From Roseibium denhamense (GTDB lineage Bacteria > Pseudomonadota > Alphaproteobacteria > Rhizobiales > Stappiaceae), in the NCBI RefSeq assembly GCF_009711415.1, contig NZ_SMLZ01000100.1:1-64000 (forward strand): a stretch of 64,000 bases of DNA, given 5' to 3'. Positions 1-64,000 of this stretch are shown piece after piece. Each line of letters starts with the position of its first letter. Position 1 is the stretch's first letter. The notes under the pieces are model-generated. The model was not told the origin of the DNA. It ran no database searches and saw only the letters and a program-made list of their open reading frames with translations. The position numbers and the translations under genes are program-made.

Positions 1-116
1 GCTCAAGATAATAAGCCACTATTGACGCCCCCGGTGCGTGAAGCCGTTTCAACTATTAGCTGCCTTACCCGCTCTGCGCACGGTTTTCCAGATTATCTCT
101 CGCAGCGAAGAACAGT

Positions 117-149
117 AAAAAACCCGCACCGGTGGCCGATGCGGGTTTT
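117..149 (-). terminator. Rho-independent terminator of secB
   Basis: A 10-bp perfect stem (119-128 pairing with 140-149) is followed, on the minus strand, by six T. It lies about 25 bases beyond the secB stop codon and reads in the same direction. Bases 1-116 of the window show no convincing gene. Confidence 0.85.
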
Positions 150-172
150 GGAGACGTCTTGAAAACCAGAGC

Positions 173-676
173 TTAGTTCGGCTTCTGGCCTTCGGCTTGC
201 TCGGCAGCGGCCTGGTTGGCCATGTTCTGCCGGTAAAGCTGTGCGAAGTCGATCGGATCCAGCATCAGCGGCGGGAAACCGCCATTGCGGGTCGCCTCAG
301 AGAGGATGTTGCGGGCATATGGGAAGATCATGCGCGGGCATTCGATCATGACAAACGGATGCATGTGCTCTTTCGGCACGCCCGTGATCTTGAAAAGACC
401 GGCATAGACAAGCTCGACGTTGAACATCACCATGTCCGGGCGCTCGGCCTTGGCATTCAGGGTCAGGATGACTTCGAATTGGTCTTCGCCCATCTGCTGC
501 GCGCCGACATTGACATTGATGTCCAGTTTCGGCTGCTCGCCCTGTGTCAGGGATTTTGGCGCATTCGGGTTCTCGAAAGACAGGTCCTTGATGTATTGAC
601 CAAGGATATGCATACCCGGCGCGGCGCTGGCGCCTTCCGCCTGCGGCTGCGCGCCGCCGTCATTGGTGTCGGTCAT
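173..676 (-). CDS. secB: Protein-export chaperone SecB
   Basis: This 167-residue protein is the cytoplasmic homotetrameric chaperone that holds preproteins unfolded and passes them to SecA. The SecB core is recognisable from about residue 24 (GQYIKDLSFENPNAP) to the conserved helix PPLMLDPIDFAQLYRQ near the end. A disordered Ala/Gln/Gly-rich N-terminus of about 20 residues and a polar tail are usual for alphaproteobacterial SecB. The ATG at 676 is the natural start. The gene is followed by its own terminator and is divergent from regB. Confidence 0.96.
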   Translation of the reverse strand: MTDTNDGGAQPQAEGASAAPGMHILGQYIKDLSFENPNAPKSLTQGEQPKLDINVNVGAQQMGEDQFEVILTLNAKAERPDMVMFNVELVYAGLFKITGVPKEHMHPFVMIECPRMIFPYARNILSEATRNGGFPPLMLDPIDFAQLYRQNMANQAAAEQAEGQKPN

Positions 677-848
677 CTTGTCTCATTCCGTTTCGCGGTG
701 CTGCAGGTTAGGAAACCGTGTCGGCTCCCATGCAGGCGGCCGGTCCGCGTCGTCCGGCAACCGTGTTAGCCGGTGGCTAGCATCTTGGACCGGCCTGCAC
801 AAGAGCCGCCCCTTGCCAACCCCGGGAATGCCCGCCAAAAAAGCACAT

Positions 849-2213
849 ATGTCGGAACATCCAACCTCGAACATCACACTGCCGCACAGACGCCTGAAGC
901 TCGACACACTGGTCAGGCTGCGCTGGCTGGCGGTCGGCGGCCAGAGTGCGGCGCTGCTTGTTGTCTATGTTGGGCTCGGATATCCGCTTCCCGCCGGTCC
1001 CGCCTTCGCCCTGGTGGCGCTGTCCGCCTGGCTGAACATCCTCTTGAAGATCCGCACCCCGACGGCAAAGCGCCTGCCGGAATTCTCGGCCATGCTGCAG
1101 CTGGCCTATGACATCCTGCAGATGAGCGGCCTGTTGTTCCTCACGGGCGGGTTGGGCAATCCGTTTGCGTTTTTGTTGATGGCGCCGGTCATGGTGTCAG
1201 CCACGGGGCTGTCGGCCCGCTACACGCTGGCGCTGGGTGCGCTTGCCACGTGCTGCGCCACCATACTGGCCGTTTTTCATCTGCCGCTGCCCTGGCCCAC
1301 AGAGGAAACCTTCAGCCTGCCGGTGGTGTATTCGGTCGGGATCTGGATCGCGCTGGTCTCAACGCTGGGCTTCATGGCGGTCTATGCGTTCCGGGTGGCC
1401 GAAGAAGCCCGCCAGCTGGCCGATGCTCTTGCCGCGACCGAACTTGTGCTGGCACGTGAGCAGCATCTGAATGCGCTCGACGGCCTGGCAACGGCAGCCG
1501 CCCATGAGCTCGGCACGCCGCTTGCGACGATTTACCTGGTAACCAAGGAACTGCGTGACGAATTCGAGGAGGGTGACCACCGGGCCGAGGACATTGAACT
1601 GATCCGGTCCCAGGCGGAACGCTGCCGGGGAATCTTGCGGCAATTGACTAACCTGTCCAGCGAGGAAGACAAGACCTACCAGCGCATGCCGGTGTCCCAG
1701 TTGATCGAAGAGCTGATCGATCCGCATCGCGGGGCAGGGGTTGCCATTCATTCGTCCCATAGCGGCGAGGGCTTGGAGCCCGTCGGCCAGCGGAACGCAG
1801 CGATCCGCTACGGTCTTGGCAACCTTCTGGAAAATGCCATCGATTTTGCAAAGTCCCACGTCGAAGTCTCGGCAAGCTGGGATGAGACTAGTCTTGCCAT
1901 TACGATCAAGGATGACGGTCCGGGATTCTCCCAGGAACTTTTCTCCAAGATCGGCGATCCTTACGTGTCGATCCGCGGCAGCCGGGCAAAGTCCAAGGCA
2001 ACGGGCGGTGGGCTTGGTCTCGGGATCTTTATTGCCAAGACCCTGCTGGAGCGGACCGGCGCCAAGCTTCATGTCGACAACCGGGCACCACCAAAGAACG
2101 GTGCCTATGTCCGTGTCAGCTGGCCAAGATCCGTGTTTGAACAGGCGCTTGAAGTGGACGAACCACCGGCAGTACCCCATAACAAGTTAAACGACGTGTT
2201 TCCGGCCCCATGA
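849..2213 (+). CDS. regB: Redox-sensing histidine kinase RegB/ActS/PrrB
   Basis: This is the membrane sensor kinase of the global redox two-component system. In the family it senses quinone and thiol redox state and phosphorylates RegA on the next gene. An N-terminal membrane domain of about six helices contains the quinone-site signature GGLGNPF at residues 100-106. The phosphoacceptor His219 lies in AHELGTPLATI. Cys259 in ERCRGILRQL corresponds to the redox-active cysteine of RegB. A C-terminal ATPase domain follows, with N-box (NLLENAIDFA) and G-boxes (DDGPGF, GGGLGLGIF). The start is uncertain: ATG at 849 gives 454 residues, close to the family length, and an in-frame ATG lies at 828. Longer upstream frames overlap secB and are unlikely. 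RegA follows after 56 bases or more. Confidence 0.93.
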   Translation: MSEHPTSNITLPHRRLKLDTLVRLRWLAVGGQSAALLVVYVGLGYPLPAGPAFALVALSAWLNILLKIRTPTAKRLPEFSAMLQLAYDILQMSGLLFLTGGLGNPFAFLLMAPVMVSATGLSARYTLALGALATCCATILAVFHLPLPWPTEETFSLPVVYSVGIWIALVSTLGFMAVYAFRVAEEARQLADALAATELVLAREQHLNALDGLATAAAHELGTPLATIYLVTKELRDEFEEGDHRAEDIELIRSQAERCRGILRQLTNLSSEEDKTYQRMPVSQLIEELIDPHRGAGVAIHSSHSGEGLEPVGQRNAAIRYGLGNLLENAIDFAKSHVEVSASWDETSLAITIKDDGPGFSQELFSKIGDPYVSIRGSRAKSKATGGGLGLGIFIAKTLLERTGAKLHVDNRAPPKNGAYVRVSWPRSVFEQALEVDEPPAVPHNKLNDVFPAP

Positions 2214-2299
2214 GTGTGCAAATCATCCGATTTGACACATGCCGCGTAAAGCACTGAGAAGCGAACGGAATGGTTGAGCCAATGACATCAGGTGAAAAC

Positions 2300-2827
2300 A
2301 TGGACGGTCAGAGCCTTCTGATAGTCGACGATGACAAGCCGTTTCAGCAGCGTCTGGCCCGCGCCATGGAAAAACGCGGGTTCGAGACCGTAACAGCGGA
2401 TGGTGTCCAGGATGCAGCTGCGAAGATAACCCAGACGGCACCCGCCTTCGCCATCGTGGACATGCGCCTTGAAGACGGGAACGGCCTCGATGTTATCGAA
2501 ATGCTCCGCCGCAAACGGCCGGACTCCCGGGCCATTGTTTTGACAGGCTATGGCAACATCGCGACGGCTGTGAACGCTGTGAAACTGGGCGCAATCGACT
2601 ATCTCGCCAAACCCGCGGACCCGGATGATATCCTGGCCGCTCTTTCCCGGAAACCGGAAGACAAGGCCGAACCGCCGGAAAATCCGATGTCGGCGGACCG
2701 GGTCCGCTGGGAACATATTCAGCGTGTTTACGAGCTTTGTGACCGGAATGTTTCCGAAACGGCGCGCCGGCTCAACATGCACCGGCGCACGCTTCAGCGT
2801 ATTCTCGCAAAACGCGCACCGAGGTGA
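2300..2827 (+). CDS. regA: Response regulator RegA/ActR/PrrA
   Basis: This is the DNA-binding partner of RegB, and in the family it controls respiration, nitrogen and carbon metabolism in response to redox state. A receiver domain (LLIVDDDKPF; phospho-acceptor Asp in VDMRLEDG; conserved Lys in YLAKPADPDD) is joined by a proline-rich linker to the very conserved Fis-like helix-turn-helix NVSETARRLNMHRRTLQR at the C-terminus. The ATG at 2300 is chosen because an AGGTG ribosome site lies a few bases upstream; in-frame ATGs at 2270 and 2282 would add 10 or 6 residues. It is downstream of regB in the same direction, so the pair is probably co-transcribed. Confidence 0.93.
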   Translation: MDGQSLLIVDDDKPFQQRLARAMEKRGFETVTADGVQDAAAKITQTAPAFAIVDMRLEDGNGLDVIEMLRRKRPDSRAIVLTGYGNIATAVNAVKLGAIDYLAKPADPDDILAALSRKPEDKAEPPENPMSADRVRWEHIQRVYELCDRNVSETARRLNMHRRTLQRILAKRAPR

Positions 2828-2926
2828 GGGAAGGCCCGCTGATCATTGCGGGCTTGCCCTTTCGCCGCCACTTTGCGTAAGTAACCCCAAGATGATGATT
2901 GACTTGCGCTTTGACGGAGAACGCTG

Positions 2927-4771
2927 ATGAAGCGTGCCCACCCATTTGCTTCCAGTTCACGGCCCATGCGGCCATATCTTACGGCTGTGTCCAGCGCCGT
3001 GGCTCTTTTTGCGGCCTCAAGCGCCTTCGCGCAATCAGCGCCGGAAACACTGCGGATCAACGTTGATCCGCCAGAACCGGGCATCCGGGCCATCACCGTC
3101 AACAAGAAATTCCGGGCCATCATCAGCCGTGATGACAAGGGTGTGGTGATTGATACCTTCGGCAGCGATAATTCCGCGCCCCCTTGCGATGTAAAGCTGG
3201 AAGTCACTCTGGAAAACAGCCGTATCCTCCACAGGGATGCCAACATTTGCAGCGGCAGTACCTTGGTCGTTGATGTGTCCAACGATGGCAAGCCGGGCGC
3301 TGCGGCCAGGGTCGTTGGAACCACTTCGGGCGTCCAAGCGGGTCCGGTCACGTCAAGTCCGGCCGAAACACCTTCGGCATCAACCAATACGCCAGCCCAG
3401 CAGCCCCAATCCGAAAGCCCTTCAATTGTGGCCGTCGATCCACCTGAAGGAACTGGCGGGCTAAAGCCGCTCGATCAAGTTGACACACCGATTTCAACAC
3501 CTGGGGCAAATGGTACGGAAACAGCGTCACTGCCGCCCAGCGATTTTGAATCGATGGTGCAAGAGCGTTTGAACCAGCAAGACGGCGGAGCGCTGACACC
3601 AAATTCCCAGCCGGCGCTCGTTGTTCAGTCAGATGCCCGCGAGTGGCTTGCAGAGCCAGGCAGCCAGCCCGGATCCCTTTCGGTCTTGCAGCATACGGTT
3701 CCTCAAACGGATGACCGGGATTTCCTCGCCCAATGCGGAACACAGTCCGGGTTTGCCTTGATCACCTTCCAGCAAGCCCCCGCCGGGCTCGCGGAGGGGA
3801 TGCCGCAAACCGTGCAGATCACAGCAAGCGATTTCAGCACCACTTACACCGCATTCGGATCCTCGCCGAACAACGAAGCGGGGATCTCCCTGCCGCAGGT
3901 GAATGTGGAAATGACGGATCCGATCTGGGATGCCCTGATCCGCCAGTCCGAACTGTCGATCGCTGTGGAGGGCATGCCTGCCTATCAGGTCTCCTTAAGC
4001 GGCAGTGCCAACCCGGTCCGGCTGTTCAGCGCCACCTGCGCCCTTCCGCAACAAATTGTGTCAGATGATGCCTTTGGTGCACCGGCGCTTGAGGCATCAT
4101 CGGATATGGCTTGCAGTGAACTTGGCCGGGTGCGGTCCGTAGAGGCCGTCCGTCCGGGACAGATCGTTTTCCGCAATGCCAGCCAGCAGACTGTAGAAGT
4201 CAACTGGGTGGACTACCGTGGCGGAGAACGGGCCTATGCGCGCCTGGAGCCGGGTCAAATTCTTGAGCAGCAAACCTACGTTTCCCATGCCTGGACCATT
4301 CGCGACGGCAACGGTCAATGCCGTGGGATATACGTTACCCGGACACCTTACCGCGAGGTGGTGATCAATGGCCCCGCAGGTTCGTCCCCTTCAAATGGGG
4401 TGATTGGCGATCCCTGGGGAACACCGCAAAACGCGCCGTTTGGTCAGCAGAATCAGGGCTTTCCGGCTGGACCGGTTCCCCCTGGCACGGTTGGGGGCGC
4501 CAACCCATCCTTCGGCGCACCGCAGCAAACAGCCCTCAGCAATGTAGCTGACTATCTCTGCACGGCCGGGATCGATCTGAATGTCGTGTTCGCGCCGGAC
4601 GGCAATTCGGCAACTGTCGCGGAAATGGGATATGGGGCCGTAACTCTGCAAAGGCAGGGGGGCGCCAACACCTTCTATTTCGAAGGTCAGGGGCACGTAC
4701 TGAAAGGCCAAGTTCAAAACGCAACCTGGTCCCGCCCTGGATTGCGCGATGTGTTTTGCGCGCGCCGGTGA
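2927..4771 (+). CDS. Exported protein with a probable VHL beta domain and an MliC-like C-terminus
   Basis: This 614-residue protein begins with a signal peptide (hydrophobic stretch ending ASSAFAQ, cleavage near residue 36), so it is predicted to be periplasmic or secreted. A region at about 36-130 is followed by a Ser/Thr/Pro-rich linker to about 200. Residues about 413-475 (IVFRNASQQTVEVNWVDYRG, then YARLEPGQ, QTYVSHAWTIRD and GIYV) follow the pattern of the von Hippel-Lindau beta domain: a N-S/A start, W-hydrophobic-D/N, Y-x-L-x-P-G, and H-x-W-x-x-R-D. After a Gly/Pro/Gln-rich linker, the last 75 residues have one cysteine near each end (545, 611) and the sequence ATWSRPG, resembling MliC lysozyme-inhibitor folds. 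The domain calls are pattern recognition, not a profile search. The function is unknown. It lies between regA and a chemoreceptor, with no evident operon partner. Confidence 0.75.
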   Translation: MKRAHPFASSSRPMRPYLTAVSSAVALFAASSAFAQSAPETLRINVDPPEPGIRAITVNKKFRAIISRDDKGVVIDTFGSDNSAPPCDVKLEVTLENSRILHRDANICSGSTLVVDVSNDGKPGAAARVVGTTSGVQAGPVTSSPAETPSASTNTPAQQPQSESPSIVAVDPPEGTGGLKPLDQVDTPISTPGANGTETASLPPSDFESMVQERLNQQDGGALTPNSQPALVVQSDAREWLAEPGSQPGSLSVLQHTVPQTDDRDFLAQCGTQSGFALITFQQAPAGLAEGMPQTVQITASDFSTTYTAFGSSPNNEAGISLPQVNVEMTDPIWDALIRQSELSIAVEGMPAYQVSLSGSANPVRLFSATCALPQQIVSDDAFGAPALEASSDMACSELGRVRSVEAVRPGQIVFRNASQQTVEVNWVDYRGGERAYARLEPGQILEQQTYVSHAWTIRDGNGQCRGIYVTRTPYREVVINGPAGSSPSNGVIGDPWGTPQNAPFGQQNQGFPAGPVPPGTVGGANPSFGAPQQTALSNVADYLCTAGIDLNVVFAPDGNSATVAEMGYGAVTLQRQGGANTFYFEGQGHVLKGQVQNATWSRPGLRDVFCARR

Positions 4772-5008
4772 CGCCTCAAGCGCAGATCTGAGCGGTTTGT
4801 GGTGGTGGGCCTAACGTGAAAAAGCGTTTTGGGTCACTTTCGTAATACGCGTATTTGGTGCTTTAGATTCCTTAAATTAATCTTTGGTTGCAGTACTATG
4901 TTACTGCACCATTGCTCACGTGTACGTAGTTTCCCGCCGCTTATTAACCAATTTATCAACTCTTTAGGTGTTTACTCTGGGAAAATTTCACCCAGGGAAT
5001 CACCAACA

Positions 5009-6697
5009 ATGTCATTTGCTCGCTGGCCCATCACCTGGAAGATCAGTCTTCCGATCCTGACAATTCTGCTCTTTACTGCCGCGATCTGCGCCATCAGCCT
5101 GAACAGCCTTTACGGCGCAATGTTTGACGAGCGCATCGCTAAGATCAAACAGATCTCGAATACGGGCGTGTCTATTGCGGCCTATTTCCATGAGCAGGAG
5201 AAAGCGGGCGCTCTGACCCGGGATGAGGCCCAAGCAGCTGCGAAAGCGGCCATTGGAGCCATGCGTTTCGAAGGCGACAACTATCTGTTTGCCTATGACT
5301 ATGACGGGACCAATCTGATCCATCCGAAGACATCCCTTGTCGGGACGAACATGATGGGATTTGAGGACAAGACCGGCGTGAAAATTGTCGCCGAACTCAT
5401 CCGTCATGCAAAGGCCGGCGGCGACTCTCTGCTTTACTTCTGGCCGCGCGCAAACAGCGACATTGCCATTGAAAAATATGGCTGGGGCGCTGGCTTCGAT
5501 CCTTGGAACTGGATGATCGGTACCGGCGTTTACATCGATGACCTGGATGCCGCCTATTGGAATTCCGCAACAGTGATCCTGCTTCTTGCTGCGATCGGTG
5601 CCGGCATCTCGATTGCCATTGCCATGGTTGCCGTTCATCAGACTGTGCGTCCGCTACGGGCCTTGACCCAGAACATGAGCCTGCTGTCGGAAGGCAATAC
5701 CGATATCACGATTGAAGGCGCTGGCCGCGGCGACGAGATCGGCCAGATGGCCTCCGCGATGGAAGTGTTTGTCAAGAACGAGGCATCCCGCCGCGAACTT
5801 GAACATCTCCAGAGTGCCTCGCAGGAAGATGCCGCCCGCAAGGGCGCGGAAATTCAGCAGCTCAGCAGCGACTTCGATCAGCAGATCATGGATATGCTCA
5901 ACATCATTGATGGGTCGGTTCAGGGTCTGCAGGCAGCATCGGCCAACATGACCACCGTCGCCGCTCAAACGACGGAACAGAGCGGCCGGGTGTCGCACGC
6001 CTCTTCGCAGGCATCGCACAACGTAGAAACCGTGGCCGCGGCGGCCGAGGAACTGTCAGCTTCGGTTAATGAAATCCGGCGCCAGGTACAATCCTCAAGC
6101 GAAATTGCGGCACAGGCCGCATCTGAGGCCCAATCCGCAACTCAGCGGATGAACGGCCTGTCTGAATCGGCCGGCCGTATCGGCGAAGTTGTCACGCTGA
6201 TCCAGGCGATTGCCGAGCAGACAAACCTGCTGGCACTGAACGCCACAATCGAGGCTGCACGCGCTGGTGAAGCCGGCAAGGGCTTCGCGGTTGTTGCAGC
6301 CGAGGTGAAAGAACTCGCAACGCAGACGTCAAAGGCAACGGAGGAAATCTCCAGCCAGATTAGCGCCATTCAGGATGAAACCGGCCACGCGGCCAGTGCG
6401 ATCTCGTCTGTAACCGGGATCATCAACAACATGAACGAAATCGCATCCTCGATCTCCTCTTCTGTTGAGGAGCAGGGCGTTGCCACCCAGGAAATCGCGA
6501 GCAACGCGACGGAGGCGTCGCGCAGCACGGTCGATGTGACAACCAATATCGAAAGTGTGGCCTCGGCTGCGGAAAACACCCGCGATACCGCCGAAAGCGT
6601 CGACAGCTCAGCTCAACAGCTGCGTGACAACGCGGTCTCTCTCAGAGATCAGGTTGGCACGTTCCTGGCGGAAGTCAGGGCCCGCTCGGCTGCATAA
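5009..6697 (+). CDS. Methyl-accepting chemotaxis protein with single Cache domain
   Basis: This 562-residue transmembrane chemoreceptor has a first membrane helix at about 10-30, a periplasmic single-Cache (sCache_2) sensor ([28 protein letters not shown]) and a second helix at about 185-207. A HAMP linker ([17 protein letters not shown]) and a long coiled-coil signalling domain follow. The CheA/CheW-binding hairpin ([19 protein letters not shown]) sits near residue 405. Cache sensors of this type usually bind small organic acids; the ligand here cannot be told. The ATG at 5009 is chosen because an in-frame upstream extension to 4829 is AT-rich, has no domain homology and would precede the first membrane helix. 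A strong terminator follows. Confidence 0.93.
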
Positions 6698-6718
6698 CGC
6701 AAACGGCAACGTGTAAAT

Positions 6719-6753
6719 CAAAAGGCTCGCAGCGTTAGCTGCGGGCCTTTTTT
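6719..6753. terminator. Bidirectional terminator between the chemoreceptor gene and coaA
   Basis: A GC-rich hairpin (about 6721-6733 pairing with 6738-6750, one G-U pair) is flanked by six T on the plus strand and four T on the minus strand. It lies exactly between the convergent chemoreceptor and pantothenate kinase genes and overlaps the coaA stop. Confidence 0.85.
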
Positions 6754-7718
6754 CAAACGCGTCGCAGCGCGACTTTAGAGATCCGGTGGCTGGCGTTCTT
6801 GGTTAGAATGAGGTCCGCGCGCGGCCGGGTCGGCAGGATGTTTTCTCTCAAGTTGACCAGGTTGATCTCCCGCCAGATCCGGTTCGCGGTTTCCAGGGCT
6901 TCGGTATCGGTGATGCGCGAATACTTATGAAAGTAGGAACCCGGATCACGGAACGCTGTCTCGCGCAGCCGCATGAAACGATCAACATACCATCTCAGAA
7001 GCAGGTCTTCGTCGGCATCCATATAGACGGAGAAATCGAAGAAATCGGAGACGAACGGGACGGCGCGGCCATCCTTGGGCAACTCTCTCGTTTGAAGGAC
7101 ATTCAAGCCCTCAACGATGAGGATGTCGGGCTTGTCCACCACGACCGTATGACCCGGCATGACATCATAGTAGAAGTGCGAATAGACCGGTGCCCGGACA
7201 TGACGCTTGTCAGCCTTGATGTCCGAAAGGAATTTTAGCAGACGGGGCCGGTCAAAACTTTCCGGAAATCCCTTCTTCGACATAAGCCCTTCGGCTTCGA
7301 GGACCGCGTTGGGATAGAGAAAGCCGTCCGTTGTGACCAAATCCACCTTCGGGCTGGCAGGCCAGCGCGCCAGAAGCTCTCTGAGAACACGGCTGGTCGT
7401 TGATTTGCCAACAGAAACCGATCCGGCTACCCCGATTATGAAGGGGGTCTTGCCATCCCGTGTACCAAGAAATTTCTGTGTCGCTTTATGGAGAGCAACA
7501 GTCGCTTCCGCATAATGTGCCAGCAGTCGCGACATTGGCAGATAGATCGTCTCCACCTGCTCAATGGACATGGGCGCGTTGAGACCCTGAAGCTGTGACA
7601 CTTCCTGCGCGCTCAACGTCATCGGCGTGTCAGCACGCAGACGCGACCATTGGCGTTCGGAAAATACCCTGTAGGGGGACAGGTCCATGTCCAGGGCGGT
7701 GACGACTTTCTGATCCAT
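6753..7718 (-). CDS. coaA: Pantothenate kinase, type I (CoaA)
   Basis: The enzyme phosphorylates pantothenate with ATP, the first and regulated step of coenzyme A synthesis in the cytoplasm. The 321-residue length is normal for type I CoaA. The P-loop [12 protein letters not shown] is clear, and family blocks such as [11 protein letters not shown] and [12 protein letters not shown] are present. The ATG at 7718 is preferred to a TTG one codon earlier. It is the last gene behind hisE, with about 40 bases between them, so it probably belongs to the his transcription unit as in other Hyphomicrobiales. Confidence 0.96.
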
Positions 7719-7759
7719 CAATTCGCAGTCCCTGCTGCGGTGGCGCTTGGCGGTGCGGC

Positions 7760-8083
7760 CTAATCCTGCGGCCGCGATGCCTTTTCTTCAAGTCCTGTCT
7801 GGCTTGTCCGGCGGGCCAGCTCCGCCATGACATCGGCCAACGATACGTCGCAAATGTTGAGAACAACCAGCAGATGGTAAAGCACATCGGCTGCTTCACC
7901 GGTCAGCTCTTCCCGGTCATGCTTGACGGCAGCTATCGCTGCCTCCACCGCTTCTTCCCCCAGCTTCTGGGCGCATTTGGAAACGCCCTTCTTCATGAGC
8001 TTACGCGTGTAGGACCCCTCGTCCTCACTTACCGCGCGCGCCGCGATAATGGCGTCGAGATCGTCCAGTGTGAACTTCGTCAT
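7760..8083 (-). CDS. hisE: Phosphoribosyl-ATP pyrophosphatase HisE
   Basis: HisE removes pyrophosphate from phosphoribosyl-ATP in the second step of histidine synthesis. The 107-residue protein has the all-alpha MazG-like fold signature [13 protein letters not shown] followed by the metal-binding [10 protein letters not shown]. It is a stand-alone HisE, with no HisI domain attached. The start is the ATG at 8083; the open frame runs further upstream but overlaps hisF without homology. It follows hisF by about 30 bases. Confidence 0.96.
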
Positions 8084-8114
8084 TGGTCGTATGTCCCAAG
8101 GGAATAGGTGAGGG

Positions 8115-8894
8115 TCAAGGATCGAGCCGCATGGGTATTCCGGCAGCGGCCATGTGCCTTTTCGTTTCCTGGATCGAGTATTCACCAAAGTGGAAAATCG
8201 AGGCCGCCAGAACCGCTGTCGCGTGTCCGTCCCGGATACCTTCAACCATATGGTCGAGCGTGCCGACGCCGCCGGACGCAATTACCGGAACGGGCACCGC
8301 GTCCGCAATCGCGCTGGTGAGAGCCAGATTGTAACCTGATTTGGTACCGTCCCGGTCCATGGATGTCACAAGCAATTCACCCGCGCCCAGCGCCACGACC
8401 TTTTTTGCAAATTCAATCGCATCTATGCCGCTCGCTGTCCGGCCGCCATGAGTGAAGATATCGAATTTCTCCGGTTCGCCCGGTTCGTTGACCTGTTTGG
8501 CATCAATCGAGACAACAATGCACTGGGCCCCGAATTTTTCGGCCGCCTCGCGCACAAAATCAGGATTTTTAACAGCAGCGGTGTTGATGGACACTTTGTC
8601 CGCACCAGCGATCAGCAATTTGCGGATATCCTCGACCGTGCGCACGCCGCCGCCCACGGTGACGGGCATGAAACAGGCTTCCGCGGTCCGCCGCACCACA
8701 TCGTAGATGGTGTCCCGGCCCTCGTGGCTCGCCGTGATATCGAGAAAGCAAAGTTCGTCCGCCCCGGCCGCGTCATACGCCTTGGCCGCCTCAACCGGGT
8801 CTCCGGCATCGACCAGATCCACAAAATTGACGCCCTTGACGACACGGCCGTCTTTCACGTCGAGGCAAGGAATGACACGGGCTTTGAGGGTCAT
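8115..8894 (-). CDS. hisF: Imidazole glycerol phosphate synthase cyclase subunit HisF
   Basis: HisF joins ammonia delivered by HisH to PRFAR, giving imidazole glycerol phosphate and AICAR. The 259-residue TIM barrel has the catalytic N-terminal strand [15 protein letters not shown] and the second catalytic aspartate in [12 protein letters not shown]. Its start codon overlaps the hisA stop in an ATGA arrangement, which suggests translational coupling. Confidence 0.98.
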
Positions 8895-9631
8895 GCCGCA
8901 CTCCGGGCTTTTGCAATCAGCTCCATAGCTTCCTTGGGATCGAGGCGTCCGTCATAGAGCGCACGGCCAGAGATGGCCCCCTCGAGGATCGTGCAATCCG
9001 GCTCCAGAAGCCGGTGGATATCGTCGATCGACGCAAGCCCGCCCGAGGCAATCACCGGAATGGAAACGGCCCTTGCAAGCTCCAGGGTCGACGGGATGTT
9101 AAGGCCCTTCAGGATCCCGTCCCGGTCGATATCCGTGTAGATGATCGCTGAGACACCAGCATCTTCAAACCGTTTCGCCAAATCGACCGCCGTCAGCTCG
9201 GAGGTTTCCGCCCAGCCCTCGACTGCGACATAGCCACCCTTGGCATCAATGCCGACGGCAACCTTGCCCGGGAATTTCCGGCAGGCAGCCTTAACCAGTT
9301 CCGGGTCCCGGACGGCGACTGTCCCAAGGATCACACGCGTGATGCCCTTGTCGAGCCAGGCCTCGATATGCTCCAGCGTGCGAATGCCGCCCCCCAGCTG
9401 AACCGGGTTTTTCGTGGACGCCAAAATCGCATCCACAGCCGCGCCATTGACACTTTCACCCGCGAACGCGCCGTTCAGATCGACCACATGCAGCCATTCG
9501 AAGCCTTGGCTCTCGAAAGTTTTGGCTTGAGCACCGGGATCATCATTGAACACCGTTGCCTGGTCCATATCGCCGAGCTTGAGACGCACGCATTGGCCGT
9601 CTTTGAGGTCGATGGCGGGAAACAGGATCAT
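8891..9631 (-). CDS. hisA: ProFAR isomerase HisA
   Basis: HisA performs the Amadori isomerisation of ProFAR to PRFAR, the substrate of HisF/HisH. The 246-residue TIM barrel shows both conserved aspartates, in [14 protein letters not shown] at the N-terminus and in YTDIDRDG near residue 170, plus the repeated phosphate-binding glycine motifs ([16 protein letters not shown]). It overlaps hisF by four bases and lies six bases after the DUF1330 gene. Confidence 0.98.
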
Positions 9632-9637
9632 CTTGTC

Positions 9638-9925
9638 TTAAATTCCTTCCACGATGACGATTTCGCCATCGGCAACCTTCTGGCGGATCGCCGCCGCTTC
9701 CTGATATTCGGGGGAGTTATAACAATCGACCGCGTGTTGAAAGGTCGGAAATTCGATTATCACGTTCCGCGCCCGGCCCGGGCCTTCAATCGCATCGGTC
9801 TTTCCGCCCCGGGCAAGAAATTTGGCCCCAAACCGTTCAAAGGCCGGCTTGGCCGTTTCCACGTAGGCTGGATATCCATCCGCATCGCGCACGTCGACCC
9901 GTGCAACCCAGTACCCCTTAGCCAT
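9638..9925 (-). CDS. DUF1330 family small protein
   Basis: This 95-residue protein matches the DUF1330 pattern: an N-terminal GYWVARVDVRD, a central FLARGG, and a C-terminal EFPTFQHAVDCYNSPEYQ. The fold is a small dimeric alpha-beta ferredoxin-like barrel whose role is not established. The ATG at 9925 follows a strong GGGGGAGA ribosome site; an upstream in-frame start at 9967 would overlap hisH. It sits inside the histidine operon between hisH and hisA, which is common in related genomes but does not by itself show a role in histidine synthesis. Confidence 0.9.
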   Translation of the reverse strand: MAKGYWVARVDVRDADGYPAYVETAKPAFERFGAKFLARGGKTDAIEGPGRARNVIIEFPTFQHAVDCYNSPEYQEAAAIRQKVADGEIVIVEGI

Positions 9926-9938
9926 AGTCTCTCCCCCC

Positions 9939-10592
9939 TTACGGCGTCCAATCCAAGAAATTGGCAATCAGTTCGAGGCCAAGATGCTGGCTTTTTTCAG
10001 GGTGGAACTGAGTGCCGATCATGTTGTCCTTTGCCACCATGGCAGTAAACGTGCCGGCATAATCGAAGGTTGCCAGCCGTTCGGCCTCTTGTGCGCAGGA
10101 AAAGTGATAGGAATGCACGAAATAGGCGTGCAGCCCGTTCGGACCGGTTTCGATCCCCTTGAAAACAGGATGGCTTTCCGCCCGCACATTGATTGTATTC
10201 CAGCCCATATGCGGGATCTTCAAGGCAGGATCCGATGGCGCCATCGCCGTGACGTCGCCGCCGATCCAGCCAAGGCCATCGACAGTTTCAAACTCCAGCC
10301 CCCGCGCAGCCATAAGCTGCATGCCGACGCAAATGCCAAAAAACGGCTTTCCATTCACGCGGACAGCTTCTTCAAGAGCGTCCGGCATCCCGTCAACCGC
10401 CCACAAACCGCGTTTGCAATCGGCAAAGGCCCCCACACCAGGCAACACGATCCGGTCCGCCTTCACGACGCGCTCGGGGTCGGCGGTCACAATCACGTCC
10501 GGCACATGGGCGTGAGCGCGGGCCGCGCGCTCAAACGCCTTCTCGGCCGAGCGCAGGTTACCCGAGCCGTAATCAATAATCGCAATTGTCAT
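9939..10592 (-). CDS. hisH: Imidazole glycerol phosphate synthase glutaminase subunit HisH
   Basis: HisH hydrolyses glutamine and channels ammonia to HisF. The 217-residue class I amidotransferase has the nucleophile Cys in [11 protein letters not shown] and the His-Glu pair in [10 protein letters not shown]. The N-terminal [13 protein letters not shown] is characteristic. The ATG overlaps the stop of the preceding DUF2628 gene by four bases. Confidence 0.97.
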
Positions 10593-11095
10593 TGACGGGT
10601 CTCCGGGCCGAGCGTCAGCCCAACGACGCGCTCACTGCCAATGCGGGGAACAATCGGCTCCCTGGCGGCGCGCTGTGTCTTCTTCTCAACCGATTGATAA
10701 ACCGGGTCGAGTTTGCGGGCCTCTCCATGAAAGAAGCGGATCTCGGCTTCGTCCCGGTTAACCGCATCGACAACGCCGAGTGTGCGCCAGCCTTTTCGCC
10801 CGAGCGACCAGCGCCGGAGTGCCTGAGCCTCAAATCCAAACAGCAGAGAAATCGCCAGAGCGGCGACCGCCATGGCAGCCTCATTGATACTCAGCGCAAC
10901 GATTTCAATCACCAGGGTAATTGCGAGATAGCCAAGCAGCACCAGCCACAGCCGGTGGACCAGCATCCACACAATCGAAAACACAAATGCGAGCGGAGAA
11001 AACCGGTCGGGAACAAACTGCAATTTATCGGTCTGCCGAGGATCGCCTGCCAAGGTTTCAAAATCCGGCGGCGCCATTACAACGAAAGTGGTCAT
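10589..11095 (-). CDS. DUF2628 family membrane protein
   Basis: This 168-residue protein has a soluble N-terminal segment ([20 protein letters not shown]), then two or three hydrophobic helices ([22 protein letters not shown], and a second block ending [14 protein letters not shown]) and a basic cytoplasmic tail with the motif [16 protein letters not shown]. This is the DUF2628 pattern, of unknown function. It lies between hisB and hisH with a 12-base gap on one side and a 4-base overlap on the other, so it is translated with the his operon. Confidence 0.88.
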
Positions 11096-11107
11096 ATGCC
11101 CGTATCC

Positions 11108-11701
11108 TCAGCCGCCCAGTTGGCCCTTGGTTGTCGGCACGCGGTTAGCCTGTCGCGGATCAATCTCTATCGCCGTCCGCAGGGTCCGGGCCACCGCCTT
11201 GAAGCAGGTTTCGGCGATATGGTGGCAATTGGATCCATAAAGGTTGGCAATATGAAGGGTAATTCCAGCATTCATGGAGAAGGCGCGGAAAAACTCTTCG
11301 AACAATTCTGTATCAAACTCACCGATCTTGTCACGGTCAAAGCTTACGTCCCACACCAGAAATGGGCGTCCGGACACATCGAGCGTGCAGCGGGTCAGCG
11401 CTTCGTCCATCGCAAGATGGGTATCGGCATACCGGGTGATCCCGGCCATGTCGCCAAGCGCTTTGGACAGGGCCTGCCCCAGGGCAATACCGGTATCTTC
11501 CACCGTGTGATGGAAATCGATATGGGTATCACCATCTGCACGGACCTTGATATCGATCAGCGAATGGCGCGCCAGCTGCTCCAGCATATGGTCGAAGAAC
11601 CCGATACCTGTTTTCACGTCATAGGTGCCGGTGCCATCAAGGTTGATGTCCACGGAGATGCGGGTTTCCTTGGTGTCGCGCGATACGCTGGCGGTGCGCA
11701 T
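11108..11701 (-). CDS. hisB: Imidazoleglycerol-phosphate dehydratase HisB
   Basis: HisB dehydrates imidazole glycerol phosphate to imidazole acetol phosphate. This 197-residue monofunctional form has the two manganese-binding histidine motifs [15 protein letters not shown] and the second copy [12 protein letters not shown]. It is the first gene of the minus-strand his group, and the promoter should lie in 11702-11960, shared with the divergent pyrF. No clear promoter was identified there by eye. Confidence 0.97.
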
Positions 11702-11960
11702 TGACGGGTAACTCCTTCCATCCGGCCCTTAGCGCCGGAAAACAAAATAGCGGCGGCTGTTGTAGCAGCCTGACCCGTCTAATGAAATAGGGCCGTGGCC
11801 AGACATTTTGTCCGCATCGGCACCGGAGCTATATCCTGCCATCATACCTCTAACCGGGAGAGGCCGGAGGTTCCGGTTTCCGCTCCCGCCCGGAAATCAA
11901 TAGCGCCCGGTGTTTCATGATGATAGTCACGGGCCGCACCTGACATGCCCGGAGATTGCA

Positions 11961-12692
11961 ATGCTCACCAGTTCCTTCGCTCCCAAGACAGCCGTTGATC
12001 GCTTAATGCTCCCGCTTGACGTCCCAACCATTGGGGAAGCCGAGACGCTCGTGGCGGCCACTGAGGGCAAGGTCGGCGTTTACAAAATTGGGATGGAACT
12101 GCAATTCGCCGGTGGGTTGGAATTTGCGCGCGAACTGGCAAAGGCCGGCAAGAAGGTTTTCCTCGATGTCAAACTTCATGACATTGACAATACGATCCAA
12201 AAGGCCGTCCAGAATATTGCAAAAATGGGCATGACCTTCATGACCGTTCACGCTTATCCGAAAACAATGCGGGCTGCCGTCAAAGGATTAACTGCGGAGG
12301 GCAATCCGAACCTTTGCATTTTGGGTGTGACGGTTCTGACCTCGATGGATGAAGCCGATTTGCAGGCCGCCGGGTATCGTGGCCCTGTCTCCGAACTCGT
12401 TGAAGCCCGCGCCAGGGATGCGAGGGACGCGGGCATCGGCGGGATCGTGTGCGCGGCAACGGAAGCTGGCAGGATGCGCCAAACGCTCGGCACAGACATG
12501 GTCATCGTAACACCCGGTATCCGGCCGGCCGGAAGCGCCGCCAATGACCAGCGCCGGGTGATGACACCCCTTGATGCCATCAAGGCCGGAAGTGATTACC
12601 TGGTCGTTGGCCGCCCGATATCCCAGGCACCCGATCCGGGTGCGGCAGCTGGGGCTGTGGTTCAGGAAATCGAAACCGCCCTAAACACCTGA
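11961..12692 (+). CDS. pyrF: Orotidine 5'-phosphate decarboxylase PyrF
   Basis: PyrF converts OMP to UMP, the last step of pyrimidine synthesis. The 243-residue TIM barrel contains the signature LDVKLHDIDNTI with catalytic Lys and Asp, plus the phosphate-binding block VGRPISQAPDPG near the C-terminus. The ATG at 11961 has a GGAG site six bases upstream. A longer frame from 11910 exists but lies outside the family alignment. The 3' end overlaps the convergent dgt gene by 12 bases. Confidence 0.96.
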   Translation: MLTSSFAPKTAVDRLMLPLDVPTIGEAETLVAATEGKVGVYKIGMELQFAGGLEFARELAKAGKKVFLDVKLHDIDNTIQKAVQNIAKMGMTFMTVHAYPKTMRAAVKGLTAEGNPNLCILGVTVLTSMDEADLQAAGYRGPVSELVEARARDARDAGIGGIVCAATEAGRMRQTLGTDMVIVTPGIRPAGSAANDQRRVMTPLDAIKAGSDYLVVGRPISQAPDPGAAAGAVVQEIETALNT

Positions 12693-14057
12693 CAGCAAAC
12701 GGGCAATCTTGACGGCATACCGGTCGGTCATTCCAGAAACATAGTCGGCGAGCGAATGCAGGGCGGTGTAGCTGTCGTGAACATCGCTGATGTCGATCGC
12801 GGCAGTTTGCACCAGCTGGCGGTGATAGGAACTGAGGCGGTCTGGATCCCAATCAGCGGCCTGTAGTCGGGTGTAAACATCAGAAACACCATCAAGCACC
12901 CGGTGCACAACGTTGCGGCCCTGAACCTCCAGCGCTGTCTTGCGCGGTGAGGTGAACAGGCTTTCGCGCGCCAGTTTTTTGATTGCCTGAAAGTCTTCGG
13001 CCTTGGCGGACCGGTCGATCAACGCATCTGAAAATGTGCCATCCATGATCGCAGGATAATTATCCTTGAACGCCTCGACACATGCGTTGATCGCCACTCC
13101 GATCCCCCGCGCCCTTGCATAGGCGATCCGCTCGGAGGCGGCCATGCCGGAAAGATCCTGATTGGACTTGCGGGTGAGCGGCTCAAGATGGTCAATGACC
13201 GTCTCGGCGCTCAGATCCCCCGATGTGAACGCATCTTCCAGATCAACAATGTTGTAGCAAATGTCATCCGCCGCTTCGACCAGGAACACAAGCGGATGCC
13301 GGCGCCACCAGGTCCTGCTGTCTCCGCCTTCCTGCGGAAGGCCGACGGCATCGGCAACTTCTTCAAACAGCGGCATTTCACTTTGAAAAACGCCGAATTT
13401 CTTTAACCCGCAATAGGTAGTGTCCGGGATGGTGTGGCGGACCCGCGCTGTTACCGGATACTTTGAAAAGGCACCAAGAACACCCCGGGACAACCGCATG
13501 CCACCATCGTTGCGGTACATCTCAAGGCGCGTCAGGATGCGGAAGCCCTGGGCATTGCCTTCAAACTCCGTAAATTCAGCACGCAGGCTACTGTCCATTT
13601 CGGAAAACAACGGCTGGCTGGAAGCGAACCGCTCTTCAAACCAGCCTCCGATGGCCGCTTCGCCAGAATGCCCGAAGGGCGGATTGCCGATGTCGTGGGC
13701 AAGGCACGCAGCACCGACGATCCCGGCAATCCGATGTCTGTCGCCAGCTGCGATCAGTCCCTGATCTTCAAGCCAAACGCCCACTTCCATCCCCAAGGAC
13801 CGGCCAATGCTGCTGGTTTCGAGACTGTGGATCAGCCGGTGGTGCAGGTGGTCGTTTTCATAAAGCGGATGAACCTGGGTCTTGTTGGCAAGACGCCGGA
13901 AAGGCGCGGAAAATGTAATCCTGTCCGCGTCCTGGACATATGTCGGCCGGTTCGCACGCTCAGCATAACCGGAGTCAGCCAAGCGGTTTCCATCCAGTAA
14001 GTTCGACCAGTCCAAAACCACCTCCTCGGCCATTCGCTGCGACTGCAGGGCGCTCAT
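12681..14057 (-). CDS. dgt: Deoxyguanosinetriphosphate triphosphohydrolase-like protein
   Basis: This HD-domain enzyme is expected to hydrolyse dGTP (or dNTPs) to the deoxynucleoside and triphosphate. The 458-residue length suits the family. The metal site is visible in HHRLIHSLETSS and AHDIGNPPFGHSGE, with a later ADDICYNIVDLEDA supplying the second aspartate. The sequence begins with the family block RPTYVQDADRITFSAPFRRL. The exact substrate cannot be told from sequence. The gene is convergent with pyrF and lies downstream of the ocd terminator. Confidence 0.92.
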   Translation of the reverse strand: MSALQSQRMAEEVVLDWSNLLDGNRLADSGYAERANRPTYVQDADRITFSAPFRRLANKTQVHPLYENDHLHHRLIHSLETSSIGRSLGMEVGVWLEDQGLIAAGDRHRIAGIVGAACLAHDIGNPPFGHSGEAAIGGWFEERFASSQPLFSEMDSSLRAEFTEFEGNAQGFRILTRLEMYRNDGGMRLSRGVLGAFSKYPVTARVRHTIPDTTYCGLKKFGVFQSEMPLFEEVADAVGLPQEGGDSRTWWRRHPLVFLVEAADDICYNIVDLEDAFTSGDLSAETVIDHLEPLTRKSNQDLSGMAASERIAYARARGIGVAINACVEAFKDNYPAIMDGTFSDALIDRSAKAEDFQAIKKLARESLFTSPRKTALEVQGRNVVHRVLDGVSDVYTRLQAADWDPDRLSSYHRQLVQTAAIDISDVHDSYTALHSLADYVSGMTDRYAVKIARLLSGV

Positions 14058-14117
14058 GACCGCTTATACTATTTGGCAGCTCTTGTCGGCAGCCAGGCAA
14101 AAGTTTGGGCCAAAGAC

Positions 14118-14144
14118 CAAAAAAGCCACCGCCGAGGCGGTGGC
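14118..14144 (-). terminator. Terminator of the arginase-ornithine cyclodeaminase operon
   Basis: A near-perfect GC-rich hairpin (14125-14133 with 14136-14144) is followed on the minus strand by six T. It lies just beyond the ocd stop and upstream of dgt. Confidence 0.82.
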
Positions 14145-14175
14145 AAGGGTCTGTACAATCAAGCGAATGGTGGGA

Positions 14176-15258
14176 TCAAGCTGCCTGATTGTCATCGGCT
14201 GCCGCCGAGCGCAGCACCATTCCGTAAAGATCCCGCGGATCATCCGGGTCCGCCAGCAAATCAAGCTTCTCGAAATGCCCCGTTTTGGGAAGAAGATCAT
14301 GCACATAGCGCAAAGCGGCAAAGTCCTCGATTGCAAAGCCAACACTGTCAAAAAGCGTGATCTGGTTCTCGGATGTCCGTCCTGGCGCCTTGCCTGCGTA
14401 AACCTGCCAGAGCTCCGTGACCGGGTGATCCCTGTCAAGTTGCTGAAACTCTCCCTCAATGTGGGTCTGATCCGGAAACTCGACGAAAATGTCCGAGCGC
14501 AGCAGGATATCCTTGTGAAGCTCCGTCTTGCCGGGACAATCACCACCAACCGCATTGATATGAACGCCAGTACCGATCATGTTGTCGGTCAGAATGGTCG
14601 CCTGTTTCTTGTCGGCTGTCGCCGTTGTCACGATCTGCGCGCCTTCCATGGCGTCTTCCGGGGTCTTGCAAATTGTGACGTTGAGCCCGGAATTGGCGAG
14701 ATTCCGCGCCAAACGGACGCTTGCTTCCGGTTCAATGTCATAGGCCCGGATATCGGTGATGCCGAGGATTTCCTTGAACGCCAGGCACTGAAAATCGGAT
14801 TGTGCTCCGTTTCCGATCATGGCCATGGTCTTGGAGCCCTTGGGCGCAAGATATTTTGCAGCCAGAGCCGAATTGGCCGCTGTGCGAAGAGCGGTCAGGA
14901 TGGTCATCTCGGTAAACAGAACCGGATATCCCGTCGTCAGATCCGACAATACGCCAAATCCGGTGACCGTCTGCAGACCGTCCCGCGTGTTGCCCGGATG
15001 ACCGTTGACGTATTTGAAGCCGAAAGTCTTGCCATCACTCGTCGGCATCAGCTCGATGACGCCTTGCGGTGCATGCGCAGGAATGCGCGCTTTCTTGTCA
15101 AAGCTCTCCCAACGCAGAAAATCCGCTTCAATATACTCGGCAATGCCGCGCATGAAGGCTTCCGCACCGATGGCCCGCACATTCCGCATCATGTTATCGA
15201 CGCTCACGAACGGCACGTAGGCCAGATCCGACGGTTCCAGATTCAAGTATTTGGACAT
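14176..15258 (-). CDS. ocd: Ornithine cyclodeaminase
   Basis: This enzyme converts ornithine to proline and ammonia with NAD, completing the arginine to proline route begun by arginase. The 360-residue protein has the mu-crystallin/OCD Rossmann block MAMIGNGAQSDFQ and the N-terminal substrate region (GVIELMPTSDGKTFGFKYVNGHPGN). The longer size and the HINAVGGDCPGKTEL stretch fit ornithine cyclodeaminase proper rather than other family members. The ATG at 15258 has a GAGGTG ribosome site six bases upstream; a GTG at 15267 is possible. It follows the arginase gene by 11 bases. Confidence 0.93.
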   Translation of the reverse strand: MSKYLNLEPSDLAYVPFVSVDNMMRNVRAIGAEAFMRGIAEYIEADFLRWESFDKKARIPAHAPQGVIELMPTSDGKTFGFKYVNGHPGNTRDGLQTVTGFGVLSDLTTGYPVLFTEMTILTALRTAANSALAAKYLAPKGSKTMAMIGNGAQSDFQCLAFKEILGITDIRAYDIEPEASVRLARNLANSGLNVTICKTPEDAMEGAQIVTTATADKKQATILTDNMIGTGVHINAVGGDCPGKTELHKDILLRSDIFVEFPDQTHIEGEFQQLDRDHPVTELWQVYAGKAPGRTSENQITLFDSVGFAIEDFAALRYVHDLLPKTGHFEKLDLLADPDDPRDLYGMVLRSAAADDNQAA

Positions 15259-15269
15259 CTTGTTCACCT

Positions 15270-16217
15270 CTAGAAGCTTCTTGTTGGACGGTCGAAAACA
15301 CGGCGGCCGAACAAGCTGCCCGCGAGATCAACCATCAAGCGTGCGGTTTTTCCGCGTTCATCGAGAAAAGGGTTCAGTTCCACAAGGTCGAGGGAAGAGA
15401 CGAGACCGCTGTCATGGAGCATTTCCATGACCAGATGCGCCTCACGGAAGGTGGTGCCGCCCGGAACGGTCGTACCGACAGCCGGGGCGATTTCAGGATC
15501 CAGAAAATCGACGTCAAGACTGACGTGAAGCAATCCGTTTGCCGCCTTCACCCGGTTCAAAAATGCAGACAGGATGGCCGGAATGCCTTCCTCGTCTATG
15601 CGGCGCATATCGCTGACGCCGACGCCCTGATCCAGCAGCAGAGCGCGCTCAGGATCGTCAATAGACCTGACACCCATGACCTCAATGTTTTGGGGGGTGA
15701 CGGGATGCGCCAATGCCTGGCCCAGCAAACCGTCGAACCCCGGCATGCCGGCGACAAATGCCAGAGGTGTGCCATGGAGGTTGCCGCTCGCCGTGCTGTC
15801 CAGAGTATGAAAGTCCGAATGCGCATCGAGCCACAAAACAAAAAGCGGCCGGTTGCGCTCCGCCGCGGCCTTTGCCTGGCCCGACACCGTCCCGGCCGCG
15901 ATGGAATGATCGCCGCCCAGATAAATCGGAAACACGTTCTTTGAGCCCAGCGCCGCAGCCTGAGCATGAAGGACACGGGTCCAGCCTGCATATGCAGCAA
16001 AATTCTTTACCGTCCCGTTGGGTGCACGCACGTTCCCGGTCTGCGCCGGCTTCAAATTGCCGAGATCCTTCACGGCATGACCGAGCGCTTCCAATGTGAC
16101 CGCAAGGCCCGCGGTCCGGTAAGCGTCTGGCCCCATGACACAGCCCTTGCGGCCTGCCCCTTCCTCGACCGGTGCCCCGACAAGGACAATCTCCTGGCGT
16201 TCCACGTTTATTCCCAC
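15270..16217 (-). CDS. rocF: Arginase
   Basis: Arginase splits arginine into ornithine and urea and feeds the next gene, ornithine cyclodeaminase. The 315-residue ureohydrolase has all the manganese-binding motifs: GGDHSIAAG, DAHSDFHT, and SLDVDFLDP, followed by GTTFREAHLVME. The N-terminal VGAPVEEGAGRKGCVMGP is arginase-like rather than agmatinase-like. The start is a GTG at 16217. It is the first gene of the two-gene operon and is divergent from the Lrp-type regulator. Confidence 0.94.
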   Translation of the reverse strand: MGINVERQEIVLVGAPVEEGAGRKGCVMGPDAYRTAGLAVTLEALGHAVKDLGNLKPAQTGNVRAPNGTVKNFAAYAGWTRVLHAQAAALGSKNVFPIYLGGDHSIAAGTVSGQAKAAAERNRPLFVLWLDAHSDFHTLDSTASGNLHGTPLAFVAGMPGFDGLLGQALAHPVTPQNIEVMGVRSIDDPERALLLDQGVGVSDMRRIDEEGIPAILSAFLNRVKAANGLLHVSLDVDFLDPEIAPAVGTTVPGGTTFREAHLVMEMLHDSGLVSSLDLVELNPFLDERGKTARLMVDLAGSLFGRRVFDRPTRSF

Positions 16218-16279
16218 CGCATCTTGAAATGACCCGGACGAAGTGTGCGAAATTGACGCGGCAGAGTAAATCTGCAGAC

Positions 16280-16308
16280 TTGATCAAAATAGCAGCCAGA
16301 TTTATCAT
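16280..16308 (+). promoter_or_regulatory. Candidate sigma-70 promoter and operator of the Lrp-type gene
   Basis: TTGATC (16280-16285) and TATCAT (16303-16308) are separated by 17 bases and face the regulator gene. An inverted repeat (CAAAAT at 16285-16290 and ATTTTG at 16307-16312) overlaps both elements and is a plausible operator for autoregulation and for control of the divergent arginase gene. This is inference from spacing and symmetry. Confidence 0.4.
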
Positions 16309-16324
16309 TTTGCTAAGTTCAATT

Positions 16325-16801
16325 ATGCAGAATGTGATAATGGATGATCTAGATCTTCGGCTGGTCTCGATTCTTCGCCATGATGGCCGCCGGTCGGTGT
16401 CCGATTTGGCAAGTGACCTCAAGATTTCCCGTGCGACCGTCCGGGCCCGCATGGACAAACTGCTGGAAAACGGCGAAATTCTGGGATTTACGGCGGTATT
16501 AAGAGATGACTGGCGGGATCTGCCGATCCGTGCTGTGACCCTGGTGCTGATCGACGGACAAAGCACAGATCCTGTTGCCAAAACACTCGGCGCCTTGACC
16601 GAGGTCAGGGCCATTCACTCGACAAACGGAAAATGGGACCTGGTTCTGGATATCGCGACACGGGACCTTGCAGCATTTGATGACGTTTTGAACCGCATCC
16701 GGTTGATCGATGGCATCGCCGGAACGGAAACGAACTTGTTGCTGACAACACGGAAGAGTCCTGCAGTCTCCCCGGGGAGCTTTGAAGACGTTCTTGGATA
16801 G
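16325..16801 (+). CDS. Lrp/AsnC family transcriptional regulator
   Basis: This 158-residue protein has an N-terminal winged helix-turn-helix (MDDLDLRLVSILRHDGRRS, ISRATVRARMDKL) and a C-terminal RAM ligand-binding domain (VTLVLIDGQS, EVRAIHSTNGKWDLVLDIAT). Its divergent position beside arginase and ornithine cyclodeaminase suggests that it controls arginine or ornithine catabolism, probably with an amino acid as effector; this is inferred from context. An alternative start is ATG 16340, and the longer frame from 16172 would overlap arginase. Confidence 0.9.
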   Translation: MQNVIMDDLDLRLVSILRHDGRRSVSDLASDLKISRATVRARMDKLLENGEILGFTAVLRDDWRDLPIRAVTLVLIDGQSTDPVAKTLGALTEVRAIHSTNGKWDLVLDIATRDLAAFDDVLNRIRLIDGIAGTETNLLLTTRKSPAVSPGSFEDVLG

Positions 16802-16879
16802 CGCCCGGCTCGCAAATCGGGTCGCACACATTCCACGAAGTTCATAGGATCAGAAAAACGAACACCCCAAGGCTGACCC

Positions 16880-17797
16880 ATGACCAAACCATTCGATCTT
16901 TCAGTCGCGGCATCCAAGCCGCAGCCCGTATCGGTCGGGACGGAGGCTGCGGAACACTACAAAGTCGTCCGTCAAACCCTCAAACGGATTACACAGGACT
17001 GGCGCGAGCAGCCGACCCTGGAACAACTCGCAAATGAAGCCGGGCTTCAGCCCATTCAGCTTCAAAGGGTTTTTTCCCGCTGGGCGGGCCTGACCCCGAA
17101 GCAATTTCTTCAGGCGATCACGCTCGACCATGCCAAGGCGCTTTTGCGGGATTCAGCGAGTGTTCTAGACGCCTCTTATGATGTGGGACTATCCGGATCC
17201 TCCCGGCTGCATGATCTGTTCGTCACACATGAAGCCATGACACCGGGTGACTACCGGAGCCGTGGCGCTGGTCTGGATATCCTTTACGGGTTCCATCCGT
17301 CTCCCTTCGGCCAGGTCTTGATCATGGCAACCGGCAAAGGCTTGGCCGGGCTTGGCTTTGCCGATCCGGGGGAAGAAGAGACCGCTCTTGAAGACATGTG
17401 CAGCCGGTGGCCCGCAGCGCGGTTCGTCCAGGACCAGAATCGAACGGAACCTTACGCCCGCCGTGTGTTCAGTCCGCAGAAGTGGCAGCAAGACCAGCCG
17501 CTGAACATTGTGATGATCGGAACGGATTTCGAAATTCGCGTCTGGCAGACCCTTTTGAAAATCCCGATGGGCAAAGCGACGACCTATTCGGACATCGCGG
17601 CAAAACTTGGAAATCCGAAAGCATCGCGGGCCGTTGGAACGGCTGTTGGCCGGAATCCGATTTCCTTTGTCGTCCCGTGCCACCGGGTACTGGCCAAAGG
17701 CGGCAAACTCGGCGGCTATCATTGGGGACTTACCCGCAAGCGCGCGATCCTTGGATGGGAAAGCGGCCTGTCAGGCCCGGTTCTGGAGTGTATTTGA
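16880..17797 (+). CDS. Ada-like protein: AraC-type DNA-binding domain fused to O6-methylguanine-DNA methyltransferase
   Basis: The 305-residue protein joins an AraC-type helix-turn-helix domain (about 40-130: PTLEQLANEAGLQPIQLQRVF, SGSSRLHDLFVTHEAMTPGDYR) to a DNA suicide methyltransferase domain (about 140-295). The acceptor cysteine lies in FVVPCHRVLAKGGKLGGYHWG, and the helix ATTYSDIAAKLGNPKASRAVG precedes it. The N-terminal zinc and phosphotriester-accepting domain of E. coli Ada is absent, so alkylation sensing through that cysteine cannot occur in the classical way. The likely role is direct repair of O6-alkylguanine with possible regulatory activity. It stands alone, convergent with an exported unknown. 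Confidence 0.92.
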   Translation: MTKPFDLSVAASKPQPVSVGTEAAEHYKVVRQTLKRITQDWREQPTLEQLANEAGLQPIQLQRVFSRWAGLTPKQFLQAITLDHAKALLRDSASVLDASYDVGLSGSSRLHDLFVTHEAMTPGDYRSRGAGLDILYGFHPSPFGQVLIMATGKGLAGLGFADPGEEETALEDMCSRWPAARFVQDQNRTEPYARRVFSPQKWQQDQPLNIVMIGTDFEIRVWQTLLKIPMGKATTYSDIAAKLGNPKASRAVGTAVGRNPISFVVPCHRVLAKGGKLGGYHWGLTRKRAILGWESGLSGPVLECI

Positions 17798-17827
17798 TCC
17801 ACACACCTATTCGTTTGCCAGCCCGGT

Positions 17828-19090
17828 TTAGTGCACTGGGCCCTCCGGCATCGGATAACTTCCCGTAATGTCCCAGCCCAGTGACGTGATCCGCTCAGCG
17901 GCCGTTGGAGTCAAATCACCCGTGATTAGAAAATCGACGGCGGTGGGTGGAAACGGCAGTGCTCCGAGCCCCTCATGGACACCGGCGAATGTGCGGGCCA
18001 CCGTTTCAGTCCAGGCAACACTGTCCAGAGGCAAGATGACCGCCGCCTGCCCATCCAAACGGATCCCTACCGGCACGCCGCCTATTTCCTCGATCTTTCC
18101 AAGGCCCGAAACGGTGCGGTGATAGGTCTCTGCAAGAACAATACGGCGCAACTGGAAATAAGCGACCGTGCGGCTGTCCGCCTCTCCGGCTCTAGCAGCG
18201 AGAACATCCAAATTCTGAACACTCGGCATGGCCTGGAGCCGGTAGGCAATTACCGTTTTTTCCGAAAGGGTGAAATGCGGGTTGGCCTTGATCGCCTGAA
18301 TGGAGGGTTCTGAAATGCCCGCTTTGCGAAACGTTTCCTCCGTGCGGGCTTCCAGTTCGGACGGTGTGCTATCAACAATCAGATTGCGGAAGTTATCGGC
18401 CGTCCGCGTTGCGTTGATGATAATGCCGCCGGGCAGCAGCGCTGTAATTGCACTGACCGTCCAACCGCCAGCAGTTGTAACACTTGCCGTTTCGTCCAGT
18501 TTTGCGGAGAGCGGCTGGTAAAACGTATAAGGGTCGACGCCAATTTCGACGGCAAGCTCCCGGCGCGCTTCGGCCTGACCCGTGATTGCTTTTGCAAGGT
18601 CGGCCGGCGATCCCGCATTACCGGTTACAGCTGCCTCAACACCCCGGCCTATCCGGCTGAACATGCGCCCCACTCCGGATACCGTGCTTTTTGCGGTCCC
18701 AACCGGATCGGTCACCGTGCTTTCCACAAATTCGACCGGTTTTTTGGCGGCTTCTTTCAAGCCATCCACAAAGCTTGCATCGTTTTTCAGGCTCTCCAAT
18801 CCGACAAGCGCCTTTATTTCCGCAAGCCGGAGTTTCAAGAGACCATCCCCTTCGATCTGCTCCACGCCCTGATCGGTTTGAAGTTGATAGATTCTCAGGA
18901 AGCCGTCACTGCGCACGGGATTGAGCACTGCATAACCAGGTCCCAGCTGCTTTCCATCCAGTATCTTGGCTGGGTCCGCCTCTGGCGGCGTCTCGTAGTT
19001 TTCCGTGAGCGCATGCGCCGGTCCAGCCAGAAGACCCAATCCGAGGAATGCAATTGCAATAGGTTTCAGGAAACTATCCGGCTGCAGCAT
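17828..19090 (-). CDS. Exported protein of unknown function
   Basis: I do not recognise this 420-residue protein. It starts with a clear signal peptide (hydrophobic AIAFLGLGLLAGPAHA, cleavage near residue 27), so it is probably periplasmic. The body is mixed alpha/beta, with a small-residue-rich stretch at about 205-235 (TAGGWTVSAITALLPGGIII) that might interact with membrane. It has no cysteine in the mature part. It lies just upstream of folC's 3' end in the same direction, but the gap and the terminal position give no functional hint. Confidence 0.7.
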   Translation of the reverse strand: MLQPDSFLKPIAIAFLGLGLLAGPAHALTENYETPPEADPAKILDGKQLGPGYAVLNPVRSDGFLRIYQLQTDQGVEQIEGDGLLKLRLAEIKALVGLESLKNDASFVDGLKEAAKKPVEFVESTVTDPVGTAKSTVSGVGRMFSRIGRGVEAAVTGNAGSPADLAKAITGQAEARRELAVEIGVDPYTFYQPLSAKLDETASVTTAGGWTVSAITALLPGGIIINATRTADNFRNLIVDSTPSELEARTEETFRKAGISEPSIQAIKANPHFTLSEKTVIAYRLQAMPSVQNLDVLAARAGEADSRTVAYFQLRRIVLAETYHRTVSGLGKIEEIGGVPVGIRLDGQAAVILPLDSVAWTETVARTFAGVHEGLGALPFPPTAVDFLITGDLTPTAAERITSLGWDITGSYPMPEGPVH

Positions 19091-19128
19091 AAATCACCCT
19101 TTTCAAGCATGACATGCCGGAGCGGAGA

Positions 19129-20445
19129 TCAATCGGGCAGCATTCCGTTCCGGACGAGTACTTCTCCGGCCAGGTAGAGCGATCCGCACACCAATATCCG
19201 CGGCGGCACACCATCGGCCTTCGCGCAAGCTGCCACATCTGCAAGGGCCGCGTCCAGCGATTGAAACGGCGTTGCCTCCAGCTCCGCACATCGAGCCAAA
19301 TCGGCAAGCTCTTCCGGAGACCGGCCGGTATTGGTCGTTGTGATCGGAACCGTCCCGACATGATGTACCAGCCCATGGAACGGCCGGAAAAAGCCAACAG
19401 GGTCCTTTGTGACCAGCATACCCGCTATGAGATACAAGGGTCTTGGCGAGCGCTCTTCCAGTTCGCCCATGAACCGGGACACGGACACACCCGCTCCCGG
19501 GTTGTGGCCACCATCAATCCAGAACTCCGCGCCTTCCGGACAGATGTCGAGCAAAGGGCCGTGGCCAACCGGCTGAAGGCGGCCTGGCCATCTCACATTC
19601 CGCAGCCCTTGGGACAGGGTGGCTGCATCCGGCAACAGACCGGCCGCCTTCAGTGCAGCGATAGCGAGGCCCGTATTGTCGAACTGATGCGCTCCGCCAA
19701 GAGCGGGACAGGGAAGATCAATGAGCTGGTCCTGGTCCTGGAACACCATGCGTCCGTGGTCTGGAACAGCCTGAAAATCCTGGCCGGACACCTGCAGGGA
19801 AGACTTGCAGCGGGCAGCCTGGCGCTCGATCACGCGAATAGCAGCGTCGTCTTGCGGTGCGCAGACAACTGGCTGACCGTTTTTAATGATCCCGGCCTTC
19901 TCGGCTGCAATGGCGGCAAGATCGTTGCCGAGGAACTTCTCGTGATCCATCGACACCGGCGTGATGACCGAGACCAGAGGCTTCTCGATCATGTTGGTCG
20001 CATCAAGACGCCCACCAAGCCCAACTTCCAGCAGCACAACGTCAGCTGGATGTTCGGAAAACAGCAGGAAGGCAGCGGCGGTTGTAATCTCGAAGAAGGT
20101 GATTTCCGACCCTGCATTGGCCTCTTCACATCTGTGCAGGGCATCATAAAGCAGCGGATCGGGGACAAATTGCCCGTCATGCCCCAGGCGAATGCGCTCA
20201 TTAAAGGACACGAGATGGGGCGACGTGTAGACATGGCAGCGTTTGCCGGAGGCCTCAAGGATCGCGCGCATGGTCGCAGTTACCGATCCCTTGCCGTTCG
20301 TCCCCGCGACATGGATCACCGGGGGTAATTTGGTATGCGGCGAGCCGAGCGCAGCCAAAAGCCGTTCCATCCGGCCAAGGGATAGATCAATCTCCTTGGG
20401 ATGAAGCGCCAGAAGACGGTCTAGGATCTGGGTGATTTGGTCCAA
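19129..20445 (-). CDS. folC: Bifunctional folylpolyglutamate synthase/dihydrofolate synthase FolC
   Basis: FolC adds glutamate to dihydropteroate and then to tetrahydrofolates. The 438-residue Mur-ligase-like protein shows the P-loop VAGTNGKGSVTATM, the folate-family block LLEVGLGGRLDATN and the C-terminal WIDGGHNPGAG. The start is a TTG at 20445, which is the only codon near the family N-terminus. It is last in the trpA-accD-folC direction, 132 bases after accD. Confidence 0.95.
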   Translation of the reverse strand: MDQITQILDRLLALHPKEIDLSLGRMERLLAALGSPHTKLPPVIHVAGTNGKGSVTATMRAILEASGKRCHVYTSPHLVSFNERIRLGHDGQFVPDPLLYDALHRCEEANAGSEITFFEITTAAAFLLFSEHPADVVLLEVGLGGRLDATNMIEKPLVSVITPVSMDHEKFLGNDLAAIAAEKAGIIKNGQPVVCAPQDDAAIRVIERQAARCKSSLQVSGQDFQAVPDHGRMVFQDQDQLIDLPCPALGGAHQFDNTGLAIAALKAAGLLPDAATLSQGLRNVRWPGRLQPVGHGPLLDICPEGAEFWIDGGHNPGAGVSVSRFMGELEERSPRPLYLIAGMLVTKDPVGFFRPFHGLVHHVGTVPITTTNTGRSPEELADLARCAELEATPFQSLDAALADVAACAKADGVPPRILVCGSLYLAGEVLVRNGMLPD

Positions 20446-20577
20446 GGCGCCCTCCGCAGGGTCCTCATATTCATGAAAAGTCCGGAACTAGGACGTAATG
20501 CGGTTCGCGGCGCTACGGGTGTCTGTAAATGACCGGCCGTGGCGCAGAAACGACGTCACAGCCGGAAATTACAATGG

Positions 20578-21537
20578 TTATTGGGCCGCTTGAGCAGGTT
20601 CTGTTTTTTCGGCTGCTTCGGCTTCCGCCGCAGCTTCTTCCTCGCCATCTGCTTCAGCCGATTGATCGGTCAAAGCAGGCAACTCGACCTCGCGCTTGAG
20701 CAGAATGCCGCAGATACGGGAGATGGTGTTTTTCATCTCCTGACGGGGAACAACCATGTCGATCATGCCATGATCGATAAGGTATTCAGCGGTCTGGAAA
20801 TCATCGGGAAGCTTCTCCCGGACGGTCTGTTCGATAACCCGGCGGCCTGCAAATCCGATCATTGCGCCCGGCTCGGCGATGTGCACGTCGCCCAGCATTG
20901 CATAGGACGCAGACACACCTCCGGTGGTGGGATTGGTCAAAACCACGACATAGGGCAGGCCTGCGTCCCGCAGCATCTGAACACCCACTGTAACGCGCGG
21001 CATCTGCATCAAGGAAAGAATACCCTCCTGCATCCGCGCGCCGCCGGAAGCTGCGAACATGACAAATGGTGTCTTGTCGTCCACGGCCTTCATCATACCG
21101 GTCAAGATGGCTTCACCGACCGCCATGCCGAGGGAGCCACCGACAAACGCAAAGTCCTGAACAGCGGCTGTGATGTCCATGCCGTTGACTTTGCCCTGCG
21201 CCACATGAACGGCTTCATGCTCACCCGTCTTGGAGCGTGCTTCCTTCATGCGGTCGGTGTACCGCTTGCTGTCCCGGAATTTCAGCGGATCAGCCTGCAC
21301 CTCTGGTGCATCAATGTGGTCATAAGCCCCGTTATCGAAGAAACTTTCCAGGCGTTTGCGGGCCGGCATACGCATATGGTGACCGGAGTTCGGAACAACC
21401 CACAAATTGGCCTCAAGGTCACGGTGAAAAACCATTTCACCGGTTTCCGGGCACTTGATCCATAGGTTTTCCGGAACTTCGCGCTTCTTCCAAAGATCCC
21501 GGATCTTGGGGCGCACAATTGAATTTATCCAGTTCAC
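20578..21537 (-). CDS. accD: Acetyl-CoA carboxylase carboxyltransferase subunit beta
   Basis: AccD with AccA transfers carboxyl from biotin to acetyl-CoA to make malonyl-CoA. The 319-residue protein has the crotonase-fold core ([48 protein letters not shown]). Of the four zinc-ribbon cysteines of E. coli AccD only one remains (WIKCPETG; the second pair is replaced in [11 protein letters not shown]), as in other alphaproteobacterial AccDs I recall. The C-terminus is an acidic/Ala tail. The start is GTG at 21537. It sits about 80 bases after trpA. Confidence 0.95.
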
Positions 21538-21618
21538 GTCAAACGCGTCCGTCTACTCGAGTTACACAAAGCGGAGATAGGTTTCCGCCCGATAGCATTC
21601 AATTCTTGGTCCGGTAGC

Positions 21619-22452
21619 TTAAGCAGCCCGCGCGCGGGCGCAGCCAGCTGCCAAGTCCGCCACCACGGCCGTGACTGCCTCGACTGTCTTGTCAGTCGCA
21701 TTACCGTCCGCATCAAGTGTGTCCTTGATCGCATTGACGAGCACCGATCCGACCACCACACCATCCGCGTCCTTGCCGATAACCGCCGCCTGATCAGACG
21801 TTTTCACGCCGAATCCGACAGCAACAGGCAGTTCCGTATGGGACTTGATCCGGTTAACGGCCGCTGTTACGCGCCCGGTATCGGCAATATTTGCGCCGGT
21901 GATCCCAGTTACCGATACGTAATAGACGAAACCGGAGGTATTGGCCAGAACAGCCGGTAAGCGCTTGTCGTCCGTCGTCGGGGTTGCGAGCCGGATGAAG
22001 TTCAGTCCAGCGTCAAGAGCGGGGAGGCACAGTTCGTCATCGGCTTCAGCAGGAATATCGACGATAATAAAGCCGTCCACACCCGCTTCTTTCGCGACAT
22101 GGACGAACTTCTTCGGATCACGCACATAGATCGGATTGAAGTATCCCATCAGGATGATCGGCGTGTCTTGGTCCTGCTTCCGGAAGGCGCGCACCATGTC
22201 CAGCGTCTTGTCCATGGTTTGGCCGGCGGCCAATGCCCGCTGGTTGGCGAGCTGGATAGGGATACCTTCGGCCATCGGATCCGAAAACGGCATTCCGAGT
22301 TCGATGACGTCAGCACCAGCGGCAGGAAGGGCATTCAAAATAGCTTGCGATGTGTCCAGATCCGGATCGCCAGCCGTCACAAAGGTCACAAGAGCAGGGC
22401 GGCCGGCCTCTGCGCAGGCGTTAAAGCGGCGGTCAATTCGCGTTTCGGTCAT
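21619..22452 (-). CDS. trpA: Tryptophan synthase alpha chain
   Basis: TrpA cleaves indole glycerol phosphate to indole, which passes to TrpB through the enzyme tunnel. The 277-residue TIM barrel has the catalytic glutamate in [16 protein letters not shown], the second catalytic aspartate in [12 protein letters not shown] and the phosphate site GFGVKTSDQ. In related genomes trpA follows trpB directly; here about 820 bases with two small genes separate them. Confidence 0.97.
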
Positions 22453-22588
22453 TCAGCGTCACCCTTTCCGCACCTAGTGCGGCTACCTCCAAGACTATGA
22501 GCTCATGGCGATGTAGGGGAGCGAACAAGCCGATGTCAATCTTTGAACCGCCCTAGCGGGCGAAAAGAAGCTGACCTAGGAGCGTGGT

Positions 22589-22759
22589 TCAACTTTTGCC
22601 ATAGTGTTTGCGGAAGACGTAGGGGGCAATTTCATGGCGCTCCAAACCAAGTTCCGACAAGCGCTGCGTGCTCATGACGCTCATTCTGTTGTAGTCGGCA
22701 GTCATTCTTTGAGCATTGCCGATTTCAGCAAAAATGTTTGCCAGGTTCCGAAAACGCAT
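22589..22759 (-). CDS. Small DUF1127-like protein
   Basis: This is a 56-residue protein starting at ATG 22759 behind a strong AAAGGAG ribosome site. The C-terminal half (RLSELGLERHEIAPYVFRKH) resembles the DUF1127 signature, a short arginine-rich alpha-helical domain seen in many alphaproteobacterial small proteins, some linked to RNA turnover or phosphate and carbon metabolism. The match is partial. The frame extends upstream to 22813, but the ribosome site argues for the shorter form. It lies between trpB and trpA, reading with them. Confidence 0.6.
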   Translation of the reverse strand: MRFRNLANIFAEIGNAQRMTADYNRMSVMSTQRLSELGLERHEIAPYVFRKHYGKS

Positions 22760-22821
22760 CTTTTGGCTCCTTTCAAGGACGCAGAAACGGACAATCGTTT
22801 CTCTCACCTGCAAGGATAACG

Positions 22822-22840
22822 CGTATACGAGTGTATACGA
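22822..22840. repeat. Tandem GTATACGA repeat upstream of the DUF1127-like gene
   Basis: The octamer GTATACGA occurs twice, 11 bases apart, starting at 22823 and 22833; the first copy is part of the palindrome CGTATACG. It lies about 65-80 bases upstream of the small gene's start codon, where a promoter or operator would be expected. Confidence 0.4.
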
Positions 22841-23008
22841 TTGTTAAGTTTGCAGCGCAGCCTTGCTGATTCCGGGTAGCTCGATAGTTCGAAAAGCGGC
22901 CCGGGCCCCACTTACAGCCTCCTGATATCCGCAATATTGCGATCTTAAAAAACGCACAATGTGCACCTATAAGATATGGCAATGACAAGAAACAGCGAGG
23001 AAATGACA

Positions 23009-23221
23009 ATGGCCCATTCCCTGTTTGAACCGCCTCCCGAACCTATCCATGAAAAGGTCATCAGGCATATGCGCGATTATCGCGGGAAACGGCAGACAAA
23101 AACACCGAACATCGCGGAACGTCTGACAGCTGCGGATCCCGCCTTGGCCCGTCAGGCCGAGCGGCTGGACGCACGCGGACGGCAAATGTTGTTAAGGGTC
23201 GTGTTTACGGACAACGCATGA
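23009..23221 (+). CDS. Small protein of unknown function
   Basis: This is a 70-residue, charged, probably soluble protein (starting MAHSLFEPPPEPIHEKVIRH two codons after the initiator). I do not recognise the family. The ATG at 23009 is chosen because GCGAGG lies eight bases upstream; in-frame ATGs at 22976 and 23003 are alternatives. TATAAG at about 22968 could be a -10 element. It opposes the flanking trp genes and ends at a hairpin terminator, which supports it as a real unit. Confidence 0.5.
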   Translation: MAHSLFEPPPEPIHEKVIRHMRDYRGKRQTKTPNIAERLTAADPALARQAERLDARGRQMLLRVVFTDNA

Positions 23222-23256
23222 AAAAGCCGTGCTGCCAGCGGCGCACGGCTTCTTCA
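23221..23256. terminator. Bidirectional terminator between the small plus-strand gene and trpB
   Basis: A 9-bp stem (23224-23232 with 23243-23251) has five T on the minus-strand side and a T-rich TTCTTCATTT on the plus side. It lies between convergent ends and would terminate trpFB transcription before trpA. Confidence 0.8.
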
Positions 23257-23273
23257 TTTAAACGGCGCAAGCT

Positions 23274-24488
23274 TCAGAGATCGAAGCCAAGCATCTGCCC
23301 CACCGCAAAGACATCCTTGTCGCCGCGGCCGCACAGGTTCATGACTAGGATCTGATCCTTTCCCATCTGCGGGGCAAGCTTTGCGACCTGTGCCAGAGCA
23401 TGGGCAGGCTCAAGCGCCGGAATGATCCCTTCCACCCGTGTCAGCATCTGAAAAGCATCCAGCGCTTCCGTGTCCATGATCGGAACATACTCCACACGGC
23501 CGATGTCTTTCAGCCAGGAGTGTTCCGGCCCGATGCCCGGATAATCCAATCCAGCCGAGATGGAATGGCCTTCAAGGATCTGGCCGTCATCATCCTGCAG
23601 CAGAAACGTCCGGTTTCCATGGAGAACGCCCGGCTTGCCCGCGTTCAGGGACGCGCAATGCTCGTCGCCGTCCAAACCGTGGCCACCAGCTTCCACACCG
23701 TAGATCTTGACGTCCTTGTCATCGAGGAAGGGGTGGAACATGCCGATTGCGTTCGAACCGCCACCGACAGAGGCAACCAGCGCATCCGGCAAACGCCCTT
23801 CGGCCTCAAGGATCTGCTCGCGCAGCTCTTTGCCGATAACAGACTGGAAGTCACGCACCATCTCCGGATAAGGGTGCGGTCCGGCAGCTGTTCCGATCAA
23901 GTAATAGGTGTCATCGACATTGGTCACCCAGTCGCGCAGCGCCTCGTTCATGGCGTCTTTCAACGTCCCGGCGCCGGCTGTCACCGGCACGATTTCCGCG
24001 CCAAGTAGCTTCATCCGGAACACGTTCGGCTTTTGACGCTCGACGTCGGTCGCCCCCATATAGACCACACAGGGCAGGCCGAAGCGGGCACAAACGGTGG
24101 CCGTTGCCACGCCATGCTGCCCAGCACCGGTTTCAGCGATAATCCGGGTCTTGCCCATACGCTTGGCAAGCAGGATCTGACCCAGGCAATTGTTGATCTT
24201 GTGGGACCCTGTGTGGTTCAGCTCGTCGCGCTTGAAGTAGATCTTTGCGCCGCCAAGCTCTTCCGTTAGCCGCTCTGCAAAATAGAGAGGCGACGGACGT
24301 CCGGTGTAATGCGTGTTCAGCTTCTCGACTTCAGCATGGAATGCCGGGTCGTTCTTGGCGTCCTTGTATTCCTTCTCGAGATCCAGAATGAGCGGCATGA
24401 GGGTTTCGGCGACGTAGCGGCCCCCAAAGATACCGAAATGCCCGCGGTCGTCCGGTCCGGTCCGGATGCTGTTCGCCATGTCGTTCAC
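23274..24488 (-). CDS. trpB: Tryptophan synthase beta chain
   Basis: TrpB condenses indole with serine using pyridoxal phosphate. The 404-residue protein contains the PLP lysine in [11 protein letters not shown], the glycine-rich phosphate site [12 protein letters not shown] and the EAGGHG region. The GTG at 24488 has an AAGGAG site seven bases upstream and is preferred to ATG 24479. It starts four bases after trpF and is followed by a terminator rather than by trpA. Confidence 0.98.
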
Positions 24489-24492
24489 GCGT

Positions 24493-25158
24493 CTACTCCT
24501 TAACCGCTGCTACTTCAGCGCCTTTGACTGCTGCCATGAAGGCCCGGATCAAATCCGGATCCTTTACGCCCTTTTCCCGCTCAACACCGGAGGAAAGGTC
24601 AATTTCCCTGGCGCCGCTGAGGCGAATGGCTTCAGCCACATTGTCCATTTTGAGACCACCGGAAAGCATGAAGGGCTTCGGCAGGTCAAGATCTTTCAAA
24701 ACCGTCCAGTCGAACGAAACACCGTTGCCGCCTGGAAGAACGGAGTCTTTTGGCGGCTTGGCATCAAACAGGATGCGATCTGCAACAATAGCGTAGTAAT
24801 GCGCTTGTTCCAGATCCGCTTTTTCCGAAATCGAAATCGCCTTCATCACCTTCGTCCCGTGCATGACCTTGGCAGCGGCAAGGGATTCCGGCGTTTCGGA
24901 CCCGTGAAACTGGAACGTGTCCGGCCCGACGAGTTCCTTAATCCGCGACAATCCGTCCAGATCCATATTCACTGTCACGGCGACGATTTCCGCCCGGCCG
25001 CGGGCCATATCGGCAAGTTTGCAAGCTTCGGTCAAACTCACATGGCGCGGACTCTTCGGGAAGAACATCAAGCCGACCATGTCCGCTCCCGCGTCCAGCG
25101 CAGCTTCCATGGTCTCCTCGGTCGACAGACCGCAAATTTTCACTTTGATATCGGACAT
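24493..25158 (-). CDS. trpF: Phosphoribosylanthranilate isomerase TrpF
   Basis: TrpF performs the Amadori rearrangement of phosphoribosylanthranilate. The 221-residue TIM barrel shows [17 protein letters not shown] with the catalytic cysteine, [10 protein letters not shown], and the catalytic aspartate region [17 protein letters not shown]. It leads the trpF-trpB pair. Confidence 0.97.
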
Positions 25159-25273
25159 GGCTACGAGGTATCGCCGCTGCAGATGGGATTGTCAAAAGGG
25201 AAAATCGGCGCGGATCTTCGATACGATCCGCACCAACTATCTGGCCTCCGATCGACGTTCAGAAGGACAGCGA

Positions 25274-27556
25274 TCAGGTCACGTTAAACGCGGCGATGGC
25301 TGCCATGTTGACGATGTCGCTGTCCTTGGCCCCCAATGGAACAATCTGGATCGACTTGTCGAACCCGACCAGAAGCGGACCGATCACTGTTGCTCCGCCC
25401 AATTCCTGGAGCATTTTCGTTGAAATTGAGGCCGAGTGAAACGCTGGCATGACCAGAACGTTGGCAGGGCCGGACAGGCGGCAGAACGGGTAGGCGGCCA
25501 TCCGGTCGAGGTTTAGCGCAACATCGGCGGCCATCTCACCGTCATACTCAAAATCCACCCGGCGCCGGTCCAGAATGTGCACCGCTTCCTGCACTTTCTC
25601 CGACCGCTCACCGCGCGGGTGGCCAAATGTGGAATAAGCCAGCATGGCAACACGCGGCTCATAACCGAGCTTGCGGGCAACATGGGCCGCTTCCTCGGCA
25701 ATATCCGCCAGCTCTTCGGAATTCGGCATATCGATCACGGCAGTATCGGCAATCAGGACTGTCCGGCCTTTCGCCAGAGCCAGGGACACCCCGATCACCC
25801 GGTGGCCCGGCTTCGGATCAATCGTTGCCTTAACCGTGTCGAGCGCCACTGAATAGTTACGGGTCAAGCCTGTCACCATGGCGTCGGCATCGCCGCGCGC
25901 CACCATGACTGCCCCCCAATAGTTCCGGTCGTTGTTCACCATGCGCTGGCAATCGCGCAGCAAGTAACCTTTGCGCTGGAGGCGGGCATAAAGATATTGC
26001 GCGTAATCCGTATTCCGGTCCGACAGGCGCGCGTTTTGAATGGAAACACCGCTGCGCTCGATATCGATACCGGCCTGGTGGGCCATGGATTTGATCTCGT
26101 CCTCGCGGCCGATCAGGATGGCTTCGCCAAGGCCCTGGGCAACAAAACTTGCCGCCGCGCGGATCACCGGCTCTTCCTCGCCTTCGGCAAAGACAACGCG
26201 TTTGGGCTGCTGGCGGACTTTTGAGAAAATCCGCTGCAAGGTGCCCGCAACAGGGTCACGCCGCGCGGAAAGTTCATGCTTGTAGGCATCCATGTCGACG
26301 ATCGGGCGCTTGGCAACACCGGAATCCATGGCGGCCTGGGCAACGGCAGGCGGAATTGTGAACATCAATCGGGGATCGAACGGCACCGGAATAATGTATT
26401 CGGGCCCGAATTTCGGCCGGTTTCCGCGATAAGCAGCCGCCACCTCATCGGGAACCTCTTCCCGGGCCAGCTCTGCCAGCGCTTGGGCACACGCCACTTT
26501 CATGTCGTCGTTAATGGTCGTTGCCTGGACGTCCAGCGCCCCCCGGAAGATGTACGGAAACCCGAGAACGTTATTGACCTGATTGGGATAATCCGACCGG
26601 CCGGTGGCAACAATAGCATCGTCGCGGACTTCGGCCGCTTCTTCCGGTGTGATTTCCGGATCCGGATTGGCCATTGCAAAGATGATCGGGTTGGGCGCCA
26701 TGACACGCAGCATGTCCGGCGTGAGGGCGCCTTTGACGGAAACACCGAAGAAGACATCCGCACCCTTCAGCGCATCATAGAGAGACCGGTTGTCGGACTC
26801 GATCGCATGGGCCGATTTCCATTGGTTCATGCCCTCCGCGCGGCCTTTGTAGATCACGCCCTTTGTGTCGCATAGCGTGACATTATCATGCGGAATGCCC
26901 ATGGCCTTAATCAGCTCGATACAGGCAATTCCCGCAGCACCGGCGCCGTTGCAGACCACTTTCGTGTCTTTCATATCCCGGCCGGTCAGGTGCAGTGCGT
27001 TGATGAGGCCGGCAGCCGCGATGATCGCCGTGCCGTGCTGATCATCATGAAAGACCGGAATATCCATCAACTCGCGGAGGCGCTGTTCGATGATAAAGCA
27101 ATCCGGAGCCTTGATGTCCTCCAGGTTAATCCCGCCAAAGGACGGGCCCATGTAACGGACCGAATTCACGAACTCGTCGACGTCTTGCGTATCGATCTCC
27201 AAATCAATGGAATCCACATCGGCGAACCGCTTGAACAGAACGGATTTACCCTCCATCACCGGCTTTGAGGCCAGTGCCCCAAGATTCCCGAGGCCCAGGA
27301 TCGCAGTGCCATTGGAGATCACAGCCACAAGATTTCCCTTGGTGGTGTAGTCGTAAGCCCGGCTTGGATCCTCGGCAATCGCCCGCACCGGGACGGCAAC
27401 ACCTGGCGAATAGGCCAGTGACAAGTCACGCTGTGTCGCCATGGGTTTGGTCGGCGTCACCTCCAGCTTTCCCGGCTTTCCCTGTTGGTGAAACTGTAGG
27501 GCTTCTTGTTCGGTGAAGCTGACAGCGGTCTTGGGCGAAGTCTTTTTGGCGGACAT
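25274..27556 (-). CDS. maeB: NADP-dependent malic enzyme with phosphotransacetylase-like domain
   Basis: MaeB decarboxylates malate to pyruvate with NADPH production. The 760-residue protein has the malic enzyme domain (YSPGVAVPVRAIAEDP, FGGINLEDIKAPDCF, VCNGAGAAGIACIEL) over the first 430 residues and a C-terminal phosphate acetyl/butyryltransferase-like domain (VVFAEGEEEPVIRAA, PANVLVMPAFHSASIS) usually considered regulatory and binding acetyl-CoA. The ATG at 27556 is preceded by GAGGAAAC. The open frame continues upstream into mutS territory and lacks homology there. It is divergent from mutS. Confidence 0.96.
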   Translation of the reverse strand: MSAKKTSPKTAVSFTEQEALQFHQQGKPGKLEVTPTKPMATQRDLSLAYSPGVAVPVRAIAEDPSRAYDYTTKGNLVAVISNGTAILGLGNLGALASKPVMEGKSVLFKRFADVDSIDLEIDTQDVDEFVNSVRYMGPSFGGINLEDIKAPDCFIIEQRLRELMDIPVFHDDQHGTAIIAAAGLINALHLTGRDMKDTKVVCNGAGAAGIACIELIKAMGIPHDNVTLCDTKGVIYKGRAEGMNQWKSAHAIESDNRSLYDALKGADVFFGVSVKGALTPDMLRVMAPNPIIFAMANPDPEITPEEAAEVRDDAIVATGRSDYPNQVNNVLGFPYIFRGALDVQATTINDDMKVACAQALAELAREEVPDEVAAAYRGNRPKFGPEYIIPVPFDPRLMFTIPPAVAQAAMDSGVAKRPIVDMDAYKHELSARRDPVAGTLQRIFSKVRQQPKRVVFAEGEEEPVIRAAASFVAQGLGEAILIGREDEIKSMAHQAGIDIERSGVSIQNARLSDRNTDYAQYLYARLQRKGYLLRDCQRMVNNDRNYWGAVMVARGDADAMVTGLTRNYSVALDTVKATIDPKPGHRVIGVSLALAKGRTVLIADTAVIDMPNSEELADIAEEAAHVARKLGYEPRVAMLAYSTFGHPRGERSEKVQEAVHILDRRRVDFEYDGEMAADVALNLDRMAAYPFCRLSGPANVLVMPAFHSASISTKMLQELGGATVIGPLLVGFDKSIQIVPLGAKDSDIVNMAAIAAFNVT

Positions 27557-27694
27557 AACGGCGGCGTTTCCTCGAGATTTTTTGCGCTTTCCGGCGGGCG
27601 GGACATTGACCTTATCCCCTGAAAAATAAAGCCTCAAGACAAGATGCCATACGCCAATCGTGGAATGGCCCGCGAGGTTTGCTAGGAAAAAGGC

Positions 27695-30415
27695 ATGACC
27701 CAGGCAAGCGTGCAAAACACGGCCCCGGCAGACACGAAAGTGACGCCGATGATGGCCCAGTACATCGAGATCAAAACAGCCAACCCGGACAGCCTTCTGT
27801 TTTACCGGATGGGAGATTTCTACGAGCTGTTTTTTGAAGATGCAGAGGTGGCAGCCCGCGCGCTGGGCATAACACTGACCAAACGCGGCAAGCACCAGGG
27901 AAATGACATCCCAATGTGCGGTGTGCCCGTGCACGCAGCTGATGATTACCTGCAAAAACTGATCGCGCTGGGCCACCGCGTTTCGGTCTGCGAGCAAACG
28001 GAAGATCCTGCAGAAGCGAAAAAGCGCGGTTCAAAGTCGGTGGTCCGCCGGGATGTTGTGCGCCTCGTCACGCCTGGAACGCTGACCGAGGAACGATTGC
28101 TGGACTCCGGTGCCAACAATTACCTGATGGCCTTGACGCGGCTCAAAGGCGGATCTCTGACCGGCGATGCCGTTTATGGACTTGCATGGATCGACATGTC
28201 GACTGGCACATTTCAGGTGTCCGAGACGGATCACCAGCGGCTGGCGGCTGACTTGGCTCAAGTTGCTCCGCGCGAACTGATCATAGCCGACATGCTGCTT
28301 CAAGAGAGTGATCTCAGGCAGATCGCAGAACAGTCAGGCGGCGCGCTCTCGCCGGTTCCCCGCACGTTTTTTGACGGATCCACTGCGGCCGATCGCCTGT
28401 CTCACTATTTCGGCGTGAAAACTCTGGACGGCTTTGGAACGTTTACACGTGCCGAATTGTCTGCCGCCGCAGGCATTCTCGCCTATGTCGAAAAAACACA
28501 ACTCGGCGAAAGACCGCCCCTTGATCCGCCAGTCCGCGAAGCGGGCGCAGGCCGGATGCTGATCGATCCGGCTACACGGGCCAATCTAGAATTGTCGCGC
28601 ACCCTGTCCGGCGAACGGCAGGGATCATTGCTTGCAACCATAGACAGGACTGTGACCGGAGGCGGCTCCCGTCTGCTTGCAAGCCGTCTTGCAGGCCCGC
28701 TGGTGGATGTGGATGCCATTCACCGGCGCCAGTACGCGGTATCGTTCTTCTTAGAGAACGAAATCATGCGCGAAAGCCTGCGGCAAACGCTGAAAGGAGC
28801 GCCGGATATGGCGCGCGCGCTGTCTAGGATCGCGCTTAGCCGCGGCGGGCCGCGTGATATCCTGGCCATAGCACACGGACTGACGGCTTCCCTTGCCGTA
28901 CTGGAGCAGACCGGCGCAACCCCATCTGAGATCCCAGCGGAGATTGCAGCGGCCCGTGCGAGCCTCGAACAAGCCCCGCACGGCCTTGGATCCGAATTGC
29001 TGGCTGCCATCAAAGATGAGCCGCCGCTCCTGAAGCGCGACGGCGGCTTTGTCGCCAGCGGATACAATGCCGACCTTGATGAACTTCGGGCGCTTCGCGA
29101 CGAAAGCCGGAAGGTGATCGCCAAGCTGCAGGCCGACTATTCCGAAGAACTTGGTCTGCGGTCCCTGAAGATCAAACACAACAATGTTCTCGGCTGGTTC
29201 ATCGAAGCCCCCACCGCGCAAACGGAAAAGCTGACAGCCGATCCCGGCCGGTTCATTCACCGGCAGACCATGGCCGGCGCCATGCGATTCACCACCACGG
29301 AACTTGCCGATCTTGAATCCAAGATTGCCAGTGCCGGCGAGCGCGCCATGGCCATCGAGCTGGAGATCTTCGACCGGCTCACTGCCGCCATTATCGAAGC
29401 CGGCGCGGCGATCAAGTCAGCCGCCCATGGCCTATCCAAACTCGATGTGTCCGCGGCTTTGGCCAAGCTTGCCCAGGAAGAGAATTATTCGCGCCCGCTA
29501 ATTGACGACAGCCGAGCATTCGAAATCAAGGGCGGACGGCACCCTGTCGTAGAACAGGCCCTACGAAAAGGGGGCGGCGAGAGCTTTGTGGCAAACGATG
29601 CCGATCTGGGCCCGGAAGCTGGAGAAGATATCGGGCATATCTGGCTGATCACCGGCCCCAACATGGCCGGTAAGTCCACCTTCTTGCGGCAAAACGCACT
29701 CATTGCCGTATTGGCGCAAATGGGCGGATATGTGCCTGCGCTTTCCGCGCATATCGGTGTTGTCGACCGCCTGTTCTCACGGGTCGGGGCAGCAGATGAT
29801 CTTGCCCGTGGCCGCTCGACCTTCATGGTGGAAATGGTGGAGACGGCTGCCATTCTCAATCAGGCCGGTGACCGGTCCCTGGTTATTCTGGATGAAATTG
29901 GCCGGGGCACCGCCACATTCGACGGCCTTTCGATTGCCTGGGCAACCATCGAGCATCTGCACGAAGTCAACAAGTCCCGCGCTCTGTTCGCGACGCATTA
30001 TCATGAGTTGACGGCGCTTTCCGCCAAACTCGACCGCCTGTCCAATGCCACGGTGTCGGTCAAGGAGTGGAATGGGGACGTCATCTTCCTGCATGAGATT
30101 GTGCCCGGTGCCGCCGACCGGTCTTACGGTATCCAGGTGGCCAAACTCGCCGGGCTGCCGGCGATGGTTGTGGAGCGCTCCAAACAGGTCTTGAGCCAGC
30201 TGGAAGAGCAGGACAGGAATACAGCGTCAGAAACGCTGATCGATGAGCTGCCACTGTTTGCAAGCTTGAGCCCCCAAGCCGCGGCACCAACAGCCGTATC
30301 CGCCCCAGAAAGCGCTGCCCTAACGGCGCTTTCAAATTTCAATCCGGATGACATGACCCCGCGCGAAGCCCTGGACGCGCTCTACAAACTGAAGGCCATG
30401 CAGGCTCAGGAGTAA
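27695..30415 (+). CDS. mutS: DNA mismatch repair protein MutS
   Basis: MutS binds base mismatches and recruits MutL. The 906-residue protein has the mismatch-contact motif ([15 protein letters not shown]), the lever and clamp domains, and the ABC-type ATPase with Walker [11 protein letters not shown], signature [14 protein letters not shown] and Walker [12 protein letters not shown]. The C-terminal [14 protein letters not shown] is the usual beta-clamp/tetramerisation tail. A GGAAAAAGG site precedes the ATG. It is a stand-alone gene, divergent from maeB. Confidence 0.98.
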
Positions 30416-30520
30416 AAGCACCACGTTTTGCGGATAAGGCCGGCGCTTCGTCCTCAATCCAAGCCGGAGTGTTTTGCCAGTCAGCACCTCAGACAAGCGG
30501 ACCTGCTGGCGCTAAGGACA

Positions 30521-30877
30521 TCATTTTGCGGAGGTTTTGTCCGCCTTTGATCCCGCAGTACGGTGCCAGGCTTTAATCTCGGCGATTTCCAACTGCATGG
30601 CCTTGAAAACCTCCAAGGTTTCCCTGTCCTTCTCGGACAGGTTTTTTTTGAATTCGACTTGATCGATCAGGACCTCCAGAACATCACTGATGCGTCCAAT
30701 CTGGCGGCCGTAACTGCCGACTTCGGTCAGGATATCCTGCTCGACTTCCGGAGCAGATGACCGGCCAAGATTTATGTTGATCAGGCCAAATTGACTCCCC
30801 ATGGCCCGGAACATAGCGGTCCACGGATTGATGGCCTGCGTCACATCTCCAGAAAGAGGTAGGTGAAAAGACGGCAT
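30521..30877 (-). CDS. Small protein of unknown function
   Basis: This 118-residue protein is not one I recognise. It is predicted mostly helical, with a heptad-like acidic/basic segment (GRISDVLEVLIDQVEF, DRETLEVFKAMQLEIAEIKAW) that could form a coiled coil, and a Lys/Ala-rich tail. There is no signal peptide or membrane segment. The size and helical pattern recall phasin-like granule proteins, but that is only a resemblance. The ATG at 30877 has AGAGGTG upstream; the frame runs on to 30964. It is divergent from the transporter gene. Confidence 0.6.
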   Translation of the reverse strand: MPSFHLPLSGDVTQAINPWTAMFRAMGSQFGLININLGRSSAPEVEQDILTEVGSYGRQIGRISDVLEVLIDQVEFKKNLSEKDRETLEVFKAMQLEIAEIKAWHRTAGSKADKTSAK

Positions 30878-30947
30878 GCGGCACCTCTTGCTTGATCTCC
30901 AGTCCGTATTAGACGGGAAGTCCTGCTGCACTGCAACCAAATGGTGA

Positions 30948-32191
30948 TTGAACTTGACCCGCAACCGTCAAATCGTCAGGTTCAGGCTCCTGCCTTTCGA
31001 TGAAGCGACTCAACCTTTGCTTTCCAAATTATCTTTCCCGCCAAGAGCGATGCTTCTGGCCGTCGGGCTTTTGTTCATAAACAGCCTGTGCATTGGCGCG
31101 ACCGTGCCGACACTGGCGTATTTCATCGTTGAAGGGCTGGGCGCCCCCCCTGGCAGGTGGGTCTTTACACCGGGGTCGTCATACCACTGACACTTGTGAC
31201 CAACAGGTGGGCTGGCGAGAAGTTCGATCAGAGCATAGCTGTTCGCACGCTCTTGATGATTGCAGCACTGTCTTTCATCACCATGTGCCTTGCCTTGTCG
31301 CAGGTCAGCTCCTTACCTGTTTTTCTGGCGGTCACTATCCCCCTGATGAGCCTCACCAATATGGGGTCCGGGATCGGGTTCGCTTATGGCCGGGTGAGGG
31401 CCGAGCAATTGCAGCTCGACACGACCGCCATGAACTCGTGGCTGCGCATTTCCGTTTCTCTTGGCTGGATGATCGGCCCTGCACTCAGTTACTCTGTTAT
31501 TGCGGTGTCGGGCTTTACGGCAGCCTTTTTAATTGCAGCCCTTCTTGGCGCCGTTTGGCTTTTCGTTATGCTTCTGTCCATCCCAAACGGATTTCGGGCC
31601 CCAAGCAAAACAAGGAAACAAAACACCGGTGGGCCGGTGAACTGGGGCCTCCTGCTGGCCGGTGGAACCTGCGTCCTTTTCACAGCCACAAATTCCTTGT
31701 TCGTCTCTGCAATGCCCCTCTATTTCGTAACAGAAGTGGCATTGCCCGAGTTCACGCCAGGCTTATCGCTTTCAATCAAATGTGCGGTTGAAATTGGTGC
31801 GATCTTTGTGTCGGCATTTCTGGCGGAGCGCTTTGGCTTCAAGCCCGTGCTCCTCGCCTCAGCTGCCCTTGGAATTGCCGGGATGCTTCTATTCTCGATC
31901 GCCTCCTCGATATGGCACGTGGCTGCAATTTCGGCTTTGGAGGGATTGTATTACGGCTTGTTCGCGGGCGTGGCGATAACCTATGTGCAAAGCTTCGCTC
32001 CGAACCGGTTGGGTCGGGCAACGGCAACCTATATGAACAGTCTTTTCCTGGGTGGTATGATCGGCAGTGTGTCGATGGGGTTCATCGCGAGCAGCTTCGA
32101 TTTCCGGGCTGTCCTTTTTGTCGCTGCGGCCTGTTCAGCAACGGCGCTTTGTGCGGTTGCTCTTGGGGGCCGGCGGCATGCTCAAAATTAG
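30948..32191 (+). pseudogene. SetA/SetB-like sugar-efflux MFS transporter, frameshifted
   Basis: Two frames together encode one transporter of about 414 residues: 30948-31190 carries the first membrane helix (LLAVGLLFINSLCIGATVPTL) and 31157-32191 carries the rest. The switch is at a run of seven C (31144-31150). One more C would give GAPPWQVGLYTG and restore a continuous protein. The second part has RISVSLGWMIGPALSY and other blocks like E. coli SetA/SetB sugar efflux transporters, with 10-11 further helices. The lesion may be a sequencing error, a pseudogene or a slippage-variable tract. The start codon is uncertain (30948 or 31050). The substrate is unknown. Confidence 0.8.
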
Positions 32192-32197
32192 CCCGGA

Positions 32198-32719
32198 TCA
32201 GAAGGTGCTGGATTTTGCCGTAGCAAGGGCATTTGCCATGGCACCGGCAAAACTCGTCCGGTCCTCCGGATTGAGAAACTGGCCGAGATCAACAGTTTCC
32301 CCCCGGCTGGTCAACGAAATGGCGGTGACGCCCTCGTCTTCAATCCGTTCAACGGAAAGGCGGACCCACAAGGGATTGAACTTGAATTCCAGCTCCCGCC
32401 GGCCGGGCCCGATTTTGCGGATTACGATCTCGTTCCGGGACACTTTGATTTCTTCATAGGCACGTGCAGATGCGTAATTGAGCCTGAACGCCAAATAGAG
32501 GAGCGCAACATCCAGGCCGAAAAAACCAAAGACAGGCCACGCACCAATTTGCCAAAATATGATGCCGGCCACAAAGCTAATGAGGCCGAAACAGCCCATG
32601 AGAATCATGAAACCGTTTGGACCCAAGGACCGGTGCGGTGTCAGAACTGCCGAGAAAAAAGGCCGGTCTTCCTCGGAAAAATCGTCCATTTTATCGTGTT
32701 TCGGATTGTTCTCGCTCAT
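32198..32719 (-). CDS. DUF2244 family membrane protein
   Basis: This 173-residue protein fits DUF2244: a short acidic N-terminus, then PHRSLGPNGF leading into two membrane helices (MILMGCFGLISFVAGIIFW and GFFGLDVALLYLAF), and a cytoplasmic beta-rich domain (WVRLSVERIEDEGV, FLNPEDRTSFAGAM). The function is unestablished; relatives are often described as integral membrane proteins near nth. It is divergent from nth with only 22 bases between starts. Confidence 0.85.
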   Translation of the reverse strand: MSENNPKHDKMDDFSEEDRPFFSAVLTPHRSLGPNGFMILMGCFGLISFVAGIIFWQIGAWPVFGFFGLDVALLYLAFRLNYASARAYEEIKVSRNEIVIRKIGPGRRELEFKFNPLWVRLSVERIEDEGVTAISLTSRGETVDLGQFLNPEDRTSFAGAMANALATAKSSTF

Positions 32720-32741
32720 GCCTTGAGATTATAGAAAGAAC

Positions 32742-33569
32742 ATGAGCGAAGCAAAGAGCCAGCCGAACGCCAAATCTGCCAAACGCGCCGCAAAACGCCC
32801 TGGCAAACCGGCGAAAATACTTAAGAAAGCGCCTTCCGTTGACAATCCAGGACGGGTTTTGAAGCGCTCACGCTACAGCAAGGCCGAAGCCTACGCGATT
32901 TTTGAAAGGTTCCATGCGGATAATCCCGAGCCTGAGGGTGAGCTGGATTATATCAATGCCTATACTTTGCTAGTTGCGGTTCTTTTGTCCGCTCAGGCAA
33001 CCGATGTCGGCGTCAACCGTGCAACCAAGCATTTGTTCCAAATTGCCGACACGCCGGAAAAAATGGTTGCGCTTGGTGAAGACCGCGTCCGCGAAGAGAT
33101 CCGGACAATCGGCCTTTTCAAGACCAAAGCCAAAAATGTCATCCTCATGTCGGAACAGCTCATCCGCGATCATGGTGGCGAAGTTCCTGAAAACCGGGAA
33201 GCACTGGAAAAGCTGCCCGGAGTTGGCCGCAAGACCGCGAATGTTGTCCTCAATATCTTTTTCGGACACCCGACCATTGCAGTCGACACACATTTGTTCC
33301 GGCTGGGGAACCGGATTGGAATTGCACCTGGCAAGACTCCATTAGACGTTGAAAAGGCTATGGAAAAAGCCGTCCCAGTCGAGTTTTCCCTACATGCGCA
33401 TCATTGGCTGATCTTGCACGGGCGATACATCTGCAAGGCTCGAAAACCCGAATGCAAACGCTGCGTAATCTATGACCTATGCAAAAGCCCGGAAAAAGAA
33501 AAATTTGACGCGATCCCTGACATCGCAGTGAGAACCAAGGCATTGATTTTGAAGGACACCGCAGCTTGA
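32742..33569 (+). CDS. nth: Endonuclease III (Nth)
   Basis: Nth is a base-excision glycosylase/AP lyase for oxidised pyrimidines. The 275-residue protein has the helix-hairpin-helix LPGVGRKTANVVLN with the catalytic lysine region, the catalytic aspartate in AVDTHLFRL, and the 4Fe-4S ligand pattern C-x6-C-x2-C-x5-C in CKARKPECKRCVIYDLC. A basic N-terminal extension of about 40 residues (SAKRAAKRPGKPAK) is longer than in E. coli Nth. The stop overlaps the TTG start of the acetyltransferase. Confidence 0.97.
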   Translation: MSEAKSQPNAKSAKRAAKRPGKPAKILKKAPSVDNPGRVLKRSRYSKAEAYAIFERFHADNPEPEGELDYINAYTLLVAVLLSAQATDVGVNRATKHLFQIADTPEKMVALGEDRVREEIRTIGLFKTKAKNVILMSEQLIRDHGGEVPENREALEKLPGVGRKTANVVLNIFFGHPTIAVDTHLFRLGNRIGIAPGKTPLDVEKAMEKAVPVEFSLHAHHWLILHGRYICKARKPECKRCVIYDLCKSPEKEKFDAIPDIAVRTKALILKDTAA

Positions 33570-34114
33570 GTTTCCCCCTCGGTCCCTTCCCGGCTTGTGA
33601 GCGGTTGCGGTTCAGGCTTCCGTCGACAAACGACGCAGCGTTTTATCTGAAGCTGATGAATGAACCGGACTATATCCGGTTCATTGCAAACCATGATCTG
33701 AAGACGGAAGAGGACGCCCTCCAGTACATTAAGGGCAAATCGCTCGCACGGTTCGCCCAACACAAGGTTGGTCTCTGGGTAGTCGAATTGAAGGAAACGG
33801 GTGACCCTGTCGGCGTATGCGGCCTTGTGTTCCGGAAAGAGCTCGAACATCCGGACCTTGGATACGCCCTTCTGGAAAAATACCGGGGCCGCGGCTTTGC
33901 CAGGGAAGCTGCAACAGCCGTGCTTGAGTTTGCCGGAAAGGTTCTGAAGCTGCGGACGCTTTGCGCCATCACCGCACCGGACAATGCGGCATCTTCAAAT
34001 GTCCTGAAGAAAATCGGCTTTGAAGCGGATGGGCAACTCCACTTGACCGAAATCGGCGCAACCGCCGATTACTATGTCTGGAAACTGCGCTATGTCGAGA
34101 AGGGCTTGGCCTAG
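33566..34114 (+). CDS. GNAT acetyltransferase (RimJ/RimL type)
   Basis: This is a 182-residue acetyl-CoA-dependent transferase of the RimJ/RimL branch: ERLRFRLPSTNDAAFYLKLM at the start, then the acetyl-CoA-binding block LLEKYRGRGFAREAATAVL and the typical ITAPDNAASSNVLKKIGF. The substrate is unknown. The start is a TTG at 33566 overlapping the nth stop, which suggests coupled translation. Confidence 0.88.
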   Translation: MSFPLGPFPACERLRFRLPSTNDAAFYLKLMNEPDYIRFIANHDLKTEEDALQYIKGKSLARFAQHKVGLWVVELKETGDPVGVCGLVFRKELEHPDLGYALLEKYRGRGFAREAATAVLEFAGKVLKLRTLCAITAPDNAASSNVLKKIGFEADGQLHLTEIGATADYYVWKLRYVEKGLA

Positions 34115-34166
34115 ATCAGCTTTGGGCGTTTCTTACAAAACACCCGGTGCTCTGCAACGAGCCTCG

Positions 34167-34601
34167 TTACGTCTTGGGCCGAACACGAACCACAACATCC
34201 ACCCGAACCACTTCCATACCTTCCGGTGCATGCGGAATGGATCCGATCCCAACACCCTCTCCAGGGATATCAATGACCCGGTTCTCACCTTCGATAAAGA
34301 AGTGGTGGTGGTCGGAAACGTTGGTATCGAAGTAGGTCTTGTTGCCGTCGATCGCGACTTCGCGCAGAAGCCCGGCTTCCGTGAACTGATGGAGCGTATT
34401 GTAGACTGTTGCCAATGACACAGGCACATCAGCACTGACTGCTTCTTCATGAAGCAGTTCCGCGGAAATATGCCGGTCCCCCTTGGAATATAGAATTTCC
34501 GCGAGCGAAACCCGCTGGCGCGTTGGGCGCAGCCCAGCGTCCCGCAAAATATTCCGTACGGCTTTTTCCGTCATTCCGTTTTCAACGTGGTGTGTCGTCA
34601 T
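34167..34601 (-). CDS. irr: Iron response regulator Irr (Fur family)
   Basis: Irr is the heme-responsive Fur-family regulator that controls iron uptake, heme synthesis and iron-storage genes in Hyphomicrobiales and Rhodobacterales. The winged helix (LRDAGLRPTRQRVSLAEIL, SLATVYNTLHQFTEAGLLRE) is followed by the YFDTNVSDHHHFFIE histidine cluster typical of Irr rather than Fur. The C-terminus is hydrophobic-charged alternating (VVRVDVVVRVRPK). The ATG at 34601 gives 144 residues, near the family size; a TTG at 34676 is an alternative. It is divergent from fabA, an arrangement known in related genomes. Confidence 0.93.
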   Translation of the reverse strand: MTTHHVENGMTEKAVRNILRDAGLRPTRQRVSLAEILYSKGDRHISAELLHEEAVSADVPVSLATVYNTLHQFTEAGLLREVAIDGNKTYFDTNVSDHHHFFIEGENRVIDIPGEGVGIGSIPHAPEGMEVVRVDVVVRVRPKT

Positions 34602-34940
34602 TCCTGTCTCGTCCAAGAAGCTCGTCACTCTGTCCTGATCCAAATGATCCAGCCAGTATGCGGCTGCCGGGTTCAAAACCCGTGAACTTTCCTATATGTG
34701 GCATTTATTGCCTCTAATGTGCAAGTTTTAACGCAGTTCGCCTGATCTTGCCAGATGCCGCCGGGCGGCGAAAATCAGCTTCCAAACGTTCTAAATCAGC
34801 AAAAATGCGAGTTGCTTTGCCGAACTGACATCTTTCAGTCATGGTTCCCCTGTGTTAGGAAGGCGCCGCAAACCAATCAAAAACAAACCGCTTCCGTCTG
34901 TTAGAACGCTTGAGACGGAACCAAAAACAACGGATCTTGA
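34602..34940. other. Intergenic region between irr and fabA
   Basis: About 340 bases between divergent start codons hold no credible gene. The part at 34680-34730 is AT-rich and is where the irr promoter would be expected. I could not identify a firm promoter or Irr operator by eye. If irr starts at TTG 34676, the gap shrinks to 264 bases. Confidence 0.5.
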
Positions 34941-35450
34941 ATGACCGAGCGCCGCTCCAGCTACGATTACGAAGCTCTTCTCGCCTGCGGCCGCGGCGAG
35001 CTGTTTGGCGAGGGCAATGCTCAATTGCCGCTGCCGCCAATGTTGATGTTCGACCGGATTACGGAGATTTCCGAAGCCGGCGGCGAGTATGACAAGGGGT
35101 TTATCCGGGCAGAATTCGATATCAAACCGGATCTCTGGTTCTTCCCGTGCCACTTTCAGGGCAACCCGATCATGCCGGGCTGCCTCGGTCTTGATGCCCT
35201 ATGGCAGCTGACAGGGTTCTACCTTGGCTGGCTCGGACTTCCCGGTAAAGGCATGGCCTTGTCCACCGGCGAAGTAAAATTCAAGGGAATGGTCACACCG
35301 GAAACCAAGCTGGTCGAATATGGTGTTGATTTCAAACGGGTCATGAAAGGCCGTCTGGTTCTCGGCATCGCCGATGGCTGGCTTAAGGCGGACGGCGAAC
35401 AGATCTACAAGGCAACGGATCTGCGGGTCGGGCTTTCCACCCAAACCTGA
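34941..35450 (+). CDS. fabA: 3-hydroxydecanoyl-ACP dehydratase/isomerase FabA
   Basis: FabA dehydrates 3-hydroxydecanoyl-ACP and isomerises the product to cis-3-decenoyl-ACP, the branch point to unsaturated fatty acids. The 169-residue hot-dog protein has the active-site histidine and the downstream aspartate in [22 protein letters not shown]. It is first in the fabA-fabB-fabI series. Confidence 0.98.
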
Positions 35451-35569
35451 TCTGAGTTACCAGCATCGGCCAAAAATCCGGCGCTCCCGCAACATGGACG
35501 CGCCGGTTTGCATATACTGACCAGGCTCGCCACATAGGCCTGACCTACTTTGAACACTAGGAGACCGCA

Positions 35570-36793
35570 ATGAGACGCGTTGTCGTCACCGGGATCGGTA
35601 TCGTTTCCTCCATCGGATCTAACGCCCAAGAAGTTCTCGCGAGCTTGCGGGAGGGGAAATCCGGCATCAGCTTTGCCCCAGATTATGCAGAGCATGGCTT
35701 TCGCAGCCAAGTTCATGGCATGCCAAACGTTGACATTGCAGAGCTGATCGACAAGCGCCAGCTGCGGTTCATGGGCGACGGCGCCGCCTATAACTACATT
35801 TCGATGCAACAGGCGATCTCCGACAGCGGACTGGAAGAGAAAGACGTCTCCAACGAGCGCACCGGTCTCATCATGGGCTCCGGAGGCCCGTCCACCAAAA
35901 ACCTGTTCCAGGCGCACAAGATCGTCATCGAAAAGGGCTCACCGAAACGGATGGGCCCGTTCATGGTGACCCGTGGCATGAGCTCGACCAACTCGGCCTG
36001 CCTTGCCACCCCGTTCAAGATCAAGGGCATCAACTACTCGATCACGTCCGCCTGCTCGACATCTGCACACTGCATTGGCGCTGCGACCGAACAGATCCAG
36101 TTCGGAAAGCAAGACGTGATGTTTGCCGGCGGCGGCGAAGAACTCGACTGGACACTGTCCTGCCTGTTTGACGCCATGGGCGCCATGTCCTCAAAATACA
36201 ACGACACACCGGAAACGGCATCCCGCGCCTATGACGCGACCCGTGACGGTTTTGTCATCGCCGGTGGCGGCGGTGTTGTTGTTCTGGAAGAACTGGAGCA
36301 TGCAAAGGCTCGCGGTGCAAAAATCTACGCGGAAGTGACTGGTTACGCTGCTAACTCGGACGGTTATGACATGGTGGCACCATCCGGTGAGGGCGGTGAG
36401 CGCTGCATGCGCATTGCCACCAGCACGCTGGGCGACCGCAAGGTCGATTACGTCAACTCCCACGGCACATCGACACCTGTTGGTGATATCGGTGAGATCG
36501 AGGCAATCCGCCGCGTCTTTGGTGAAAACCAGCCGCCGGTTTCCTCTACCAAATCGCTGACTGGCCATAGCTTGGGCGCGACCGGTGTCCAGGAGGCGAT
36601 CTATTGCCTGCTCATGCTGCAGAACGACTTCATTACCGCCTCGGCAAACGTCAACGAACTCGACCCGGCCTTGACGCCGGAAGAAATCGTGACCACACGC
36701 GTCGATAATGCGGGTCTCGACACCGTCCTGTCCAACAGCTTCGGCTTCGGCGGCACAAACGCATCGCTCGCGATGTCGCGTTATCACGGCTGA
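35570..36793 (+). CDS. fabB: Beta-ketoacyl-ACP synthase I FabB
   Basis: FabB elongates the unsaturated intermediates made by FabA. The 407-residue thiolase-fold enzyme has the catalytic cysteine in [15 protein letters not shown] and the two histidines in [11 protein letters not shown] and [13 protein letters not shown]. Pairing with fabA identifies it as FabB rather than FabF. An AGGAGACC ribosome site precedes the ATG. fabI starts ten bases after its stop. Confidence 0.97.
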
Positions 36794-36803
36794 GGAGCTT
36801 TGA

Positions 36804-37616
36804 ATGTCTGACTTGATGAAAGGCAAACGCGGCCTGATTATGGGCGTTGCGAATGACCATTCGATTGCCTGGGGCATTGCCAAGACCCTTGCGGAGCATG
36901 GCGCAGAGCTTGCGTTTACCTATCAGGGGGAAGCTTTTGGGCGGCGGACCAAGCCCTTGGCGGAAAGTGTCGGTTCCACACTGATGCTGCCGTGTGATGT
37001 GGAAGACATCGACAGTGTAGATGCCGTCTTCGCCAAGCTGAAGGAAGAATGGGGCACCATCGACTTCCTGGTCCACGCGATCGGGTTTTCCGACAAGAAC
37101 GAACTTAAGGGCAAATACGCTGACACCACGCGGGACAATTTTTCCCGCACCATGGTGATCTCGTGCTTCTCGTTCACCGAAATCACGAAGCGCGCAGCGG
37201 ACTTGATGCCCAATGGCGGCTCTATCGTTACGCTGACCTATGGCGGCGCAACGAAAGTTATGCCGAACTACAATGTGATGGGTGTTGCCAAAGCGGCTCT
37301 GGAGTCGTCCGTTCGCTATCTTGCCGCCGACTACGGCCCTCAAAACATCCGTGTCAACGCAATTTCCGCAGGCCCTGTCCGCACTCTGGCAGGCTCTGGC
37401 GTTTCCGACGCCCGGCTGATGTTCAATTTCCAGAAACGCAATTCGCCGCTGCAACGGACTGTTTCTCTAGATGAAATTGGTGGCACAGGTCTTTATCTCC
37501 TGTCCGATCTCTCCGGCGGCGTGACCGGCGAAGTGCACTTCGTTGACAGCGGCTACAACATCATGTCGATGCCACGTCTTGAAGAGCTAAAGACTCATGA
37601 GGCCAAAGCCGATTGA
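36804..37616 (+). CDS. fabI: Enoyl-ACP reductase (NADH) FabI
   Basis: FabI reduces the enoyl-ACP in the last step of each elongation cycle. The 270-residue short-chain dehydrogenase has the modified nucleotide motif GVANDHSIAWGIAK and the FabI active-site spacing Y-x6-K in NYNVMGVAKAALE. It follows fabB closely and ends at a strong terminator, so fabA-fabB-fabI probably form an operon. Confidence 0.97.
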   Translation: MSDLMKGKRGLIMGVANDHSIAWGIAKTLAEHGAELAFTYQGEAFGRRTKPLAESVGSTLMLPCDVEDIDSVDAVFAKLKEEWGTIDFLVHAIGFSDKNELKGKYADTTRDNFSRTMVISCFSFTEITKRAADLMPNGGSIVTLTYGGATKVMPNYNVMGVAKAALESSVRYLAADYGPQNIRVNAISAGPVRTLAGSGVSDARLMFNFQKRNSPLQRTVSLDEIGGTGLYLLSDLSGGVTGEVHFVDSGYNIMSMPRLEELKTHEAKAD

Positions 37617-37637
37617 TGTCTGGTCCAACATGAAATC

Positions 37638-37667
37638 AAAAAGGCAGCCAATCGGCTGCCTTTTTTG
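37638..37667. terminator. Terminator after fabI, probably bidirectional
   Basis: A 9-bp stem (37641-37649 with 37654-37662) is flanked by T-runs on both strands. It lies between the convergent fabI and SH3-like gene. Confidence 0.88.
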
Positions 37668-37683
37668 CATTGTTTTGTGAACC

Positions 37684-38220
37684 TTATTCTTCAATCAATT
37701 CATCCGGATAGACCCCGAAAAGACGGGTCTGATCGAGCCATCCATCAAAGTTTTCGCCATTGACCCGGCACCAGCCGCCAACGCATCCGGAAATTGACGC
37801 TAGGACAAACGGTTCCAGCTCTGCAACAATGTCCGCATCAGATCGCGACCGGGCGCGAAGTGGGGTCCGGTCATTGCGCTCCCAGGGTGTTACCAGAGCT
37901 GTCCGGCGGCCGGACAGAAGGGAATGAAAAACCCAGCCCTGTTTGCCTTCCCAATCCCTGATATGCCGCCAGTTTTCGAATTCCTGGATGATTTCAACCG
38001 GCAGTCCTGACCTCACGAATGTCCAGGCGATATCATGATCTCTGGAAGGCCCGACCCGAACGTTGACGCGGTCGGATTTGAGGCTGACAAATCGGGGAAG
38101 CGGCAGTCCGGACGGATTACTTGTGTCCTGCGCCATTGCGGGGGCCAAAATCAAACTGGCCAGCCCAAGCACGGCAAGCAGTTTCATATAGGATCGGACG
38201 TTCGGCATTACTCGGGCCAT
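37684..38220 (-). CDS. Exported SH3-like domain protein
   Basis: This 178-residue protein has a signal peptide (LLAVLGLASLILAPAMAQ) and two bacterial SH3-like repeats: SDRVNVRVGPSRDHDIAWTF with GWVFHSLLSG, and TPLRARSRSDADIVAELEPF with GWCRVNGENFDGWL. Such modules usually bind peptidoglycan or peptides in the periplasm; the role here is unknown. Possible starts are ATG 38220, 38208 and 38187, all before the signal peptide. It is divergent from the 2-hydroxyacid dehydrogenase, with a 247-base gap that shows nothing else. Confidence 0.85.
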   Translation of the reverse strand: MARVMPNVRSYMKLLAVLGLASLILAPAMAQDTSNPSGLPLPRFVSLKSDRVNVRVGPSRDHDIAWTFVRSGLPVEIIQEFENWRHIRDWEGKQGWVFHSLLSGRRTALVTPWERNDRTPLRARSRSDADIVAELEPFVLASISGCVGGWCRVNGENFDGWLDQTRLFGVYPDELIEE

Positions 38221-38467
38221 ATTGGTCGGGAGTCCAATTGTTCTTGGTTGCGGTTTTAGGGCAAGTCTTTACTAAAATTCGCTCGTAAAAACCAGCATGT
38301 CCACGAAACTCGCATGCGCATTTGACGGCGAATTTAACCGGTCCCTTGTTTCTGCCGAACCATCTGGTATGCAAATAGAAACGTCTCATCCGCCCGCGCG
38401 CCGCGCGGGTTCAAAGTGGAACCGTTGAGGTTAACAAACACTCAACGAACCGCGAAAGGCTTAAAGT

Positions 38468-39454
38468 ATGGCGAAAAAGAAGCCCGTCGTTGTCGTGACC
38501 CGGAAGCTTCCCGATGTTGTCGAGACCCGGATGCGTGAGTTGTTTGAAACACGGCTCAACGAACATGACCGGCCTTTTAGCCAGGCAGAGTTGGTGGAGG
38601 CTGTCAGATCAGCCGACGTGCTGGTGCCCACAGTGACCGACAGGGTCGATTCCTCGGTCCTGTCCCAAGCCGGCGAAAACCTGAAATTGATCGCCAATTT
38701 CGGCAATGGTGTCGACAATATTGATGTTGTGACGGCCAACAACCGCGGCATCAATGTAACGAACACGCCGGGCGTCCTGACGGAGGACACCGCCGACATG
38801 ACAATGGCGTTAATGCTTGCTGTCCCGCGGCGGCTGGCCACGGGAATAGGGGCCCTTGGGTCCGGTGAGTGGTCCGGCTGGTCACCAACATGGATGCTTG
38901 GCCACCGGATTTGGGGAAAGCGTCTCGGCATTATTGGAATGGGCCGGATCGGTCAGGCCGTTGCGCGCCGGGCCAAGGCATTCGGCATGTCGATCCACTA
39001 CCATAATCGCCGCCGGGTACCGGCCGAGATCGAAGAGGGCCTGGAGGCCACCTACTGGGAAAGTCTTGATCAAATGCTGGCGCGCATGGATGTGGTTTCT
39101 ATTCATTGCCCGCACACGCCTGGTACTTTCCATCTGCTCTCGGCCAGGCGCTTGAAGCTGATGAAAAAGGACGCCTATGTGGTGAACACCGCGCGCGGCG
39201 AGGTCATCGACGAAAATGCCCTTATCCGCATGCTGGAAGCTGAAGAACTGGCAGGCGCCGGTCTTGATGTGTTTGAGCATGAGCCTGCGGTCAATCCGAA
39301 GCTCGTCAAGCTCGAGAATGTGGTTCTCCTGCCGCATATGGGTTCGGCAACCATCGAAGGCCGGATTGAGATGGGCGAGAAGGTCATTATCAACATCAAG
39401 ACCTTCATGGACGGCCACCGCCCGCCGGATCGCGTTCTTCCGTCGATGCTTTGA
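38468..39454 (+). CDS. D-isomer 2-hydroxyacid dehydrogenase (glyoxylate/hydroxypyruvate reductase type)
   Basis: This 328-residue NAD(P)-dependent dehydrogenase has the Rossmann motif RLGIIGMGRIGQAVARR, the catalytic Arg region VVNTARGEVIDENAL, the Glu region AGAGLDVFEHEP and the catalytic His in LLPHMGSATIE. It is closest to the GyaR glyoxylate reductase group by overall pattern; the true substrate (glyoxylate, hydroxypyruvate or another 2-keto acid) cannot be assigned. AAAGG precedes the ATG, and a strong terminator follows. Confidence 0.9.
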   Translation: MAKKKPVVVVTRKLPDVVETRMRELFETRLNEHDRPFSQAELVEAVRSADVLVPTVTDRVDSSVLSQAGENLKLIANFGNGVDNIDVVTANNRGINVTNTPGVLTEDTADMTMALMLAVPRRLATGIGALGSGEWSGWSPTWMLGHRIWGKRLGIIGMGRIGQAVARRAKAFGMSIHYHNRRRVPAEIEEGLEATYWESLDQMLARMDVVSIHCPHTPGTFHLLSARRLKLMKKDAYVVNTARGEVIDENALIRMLEAEELAGAGLDVFEHEPAVNPKLVKLENVVLLPHMGSATIEGRIEMGEKVIINIKTFMDGHRPPDRVLPSML

Positions 39455-39476
39455 TGTTTTTCAGAATTAAAAGTTC

Positions 39477-39504
39477 AACCCCGGCCCAGCGCCGGGGTTT
39501 TTGT
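39477..39504 (+). terminator. Terminator of the 2-hydroxyacid dehydrogenase gene
   Basis: A 9-bp GC-rich stem (39477-39485 with 39491-39499) is followed by TTTTTGTTTT on the plus strand. The rest of the gap to dnaQ (to 39663) shows no gene. Confidence 0.88.
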
Positions 39505-39663
39505 TTTGGAATGGGCACTTGACGGATGCACCAGCGCGACTTCTGTCGAGGTAATTACGTTGGTCACAGCTCAAGGCCGACATGGAAAAAAGAGAGGGTA
39601 GTAGCCTAGCAACCCAGATTATTCAGGAGGATAATCAACACAGGCGTTAGTTCGAGATCCCGC

Positions 39664-40386
39664 TCACCCTCCGTATTTCTTCCAAAGCGCGTCGTCGCCC
39701 ATGCCTTCAATAAAGGCCTGATGGGCTGACAGTTCATGATTTTGTATGAGCGGTTGAAGCGGCGCGGATCTTTGCGCTGCGTTGAATGGGCCGAGTTTTC
39801 CATATTCGCCGGCGCTGGTACCCTCTGACGTGGCACCGCTGATCTCTGCATCCGGCGACAGATCAAGGCCGGTTTGACGGCCGCCAATCAGCTCCAGATA
39901 GACTTCCGCCAGGATTTCCGCGTCAAGAAGCGCGCCATGCTTTACCCGTTTGGAATTGTCGATGCCATAACGCGAACACAGCGCATCGAGCGAATTCGGG
40001 CCGCTTGGGTGCTTTCGGCGCGCAAGATCGAGCGTATCCAAAACCTGATCATTTGAGATGAGACGGCGGCCCGCCCGTTCAAGTTCCATATTGATGAAAC
40101 CCATGTCGAACGCGGCATTGTGGATGACCAGTGTCGCATCACCGACAAAATCCAAAAACGCGTCGGCCACCTGATCGAACAGCGGCTTGTCCGACAGGAA
40201 CTCTTCCGACAGCCCATGTACGCGAAACGCTTCTTCAGGCATATCCCGTTGCGGGTTGATGTAGACGTGGTAGCTCTTCCCGGTCGGAATGTGGTTCCAA
40301 AGCTCCACACCGCCGATTTCCACCAAGCGGTCGCCGCCACGCGGGTTCAAACCCGTCGTTTCCGTATCAAATGAGATTTCACGCAT
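39664..40386 (-). CDS. dnaQ: DNA polymerase III epsilon subunit DnaQ
   Basis: DnaQ is the 3'-5' proofreading exonuclease of the replicative polymerase. The 240-residue protein has Exo I (SFDTETTGLNP), Exo II (LVIHNAAFDMGFINMEL) and Exo III (KHGALLDAEILAEVYLEL) with the catalytic histidine, so it is the DEDDh type. The C-terminus (TFKAAQ-like region around NAAQRSAPLQPLIQ) corresponds to the polymerase-binding tail. The ATG at 40386 is used; the upstream frame to 40413 has no homology. It is the last gene of the leftward group ppsR-maf-aroE-coaE-dnaQ. Confidence 0.96.
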   Translation of the reverse strand: MREISFDTETTGLNPRGGDRLVEIGGVELWNHIPTGKSYHVYINPQRDMPEEAFRVHGLSEEFLSDKPLFDQVADAFLDFVGDATLVIHNAAFDMGFINMELERAGRRLISNDQVLDTLDLARRKHPSGPNSLDALCSRYGIDNSKRVKHGALLDAEILAEVYLELIGGRQTGLDLSPDAEISGATSEGTSAGEYGKLGPFNAAQRSAPLQPLIQNHELSAHQAFIEGMGDDALWKKYGG

Positions 40387-40470
40387 CTTCTTGCCTTTTC
40401 GCCTCGCTCCCACTGTGCAGGAGATGAGAGGTGAGGCAAGAAGGAGCGCGGCTTTTCCCCTACCTTCAGC

Positions 40471-41058
40471 TTAACCGCCCGGCGCCAGTGCTTTCAGAAT
40501 AGCCTTCACACTCCGGCGTGCCGGTTCCATGCCCAATCCGGTATCAATGAGAAAATGCGCGCCTTTGCGCTTTTCAATATCCGGCATCTGTTTGGCCAGG
40601 ATTGCATTGAACCGGTCTTCGGTCATTCCGGGCCGGGACAATACCCGTTCACGCTGTATGCTCGCATCCGCTGTAACGACGACCACGACGTCCGCGCGGT
40701 TTTCGCCTCCGGTTTCGAAGAGCAAGGGGATATCAAGGACAACAATCCTTTGGCGGTCAGAAGCCGCTTTTTTCAAGAACGCTTGTTCTTCCTCCTGCAC
40801 CAGCGGATGAACGATATCTTCAAGCCGTTTCATGGCGATAGCATTGCCGAGAACGTGCGCGGACAACTTCTTTCTATCAACCTGTCCGTTTTCAACCGTT
40901 CCCGGAAAGGCTGCCTCAATCAAAGGTGCCGCCCGCCCGCTGTAAAGCGTGTGCACCGTCTTGTCGGCATCGTGAACCGGCACACCAAGATTTGCGAACA
41001 TACCGGCTGTGGTGGACTTGCCCATGCCGATGGATCCGGTCAATCCAAGCTTGATCAA
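40471..41058 (-). CDS. coaE: Dephospho-CoA kinase CoaE
   Basis: CoaE phosphorylates dephospho-CoA to coenzyme A. The 195-residue P-loop kinase begins with LGLTGSIGMGKSTTAGMFA, followed by VHDADKTVHTLYSG and VLDIPLLFETGGE. Its ATG overlaps the aroE stop by four bases, indicating coupling. Confidence 0.97.
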   Translation of the reverse strand: MIKLGLTGSIGMGKSTTAGMFANLGVPVHDADKTVHTLYSGRAAPLIEAAFPGTVENGQVDRKKLSAHVLGNAIAMKRLEDIVHPLVQEEEQAFLKKAASDRQRIVVLDIPLLFETGGENRADVVVVVTADASIQRERVLSRPGMTEDRFNAILAKQMPDIEKRKGAHFLIDTGLGMEPARRSVKAILKALAPGG

Positions 41059-41903
41059 GGGGTCACTCCGAGATCGGCAAGAACAAGTTCGCGTAATTCC
41101 TTATCGACTTCTGGCCGAACGCCAAACCAGCGTTTAAATCCCGGCACCGCCTGGTGAAGCAGCATACCCAAGCCATCAACCGTTTTATTGCCGCGTTTTG
41201 TAGCCTGTTTGAGCAGGCCAGTCTCCAAAGGCGCATAGACGATATCGGTGACAAGCGCGGAGACCGGCAACGTATCAAGATCAATTTCCAGCGGTGCTTT
41301 TCCCGTCATGCCAAGCGCCGTAGTGTTCACCAGAAGATCTGCTTCTCCAAGAAGTGTCCCCAGCTTGTCCCAAGCATGGGCCTTTGTTCCTGAACCAAAC
41401 TGATCCTCGAGACTCTTGGCTTTTTCAAAGGTCCGATTGACGATATGCACCGTTGTGAATCCGCGGGAAAGCAAAGCCCAAATGATAGCCCGCGCCGCGC
41501 CGCCAGCGCCCAGAACGACAGCCGTTCCGCAAGCGGTATCCCAACCCGGCGCCAATTGATCCAGATTTCCCAAGAAACCAAGCCCATCGGTGTTTGCACC
41601 ACACAAAGCCCCGCTCTCGTCGAGCCAAAGTGTGTTGGCAGCACCCATGGCTTTGGCGGCGTCGTCCAAATGAGCGCAGGCTGCGGCTGCAACCTCTTTA
41701 TGAGGCACGGTCACATTTGCGCCAATCAATCCGGAGGCGGCAAAATCCTTGTAAAAGGCAGTGGCTGTTTCCGGTGGCACCGGTACCCGGCCATACTCTC
41801 CCTCAAGACCGTGTTTCTTGAGCCAATATCCATGCACCAGTGGAGACCGGGATTGATCGACCGGAAACCCAGTGATCGCCGCTTTTTTAGTATGTCCACT
41901 CAT
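41055..41903 (-). CDS. aroE: Shikimate dehydrogenase AroE
   Basis: AroE reduces 3-dehydroshikimate to shikimate with NADPH. The 282-residue protein has the shikimate-binding [16 protein letters not shown], the catalytic lysine in [13 protein letters not shown], the Rossmann block [12 protein letters not shown] and NRTFEKA for NADP. The start overlaps the maf stop by four bases. Confidence 0.97.
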
Positions 41904-42491
41904 GCCTCAATCACTCCGAGCTCCCGCAGCTGCGCCAGCAGCGGCAACATTGGAAGGCCAAGGATGGTGAAATAGTCACCATTAATCTTTTCAAAGAGTT
42001 GCAGGCCCAACCCTTCCAGCTGATAGGCCCCGACACTCGACAAGACGCTGTCGCCAGCCTCGGCTAAGTAGTGGCCGACAAATGCCGGCGACAAGGTCCG
42101 CATGGTCAAGCGGGCAACCGACCTGACGCCAGATCGCTTCACCGCCTTTTGAAATCACAACAGCTGACAAGAGATCGTGGCTCTTGCCGGAGAATTCCAA
42201 GAGTTGGCGGCGCGCGGCTTCCATATCTTCTGGTTTGGTGCGGCGTTCGCCCTCAAAGGCGAGTATCTGATCCGCACCAACCACAAGATCATTGGGGCGG
42301 CGGGCGCTCACATCATTGGCCTTGGCTTCCGCTAACACACTGGCTAGGTCTTCTGGCGGAAACCCGGCTTTCAGCAGCGGTTCTTCCACCGAGCGCTCAT
42401 CTACACTTGCTGGATCAACATCGAATTGAAGGCCGGCGTTTTTCATCAACTCAGCGCGAATTCTGCTGCCGCTCGCCAAAACCAGTGCCAT
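41900..42491 (-). pseudogene. maf: Maf family nucleotide pyrophosphatase, frameshifted
   Basis: Two frames together make one Maf protein of about 197 residues: 42491 down to about 42120 gives LVLASGSRIRAELMKNAG, VVGADQILAFEG and [23 protein letters not shown], and the other frame from about 42115 to 41900 gives [22 protein letters not shown] and [30 protein letters not shown]. The shift falls at 42116-42119, between the codons for VAL of WRQV and ALA of ARLTMR. Family spacing suggests two bases missing there; one extra base is the alternative. Intact Maf proteins hydrolyse non-canonical or modified nucleotides. It may be a sequencing error or a real lesion. The reading direction and overlaps with aroE are otherwise normal. 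Confidence 0.85.
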
Positions 42492-42519
42492 AGAAGCCTC
42501 TTGATACGTTTCGTTTTAA

Positions 42520-43368
42520 TTAGTGTGATCCGGAATTATCCCGGGTGGCTTTGAAGTCTTTGAACAAGGTCAAGATCTCAGCCGCCGTTTCCTCGATTGA
42601 CCGGCGCGTGACATCAATGAGTGGCCAGTTCTGTTCGGTTCATAGTCGGCGCGTCATGTTTATTTCGCGGGAGATCTCTTTCCGGTCAACATACTGATCA
42701 TTATAACCTTCTGAATTTAATGATAAAACTCTGTTCCTACGAATTTGCTGAATACGTTCAGCGGACGCAATCAATCCAACAACCATCGGCTTTTTCAAAG
42801 ACATGACATGATCCGGCAAAGAAATGTTCGGCACCAGTGGCACATTGGCGGCCTTGATCCCGCGGTTCGCGAGATAAATGCAGGTCGGTGTCTTTGAGGT
42901 TCTCGAAATTCCCAGAAGGACGATGTCAGCGGATTCAAGGTCGTCCCAGATCTGCCCGTCGTCATGCATCATGGTGTAATTCAGCGCTTCCATACGGCTG
43001 AAATATTCCGCGTCCATTTCATGCTGGCCGCCAATCCGGTGGGTCTGTGTAACGTTCAGATAGGATTGAAACACCGCGAACACCGGATCCAGAATATTGA
43101 CGAAGGGCGTGCCCAATTCGCGGCATTTCTGTTCCAGTCTCTGCGCAATCTCCTCGTCGACCAAAGTGTAGAGAACAATCCCCGGCGCTTTTTCGATTTC
43201 GCTGATCACCCGGTCGAGCTGTTTCTGCGAGCGGACTAACGGATAAACATGCTCGATTTCCTGGACATTTTCGTATTGAACCGTGGCAGCCCGCGCCACG
43301 GTCATGAGAGTTTCGCCAGTGGAATCCGAGACAAGATGGAGATGAAAATAGTGTCTCGGCTTATTCAC
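42520..43368 (-). pseudogene. ppsR: PEP synthase/PPDK regulatory protein (PpsR, DUF299), interrupted by an in-frame TGA
   Basis: The protein is the bifunctional kinase/pyrophosphorylase that regulates PEP synthase or pyruvate phosphate dikinase. The frame from 43368 has FHLHLVSDSTGETL, the P-loop-like LLGISRTSKTPTCIYLANRG, and ASAERIQQIRRNRVLSL, but it meets TGA at 42640-42642 after 242 residues. The same frame continues for 39 more residues with the family's conserved NWPLIDVTRRSIEETAAEIL and ends at TAA 42520-42522. The whole would be about 282 residues, the normal size. The strictly conserved DVTRRSIEETA is therefore cut off as read. Cause: sequencing error, recent nonsense mutation, or recoding. 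It lies directly left of the putative origin. Confidence 0.85.
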
Positions 43369-43456
43369 TGTGTCATCCCCAGCCTTGTTGATGTTTTGGG
43401 AGTTACGGTCACTGGCTTCTGCCTAGCACGAATTTATGCCCGCTCCGCCGAATTTA

Positions 43457-43471
43457 TTAACAATGTCTAAA
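43457..43471. promoter_or_regulatory. CtrA-like site in the putative origin
   Basis: TTAA-N7-TAAA, one base from the CtrA consensus TTAA-N7-TTAA. CtrA represses initiation in Caulobacter by binding such sites in the origin. Assignment here is by motif only. Confidence 0.45.
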
Positions 43472-43565
43472 CGCGCGGATATCGATCCCGGAACGGTTGT
43501 GGGTTGATGGGGATCAACATGAGCGCTGTGACATTTCGACAGGCTATCCACCAACGCCCAATTTC

Positions 43566-43580
43566 TTAACGAAAGGTAAA
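43566..43580. promoter_or_regulatory. Second CtrA-like site in the putative origin
   Basis: TTAA-N7-TAAA again, with the same single deviation from consensus as the site at 43457, about 109 bases away. Recurrence in one gap strengthens both. Confidence 0.45.
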
Positions 43581-43693
43581 CAGGTTTCTAAATCGCTGTA
43601 ATTACCGGCAAATTTTTGTTATCGACTCCTGGGGAGGAGTTTACGTGTTTTCAACGCCGGATTTTTCCCAAAAGAGATATTGGAGTGATGGAT

Positions 43694-43702
43694 TGTGGAT
43701 GA
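43694..43702 (-). promoter_or_regulatory. DnaA box in the putative origin
   Basis: On the minus strand the 9-mer reads TCATCCACA, one base from the TTATCCACA consensus and also one from the Caulobacter TGATCCACA type. It lies 24 bases from the AT-rich run. Confidence 0.55.
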
Positions 43703-43793
43703 AAAAGGATCCCGGTAATCCACTCTCTAATATAAAAAACAGATTCAAATATAGAATCTTATTAGATTTGAAATGTGGGAAAGGCGCGACCGT

Positions 43794-44822
43794 ATGGAAT
43801 CCAAAGACAGAGCCGTAATGCGGGTTCTCTCAGGTGAAAAAATCTGGCCACCCCCCATCTGGATGATGCGTCAGGCAGGCCGTTATCTCCCCGAATACCG
43901 GGAAGTTCGCGCAAAGGCGAAAAACTTTCTCGATTTCTGTTACTCCCCAGATCTTGCAACTGAAGTCACGCTCCAGCCGATCCGCCGGTATGGTTTTGAT
44001 GCAAGCATCTTGTTTTCGGACATCTTCGTCGTACCGGACGCCATCGGATATCCGGTCAGATTTGAAGAAGGGCGCGGACCTGTTCTGGAACCTCTTTCAT
44101 CTGAATTGATCGATCGTCTTGAGCAGGATAGGGCCGAAGATCACCTCAAACCGGTCATAGAGACGGTTTCACGGCTTCGGGCGGAGCTGCCTGAGGAAAC
44201 TACTCTTCTCGGCTTTTGCGGGGCTTGCTGGACGGTCGCCTGTTATTCGGTCGCCGGACACACCACCCAGGACCAGGTGGCCGCACGCGTTGGTGCTTAC
44301 AAAGACCCGGATCTAATGCAGCGCTTCATCGATGAACTGGTGACAGCGTCGATTTCCTATCTGATCAGGCAATTGGATGCGGGCGCCGATGCGCTTCAGA
44401 TCTTTGATACCTGGGCAGGTGTTTTGGATGATGCCGGATTTCAGCGCTGGTGCATTGAACCAACGCGCAAGATAGTCGACGGCGTAAAAGCAGCCCGGCC
44501 TGGTGCCAAGATCATCGGTTTCCCCAAAGCCTCATCAGCCAGGATGGATGCTTATATCAAGGGAACGGGTGTTGATGCTGTCGGGTTTGATTGGACAGCA
44601 CCGGATCATCGTGCATTGGAAATCCAGAAACAGGTTCCGATCCAAGGCAATCTGGATCCGATGCGGCTCGTTGCCGGCGGCAAGGCATTGGAAGACGGTG
44701 TAGGCCACATCCTGAAGACGTTCGACAAAGGTCCGTTCATCTTCAATCTCGGACATGGTGTCACGCCAGATGCCGATCCTGAGAATGTTGCACGCATGGT
44801 TGAGATGGTGAAGAGGGGCTAG
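43794..44822 (+). CDS. hemE: Uroporphyrinogen decarboxylase HemE
   Basis: HemE removes four carboxyl groups from uroporphyrinogen III to give coproporphyrinogen III in heme synthesis. The 342-residue protein has the substrate loop MMRQAGRYLPEYR, GFCGACWTVACY and the C-terminal NLGHGVTPDADPENV. The ATG at 43794 has GGAAAGG about nine bases upstream; an ATG at 43773 is weaker. It opens the rightward gene series from the putative origin. Confidence 0.97.
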   Translation: MESKDRAVMRVLSGEKIWPPPIWMMRQAGRYLPEYREVRAKAKNFLDFCYSPDLATEVTLQPIRRYGFDASILFSDIFVVPDAIGYPVRFEEGRGPVLEPLSSELIDRLEQDRAEDHLKPVIETVSRLRAELPEETTLLGFCGACWTVACYSVAGHTTQDQVAARVGAYKDPDLMQRFIDELVTASISYLIRQLDAGADALQIFDTWAGVLDDAGFQRWCIEPTRKIVDGVKAARPGAKIIGFPKASSARMDAYIKGTGVDAVGFDWTAPDHRALEIQKQVPIQGNLDPMRLVAGGKALEDGVGHILKTFDKGPFIFNLGHGVTPDADPENVARMVEMVKRG

Positions 44823-44825
44823 CCC

Positions 44826-45254
44826 ATGGATCTTTATCTTTGGGTGAAGGCGATCCACGTCATTTCCATTATCGCGTGGATGGCCGGCTTGTTGTATTTA
44901 CCGCGGCTGTTTGTCTACCACGTAGACGCAGAGGTTGGCTCGGTCCAATCGGAAACGTTCAAGGTGATGGAACGCCGGCTCTTGAAGGCGATCATGACAC
45001 CGGCCATGATCGCCTCATGGGTGTTTGGTCTTTGGACCGCCTATGAACTCAATGCCTGGAGCGACGGCTGGTTCCACGCCAAGCTTCTCCTGGTTTTCAT
45101 CATGTCTGGATTTCACGGGCATTTAGCGAAATGCGTCAAGACCTTCGCAGCCGATCAAAACACCCGGTCCACCCGCTATTTCCGGATGATCAATGAAGTA
45201 CCCACGGTCATTATGATCGTTGTGGTTATCATGGTAATCGTTAAACCATTCTGA
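44826..45254 (+). CDS. hemJ: Protoporphyrinogen oxidase HemJ
   Basis: HemJ is the heme-containing membrane enzyme that oxidises protoporphyrinogen IX in bacteria lacking HemG/HemY. The 142-residue protein has four membrane helices. The first carries the conserved histidine in VKAIHVISIIAWMAGLLYLPRLFVYH, and a later one the motif FHAKLLLVFIMSGFHGHL. It starts three bases after hemE and shares its pathway, so the two are clearly co-transcribed. Confidence 0.93.
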   Translation: MDLYLWVKAIHVISIIAWMAGLLYLPRLFVYHVDAEVGSVQSETFKVMERRLLKAIMTPAMIASWVFGLWTAYELNAWSDGWFHAKLLLVFIMSGFHGHLAKCVKTFAADQNTRSTRYFRMINEVPTVIMIVVVIMVIVKPF

Positions 45255-45272
45255 CGGGTTATTGATCCTCAA

Positions 45273-45315
45273 GGGCCGCCAGACATAGCGGCGGCCCCTA
45301 GCAAGTTTCTATTTA
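45273..45315 (+). terminator. Possible terminator after hemJ
   Basis: An 8-bp all-GC stem (45273-45280 with 45290-45297) is followed by a loose T-rich stretch (TTTCTATTTATTTT) rather than a clean T-run. The rest of the gap to rho (to 45535) is probably its leader, with no feature I can name. Confidence 0.5.
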
Positions 45316-45535
45316 TTTTGCTCACAAAATCGGCAGAATTCCGGGCTTGCGATTCAAAGGAAAACGACGTATCGTTTGGCCCACTTCAAAGCGTAGATGT
45401 CTGAGTAGAATAGTATCGGCATCAGACGCATAATCTGGACACATCTAAACGTCTTTCAGATTTTCTGGCCCGGGTTTAAAGCGGTCCAGAGCCACTCTCC
45501 GAACAAGTATCCCATAACACCTTCACCCCAACTCG

Positions 45536-46801
45536 ATGCGGGCAATGAAACTTAAAGATCTAAAAGAAAAAACACCGACAGAACTGCTCCAATTTGCTGA
45601 AGAGCTGGAAGTCGAAAACGCCAGCACCATGCGCAAGCAGGAGCTGATGTTCGCAATCCTTAAAAACCTGGCAGCACAAGACATCGACATCATCGGCGAA
45701 GGTGTCGTTGAAGTGCTGCAAGACGGTTTTGGCTTCTTGAGGTCTCCGGATGCGAACTATCTGCCAGGCCCGGACGACATCTATGTCTCACCATCGCAGA
45801 TCCGCCGCTTTTCTCTCAGAACCGGCGACACGGTCGAGGGACAGATCCGGAGCCCGAAAGAGGGCGAGCGGTATTTTGCGCTGCTCAAGGTCAACACGAT
45901 CAATTTCGAAGATCCTGAAAAAGCCCGTCACAAGGTCCATTTCGACAATCTTACGCCGCTGTATCCGGATGAAAAATTCAAGATGGAGATTGAGGATCCA
46001 ACGGCGAAGGATCTTTCGTCCCGGGTTATCGATCTGGTCGCACCGCTGGGTAAAGGCCAACGCGGGCTCATCACCGCGCCGCCGCGGACAGGTAAAACCG
46101 TCTTTCTCCAGAATATCGCCAAATCCATCACCACCAATCACCCGGAATGCTATCTCATCGTTCTTCTGATCGATGAGCGTCCGGAAGAAGTGACCGACAT
46201 GCAGCGGACCGTTGATGGTGAGGTGGTCTCCTCGACATTTGACGAACCGGCTTCGCGTCACGTTCAGGTCGCTGAAATGGTGATCGAAAAGGCAAAGCGG
46301 CTCGTGGAACATGGCCGAGACGTTGTCATTCTGCTGGACTCCATCACCCGCCTGGGCCGGGCGTACAACACAGTTGTTCCGTCCTCTGGTAAGGTTCTTA
46401 CAGGCGGTGTGGATGCAAATGCCCTGCAACGCCCGAAACGGTTCTTTGGTGCGGCCCGGAACATTGAGCAGGGTGGCTCTTTGACCATCATCGCGACAGC
46501 GCTGATCGATACCGGCAGCCGCATGGATGAGGTGATCTTTGAGGAGTTCAAGGGAACGGGTAACTCCGAGATTATCCTCGACCGGAAAATCTCCGACAAG
46601 CGTGTTTACCCGGCAATCGACATCCAGCGCTCCGGAACCCGTAAGGAAGAGTTGCTTGTTCCTGCCGAGCGTCTCAAGAAGACTTTTGTGCTCCGCCGGA
46701 TCCTCAACCCGATGGGGACCGTGGATGCTGTTGAGTTCCTGCTCGACAAGCTCAAACAGACGAAGTCCAACGATGATTTCTTCGACAGCATGAACACTTA
46801 A
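45536..46801 (+). CDS. rho: Transcription termination factor Rho
   Basis: Rho is the hexameric RNA helicase that ends untranslated transcripts. The 421-residue protein has the N-terminal helix bundle ([22 protein letters not shown]), the RNA-binding cold-shock-like domain ([23 protein letters not shown]) and the ATPase with Walker [13 protein letters not shown] and Walker [15 protein letters not shown]. The ATG at 45536 matches the alphaproteobacterial N-terminus M-x-x-MKL. Confidence 0.98.
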
Positions 46802-46835
46802 AAAGTGAATGCGGAAATCAATCCGCGATATCAAG

Positions 46836-46868
46836 AGGCGCGACCCTTAGATGGTTGCGCCTTTTTTG
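46836..46868 (+). terminator. Terminator of rho
   Basis: A 10-base stem with one G-U pair (46836-46845 with 46853-46862) is followed by six T. It separates rho from the acetyltransferase. Confidence 0.85.
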
Positions 46869-46875
46869 TTTTCTA

Positions 46876-46891
46876 TGTTTCACGTGTATCG
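46876..46891. promoter_or_regulatory. parS-like site 1 (weak)
   Basis: This 16-mer differs from TGTTTCACGTGAAACA at three positions, all in the right arm. It lies between rho and the acetyltransferase gene and is the weakest-placed member of the cluster. Confidence 0.4.
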
Positions 46892-46915
46892 TATTTCGAT
46901 TCGGAAGCGGATTTT

Positions 46916-47482
46916 ATGTCTGACATTCTTTTGGAAACCAATCGGCTCATCTTGCGCAGCTGGCGGGATGACGACCTTGACCCTTTAGCTGAAATTTGTG
47001 CTGATCCAGAAGTCATGCGCTATTTTCCGGCAACCCTCAGCCGTGACGAAACAGCGGGTTTGATAAAATGGGCGCGCGACAAGACCAGCAAGGATGGGTT
47101 TTGTTTCGGCCCGGTTGAGACAAAGTCAGACGGAGCGTTTTTGGGATTTGTTGGTTTGAGTGTTCCGGATTACCCGAAACCTCTGCCTTTCTTTCCATGT
47201 GTCGAAGTGGGGTGGCGTTTGAAACGCTCTGCCTGGGGCATGGGTTATGCGAGCGAAGCCGCAAGAGAGTGGATTCGATTCGGTTTTGAAACCATCGGTC
47301 TGAAAGAAATCGTGTCCTTCACCACAGTCACAAATACCCCGTCGCGGCGTGTAATGGAACGGATTGGGATGACTTACAGCCCATCTGAAGACTTTCAACA
47401 CCCGATGCTGAACGCAGATCATCCGCTTTCCAATCATGTGCTCTACCGGCTGTCGAAATCATCCAGGGATAAGCAAAGGTGA
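46916..47482 (+). CDS. GNAT acetyltransferase (RimJ/RimL type)
   Basis: This 188-residue acetyltransferase has ETNRLILRSWRDDDLDPLAEI at the start, VGWRLKRSAWGMGYASEAARE as acetyl-CoA site and FTTVTNTPSRRVMERIGM. It resembles ribosomal-protein acetyltransferases, but the substrate is unknown. The ATG at 46916 is chosen as the first in alignment; the frame upstream is intergenic and contains a parS-like site. It interrupts the usual rho-mnmE neighbourhood. Confidence 0.88.
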   Translation: MSDILLETNRLILRSWRDDDLDPLAEICADPEVMRYFPATLSRDETAGLIKWARDKTSKDGFCFGPVETKSDGAFLGFVGLSVPDYPKPLPFFPCVEVGWRLKRSAWGMGYASEAAREWIRFGFETIGLKEIVSFTTVTNTPSRRVMERIGMTYSPSEDFQHPMLNADHPLSNHVLYRLSKSSRDKQR

Positions 47483-47518
47483 AAATCCGTAGATGAGTAG
47501 GGCGCTTATCCGCTCGTT

Positions 47519-47534
47519 TGATTCACGTGAAACA
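47519..47534. promoter_or_regulatory. parS-like site 2 with GANTC
   Basis: TGATTCACGTGAAACA has one mismatch to the alphaproteobacterial parS consensus, at position 3. That change creates GATTC at 47520-47524. Confidence 0.75.
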
Positions 47535-47579
47535 GGCATACATGCTGGCTTGAATATCCTTCGCGATTGCATTGCACGG

Positions 47580-47595
47580 TGTTTCACGTGAATCA
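47580..47595. promoter_or_regulatory. parS-like site 3 with GANTC
   Basis: TGTTTCACGTGAATCA has one mismatch to parS, at position 14. That change creates GAATC at 47590-47594. It is the mirror image of the change in site 2. Confidence 0.75.
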
Positions 47596-47702
47596 TATTG
47601 AATCGGAAGCGGACTAATTGGCCTCACACCTATTGATACCGCCGATTTCCGGGACAGGTTCCTTTGTCTGTTTTGGGTTTGGCCAAGAAATCAGAATCGA
47701 TA

Positions 47703-47718
47703 AGATTCACGTCAAACA
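47703..47718. promoter_or_regulatory. parS-like site 4 with GANTC (weak)
   Basis: AGATTCACGTCAAACA has three mismatches to parS, one in the central palindrome, and also carries GATTC (47704-47708). ParB binding is uncertain. Confidence 0.4.
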
Positions 47719-47866
47719 GGCTTCCCAAAAGCTCAATTTTGAATCGCCTGTGTAACGATGGCAGCGCGTGCGAGCCTGGACCAAATTCCCTTAAACACTG
47801 TTTGCAGTGGCTTCCGGCCTCTTGCTAAAGAGGCAGCTCTGATCTTGTCTGAATGGGCCTCATCTT

Positions 47867-49216
47867 ATGAAGGAAACAATCTACGCACTGTCCAGTGGTT
47901 CAGTGCCGTCCGGAGTGGCAGTTATCCGGATATCCGGTCCTGCGGTTCGCAAGGTCGTTTCTTCCTTGTGCCGAAAGATACCTACACACCGTCAGACCCA
48001 GCTTTCCAAACTCCGTGATCCGCAAACGCGGGAGGTGTTGGATGAAGCGCTGGTCCTTTACTTTCAAGGGCCGAACAGTTTTACCGGTGAAGATGTTGCC
48101 GAGATTCACTGCCATGGCGGTCGCGCGGTCGTTGCCGCGGTCCTGAACAGTCTGGCGCAATTTGAAGCGTGCCGGCCTGCAGAACCTGGAGAATTCACGC
48201 GAAGGGCATTTGACGGCGGACGTATGGATCTGACGGAAGTCGAAGGCCTGGCAGATCTTATTGCATCGGAAACAGAGAGCCAGCGCAGACAGGCCGTCAG
48301 GCAAATGGGCGGGGCGCTGGGCAAGCTCTATGATGATTGGCGGAAACGGCTCATCCATATGCGGGCCATGATCGAAGCCGATTTTGATTTTGCAGACGAA
48401 GAAGATGTTCCAGGCAGCGTAGCGGACAAGGTGTGGGCGGAAGCGGGGGAGCTGAAGGCAGAGATCGAAGATCATCTCGTCCGGTCCAAAAGCGGTGAAC
48501 GTTTGCGGTCGGGTGTCCAAGTGGTTTTGATGGGGGCGCCTAACGCAGGCAAATCGAGCCTGTTGAACGCTATTGCCGGACGGGACGTGGCGATCGTTAC
48601 GGAAGAGGCTGGCACCACGCGGGATGTTATCGAGGTTCACCTGGATCTTGTCGGCTACCCGGTGACGCTGGTGGATACGGCAGGCCTACGCAAGGCAGAG
48701 GGTGTTGTAGAGCAAGAAGGTATCCGCAGGGCTGAACAGCGGGGCCGGGAAGCTGACTTGATATTGTGGGCCGTTGAGCCGGATGGAATTGAAAGCACGG
48801 ACAAGGACGGCGGTCTGCCAGCCGATCTTTCAACAGAGGTTCCGGTCTGGACGGTCCGTACAAAAGCGGATCTTGAGACTCCTCCGAAACAAGACTCTTC
48901 CGGAACAACCATTGATATTCCTGCATCAAGCAAGGATCGTAACGGTGTGAGAGCGCTTTTCGAGGCTCTGACATGTTTTGCCAAAGAAACGATATCGGTA
49001 TCCGAAGTTCCCCTGGCAACCAGGTCACGGCACCGTCACTATTTGAATGACTGCCTCACCAATCTTGAGAAGGCTGTCACAGCAGATCATTTGCCTGCGG
49101 AACTGAGGGCTGAGGATTTGAGGCGGGCGGCCGACGATCTCGGCCGCATTACCGGCCGCATAGATGTCGAAGATCTGCTGGATGTGATCTTCCGGGACTT
49201 TTGTATCGGGAAGTGA
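47867..49216 (+). CDS. mnmE: tRNA modification GTPase MnmE
   Basis: MnmE with MnmG makes the 5-carboxymethylaminomethyl group on wobble U34 of tRNAs. The 449-residue protein has the tetrahydrofolate-binding N-domain (MKETIYALSSGSVPSGVAVI, PGEFTRRAFDGGRMDLTEVE), the G1 motif MGAPNAGKSSLLNAIAGRD, the DTAGLRK switch II and the terminal FCIGK with the essential cysteine. Confidence 0.98.
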   Translation: MKETIYALSSGSVPSGVAVIRISGPAVRKVVSSLCRKIPTHRQTQLSKLRDPQTREVLDEALVLYFQGPNSFTGEDVAEIHCHGGRAVVAAVLNSLAQFEACRPAEPGEFTRRAFDGGRMDLTEVEGLADLIASETESQRRQAVRQMGGALGKLYDDWRKRLIHMRAMIEADFDFADEEDVPGSVADKVWAEAGELKAEIEDHLVRSKSGERLRSGVQVVLMGAPNAGKSSLLNAIAGRDVAIVTEEAGTTRDVIEVHLDLVGYPVTLVDTAGLRKAEGVVEQEGIRRAEQRGREADLILWAVEPDGIESTDKDGGLPADLSTEVPVWTVRTKADLETPPKQDSSGTTIDIPASSKDRNGVRALFEALTCFAKETISVSEVPLATRSRHRHYLNDCLTNLEKAVTADHLPAELRAEDLRRAADDLGRITGRIDVEDLLDVIFRDFCIGK

Positions 49217-49218
49217 TC

Positions 49219-49234
49219 TGTTTCACGTGAATCG
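49219..49234. promoter_or_regulatory. parS-like site 5 with GANTC
   Basis: TGTTTCACGTGAATCG has two mismatches to parS. The first, at position 14, creates GAATC (49229-49233). Confidence 0.65.
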
Positions 49235-49271
49235 CTCACTGGCCGCGACTTGTCGATCCTGAACCGTATTG

Positions 49272-49287
49272 TGTTTCACGTGAATCA
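49272..49287. promoter_or_regulatory. parS-like site 6 with GANTC
   Basis: TGTTTCACGTGAATCA is identical to site 3, with one mismatch to parS, creating GAATC (49282-49286). Confidence 0.75.
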
Positions 49288-49597
49288 TCGCAGAAACTGG
49301 TGGCTATTCTTATGTCAGACCAGCGGGCGATTAGTCGGGCTCGCATTGCGGCCCAAAGCTGATCGACTATGGAGTAATCGAGCGTCTTTGGCTGTTTTAT
49401 TTGAAGCGCCCAATGCGCTGAGCTCCCGCACCGGAAAACCCTTTTGACCAATCAGGGTCTCTCAGCGTATAACCAGCGCAATTAACTCCCGGCGAGCCGT
49501 GCTTTTGTTTCGGCGCTTGGTCTGGGCCAGATCCCGAAAACAAGATGTGAATATACGGCCGGCCGGCGAAAAGGCTGTCCGGAACAACGGTGAGACT

Positions 49598-51487
49598 ATG
49601 GACGGTCAAGTTCTATCGTTTGATGTTGTTGTGATTGGCGGCGGTCACGCGGGCTGTGAAGCCGCCGCTGCGTCTGCGCGTATGGGCGTCAGCACCGCCT
49701 TGGTCACACACACATTCGAAACGGTTGGTGTGATGTCGTGTAATCCGGCAATTGGTGGTCTTGGTAAGGGCCACCTCGTGCGCGAGATTGACGCGCTGGA
49801 TGGTTTGATGGGCCGGGTCGCCGATCAGGGCGGTATCCAGTTCCGGATGCTTAATCGGCGGAAAGGACCAGCGGTTCGCGGGCCGCGGGCCCAGGCTGAT
49901 CGGAAGTTATACCGGGAAGCGATGCAGCGGGAGATTGCTGCAACAGATAATCTGACTGTCGTCGAGGGCGAGGCGGATCAGCTCCGGTTTTCGATTAATG
50001 GAGTGATGCGCTCGGTCACCGGGCTTGTTTTGAAGTCCGGCGAGCTTATCGAAACCAAAGCCATCGTGCTCACCAGTGGTACGTTTCTTCGCGGCCTTAT
50101 TCATATTGGTGATCAGAAAATTCCAGCAGGCCGTTCCGGTGAGGCGCCAGCAATGGGCTTGTCTCTATCGCTTGAAGAAATAGGCTTCGCGCTTGGCCGC
50201 CTGAAGACTGGAACGCCAGCACGGCTTGACGGGCGTACCATCCATTGGGACCGGCTGGAGGAACAGCCCGGTGACGATGAGCCGATCCCGTTTTCGACGC
50301 TGACGGACAAGATCTCAACGCCGCAGATCCCATGCCATATTACCCGCACGACACCGGAAACGCACCAGATCATCCGGGACAATCTGAATCGGTCGGCCAT
50401 GTATTCTGGCGAAATCAAAGGCCAGGGCCCGCGCTATTGCCCGTCGATCGAGGACAAGATCGTCCGCTTTGGCGACCGGGATGGCCATCAGATCTTTCTG
50501 GAGCCGGAAGGGCTCGATGATCATACTGTGTATCCGAATGGCATTTCGACATCGCTGCCCGAGGATGCTCAGATCGCCTTTCTGCGCACGATCCCGGGTC
50601 TTGAGGATGTTGAAGTGATCCAACCTGGATATGCAATCGAGTATGACCACGTCGACCCGCGTGAGCTTCGGCCAACCCTCGAGGCGAAACGGTGTGCTGG
50701 TCTTTACCTGGCAGGGCAAATAAACGGCACAACAGGTTATGAAGAAGCTGGCGCCCAAGGCTTGCTGGCAGGTCTCAATGCCGCGCTTCAGGCGGTTGGG
50801 CGGGAGCCGTTCACGGTGGATCGTTCCCAGGGCTATATCGGCGTTATGATCGACGACCTAGTGACACGTGGGATCACCGAGCCATATCGCATGTTCACGT
50901 CCCGGGCTGAGTACCGGCTGTCACTGCGGGCGGACAATGCGGATCAACGTCTGACACCGCTTGGCATTGAGCTTGGGTGCGTGTCGGATGCACGCAGAGA
51001 TGCCTTTGAGACAAAGATGTCACGGCTCGCGGATGTGAGGGAACTGCTTGTCAGCCTCACGGTGACGCCCAACGAGGCGACCAAGAAAGGCCTTCCTGTG
51101 AACCAGGATGGGATCCGCCGGTCAGCATTTGACCTTCTGTCTTATCCCAATGTGACGTTTGACCATTTGAAACAGGTCTGGCCGGAGTTGGACCAGATAG
51201 AAGAAGCTGTCGTGGAGCAGGTCGCTACAGATGCGCTCTATGCCGTCTATCTGGATCGGCAGCAAGCAGATATCGAAGCACTGAAACGGGATGAAGCGCT
51301 GAAGATCCCAGATAGTTTCGATTACGAACGGATCGTTGGTTTGTCTAATGAAGTAAAACAAAAACTGATGTCTGTGCGGCCTGCCACACTTGGCCAGGCC
51401 TCCCGCATGGACGGGATGACACCGGCGGCCCTGACCTTGATCCTGTCACACCTGAAACGGCAGTCGGGCGAGCGGGGAGCCGCCTGA
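49598..51487 (+). CDS. mnmG: tRNA uridine-5-carboxymethylaminomethyl modification enzyme MnmG
   Basis: MnmG is the FAD-binding partner of MnmE in wobble uridine modification. The 629-residue protein has the dinucleotide motif [43 protein letters not shown] and the second-domain [16 protein letters not shown]. The ATG at 49598 has GGTGAG upstream; the frame extends to 49499 without homology. It overlaps rsmG in an ATGA junction. Confidence 0.97.
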
Positions 51488-52149
51488 TGACCTCTGCACC
51501 GGTGTTGAAAAGCTCTGGAGAGGTTGTGCGTAAGTATGGGGATGTTTCACGTGAAACGTTGGAGCGTCTACAGATCTATGTTGACCTTGTTTTGAAGTGG
51601 CAACCCGCACAAAACCTTGTGGCTCCGTCGACGCTGCCGGAAATCTGGACCCGTCACATCGCGGACAGTCTTCAAACCCAATGGAGTTATCCAGAGGCTC
51701 AAACGTGGGTAGATATCGGAAGCGGGGGTGGCTTTCCAGGGATTGTCACGGCGATCCTGCTGGCAGACCGGTCAGATGCCCATGTCCATCTTATCGAAAG
51801 CAATCAGCGGAAAGCAGCTTTCCTTCGGACCGCCTTGAGAGAGACCGGCTCCAACGGAACAGTCCATCCCGGCCGGATCGAATCGGTTGCGAAAGAGTGG
51901 GCGCATGGAAAAGTTGATGTAGTCTCGGCAAGGGCGCTGGCGTCTCTTGATCTGCTTTTTAAGCTGTCAGAGCCATTTACAGCCCAGGGTGCGCGGGCTG
52001 TTTTCCACAAAGGGCAGGATTTTCAGCGCGAAGTTAACGAAGCCTCTGACAGATGGCGGTTTGATCTGGTAGAACAAACTAGTCTTGTAGATCCTACGAG
52101 CCGGATGCTCCTTTTTTCGAACATATCAGCCCGGCCGAGCAGCCTTTAA
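51487..52149 (+). CDS. rsmG: 16S rRNA (guanine527-N7)-methyltransferase RsmG
   Basis: RsmG methylates G527 of 16S rRNA with S-adenosylmethionine. The 220-residue protein has the SAM motif WVDIGSGGGFPGIVTAILL and the family block VSARALASLDLLFKL. Codons for VSRETLERL near the N-terminus contain parS-like site 7, a position also used in other alphaproteobacteria. It is coupled to mnmG and followed by parA after 15 bases. Confidence 0.96.
   Translation: MTSAPVLKSSGEVVRKYGDVSRETLERLQIYVDLVLKWQPAQNLVAPSTLPEIWTRHIADSLQTQWSYPEAQTWVDIGSGGGFPGIVTAILLADRSDAHVHLIESNQRKAAFLRTALRETGSNGTVHPGRIESVAKEWAHGKVDVVSARALASLDLLFKLSEPFTAQGARAVFHKGQDFQREVNEASDRWRFDLVEQTSLVDPTSRMLLFSNISARPSSL
51543..51558. promoter_or_regulatory. 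parS-like site 7, inside rsmG
   Basis: TGTTTCACGTGAAACG has one mismatch to the parS consensus, at the last base. It keeps both arms near canonical and has no GANTC. It is about 0.6 kb upstream of parA. Confidence 0.8.
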
Positions 52150-52164
52150 GGAAGGTGTTGTGCA

Positions 52165-52989
52165 ATGAGCATGCTTCCCGAAACTCCGCGCGTTCTTGCG
52201 CTTGCCAACCAAAAAGGTGGTGTCGGTAAGACGACAACGGCAATTAACCTTGGAACCGCTTTGGCGGCGATTGGCGAAAAAGTCTTGGTGATCGACCTTG
52301 ATCCACAGGGCAACGCATCGACCGGTCTTGGGATCGAACATCGTGACCGTGGCCTGTCCACCTACGAAATCCTCAGTGGAGACTGTTCTCTCGCAGAGGC
52401 CGTCCGTGAAACAGATGTGCAGAGGCTTTGGGTTGCGCCGTCGACAATGGACCTTCTGGGTCTAGAGTTGGAAATCGCTTCCACTGGCGACAGAGCGTTC
52501 CGCTTGAGAAACGCTATCCAGGCGCTCACCCAGTCCCGGTTGTTTGAGGAAATCGGCTTTACGTATGTGCTTGTCGACTGCCCGCCGTCTTTGAACCTTC
52601 TGACGATCAACGCCTTGTCTGCCTCCCATTCGATCCTTGTGCCGCTTCAATGCGAGTTCTTCGCGCTGGAAGGTCTCAGCCAGCTTCTGAGCACGGTCGA
52701 GCAGGTGAAGAACGCGTTGAATTCAGAGCTGAGCATTCATGGGATCGTTTTGACCATGTATGACAGCCGTAACAATCTCTCCAGTCAAGTGGTTGCCGAT
52801 GTGCGCGAAACCATGGGCAATGCGGTTTATGAGACCATCATTCCGCGGAATGTCCGGATCTCCGAGGCGCCATCTTATGGAAAACCGGCTCTCCTATACG
52901 ATCTGAAATGCGCCGGCAGCCAGGCCTATTTGCGGCTTGCGTCCGAGATTATCCAGCGCGAGCGGCAGCTGCGCAAAGTCGCGGCTTAA
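52165..52989 (+). CDS. parA: Chromosome partitioning ATPase ParA
   Basis: ParA is the Walker-type ATPase that moves ParB-parS complexes along the nucleoid. The 274-residue protein has the deviant Walker A NQKGGVGKTTTAINLG and Walker B DLDPQGNASTGLG, and YVLVDCPPSLNLLTINAL. The lack of a long N-terminal DNA-binding extension marks it as the chromosomal (Soj-like) type. A GGAAGGTG site precedes the ATG. Confidence 0.97.
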   Translation: MSMLPETPRVLALANQKGGVGKTTTAINLGTALAAIGEKVLVIDLDPQGNASTGLGIEHRDRGLSTYEILSGDCSLAEAVRETDVQRLWVAPSTMDLLGLELEIASTGDRAFRLRNAIQALTQSRLFEEIGFTYVLVDCPPSLNLLTINALSASHSILVPLQCEFFALEGLSQLLSTVEQVKNALNSELSIHGIVLTMYDSRNNLSSQVVADVRETMGNAVYETIIPRNVRISEAPSYGKPALLYDLKCAGSQAYLRLASEIIQRERQLRKVAA

Positions 52990-53090
52990 CCGGCAGTCGA
53001 ATCGGATCCGGTTCAATTTGTATGTTCGCCAGCGCCTTTTGAAAGCGGGGGCTGGCTGCGTGATATTCAAAGAAAATGAAAAGGTGCGGC

Positions 53091-53996
53091 ATGGCGGAAA
53101 AAGACGTCAAAAACAAGCGTCTCGGCCGGGGATTGGCGGCTCTTATCGGTGATTCAGCCCCTGAAGCCTCACCACCACCGGAAAAGGTCATTCGGGACAG
53201 CCGGAAGGTCCCAATTGAGCATCTTGAGCCCAATCCCAGAAATCCGCGCAAGACCTTTACCGAAAAGGATCTGGCGGATCTTGCCGAGTCCTTGAAAGCC
53301 AAGGGGATTGTACAGCCGATCCTGGTCCGCCCAGCTGCAGGCAAGACGGACCGCTTTGAGATTATTGCGGGTGAGCGCCGCTGGCGGGCAGCTCAACGGG
53401 CCGGTTTGCATGAGGCGCCCATCATCATCCGGGACGTGACCGACCAGGAAGCGCTCGAACTTGCCATCATTGAAAACGTCCAGCGAGCGGACCTCAATCC
53501 CATCGAAGAGGCAATGGGGTATGAGCAACTGACGGCAGAGTTCAGCTACAGTCAGGGCGAGTTGGCGAAGGTTATCGGCAAAAGCCGAAGCCATGTGGCA
53601 AATACTATGCGCCTTTTGAAACTTCCCAATTCGGTAAAAGATTATCTTGCTGAGGGCCTTTTGACGGCCGGCCATGCACGCGCATTGATCACGGTTGAAG
53701 ATCCTGCAGCTCTTGCGGAGCTAATCGTCGAAAAAGGGCTAACGGTCCGCGACGCGGAAAAGATCGCTCAGGACCCGGCTGCCCTTGCGAAAATAAAGGG
53801 CGAGGCGGCGCCGGCAGAGAAACCGCAGAAAGATGCAGATACCAAGGCGCTGGAGAAGCGTTTGACAGATACCCTTGGGCTTAAGGTTACGGTCGGTCAT
53901 AAACCGGGCAAGGAAACTGGTGATTTGAAGATCAAATACACATCGCTTGAGCAGCTTGACGAGCTTTGCAAAAAGCTTGGTGTGCAAGTCCGATGA
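53091..53996 (+). CDS. parB: Chromosome partitioning protein ParB
   Basis: ParB binds parS, hydrolyses CTP and spreads as a sliding clamp. The 301-residue protein has the N-terminal ParA-interacting motif RLGRGLAALIGD, the CTP-binding GERRWRAAQRAGL, the helix-turn-helix GELAKVIGKSRSHVANTMRL and a C-terminal dimer domain. The ATG at 53091 has AAGGTG upstream; ATG 53076 is an alternative. It follows parA by about 100 bases and ends at a terminator. Confidence 0.97.
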   Translation: MAEKDVKNKRLGRGLAALIGDSAPEASPPPEKVIRDSRKVPIEHLEPNPRNPRKTFTEKDLADLAESLKAKGIVQPILVRPAAGKTDRFEIIAGERRWRAAQRAGLHEAPIIIRDVTDQEALELAIIENVQRADLNPIEEAMGYEQLTAEFSYSQGELAKVIGKSRSHVANTMRLLKLPNSVKDYLAEGLLTAGHARALITVEDPAALAELIVEKGLTVRDAEKIAQDPAALAKIKGEAAPAEKPQKDADTKALEKRLTDTLGLKVTVGHKPGKETGDLKIKYTSLEQLDELCKKLGVQVR

Positions 53997-54033
53997 AATT
54001 GAGGCGCTCTTCAGAGTGACTGGCTTTAACGAC

Positions 54034-54062
54034 AAACCCCGCCGTAACTGGCGGGGTTTTTG
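54034..54062 (+). terminator. Terminator of the parAB operon
   Basis: A 10-bp stem (54034-54043 with 54050-54059) has a 6-base loop and a T-run on the plus strand. It lies between convergent parB and holA. Confidence 0.88.
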
Positions 54063-54120
54063 TCTGGCTTGTCGGAGAAGAAAGTTATTTTAACAATATC
54101 AATGACTTGAACATGTCTTG

Positions 54121-55161
54121 TCATCGCCGCTGGTTGCGGGCCCGTGCGGCCCTGCCAATTGTCAGTAAAGCTTCTGAAAGGACAGGGACACCGAGATTGT
54201 CGTTCAGCCGCGAGACTTTGGTTGCCTCCGCGAGGATTCCCAAAGCCCGTTCCAGATCCTTCAAGGCCCAAATCCGAAGTTGCTGCGCAAACCTGGGTTT
54301 CCGTGAAAAGAAAATTGGCGGCCGCTGGCTGTCAACGACTTGCTGGGTGTTTTTACTTGCGTCTATGTCAATCCGCATCCGGTGCAGTTGCTGGAAGTGC
54401 TTCAGCGCCTGATTGGCAATGACGGACGCCTTGGATCCCGCATCTGTGAGGCGTTCAAGACCATGATCCAGTGTTGTGAGATCACCGCCAGCTGCCGCAT
54501 CGATCAGCTCTGAGGTCTCGAAGGCAGACGCATCGCCAATTATGGCTTCAACATCTTCGCTTTCGATCCGTTCCTTGCTCATGGCGTAAAGACAAAGCTT
54601 TTTCAATTCCCCGCGGCTGGCCATGCGGTCGCCGCCGAGAAGACTGTGCAAGGCCGCTCGGGCTTCTCTGGAGATCGCAAGTCCGGCCTCCCGCGTTTCT
54701 TCATCAATCAGGGTGTCGATGCCGCGGTCGTTATCGGAATAACAGGGAATCGCGACCGCACGTTTATGCGGCTCGATGAGCTTCCGCAGCCCAACGCCCT
54801 TTTTTATGTCTCCTGCTTCAAGAACAACGAGCGTTTGCCAGTCATCAAGCTTGAGCACTGGTTCAACACTGGGCGTAAGGTTCTTTCCGCTTGCATCCTT
54901 TACCCAGATAATCCGCCGGCCGCCAAACAAGGGAACGGTTAAAACTTCGTCGATCAGCCGGTCTGCGTCAGAGCTTAGGTCCGATGCATCAATTTTGACC
55001 AGATTGAATGGGTCGTCATCGCCTTCGGAGGCCTTTGCAACCAGGCGCGTTGCGCGTTCCGAGACAAGGCCGGTGTCTGGACCGAAGATCAAAACCACGC
55101 CGCCGCCATTGGGCGGGGTGGCAATAAACCGGTCGATTTCCGCAGCTTTCAATGCTGTCAC
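54121..55161 (-). CDS. holA: DNA polymerase III delta subunit HolA
   Basis: HolA is the clamp-loader wrench that opens the beta clamp. The 346-residue protein is a diverged member, recognised by GGVVLIFGPDTGLVSERA at the start, LVVLEAGDIKKGVGLRKLIE and SRGELKKLCLYAM, and by its invariable place after lptE and leuS. The start is GTG 55161 behind AGGCAGGG. Gene order leuS-lptE-holA suggests one transcription unit. Confidence 0.92.
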   Translation of the reverse strand: MTALKAAEIDRFIATPPNGGGVVLIFGPDTGLVSERATRLVAKASEGDDDPFNLVKIDASDLSSDADRLIDEVLTVPLFGGRRIIWVKDASGKNLTPSVEPVLKLDDWQTLVVLEAGDIKKGVGLRKLIEPHKRAVAIPCYSDNDRGIDTLIDEETREAGLAISREARAALHSLLGGDRMASRGELKKLCLYAMSKERIESEDVEAIIGDASAFETSELIDAAAGGDLTTLDHGLERLTDAGSKASVIANQALKHFQQLHRMRIDIDASKNTQQVVDSQRPPIFFSRKPRFAQQLRIWALKDLERALGILAEATKVSRLNDNLGVPVLSEALLTIGRAARARNQRR

Positions 55162-55184
55162 GGGACCCTGCCTCGAAAAAGGTC

Positions 55185-55757
55185 CTAAGACCTGCTGGCG
55201 AAATGGCCTGCAAGCCGTGCTGTTATGTCGTCAGCCACGGACTTAGCGACGCGTTCCTGTGCATCACGATAAGCCCGCTGATTGGCAAAGCGTTGATCCG
55301 AAAAGTCGTAGGAAGCCGACTTGAAGGACCTGCCGGTCATCAGGGTTTCATTCGTATTGATGTCGCTGAGTACGAATGTGGAATTCATCGTGGTCGTGTA
55401 CGCGGACGGAACGTCAGCAAATTGCTCGACGCCAACATCGGAACTGCTGACATCGATGAGCACCTTCAGCCGGTAACGTTTGGCAGGGCTGCCCGCGCCC
55501 CGCTCCAGATTAAAGGTGAGCTCATTGTAGAGCACCCGGGCTGCATCTTCGTTGGCGAACTGGCTGGAGATGGAGTCCAGATCTATGGCCGCCAGATCAT
55601 CCGCAACCATGGAGGTTGCGCCAAACTCGCCGGACGTTGTGCCGTATAGGGGGCGGACCTGGCAGCCGCTCAGAGCGATGCCGGTGAGGACGAGGCCGCC
55701 GAACACGGCGGCCTTAAAAACTCTTGTGTGCGTGTTTTTCAGGTCAAACAACAACAT
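55185..55757 (-). CDS. lptE: LPS-assembly lipoprotein LptE
   Basis: LptE plugs the outer-membrane LptD translocon for lipopolysaccharide. The 190-residue protein has a lipoprotein signal peptide with lipobox LSGC (Cys32), followed by QVRPLYGT, which is the typical start of mature alphaproteobacterial LptE. The central [15 protein letters not shown] and C-terminal [17 protein letters not shown] fit the family. It overlaps the leuS end by 14 bases. Confidence 0.9.
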
Positions 55758-58356
55758 TCACAATCCTTTGCGGCACAACAATAAGCTTCTTCGGAGAGTT
55801 GCCATCAAGTGCCTTTTGGACAAAGTCGAGCGCCAACGTAGCTGCTTCGACCGCCTCTTTGGAAGCCTCTTTTGAAATTGTCAGCTCGCCGCGGCGTTTT
55901 CCGTTAATCTGGATCGGGTAAATGACGGTATCGTCAACTAGAAGACTGTCATCTGCCTTTGGCCAGGAAGCTTCGGAAATGAGGTTGTCATGTTCGAGCG
56001 CAGACCAGCATTCTTCCGCCAGATGCGGCATCATGGGCGCCATCATCTGCACGAGGAAGTCGGCAGCTTCGCGCACTGCATATTCCTTGCCCGAGCTGTC
56101 AATGCCTTCACTGACTGCTTTGCTGATCGTGTTGACCAGTTCATAGAGCTTCGCGACGGCACGGTTAAAGCCAAGGCTTTCCAGATCCTTGGAGACAGCT
56201 GCAAGCGTCTTGTGCGCGGCGCGGCGGACCTCGAGGCCCTTGTCGTCAATGTCCTGAAGGGATCCACTGCGCGGTTCGGTGTTCTCCGCGATTTCGCTAA
56301 TGAGGCGCCACACCCGCTGGACAAAGCGCCAGGCCCCTTGGACGCCGTCTTCGGTCCAGATAACGTCGCGCTCAGGCGGGGAATCGGAGAGCATGAACCA
56401 GCGGGCGGTGTCCGCGCCATAGGTGTCTATGATGTCCGTTGGGTCGACTGTGTTTTTCTTCGACTTGGACATTTTTTCGATAGATCCGATCGATACGGCT
56501 GCCCCTGTTGCAGCCTCGATGGCAACGCGGTTTCCATTGTCTTCGGAGATCTGGATATCTGCAGGGCTCAGCCACTGGCCATCCGCTGATTTATAGGTCT
56601 CGTGAGTGACCATGCCCTGTGTGAAGAGCCCCTTGAACGGTTCTTTCAGATCCAGAGCACCAACTTTCTGCATCGCCCGTGTGAAGAACCGCGAATAAAG
56701 CAGGTGCAGGATCGCGTGCTCAATGCCGCCAATATACTGGTCGACCGGAAGCCAACCATTTGCAGCTGACGGATCCGTGGGCTGGTCATGACCGGGCGCG
56801 GTGAACCGGGCAAAATACCAGGACGAATCCACGAACGTGTCCATCGTGTCGGTTTCACGTTTTGCCGGTTTGCCGCAATTCGGACACGTGGTGTCCCGCC
56901 ATGTCGGGTGGCGGTCGAGCGGGTTACCCGGTTTGTCGAAATTGATGTCGTCCGGAAGCTCGACCGGGAGGTTTTCATCCTTTTCCGGAACAACGCCGCA
57001 TTCATCGCAATGGATAACCGGGATGGGACAACCCCAGTAGCGCTGACGGGAAATGCCCCAATCCCTCAGGCGGTAGTTTACCTGACGTTCTGCCTGGGCA
57101 GTTCCGTCCACCTGAATGGCTTCGAGTTTTTCTGCAACAGCGTTTTTCGCGTCGCCGATTGTCATGCCGTCCAGGAAACCGGAATTGAAGATCGTGCCGT
57201 CGTCCGTAAACGCCTCATCGCCGATCTCAAAGCTTGCCGGATCGGCGTCCTTGGGCAGCACAACCGGTTTGACGGGCAGATCATATTTGCGGGCGAAATC
57301 GAGGTCCCGCTGGTCGTGCGCGGGACAGGCGAAAATGGCGCCGGTGCCGTAATCCATCAAAATGAAATTGGCGACGTAAACCGGCAGCTCGATCGACGCA
57401 TCCAGCGGATGCTTGACCCTCAGACCGGTATCAATGCCTTTTTTCTCAGCCTTCTCGATAGCTTCCTCAGACGTGCCGACCCGGCGGCATTCGTCGATAA
57501 ACTCTTTAAGGTCCGGGTTGGTCTCGGCCAGCTTGACCGAAATAGGATGGTCAGGCGACAGGCCCATAAAGGACGCGCCGAACAGGGTGTCCGGCCGGGT
57601 GGTGAAGATCTCCAGGGTTTTGTCGCCTGTGGGAGCGGTGCTGACGAATTCAAAGCGTACCCGCAATCCTTCCGAGCGCCCAATCCAGTTTTTCTGCATC
57701 AGGCGGACTTTGTCCGGCCAGCGGTCCAGCGTATCAATCGCTTCCAGAAGGTCCTCCGAGTAGTCGGAAATCTTGAAGAACCATTGGGTCAGTTCCCGCT
57801 GTTCGACCAACGCACCAGACCGCCAGCCGCGCCCGTCAATAACCTGCTCGTTCGCCAGGACGGTCATATCGACCGGGTCCCAGTTGACCTTGGCGTTCTT
57901 GCGGTAAACGAGGCCAGATTCCAGGAACTTCAGGAACAGGCGCTGCTGCTGCGTGTAATAGGACACATCGCAAGTCGCGAATTCCCGGCTCCAATCGAGG
58001 GACAGCCCCATGATCTTGAGCTGCTCGCGCATGGCGGCAATGTTGTCATAGGTCCAGTCCTTTGGATGAACCTTATTTTGCATGGCCGCATTTTCTGCCG
58101 GCATGCCGAACGCATCCCAGCCCATCGGATGCAAGACATTAAAGCCTTTTGCACGCTTGAACCGCGCGACCACATCGCCCATCGCGTAATTGCGCACATG
58201 ACCCATGTGGATCCGGCCAGACGGATACGGAAACATCTCAAGGACGTAATATTTTTCCCTTGGGTCGTCATTGTCTGTGACGAATACGTCTTTGTCGTTC
58301 CAAGTCTTTTGCCAGCGCGCTTCAACCTCGCGGGCGTTGTACCGTTCCGTAGCCAT
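55744..58356 (-). CDS. leuS: Leucyl-tRNA synthetase LeuS
   Basis: LeuS charges tRNA-Leu. The 870-residue class I enzyme has the HIGH-type motif [15 protein letters not shown], the editing domain ([30 protein letters not shown]) and the KMSKS loop [14 protein letters not shown] pair of CPNC/CDEC-type cysteine motifs marks the zinc region. The ATG at 58356 is preferred to a TTG one codon earlier. Confidence 0.98.
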
Positions 58357-58504
58357 CAATTTGCCGTTTGTTTGCCGCCTGATCCGGCGGATCTCCTGAT
58401 TATGCGTCGGCGGGACTTTCGTGGAAGAGATGTTCCGCAGTCAACATGCATAGGGTGAAATGTTTGTGCCTTGCTGTTTAATCCGCTGGGCAATATCCGT
58501 AAAG

Positions 58505-59245
58505 CTATTGTGTCTGTGAATCTGCCTTATCGGCCCGGCGCTTTTTCATACCGGTGTCCCAGATTTCGATCATGCTGGCTGCATCCGGATGTTTCCGGCT
58601 GAACATGATGTAAAGCGGAATGGTCCGGATCGGATCGCTATAGGTGATTTCGTCTGCCGCAGCCTCCAGAAACTGCTGCTTTTGAACAATCCCGGAGATA
58701 TCGTTTTCGATGAAGATATCCGCACGGCCGTGATACAGCATGTTCCACGCTTCTTCTTCGGTGGCGACGATCTGAAAAATGACGTCTTCCTTGGCCAAGA
58801 CGGTTTCGTACCAGTATCCGCCAACACCAACAACGGTCAGTGACTGTTCTTTGAGTTCTTCAAATGACAGCGGAGGCAGGCCGGCAGGGAACCGGTCCTT
58901 ACGATAGAAATACACATCCGTCAGATCTTCGATCGGTTCATTTGCGTAGATGTAATCCGCATCCCGTTCTTCGAGATAAGACCAAGAGAAAGTCGCCGGA
59001 AACGTTCCCGATTTTGTAAGCTGCAATGAGCGCCGCCAGGGAAAAAATTCCAGACTGATTTCATGGCCTTGCGAATGAAAAATCTCTCGTATCAGCTTGC
59101 TGTGGAGACCGTAGCCGGGCTGTTCTTGAGAAACAAACGGTGGCCATTCACCAACTGCGAAGGCAAATTTGTCCGAGCTTGCCGGTGTTGCCGTTGCAAT
59201 CAACAACGGCAGCAATAAAAAACGGCAAATGAACTTTGAAACCAC
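58505..59245 (-). CDS. Periplasmic solute-binding protein (SBP family 3 type)
   Basis: This 246-residue protein has a signal peptide (LLLPLLIATATPASS) and the pattern of family 3 binding proteins: FAVGEWPPFVSQEQPGYGLHSKLIREIF, EFFPWRRSLQLTKSG, ADIFIENDISGIVQ. The GTG start has GGAGG five bases upstream. There is no permease or ATPase gene beside it, so it could serve a transporter elsewhere or act as a sensor component. It lies between leuS and yggS, which are usually neighbours. Confidence 0.82.
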   Translation of the reverse strand: MVSKFICRFLLLPLLIATATPASSDKFAFAVGEWPPFVSQEQPGYGLHSKLIREIFHSQGHEISLEFFPWRRSLQLTKSGTFPATFSWSYLEERDADYIYANEPIEDLTDVYFYRKDRFPAGLPPLSFEELKEQSLTVVGVGGYWYETVLAKEDVIFQIVATEEEAWNMLYHGRADIFIENDISGIVQKQQFLEAAADEITYSDPIRTIPLYIMFSRKHPDAASMIEIWDTGMKKRRADKADSQTQ

Positions 59246-59533
59246 GTAGCCTCCAAAACACTATCCTCTAATAGAATAAACCGCTTACCCAAAGAAAATG
59301 TAAAACCACCACTGATTTATACTTGAATTCAAGCAACCCTTGTTTGAGTTAATGTGAAACTGAATTGGGGTGACCTTTGGCGACCATGGTTTCGGGTTCC
59401 TGAACATGGTCCCAAGGTTCCATCTTGTTTGACTGCTGCGGTGTTGCAGCACTTTGACTTTTCAAGGTAAACGCCCGACTTAAAGCTTTCCGGGGTCAGG
59501 CCCGGCAGTAAATTCTTGAAACGGACCAAAACC
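59246..59533. other. Intergenic region before yggS
   Basis: This 288-base gap separates divergent genes and is AT-rich near 59260-59330. The palindrome CTTGAATTCAAG at 59322-59333 is the only clear symmetry. No gene or firm promoter is seen. Confidence 0.4.
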
Positions 59534-60211
59534 ATGTCTTCCAGCTCGCATGCACTTCATGAAGTGGCCGCTCACGTTAAAAAAATGGAGGCAGACGCCA
59601 ACCGGCATGCGGGCGATGTAACCCTTATCGCTGTCTCCAAAACGTTTGACGCTGAAACAATCAGGCCTGTTCTGTCGGCCGGATATCGCGTTTTTGGTGA
59701 AAACAGGGTCCAAGAGGCGATGGGGAAATGGCCGGACCTTCGAAAGGAGTTCGATGGCATTGAACTCCATTTGATCGGGCCTTTGCAGTCCAACAAGGCC
59801 AAGGAAGCGGTTGCCACGTTCGATGTCATCCACACCGTGGACCGGATGAAGATTGCAAAGGCGCTGAAATCCGAGATGGACAAACAGTCAAGGGACCTTC
59901 CTTGTTTCGTCCAGGTGAACACGGGGGAAGAGCCCCAAAAGGCAGGAGTTCCGCCGCTGGAGGCCGATGCGTTTATCCGTCAATGCCAGGATGAAATCGG
60001 CCTGAACATCATTGGTTTAATGTGCATCCCGCCCGTTGACGAAGCGCCCGGAGAACATTTCGCGCTGCTGCAGAAAATGGCCGGTGCCAATGGCTTGACT
60101 AAGCTCTCGATGGGCATGTCTTCCGATTATCCTATTGCCATTGGATTCGGCGCAACTCATGTGCGGGTTGGTTCGGCGATTTTCGGCGCGCGGGATTACG
60201 TGACTGACTAA
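59534..60211 (+). CDS. yggS: YggS family pyridoxal phosphate-binding protein
   Basis: YggS/PLPBP proteins bind pyridoxal phosphate and influence vitamin B6 and amino acid balance without a known catalytic reaction. The 225-residue single-domain alanine-racemase-like barrel has the PLP lysine in VTLIAVSKTFDAETIRP, then FGENRVQEA, LIGPLQSNKAKEAV and GLTKLSMGMSSDYPIAI with VRVGSAIFG. The ATG at 59534 is preferred to TTG 59516. Confidence 0.95.
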   Translation: MSSSSHALHEVAAHVKKMEADANRHAGDVTLIAVSKTFDAETIRPVLSAGYRVFGENRVQEAMGKWPDLRKEFDGIELHLIGPLQSNKAKEAVATFDVIHTVDRMKIAKALKSEMDKQSRDLPCFVQVNTGEEPQKAGVPPLEADAFIRQCQDEIGLNIIGLMCIPPVDEAPGEHFALLQKMAGANGLTKLSMGMSSDYPIAIGFGATHVRVGSAIFGARDYVTD

Positions 60212-60442
60212 AGCGGTGATTTGCCACAAAGCGGTCACGTTATCGAAAAAATTGACAATATCTTGATGGCAGTTTGACCGGCACAAACTGGCGGTCATGA
60301 CAATGCCCAGACCTTTTCCAAATCCGGTCCTTTGACAGCCGCGTTCCAGCTGCAGCTTGGAGCCGTTCCGATTTGCTCGATCGCAGGGGTCTTGCAGGTG
60401 GACGGAACAATCAGACCAAAACCATTATTTGGAGGTCATCTC

Positions 60443-60673
60443 ATGTCCAAACGTCTTACAGCCGCTCTTTTGATCGGTGCCTTCACCGCTTCGTCTGCAG
60501 CGCTTGCACAGGGCATGTCCTTTGAAGCTGTCGATGGCAACCAGGACGGCTTTGTTACGTTTGAAGAAATGACGGCCGTTGCGCCGGACATTACCGAGGA
60601 TGTTTTCCTGGCTGCAGATGTGAATCAGGACCAAATGCTTGATCCGGCTGAATTCCAGACAGTCCAGCCGTAA
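60443..60673 (+). CDS. Small exported EF-hand protein
   Basis: This 76-residue protein has a signal peptide (ALLIGAFTASSAALAQ, cleavage near residue 23) and one or two EF-hand calcium loops. DGNQDGFVTFEE has the full D-x-N-x-D-G-x-x-x-x-x-E pattern, and DVNQDQMLDPAE lacks the central glycine but keeps the acidic ligands. The mature form is about 53 residues, so it is a minimal EF-hand pair in the periplasm. GGAGGTC lies just before the ATG. The role is unknown; calcium binding is inferred. Confidence 0.85.
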   Translation: MSKRLTAALLIGAFTASSAALAQGMSFEAVDGNQDGFVTFEEMTAVAPDITEDVFLAADVNQDQMLDPAEFQTVQP

Positions 60674-60740
60674 AGCCCGACCCAAACCGTCCCGGGCTTG
60701 AAGGCTTCAGAGATTACAGGTTCTTGGGACTGTTTGCAGG

Positions 60741-60778
60741 AAACCACCGCCGGAAGGTCACGCCGGCGGTGGTTTTTG
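60741..60778 (+). terminator. Terminator of the EF-hand gene
   Basis: A 12-bp GC-rich stem (60742-60753 with 60763-60774) is followed by TTTTTGGTTTT on the plus strand, about 70 bases after the stop codon. Confidence 0.85.
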
Positions 60779-61076
60779 GTTTTGGGGGCGCCTGGCGGAG
60801 ATCATAAAGTTGTTCGTGCGGGTTCCTGGAGCTGTGACGGCGTTTGGCTAGGCTGCTGTTTTCTCTTCAGGTGCATCAGAGTGCGTTGAGTAAACACCTA
60901 ACGTCTGGTTTGCTGGTTCCGAACTGGTAACGACGAGGGCCTTGGTGCGCTTCATTTGGTGTGTTCCTTGACTCCTTGCCCCCTTTCCGGCATAAGCCCG
61001 CGAACTCCATATGAGTGACTAACAATTTGATCCGCCGACCGGGACCCGCAAAGGTTTAAAGAGATCCCGGAGGTCA

Positions 61077-61107
61077 ACACCCGACAGCGCGATGCGCCCT
61101 CGGGTGT
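61077..61107 (+). promoter_or_regulatory. Hairpin in the probable ffh leader
   Basis: ACACCCGA (61077-61084) pairs with TCGGGTGT (61100-61107), and an inner GCGC-GAT-GCGC can pair as well. No T-run follows, so it is not a normal terminator. It sits about 100 bases before the ffh ATG. Confidence 0.4.
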
Positions 61108-61204
61108 CAAACTGCTTTGCGCAGTTCGATGCGGTTGGATTTTGACGGTGGTTGACCATATGGTGCGGGTTGTTTCCCGCAATGACGACGTTAAGGACTC
61201 TTGG

Positions 61205-62749
61205 ATGTTTGAAAGCCTGTCAGATCGCCTCAGCGGAATTTTCGACAAGCTCACCGGCCGCGGTGCGCTGTCCGAAAATGACGTCAACGAAGCGCTGCGC
61301 GAAATCCGCCGGGCTTTGATTGAAGCGGACGTGGCGCTGCCGATTGTACGCTCGTTCACCGACAAGGTCCGCAACCGCGCCGTTGGCGCCGAGGTTGTCA
61401 AATCGGTCACTCCGGGTCAGATGGTCGTCAAGATCGTCCATGACCAGCTCATCGAGATGCTCGGCAGTGAAGGTCAGCCGATTGATCTGAACGCCCCGGC
61501 TCCGGTCGCCATCATGATGGTTGGCCTTCAAGGCTCTGGTAAGACCACCACAACTGCCAAAATCGCCCGACGCATGACCCAGCGCGACAAGCGCAAGGTT
61601 CTCATGGCGTCGCTTGATACCCGCCGCCCGGCGGCGCAAGAGCAGCTCAAGGTGCTGGGCGAACAGAACACTGTCGACACCCTGCCGATCATTGAAGGTC
61701 AGGGCCCTGTCGAGATCGCCAAACGGGCCATGTCCGCGGCCAAGCTCGGCGGATATGACGTCGTTCTTCTGGATACGGCCGGCCGTATCCATATTGATGA
61801 GCCGCTGATGGTGGAGATGGCCGAGGTCAAGGCCGCCGCCAATCCGCACGAAATTATCCTTGTCGCGGACAGTTTGACCGGTCAAGACGCGGTCAATCTC
61901 GCAAATAACTTCGACGAGCGCGTGGGCATCACCGGGATTGCACTCACGCGTATGGATGGTGACGGGCGTGGTGGTGCAGCCCTTTCCATGCAGGCGGTTA
62001 CCGGAAAGCCGGTCAAGCTGATCGGCACCGGCGAAAAGTCCGACGCGCTGGAAGACTTCCATCCGAAACGGATTGCAGACCGAATCCTCGGCATGGGCGA
62101 TATTGTTTCGCTTGTCGAGAAAGCGTCCGAAGCCATCGATGCCGAACAGGCTGCCAAGATGGCGAAGAAGATGCAGAAGGGTCATTTCGACCTGGAGGAT
62201 CTCGCCGAGCAGCTCAAGCAGATGGAAAAGCTGGGCGGAATGTCCGGCATGATGGGCATGCTGCCGGGCGTCGGCAAGATGAAGAAGCAAATTGCCGCTT
62301 CCGGCCTGGACGACAAGATGTTCAAGCGCCAGATCGCGATTATTCAGTCGATGACACCGACCGAGCGCAAGAAGCCAGACCTTTTGAAAGCCAGCCGCAA
62401 AAAGCGGATCGCTGCCGGATCAGGTGTTGAGGTGGCTGAGGTCAACAAGCTTTTGAAAATGCACCGCCAGATGGCGGACATGATGAAAAAGATGGGCAAG
62501 GGCAAAGGCATGCTCGGCAAGCTGATGGGCGGCATGGGCGGTGGAATGCCCGATGTCGATCCGAAGCAGCTGGAAGAAATGGCCAAGTCCGGCCAGATGC
62601 CGGGCGGTATGGATTTGCCCAAAGGCCTTCCAGGCGGAATGCCCGGGCTTGGCGGTCCGGGATTGCCACCTGGCATGCCGGGGCTGCCGGGATTGAGCGG
62701 TCCAAAAATGCCGGGGCTTCCCGGCATGGGCAAGGGTAAGAAGCGATGA
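61205..62749 (+). CDS. ffh: Signal recognition particle protein Ffh
   Basis: Ffh with 4.5S RNA targets nascent membrane proteins to FtsY. The 514-residue protein has the N-domain (MFESLSDRLSGIFDKLTGRG), the G-domain with GLQGSGKTTTTAKIA and LLDTAGRIHIDEPL, and a methionine-rich M-domain. It ends in a Gly/Pro/Met/Leu-rich tail of about 50 residues with collagen-like G-x-P-G-x repeats (GGMPGLGGPGLPPGMPGLPG) and a basic GKGKKR end. The ATG at 61205 is the family start. Chorismate mutase overlaps its stop. Confidence 0.97.
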   Translation: MFESLSDRLSGIFDKLTGRGALSENDVNEALREIRRALIEADVALPIVRSFTDKVRNRAVGAEVVKSVTPGQMVVKIVHDQLIEMLGSEGQPIDLNAPAPVAIMMVGLQGSGKTTTTAKIARRMTQRDKRKVLMASLDTRRPAAQEQLKVLGEQNTVDTLPIIEGQGPVEIAKRAMSAAKLGGYDVVLLDTAGRIHIDEPLMVEMAEVKAAANPHEIILVADSLTGQDAVNLANNFDERVGITGIALTRMDGDGRGGAALSMQAVTGKPVKLIGTGEKSDALEDFHPKRIADRILGMGDIVSLVEKASEAIDAEQAAKMAKKMQKGHFDLEDLAEQLKQMEKLGGMSGMMGMLPGVGKMKKQIAASGLDDKMFKRQIAIIQSMTPTERKKPDLLKASRKKRIAAGSGVEVAEVNKLLKMHRQMADMMKKMGKGKGMLGKLMGGMGGGMPDVDPKQLEEMAKSGQMPGGMDLPKGLPGGMPGLGGPGLPPGMPGLPGLSGPKMPGLPGMGKGKKR

Positions 62750-63069
62750 GCCAGGCTGAAACCCAATTGGGCCAAAGCGCGGCCCTCGACGAATTGAAAT
62801 CCCTGCGCGGATCAATCGATAACATCGACGCAGCGCTCATTCACATGCTCGCGGAACGGTTCAAATGCACCCAGAAAGTGGGTGTTTTGAAAGCCAATAA
62901 CGACCTGCCGCCGGCTGATCCGGCGCGGGAAAAAATTCAGATCGAGCGGCTGCGGAAACTGGCAGCCGACGCCAATCTCGATCCTGACTTTGCCGAGAAA
63001 CTTCTGAACTTCATCGTTCGCGAAGTGATCCGGCACCATGAAGCCATTGCCGCTGAAACCGGCAACTGA
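62746..63069 (+). CDS. Chorismate mutase (AroQ type)
   Basis: This 107-residue all-helical protein should convert chorismate to prephenate for phenylalanine and tyrosine. It has the AroQ pattern LKSLRGSIDNIDAALIHMLAERFKCTQKVGVLKA, followed by PADPAREKIQIERLRKLA and a last helix. It is a free-standing monofunctional domain without prephenate dehydratase. Its ATG overlaps the ffh stop. Its place between ffh and rpsP is usual in Hyphomicrobiales. Confidence 0.92.
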   Translation: MSQAETQLGQSAALDELKSLRGSIDNIDAALIHMLAERFKCTQKVGVLKANNDLPPADPAREKIQIERLRKLAADANLDPDFAEKLLNFIVREVIRHHEAIAAETGN

Positions 63070-63088
63070 AACATACTGGAGATAAAAA

Positions 63089-63475
63089 ATGGCTACGAAA
63101 ATTCGCCTCGCACGTGGCGGTTCCAAGAAACGCCCATACTACCGCATCGTTGTTGCCGACATCCGCGCGCCGCGCGATGGCCGCTTCATTGAAAAGGTTG
63201 GCTCTTACAACCCGATGCTGCCGAAAGATTCCGAAGAGCGCGTTCAGCTTAATGTTGAGCGTATTCAGTACTGGCTCGGCACCGGCGCGCAGCCGACAGA
63301 CCGTGTGCACCGTTTCCTCGATGCGGCCGGCCTGTTGAAGCGCGAGCCGCGCAACAACCCGAAAAAAGCTCAGCTGGGCCGTAAGGCGCAAGAGCGTCTC
63401 GACGAGAAGAAAGCCGCTGAAGAAGAAGCTGCCGCCGCTGCTGCTGAAGCTACAGAAGAAGCTGCTGCCGAGTAA
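63089..63475 (+). CDS. rpsP: 30S ribosomal protein S16
   Basis: S16 is a structural protein of the 30S body. The 128-residue protein has the usual [36 protein letters not shown] and [12 protein letters not shown], and it ends in a low-complexity Ala/Glu tail of about 20 residues beyond the core. A TGGAG ribosome site precedes the ATG. It leads the rpsP-rimM ribosome maturation group. Confidence 0.98.
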
Positions 63476-63522
63476 TATGATGATGGGTGCTGTTGCGCTG
63501 AACTGGTCCGGAGACCTTTGAC

Positions 63523-64000
63523 ATGGCGTTGAAAGAAACGTCCAAAGTGCTCATGGCCCGGATCGGCGCAGCACACGGTATCCGCGGAGAAGTGCGGGTC
63601 AAGGCATTTGGCGACGACCCGCTCTCCTTTGCCGACTATGGTATCCTGACCACCAAAGATGGCAGCCGCTCGTTCGAGGTGGACAGAGCGCGGGTTCAGA
63701 AAACCGTCGTGATCACCAAATTCAAGGCGATCAACGACCGGAACCAGGCGGAAGAGCTTAATGGTCTTGAGCTTTTCATCAGCAGGGATCAACTTCCTGA
63801 ACCCGATGAGGACGAATTTTACTATTCAGATCTCAACGGCCTGGCTGTTACTGAAACTGATGGATCCGAAATCGGTAAGGTTGTTGCGGTCCAGGATTTT
63901 GGCGCGGGTGACCTCCTTGAGATCCGCCCAATGCGCGGGAAGACATTCTACGTGCCGTTTACGCGCGAGTTCGTACCCAAAGTGGATGTTCAGTCGGGAA
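63523..64000 (+). CDS. rimM: Ribosome maturation factor RimM, cut by the window end
   Basis: RimM assists assembly of the 30S head. The visible 159 residues show VLMARIGAAHGIRGEVRVKAF at the N-terminus, LNGLELFISRDQLPE, and the PRC-barrel region FYYSDLNGLAV with GEIGKV-like and FYVPFTREFVP. The frame is open to the last base, so the C-terminal end lies outside. It starts 47 bases after rpsP. Confidence 0.93.
   Translation, partial: MALKETSKVLMARIGAAHGIRGEVRVKAFGDDPLSFADYGILTTKDGSRSFEVDRARVQKTVVITKFKAINDRNQAEELNGLELFISRDQLPEPDEDEFYYSDLNGLAVTETDGSEIGKVVAVQDFGAGDLLEIRPMRGKTFYVPFTREFVPKVDVQSG

Follow-up and report, generated by a model that had tools for sequence, protein, structure and literature searches.

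Canonical parS sites (TGTTTCACGTGAAACA), described in Caulobacter and Bacillus, are the closest known counterparts of the sites analysed here. The sites of our locus share with them the 16-bp palindrome, the CACGTG core and a parAB/mnmG cluster near the presumed origin, and the ParB encoded in the cluster contains a segment (IGKSRSHVANTMRLL) identical to that of Caulobacter ParB. They differ in that one arm reads TGATTCAC or TGACTCAC and contains GANTC, the word of the methylase CcrM; a class-wide form of this kind was not seen.

Dam words (GATC) and CcrM words (GANTC) are also known to overlap sites for Lrp, OxyR, Fur and MucR. There as here, a methylation word lies in or beside a bound site, and binding and methylation may compete (PMC3973325, PMC5172544). 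In contrast to those cases, ours concerns a putative centromere site, not a promoter, and its sensitivity to methylation is a prediction. A third comparison is with the repABC replicons (Paracoccus pAMI4 and Agrobacterium ori2), in which CcrM words lie close to the sites used for partition; for Agrobacterium, a role of one such GANTC in partitioning has been suggested (PMC9040568, PMC11514494). These replicons use the RepB partition family, and the available parts of the two papers describe words near parS and none inside one. CcrM is described for most Alphaproteobacteria, and in Caulobacter GANTC sites are hemimethylated from replication until division, a state that applies near the origin in about 80% of cells (PMC3973325).

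Two 16-mers and two 14-mers sought verbatim in the open-access literature gave no matches. Methylation of parS arms did not appear as a topic among the titles and abstract openings listed, in a search that covered mainly the main texts of open-access papers.

parS-like sites around mnmE, mnmG and rsmG

The window is the whole stretch of Roseibium denhamense DNA that was analysed, 64,000 nucleotides in length. It contains eight matches to TGTTTCACGTGAAACA at three or fewer mismatches, where 0.16 are expected. One of them, at 55735, has a damaged core, lies within a reading frame and is probably a chance match. The other seven span 46.9 to 51.6 kb around mnmE, mnmG and rsmG, with parA and parB just downstream (Table 1), and five lie one or two mismatches from the consensus.

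Table 1. Features of the parS-like cluster and its surroundings, in window coordinates
Feature	Positions	Strand	Remarks
Candidate oriC, gap before hemE	43369..43772		GC skew changes sign; single DnaA-box-like word
hemE	43773..44822	+	
Weak parS-like site TGTTTCACGTGTATCG	46876..46891	none	3 mismatches; core without GANTC; GATTC 22 bp further on
Companion word, second copy GATTCGGAAGCGGA	46898..46911		Adjoins the weak site
parS-like site TGATTCACGTGAAACA	47519..47534	none	1-2 mismatches; GATTC 47520-47524, left arm; upstream of mnmE
parS-like site TGTTTCACGTGAATCA	47580..47595	none	1-2 mismatches; GAATC 47590-47594, right arm; upstream of mnmE
Companion word GAATCGGAAGCGGA	47600..47613	+	Adjoins the 47580 site
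Degenerate parS-like site AGATTCACGTCAAACA	47703..47718	none	3 mismatches, core damaged; GATTC 47704-47708 retained
mnmE	47867..49216	+	NF003661, 590 bits, above cut-off
parS-like site TGTTTCACGTGAATCG	49219..49234	none	1-2 mismatches; GAATC 49229-49233; directly 3' of the mnmE stop, without overlap
parS-like site TGTTTCACGTGAATCA	49272..49287	none	1-2 mismatches; GAATC 49282-49286; between mnmE and mnmG
mnmG	49592..51487	+	TIGR00136 above cut-off; start codon chosen, open frame from 49499
rsmG	51487..52149	+	TIGR00138 above cut-off
parS-like site TGTTTCACGTGAAACG	51543..51558	none	1 mismatch; without GANTC; 5' part of rsmG
parA-like ATPase	52165..52989	+	Family models below cut-offs; named from position and sequence
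parB	53076..53996	+	TIGR00180 domain above cut-off; structure-library match

The original prediction stated that five of the seven sites carry GANTC in one arm, and that the two exceptions are the site in rsmG and the weak one at 46876. Both statements are correct; if only sites with two or fewer mismatches are counted, the proportion is four of five. The word arises by a T to A change at position 3 or by the mirror change, A to T at position 14. A relaxed pattern, TNNTTCACGTGAANNA, has three exact matches in the genome, all in this cluster; one mismatch adds two further cluster sites and three places on other contigs, and the reversed control has six matches.

The gap in front of hemE is a candidate oriC, judged from the neighbourhood of hemE and the change of sign in GC skew; a look for DnaA boxes to place the origin gave a single box-like word there. 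The genome also encodes a CcrM homologue with a RAMA domain above cut-off, although its match to NF050803 (E 1.5e-185, 616 bits) falls under that model's cut-off of 830; a homologue is encoded in 248 of 249 genomes of the order. We predict that ParB most likely loads onto the chromosome at the window sites, putative parS of a lineage-specific form in which one half-site is ordinary (TGTTTCAC) and the other, TGAYTCAC, holds a single CcrM word.

Distribution in the family, the order and beyond

The comparison across Stappiaceae proposed with the original prediction was made in part. A pattern search matched 84 of 87 genomes, and among the sites listed (at least 75, from 38 genomes, own included) A occurs in exactly one arm at 62 and 13 are consensus. 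None of these 75 sites has a C, a G or a double-A variant.

For the wider comparison we used loci extending up to 20 kb around mnmG. In the class, mnmG was matched in 123 of 144 genomes (own included) and 100 of the other 122 loci were taken, those omitted being mostly the weakest and edge-cut matches. One locus (L097) belongs to the window's own order and was moved, leaving 99 class loci, five of which have no site at all. In the order (Hyphomicrobiales by record names) mnmG was matched in 76 of 81 genomes; outside the family, the 40 loci whose MnmG scores rank closest to the window were taken and, with L097, make up a set of 41 that leans to closer relatives because of this choice. With sites counted at two or fewer mismatches and the window excluded, GANTC is present at 37 of 118 parS-like sites in the 41 order loci and at 3 of 214 in the 99 class loci (Fisher p 1.3e-15). 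At least one such site is held by 20 of the 41 order loci, the other 21 having none, and by 3 of the 99 class loci. In a tree built from 47 MnmG rows, 42 from the order and 5 as outgroup, with 17 of 44 inner branches poorly supported, the presence of a GANTC site changes at least 12 times.

These counts speak against the simple form of the idea, that presence of CcrM leads to GANTC in parS, and a general property of CcrM bacteria throughout the class is rejected. CcrM is described as common in the class, yet the pattern is nearly absent there outside the order; CcrM alone is thus insufficient and an order-specific cause is needed.

A search for TGATTCACGTGAAACA in GTDB representatives matched at least 80 loci; among the 80 listed, a sample, 61 have names that we read as Hyphomicrobiales, three are unplaced Alphaproteobacteria and 16 are from elsewhere. 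Three of these 16 are Actinobacteria with the site by rsmG/parA/parB (L174, L185, L186), so ParBs outside this lineage can tolerate A at position 3. A phylum-wide ParB tolerance was rejected: TGATTCACGTGAAACA is present in 16 of 249 genomes of the phylum, 15 from the same order and one from outside the class. Other variants were seen in a few loci. The core CACATG (or CATGTG) replaces CACGTG at sites in L101 (G165), L142 and L143, and the symmetric variants TGTTTCGCGCGAAACA and TGTTCCACGTGGAACA occur in two copies each (L070 at 8954 and 10919; L036 at 5929 and 8016), which suggests a shifted ParB specificity in those families.

For place and orientation we used the 41 order loci and the window, 123 sites in all. 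The share with GANTC is six of seven upstream of mnmE, 19 of 52 from the mnmE stop (included) up to mnmG, 6 of 41 in rsmG, none of eight inside mnmE or mnmG, and 10 of 15 elsewhere. Five of the six in rsmG have the change on the mirror side, which in the window's rsmG frame would exchange Thr for Ser, not Val for Asp. A fixed orientation of the GANTC arm was rejected (17 left, 24 right, p 0.35).

The surroundings of the sites also contain GANTC. With the cores masked, there are 56 words within 40 bp of the 123 order sites and 48 within 40 bp of the 214 class sites; the corresponding counts are 9 and 26 for GTNAC, 28 and 40 for TGNCA, and 11 and 18 for CTNAG, so that in the order GANTC is denser than three words of the same composition. 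Over 150 bp the class shows enrichment as well (1.7-fold, with 2.2-fold in the order), due largely to one peak at 100-120 bp that is possibly coding.

A companion word of the pattern GANTCG-nnn-CSGW, picked after examples had been seen, has 12 matches within 60 bp of parS in the order loci (14.8 kb; some overlapping), compared with 75 in the remaining 782 kb; near parS in the class loci it has none. In the window a related word, GAWTCGGAAGCGGA, is present twice, next to a parS-like site in both cases (Table 1). Loci with a companion word near parS are L151, L192, L194, L113, L121, L124 and L125.

Substitutions within the arms

Counts for the 249 order genomes come from whole-genome pattern searches. 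Reversed-pattern controls gave one match each for the one-arm and A3+C4 patterns and none for the both-arm, T3+V4 and position-5 patterns.

One-arm variants at position 3, counted wherever they lie relative to parAB and with the window's own genome included, occur in 103 of the 249 genomes. Among 150 listed, 136 have A, 13 have C and one has G, although the 136 may include sites at the mnmE stop, where coding forbids C, G or T. Because the stop codon imposes A3, the test of base choice and the comparison of A3 with T3 arms are weakened; the contrast between positions 4 and 5 is unaffected.

Changes in both arms at position 3 are confined to 14 sites in 10 of the 249 genomes, 13 with A and C and one with G and C. 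None of the 249 genomes has an otherwise consensus site in which both arms carry A, and none of the 263 loci fetched has a double GANTC. Among the 75 listed Stappiaceae sites, independent arms would give 12.7 doubles and none was observed (p 6e-11, kinship ignored); at 65 near-consensus order sites, window included, none was observed against 2.1 expected, which is not significant alone (p 0.07). Both-arm changes do occur at other positions: 15 sites of the class and 10 of the order have them at position 1, and two class sites each at positions 5 and 7.

The 13 sites with A and C (TGCTTCACGTGAATCA) belong to two families, f126 and f127, and are spread over nine genomes (G234, G278, G558, G579, G597, G614, G628, G641, G655). 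Those on the contig of the main cluster are 8 to 46 kb away from it, and two are on other contigs.

Second changes within an A3 arm are also uneven. C at position 4, which gives GACTC, is found at 17 sites in 13 of the 249 genomes and in four families, and these are all the position-4 changes beside A3. T3 with V4 occurs at one site in the 249 genomes, and a position-5 change beside A3 at one site in 191 order genomes. From the letters, GANTC is preserved by C4 beside A3 and abolished by any other base at position 5. In A3 arms changes at positions 4 and 5 stand at 11 to 1 (191 genomes), and in T3 arms at 1 to 18 (order and class loci). The difference has a Fisher p of 1.6e-6, or 0.01 with T3 arms from order loci alone (1 to 4); both tests set whole-genome pattern counts (A3) against locus counts (T3) and ignore kinship. 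The restriction of position 4 to C shows a constraint on the arm from ParB or DNA shape as well.

The form is specific to the order, recurrent and, in everything examined, one-armed, and second changes mostly preserve GANTC. A3 without GANTC does exist, as TGATCC in L165 and G614. GACTC arms replace GATTC in L170 (4505), L229 (4099), L210 (7496), L231 (5311) and L113 (3580); four of the five have a GATTC site no more than 40 bp away.

Possible roles of the GANTC arm

The substitution pattern agrees better with selection for a single methylatable half-site than with plain tolerance by ParB, and the GANTC word itself is probably kept by selection. Our best overall explanation, put forward tentatively, is a ParB half-site that is sensitive to methylation and would read replication state. 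Passage of the fork would alter the methylation state of the GANTC-bearing arm, and N6-adenine methylation of that arm may change how easily ParB nucleates. ParB loading at the centromere would then differ between fully methylated (unreplicated) and hemimethylated (just replicated) DNA. The unmethylatable arm would leave the site usable at all times, and two GANTC arms would make it too dependent on methylation and be avoided; one and only one GANTC would make it both responsive and usable. An N6-methyl group would sit in the DNA major groove. The recognition helix of ParB is inserted in the major groove of parS (PMC7383237), and an effect on nucleation is thus plausible. The broader version, a centromere that reads replication across Hyphomicrobiales, with full methylation restraining and hemimethylation freeing ParB nucleation (or the reverse) and one GANTC per parS as the rule, is possible and we hold it more loosely. 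The frequent origin of the A in the mnmE stop among pattern-found loci makes us slightly less sure of both the selected word and the sensing by ParB.

The chief competing explanation is epistasis between base pairs when ParB binds. A permissive ParB of the order, with lysine at the equivalent of Caulobacter A184, for example, would accept TGAYTCAC in one arm through tolerance or adjacent-base epistasis alone, and methylation would be irrelevant. In the window ParB, K182 stands in place of Caulobacter A184, and G161 in place of an E (163 by equal offset). Of the 42 order ParBs, 33 have lysine at residue 182 and 31 a non-acidic residue 161; of the 93 class ParBs, none has lysine at 182 (two have R) and 10 are non-acidic at 161. 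In ParB/Noc proteins, K or R at the residue equivalent to Caulobacter 184 is permissive and raises non-specific DNA affinity (PMC7383237). The restriction of position-4 changes to C and the occurrence of A3 in a few lineages outside the class also agree with tolerance. However, neither residue acts as a switch: within the order, residue 161 (p 0.16) and residue 182 (K in 14 of 21 against 19 of 21) fail to separate genomes with GANTC sites from those without. The original prediction had allowed for a simple tolerance at position 3, and in its plain additive form this fits poorly. Under it, double-A sites should exist and A3+C5 should outnumber A3+C4, the opposite of what is observed; in one arm A far exceeds C and G, and beside A3 drift affects position 4 but not position 5. 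C is far the rarer base in one arm, yet A+C doubles occur and A+A doubles were not found. We consider tolerance or epistasis alone unlikely, if still a serious competitor.

Less likely again is that GANTC is kept for CcrM/GcrA control of mnmE-mnmG-rsmG-parAB, or as a site shielded by ParB, with ParB loading unaffected by methylation. Such a role agrees with the enrichment of GANTC around as well as inside parS and with the companion GANTCG word near parS in the order. In Caulobacter, DNA-binding proteins shield GANTC from CcrM, and GANTC methylation at the parS locus is reported as unchanged by methylase expression (PMC5172544). Gene control does not sit well with a word that stands in either arm and at several places, including inside rsmG, and a promoter role alone leaves one GANTC per site unexplained.

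A coding origin, in which the mnmE stop (TGA TTC...) supplies the A and copies of the site spread by local duplication, is very improbable. Among 50 named loci with an mnmE match, a biased sample found through the A3 pattern, 24 have a TGAYTCAC arm whose TGA is the in-frame stop, and sites are frequently in short-spaced groups. In the order set with the window, by contrast, 2 of 41 GANTC sites coincide with the stop, neither of them from the window, so that this origin is insufficient for the window and the stop is rejected as a general cause. The high share of GANTC upstream of mnmE also speaks against it, and it leaves GACTC versus TGATCC unexplained because both differ 3' of the stop. One sequence serves as mnmE stop, parS-like site and GANTC in L163, L164, L188, L189, L193, L206, L217 and others.

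Chance, which the original prediction had left open as the origin of the GANTC arms, is excluded by the contrast between order and class and by the rarity of GANTC in the window (81 observed against 306 +/- 16 in dinucleotide shuffles), at which density a random 16-mer holds the word with p = 0.015 and five of seven sites have p = 1.6e-8, under a null that is generous because a single base change turns a parS arm into GANTC.

How bacteria link the segregation of their chromosomes to replication has long been asked, and the first step is the nucleation of ParB at parS. If ParB only tolerates the changed arm, the pattern still indicates a lineage-specific shift in ParB specificity. If the methylation-sensitive half-site is real, a half-site that is also a CcrM target would give the coupling of segregation to replication a direct molecular handle, in a form that many members of a large order share, rhizobia and Bartonella included.
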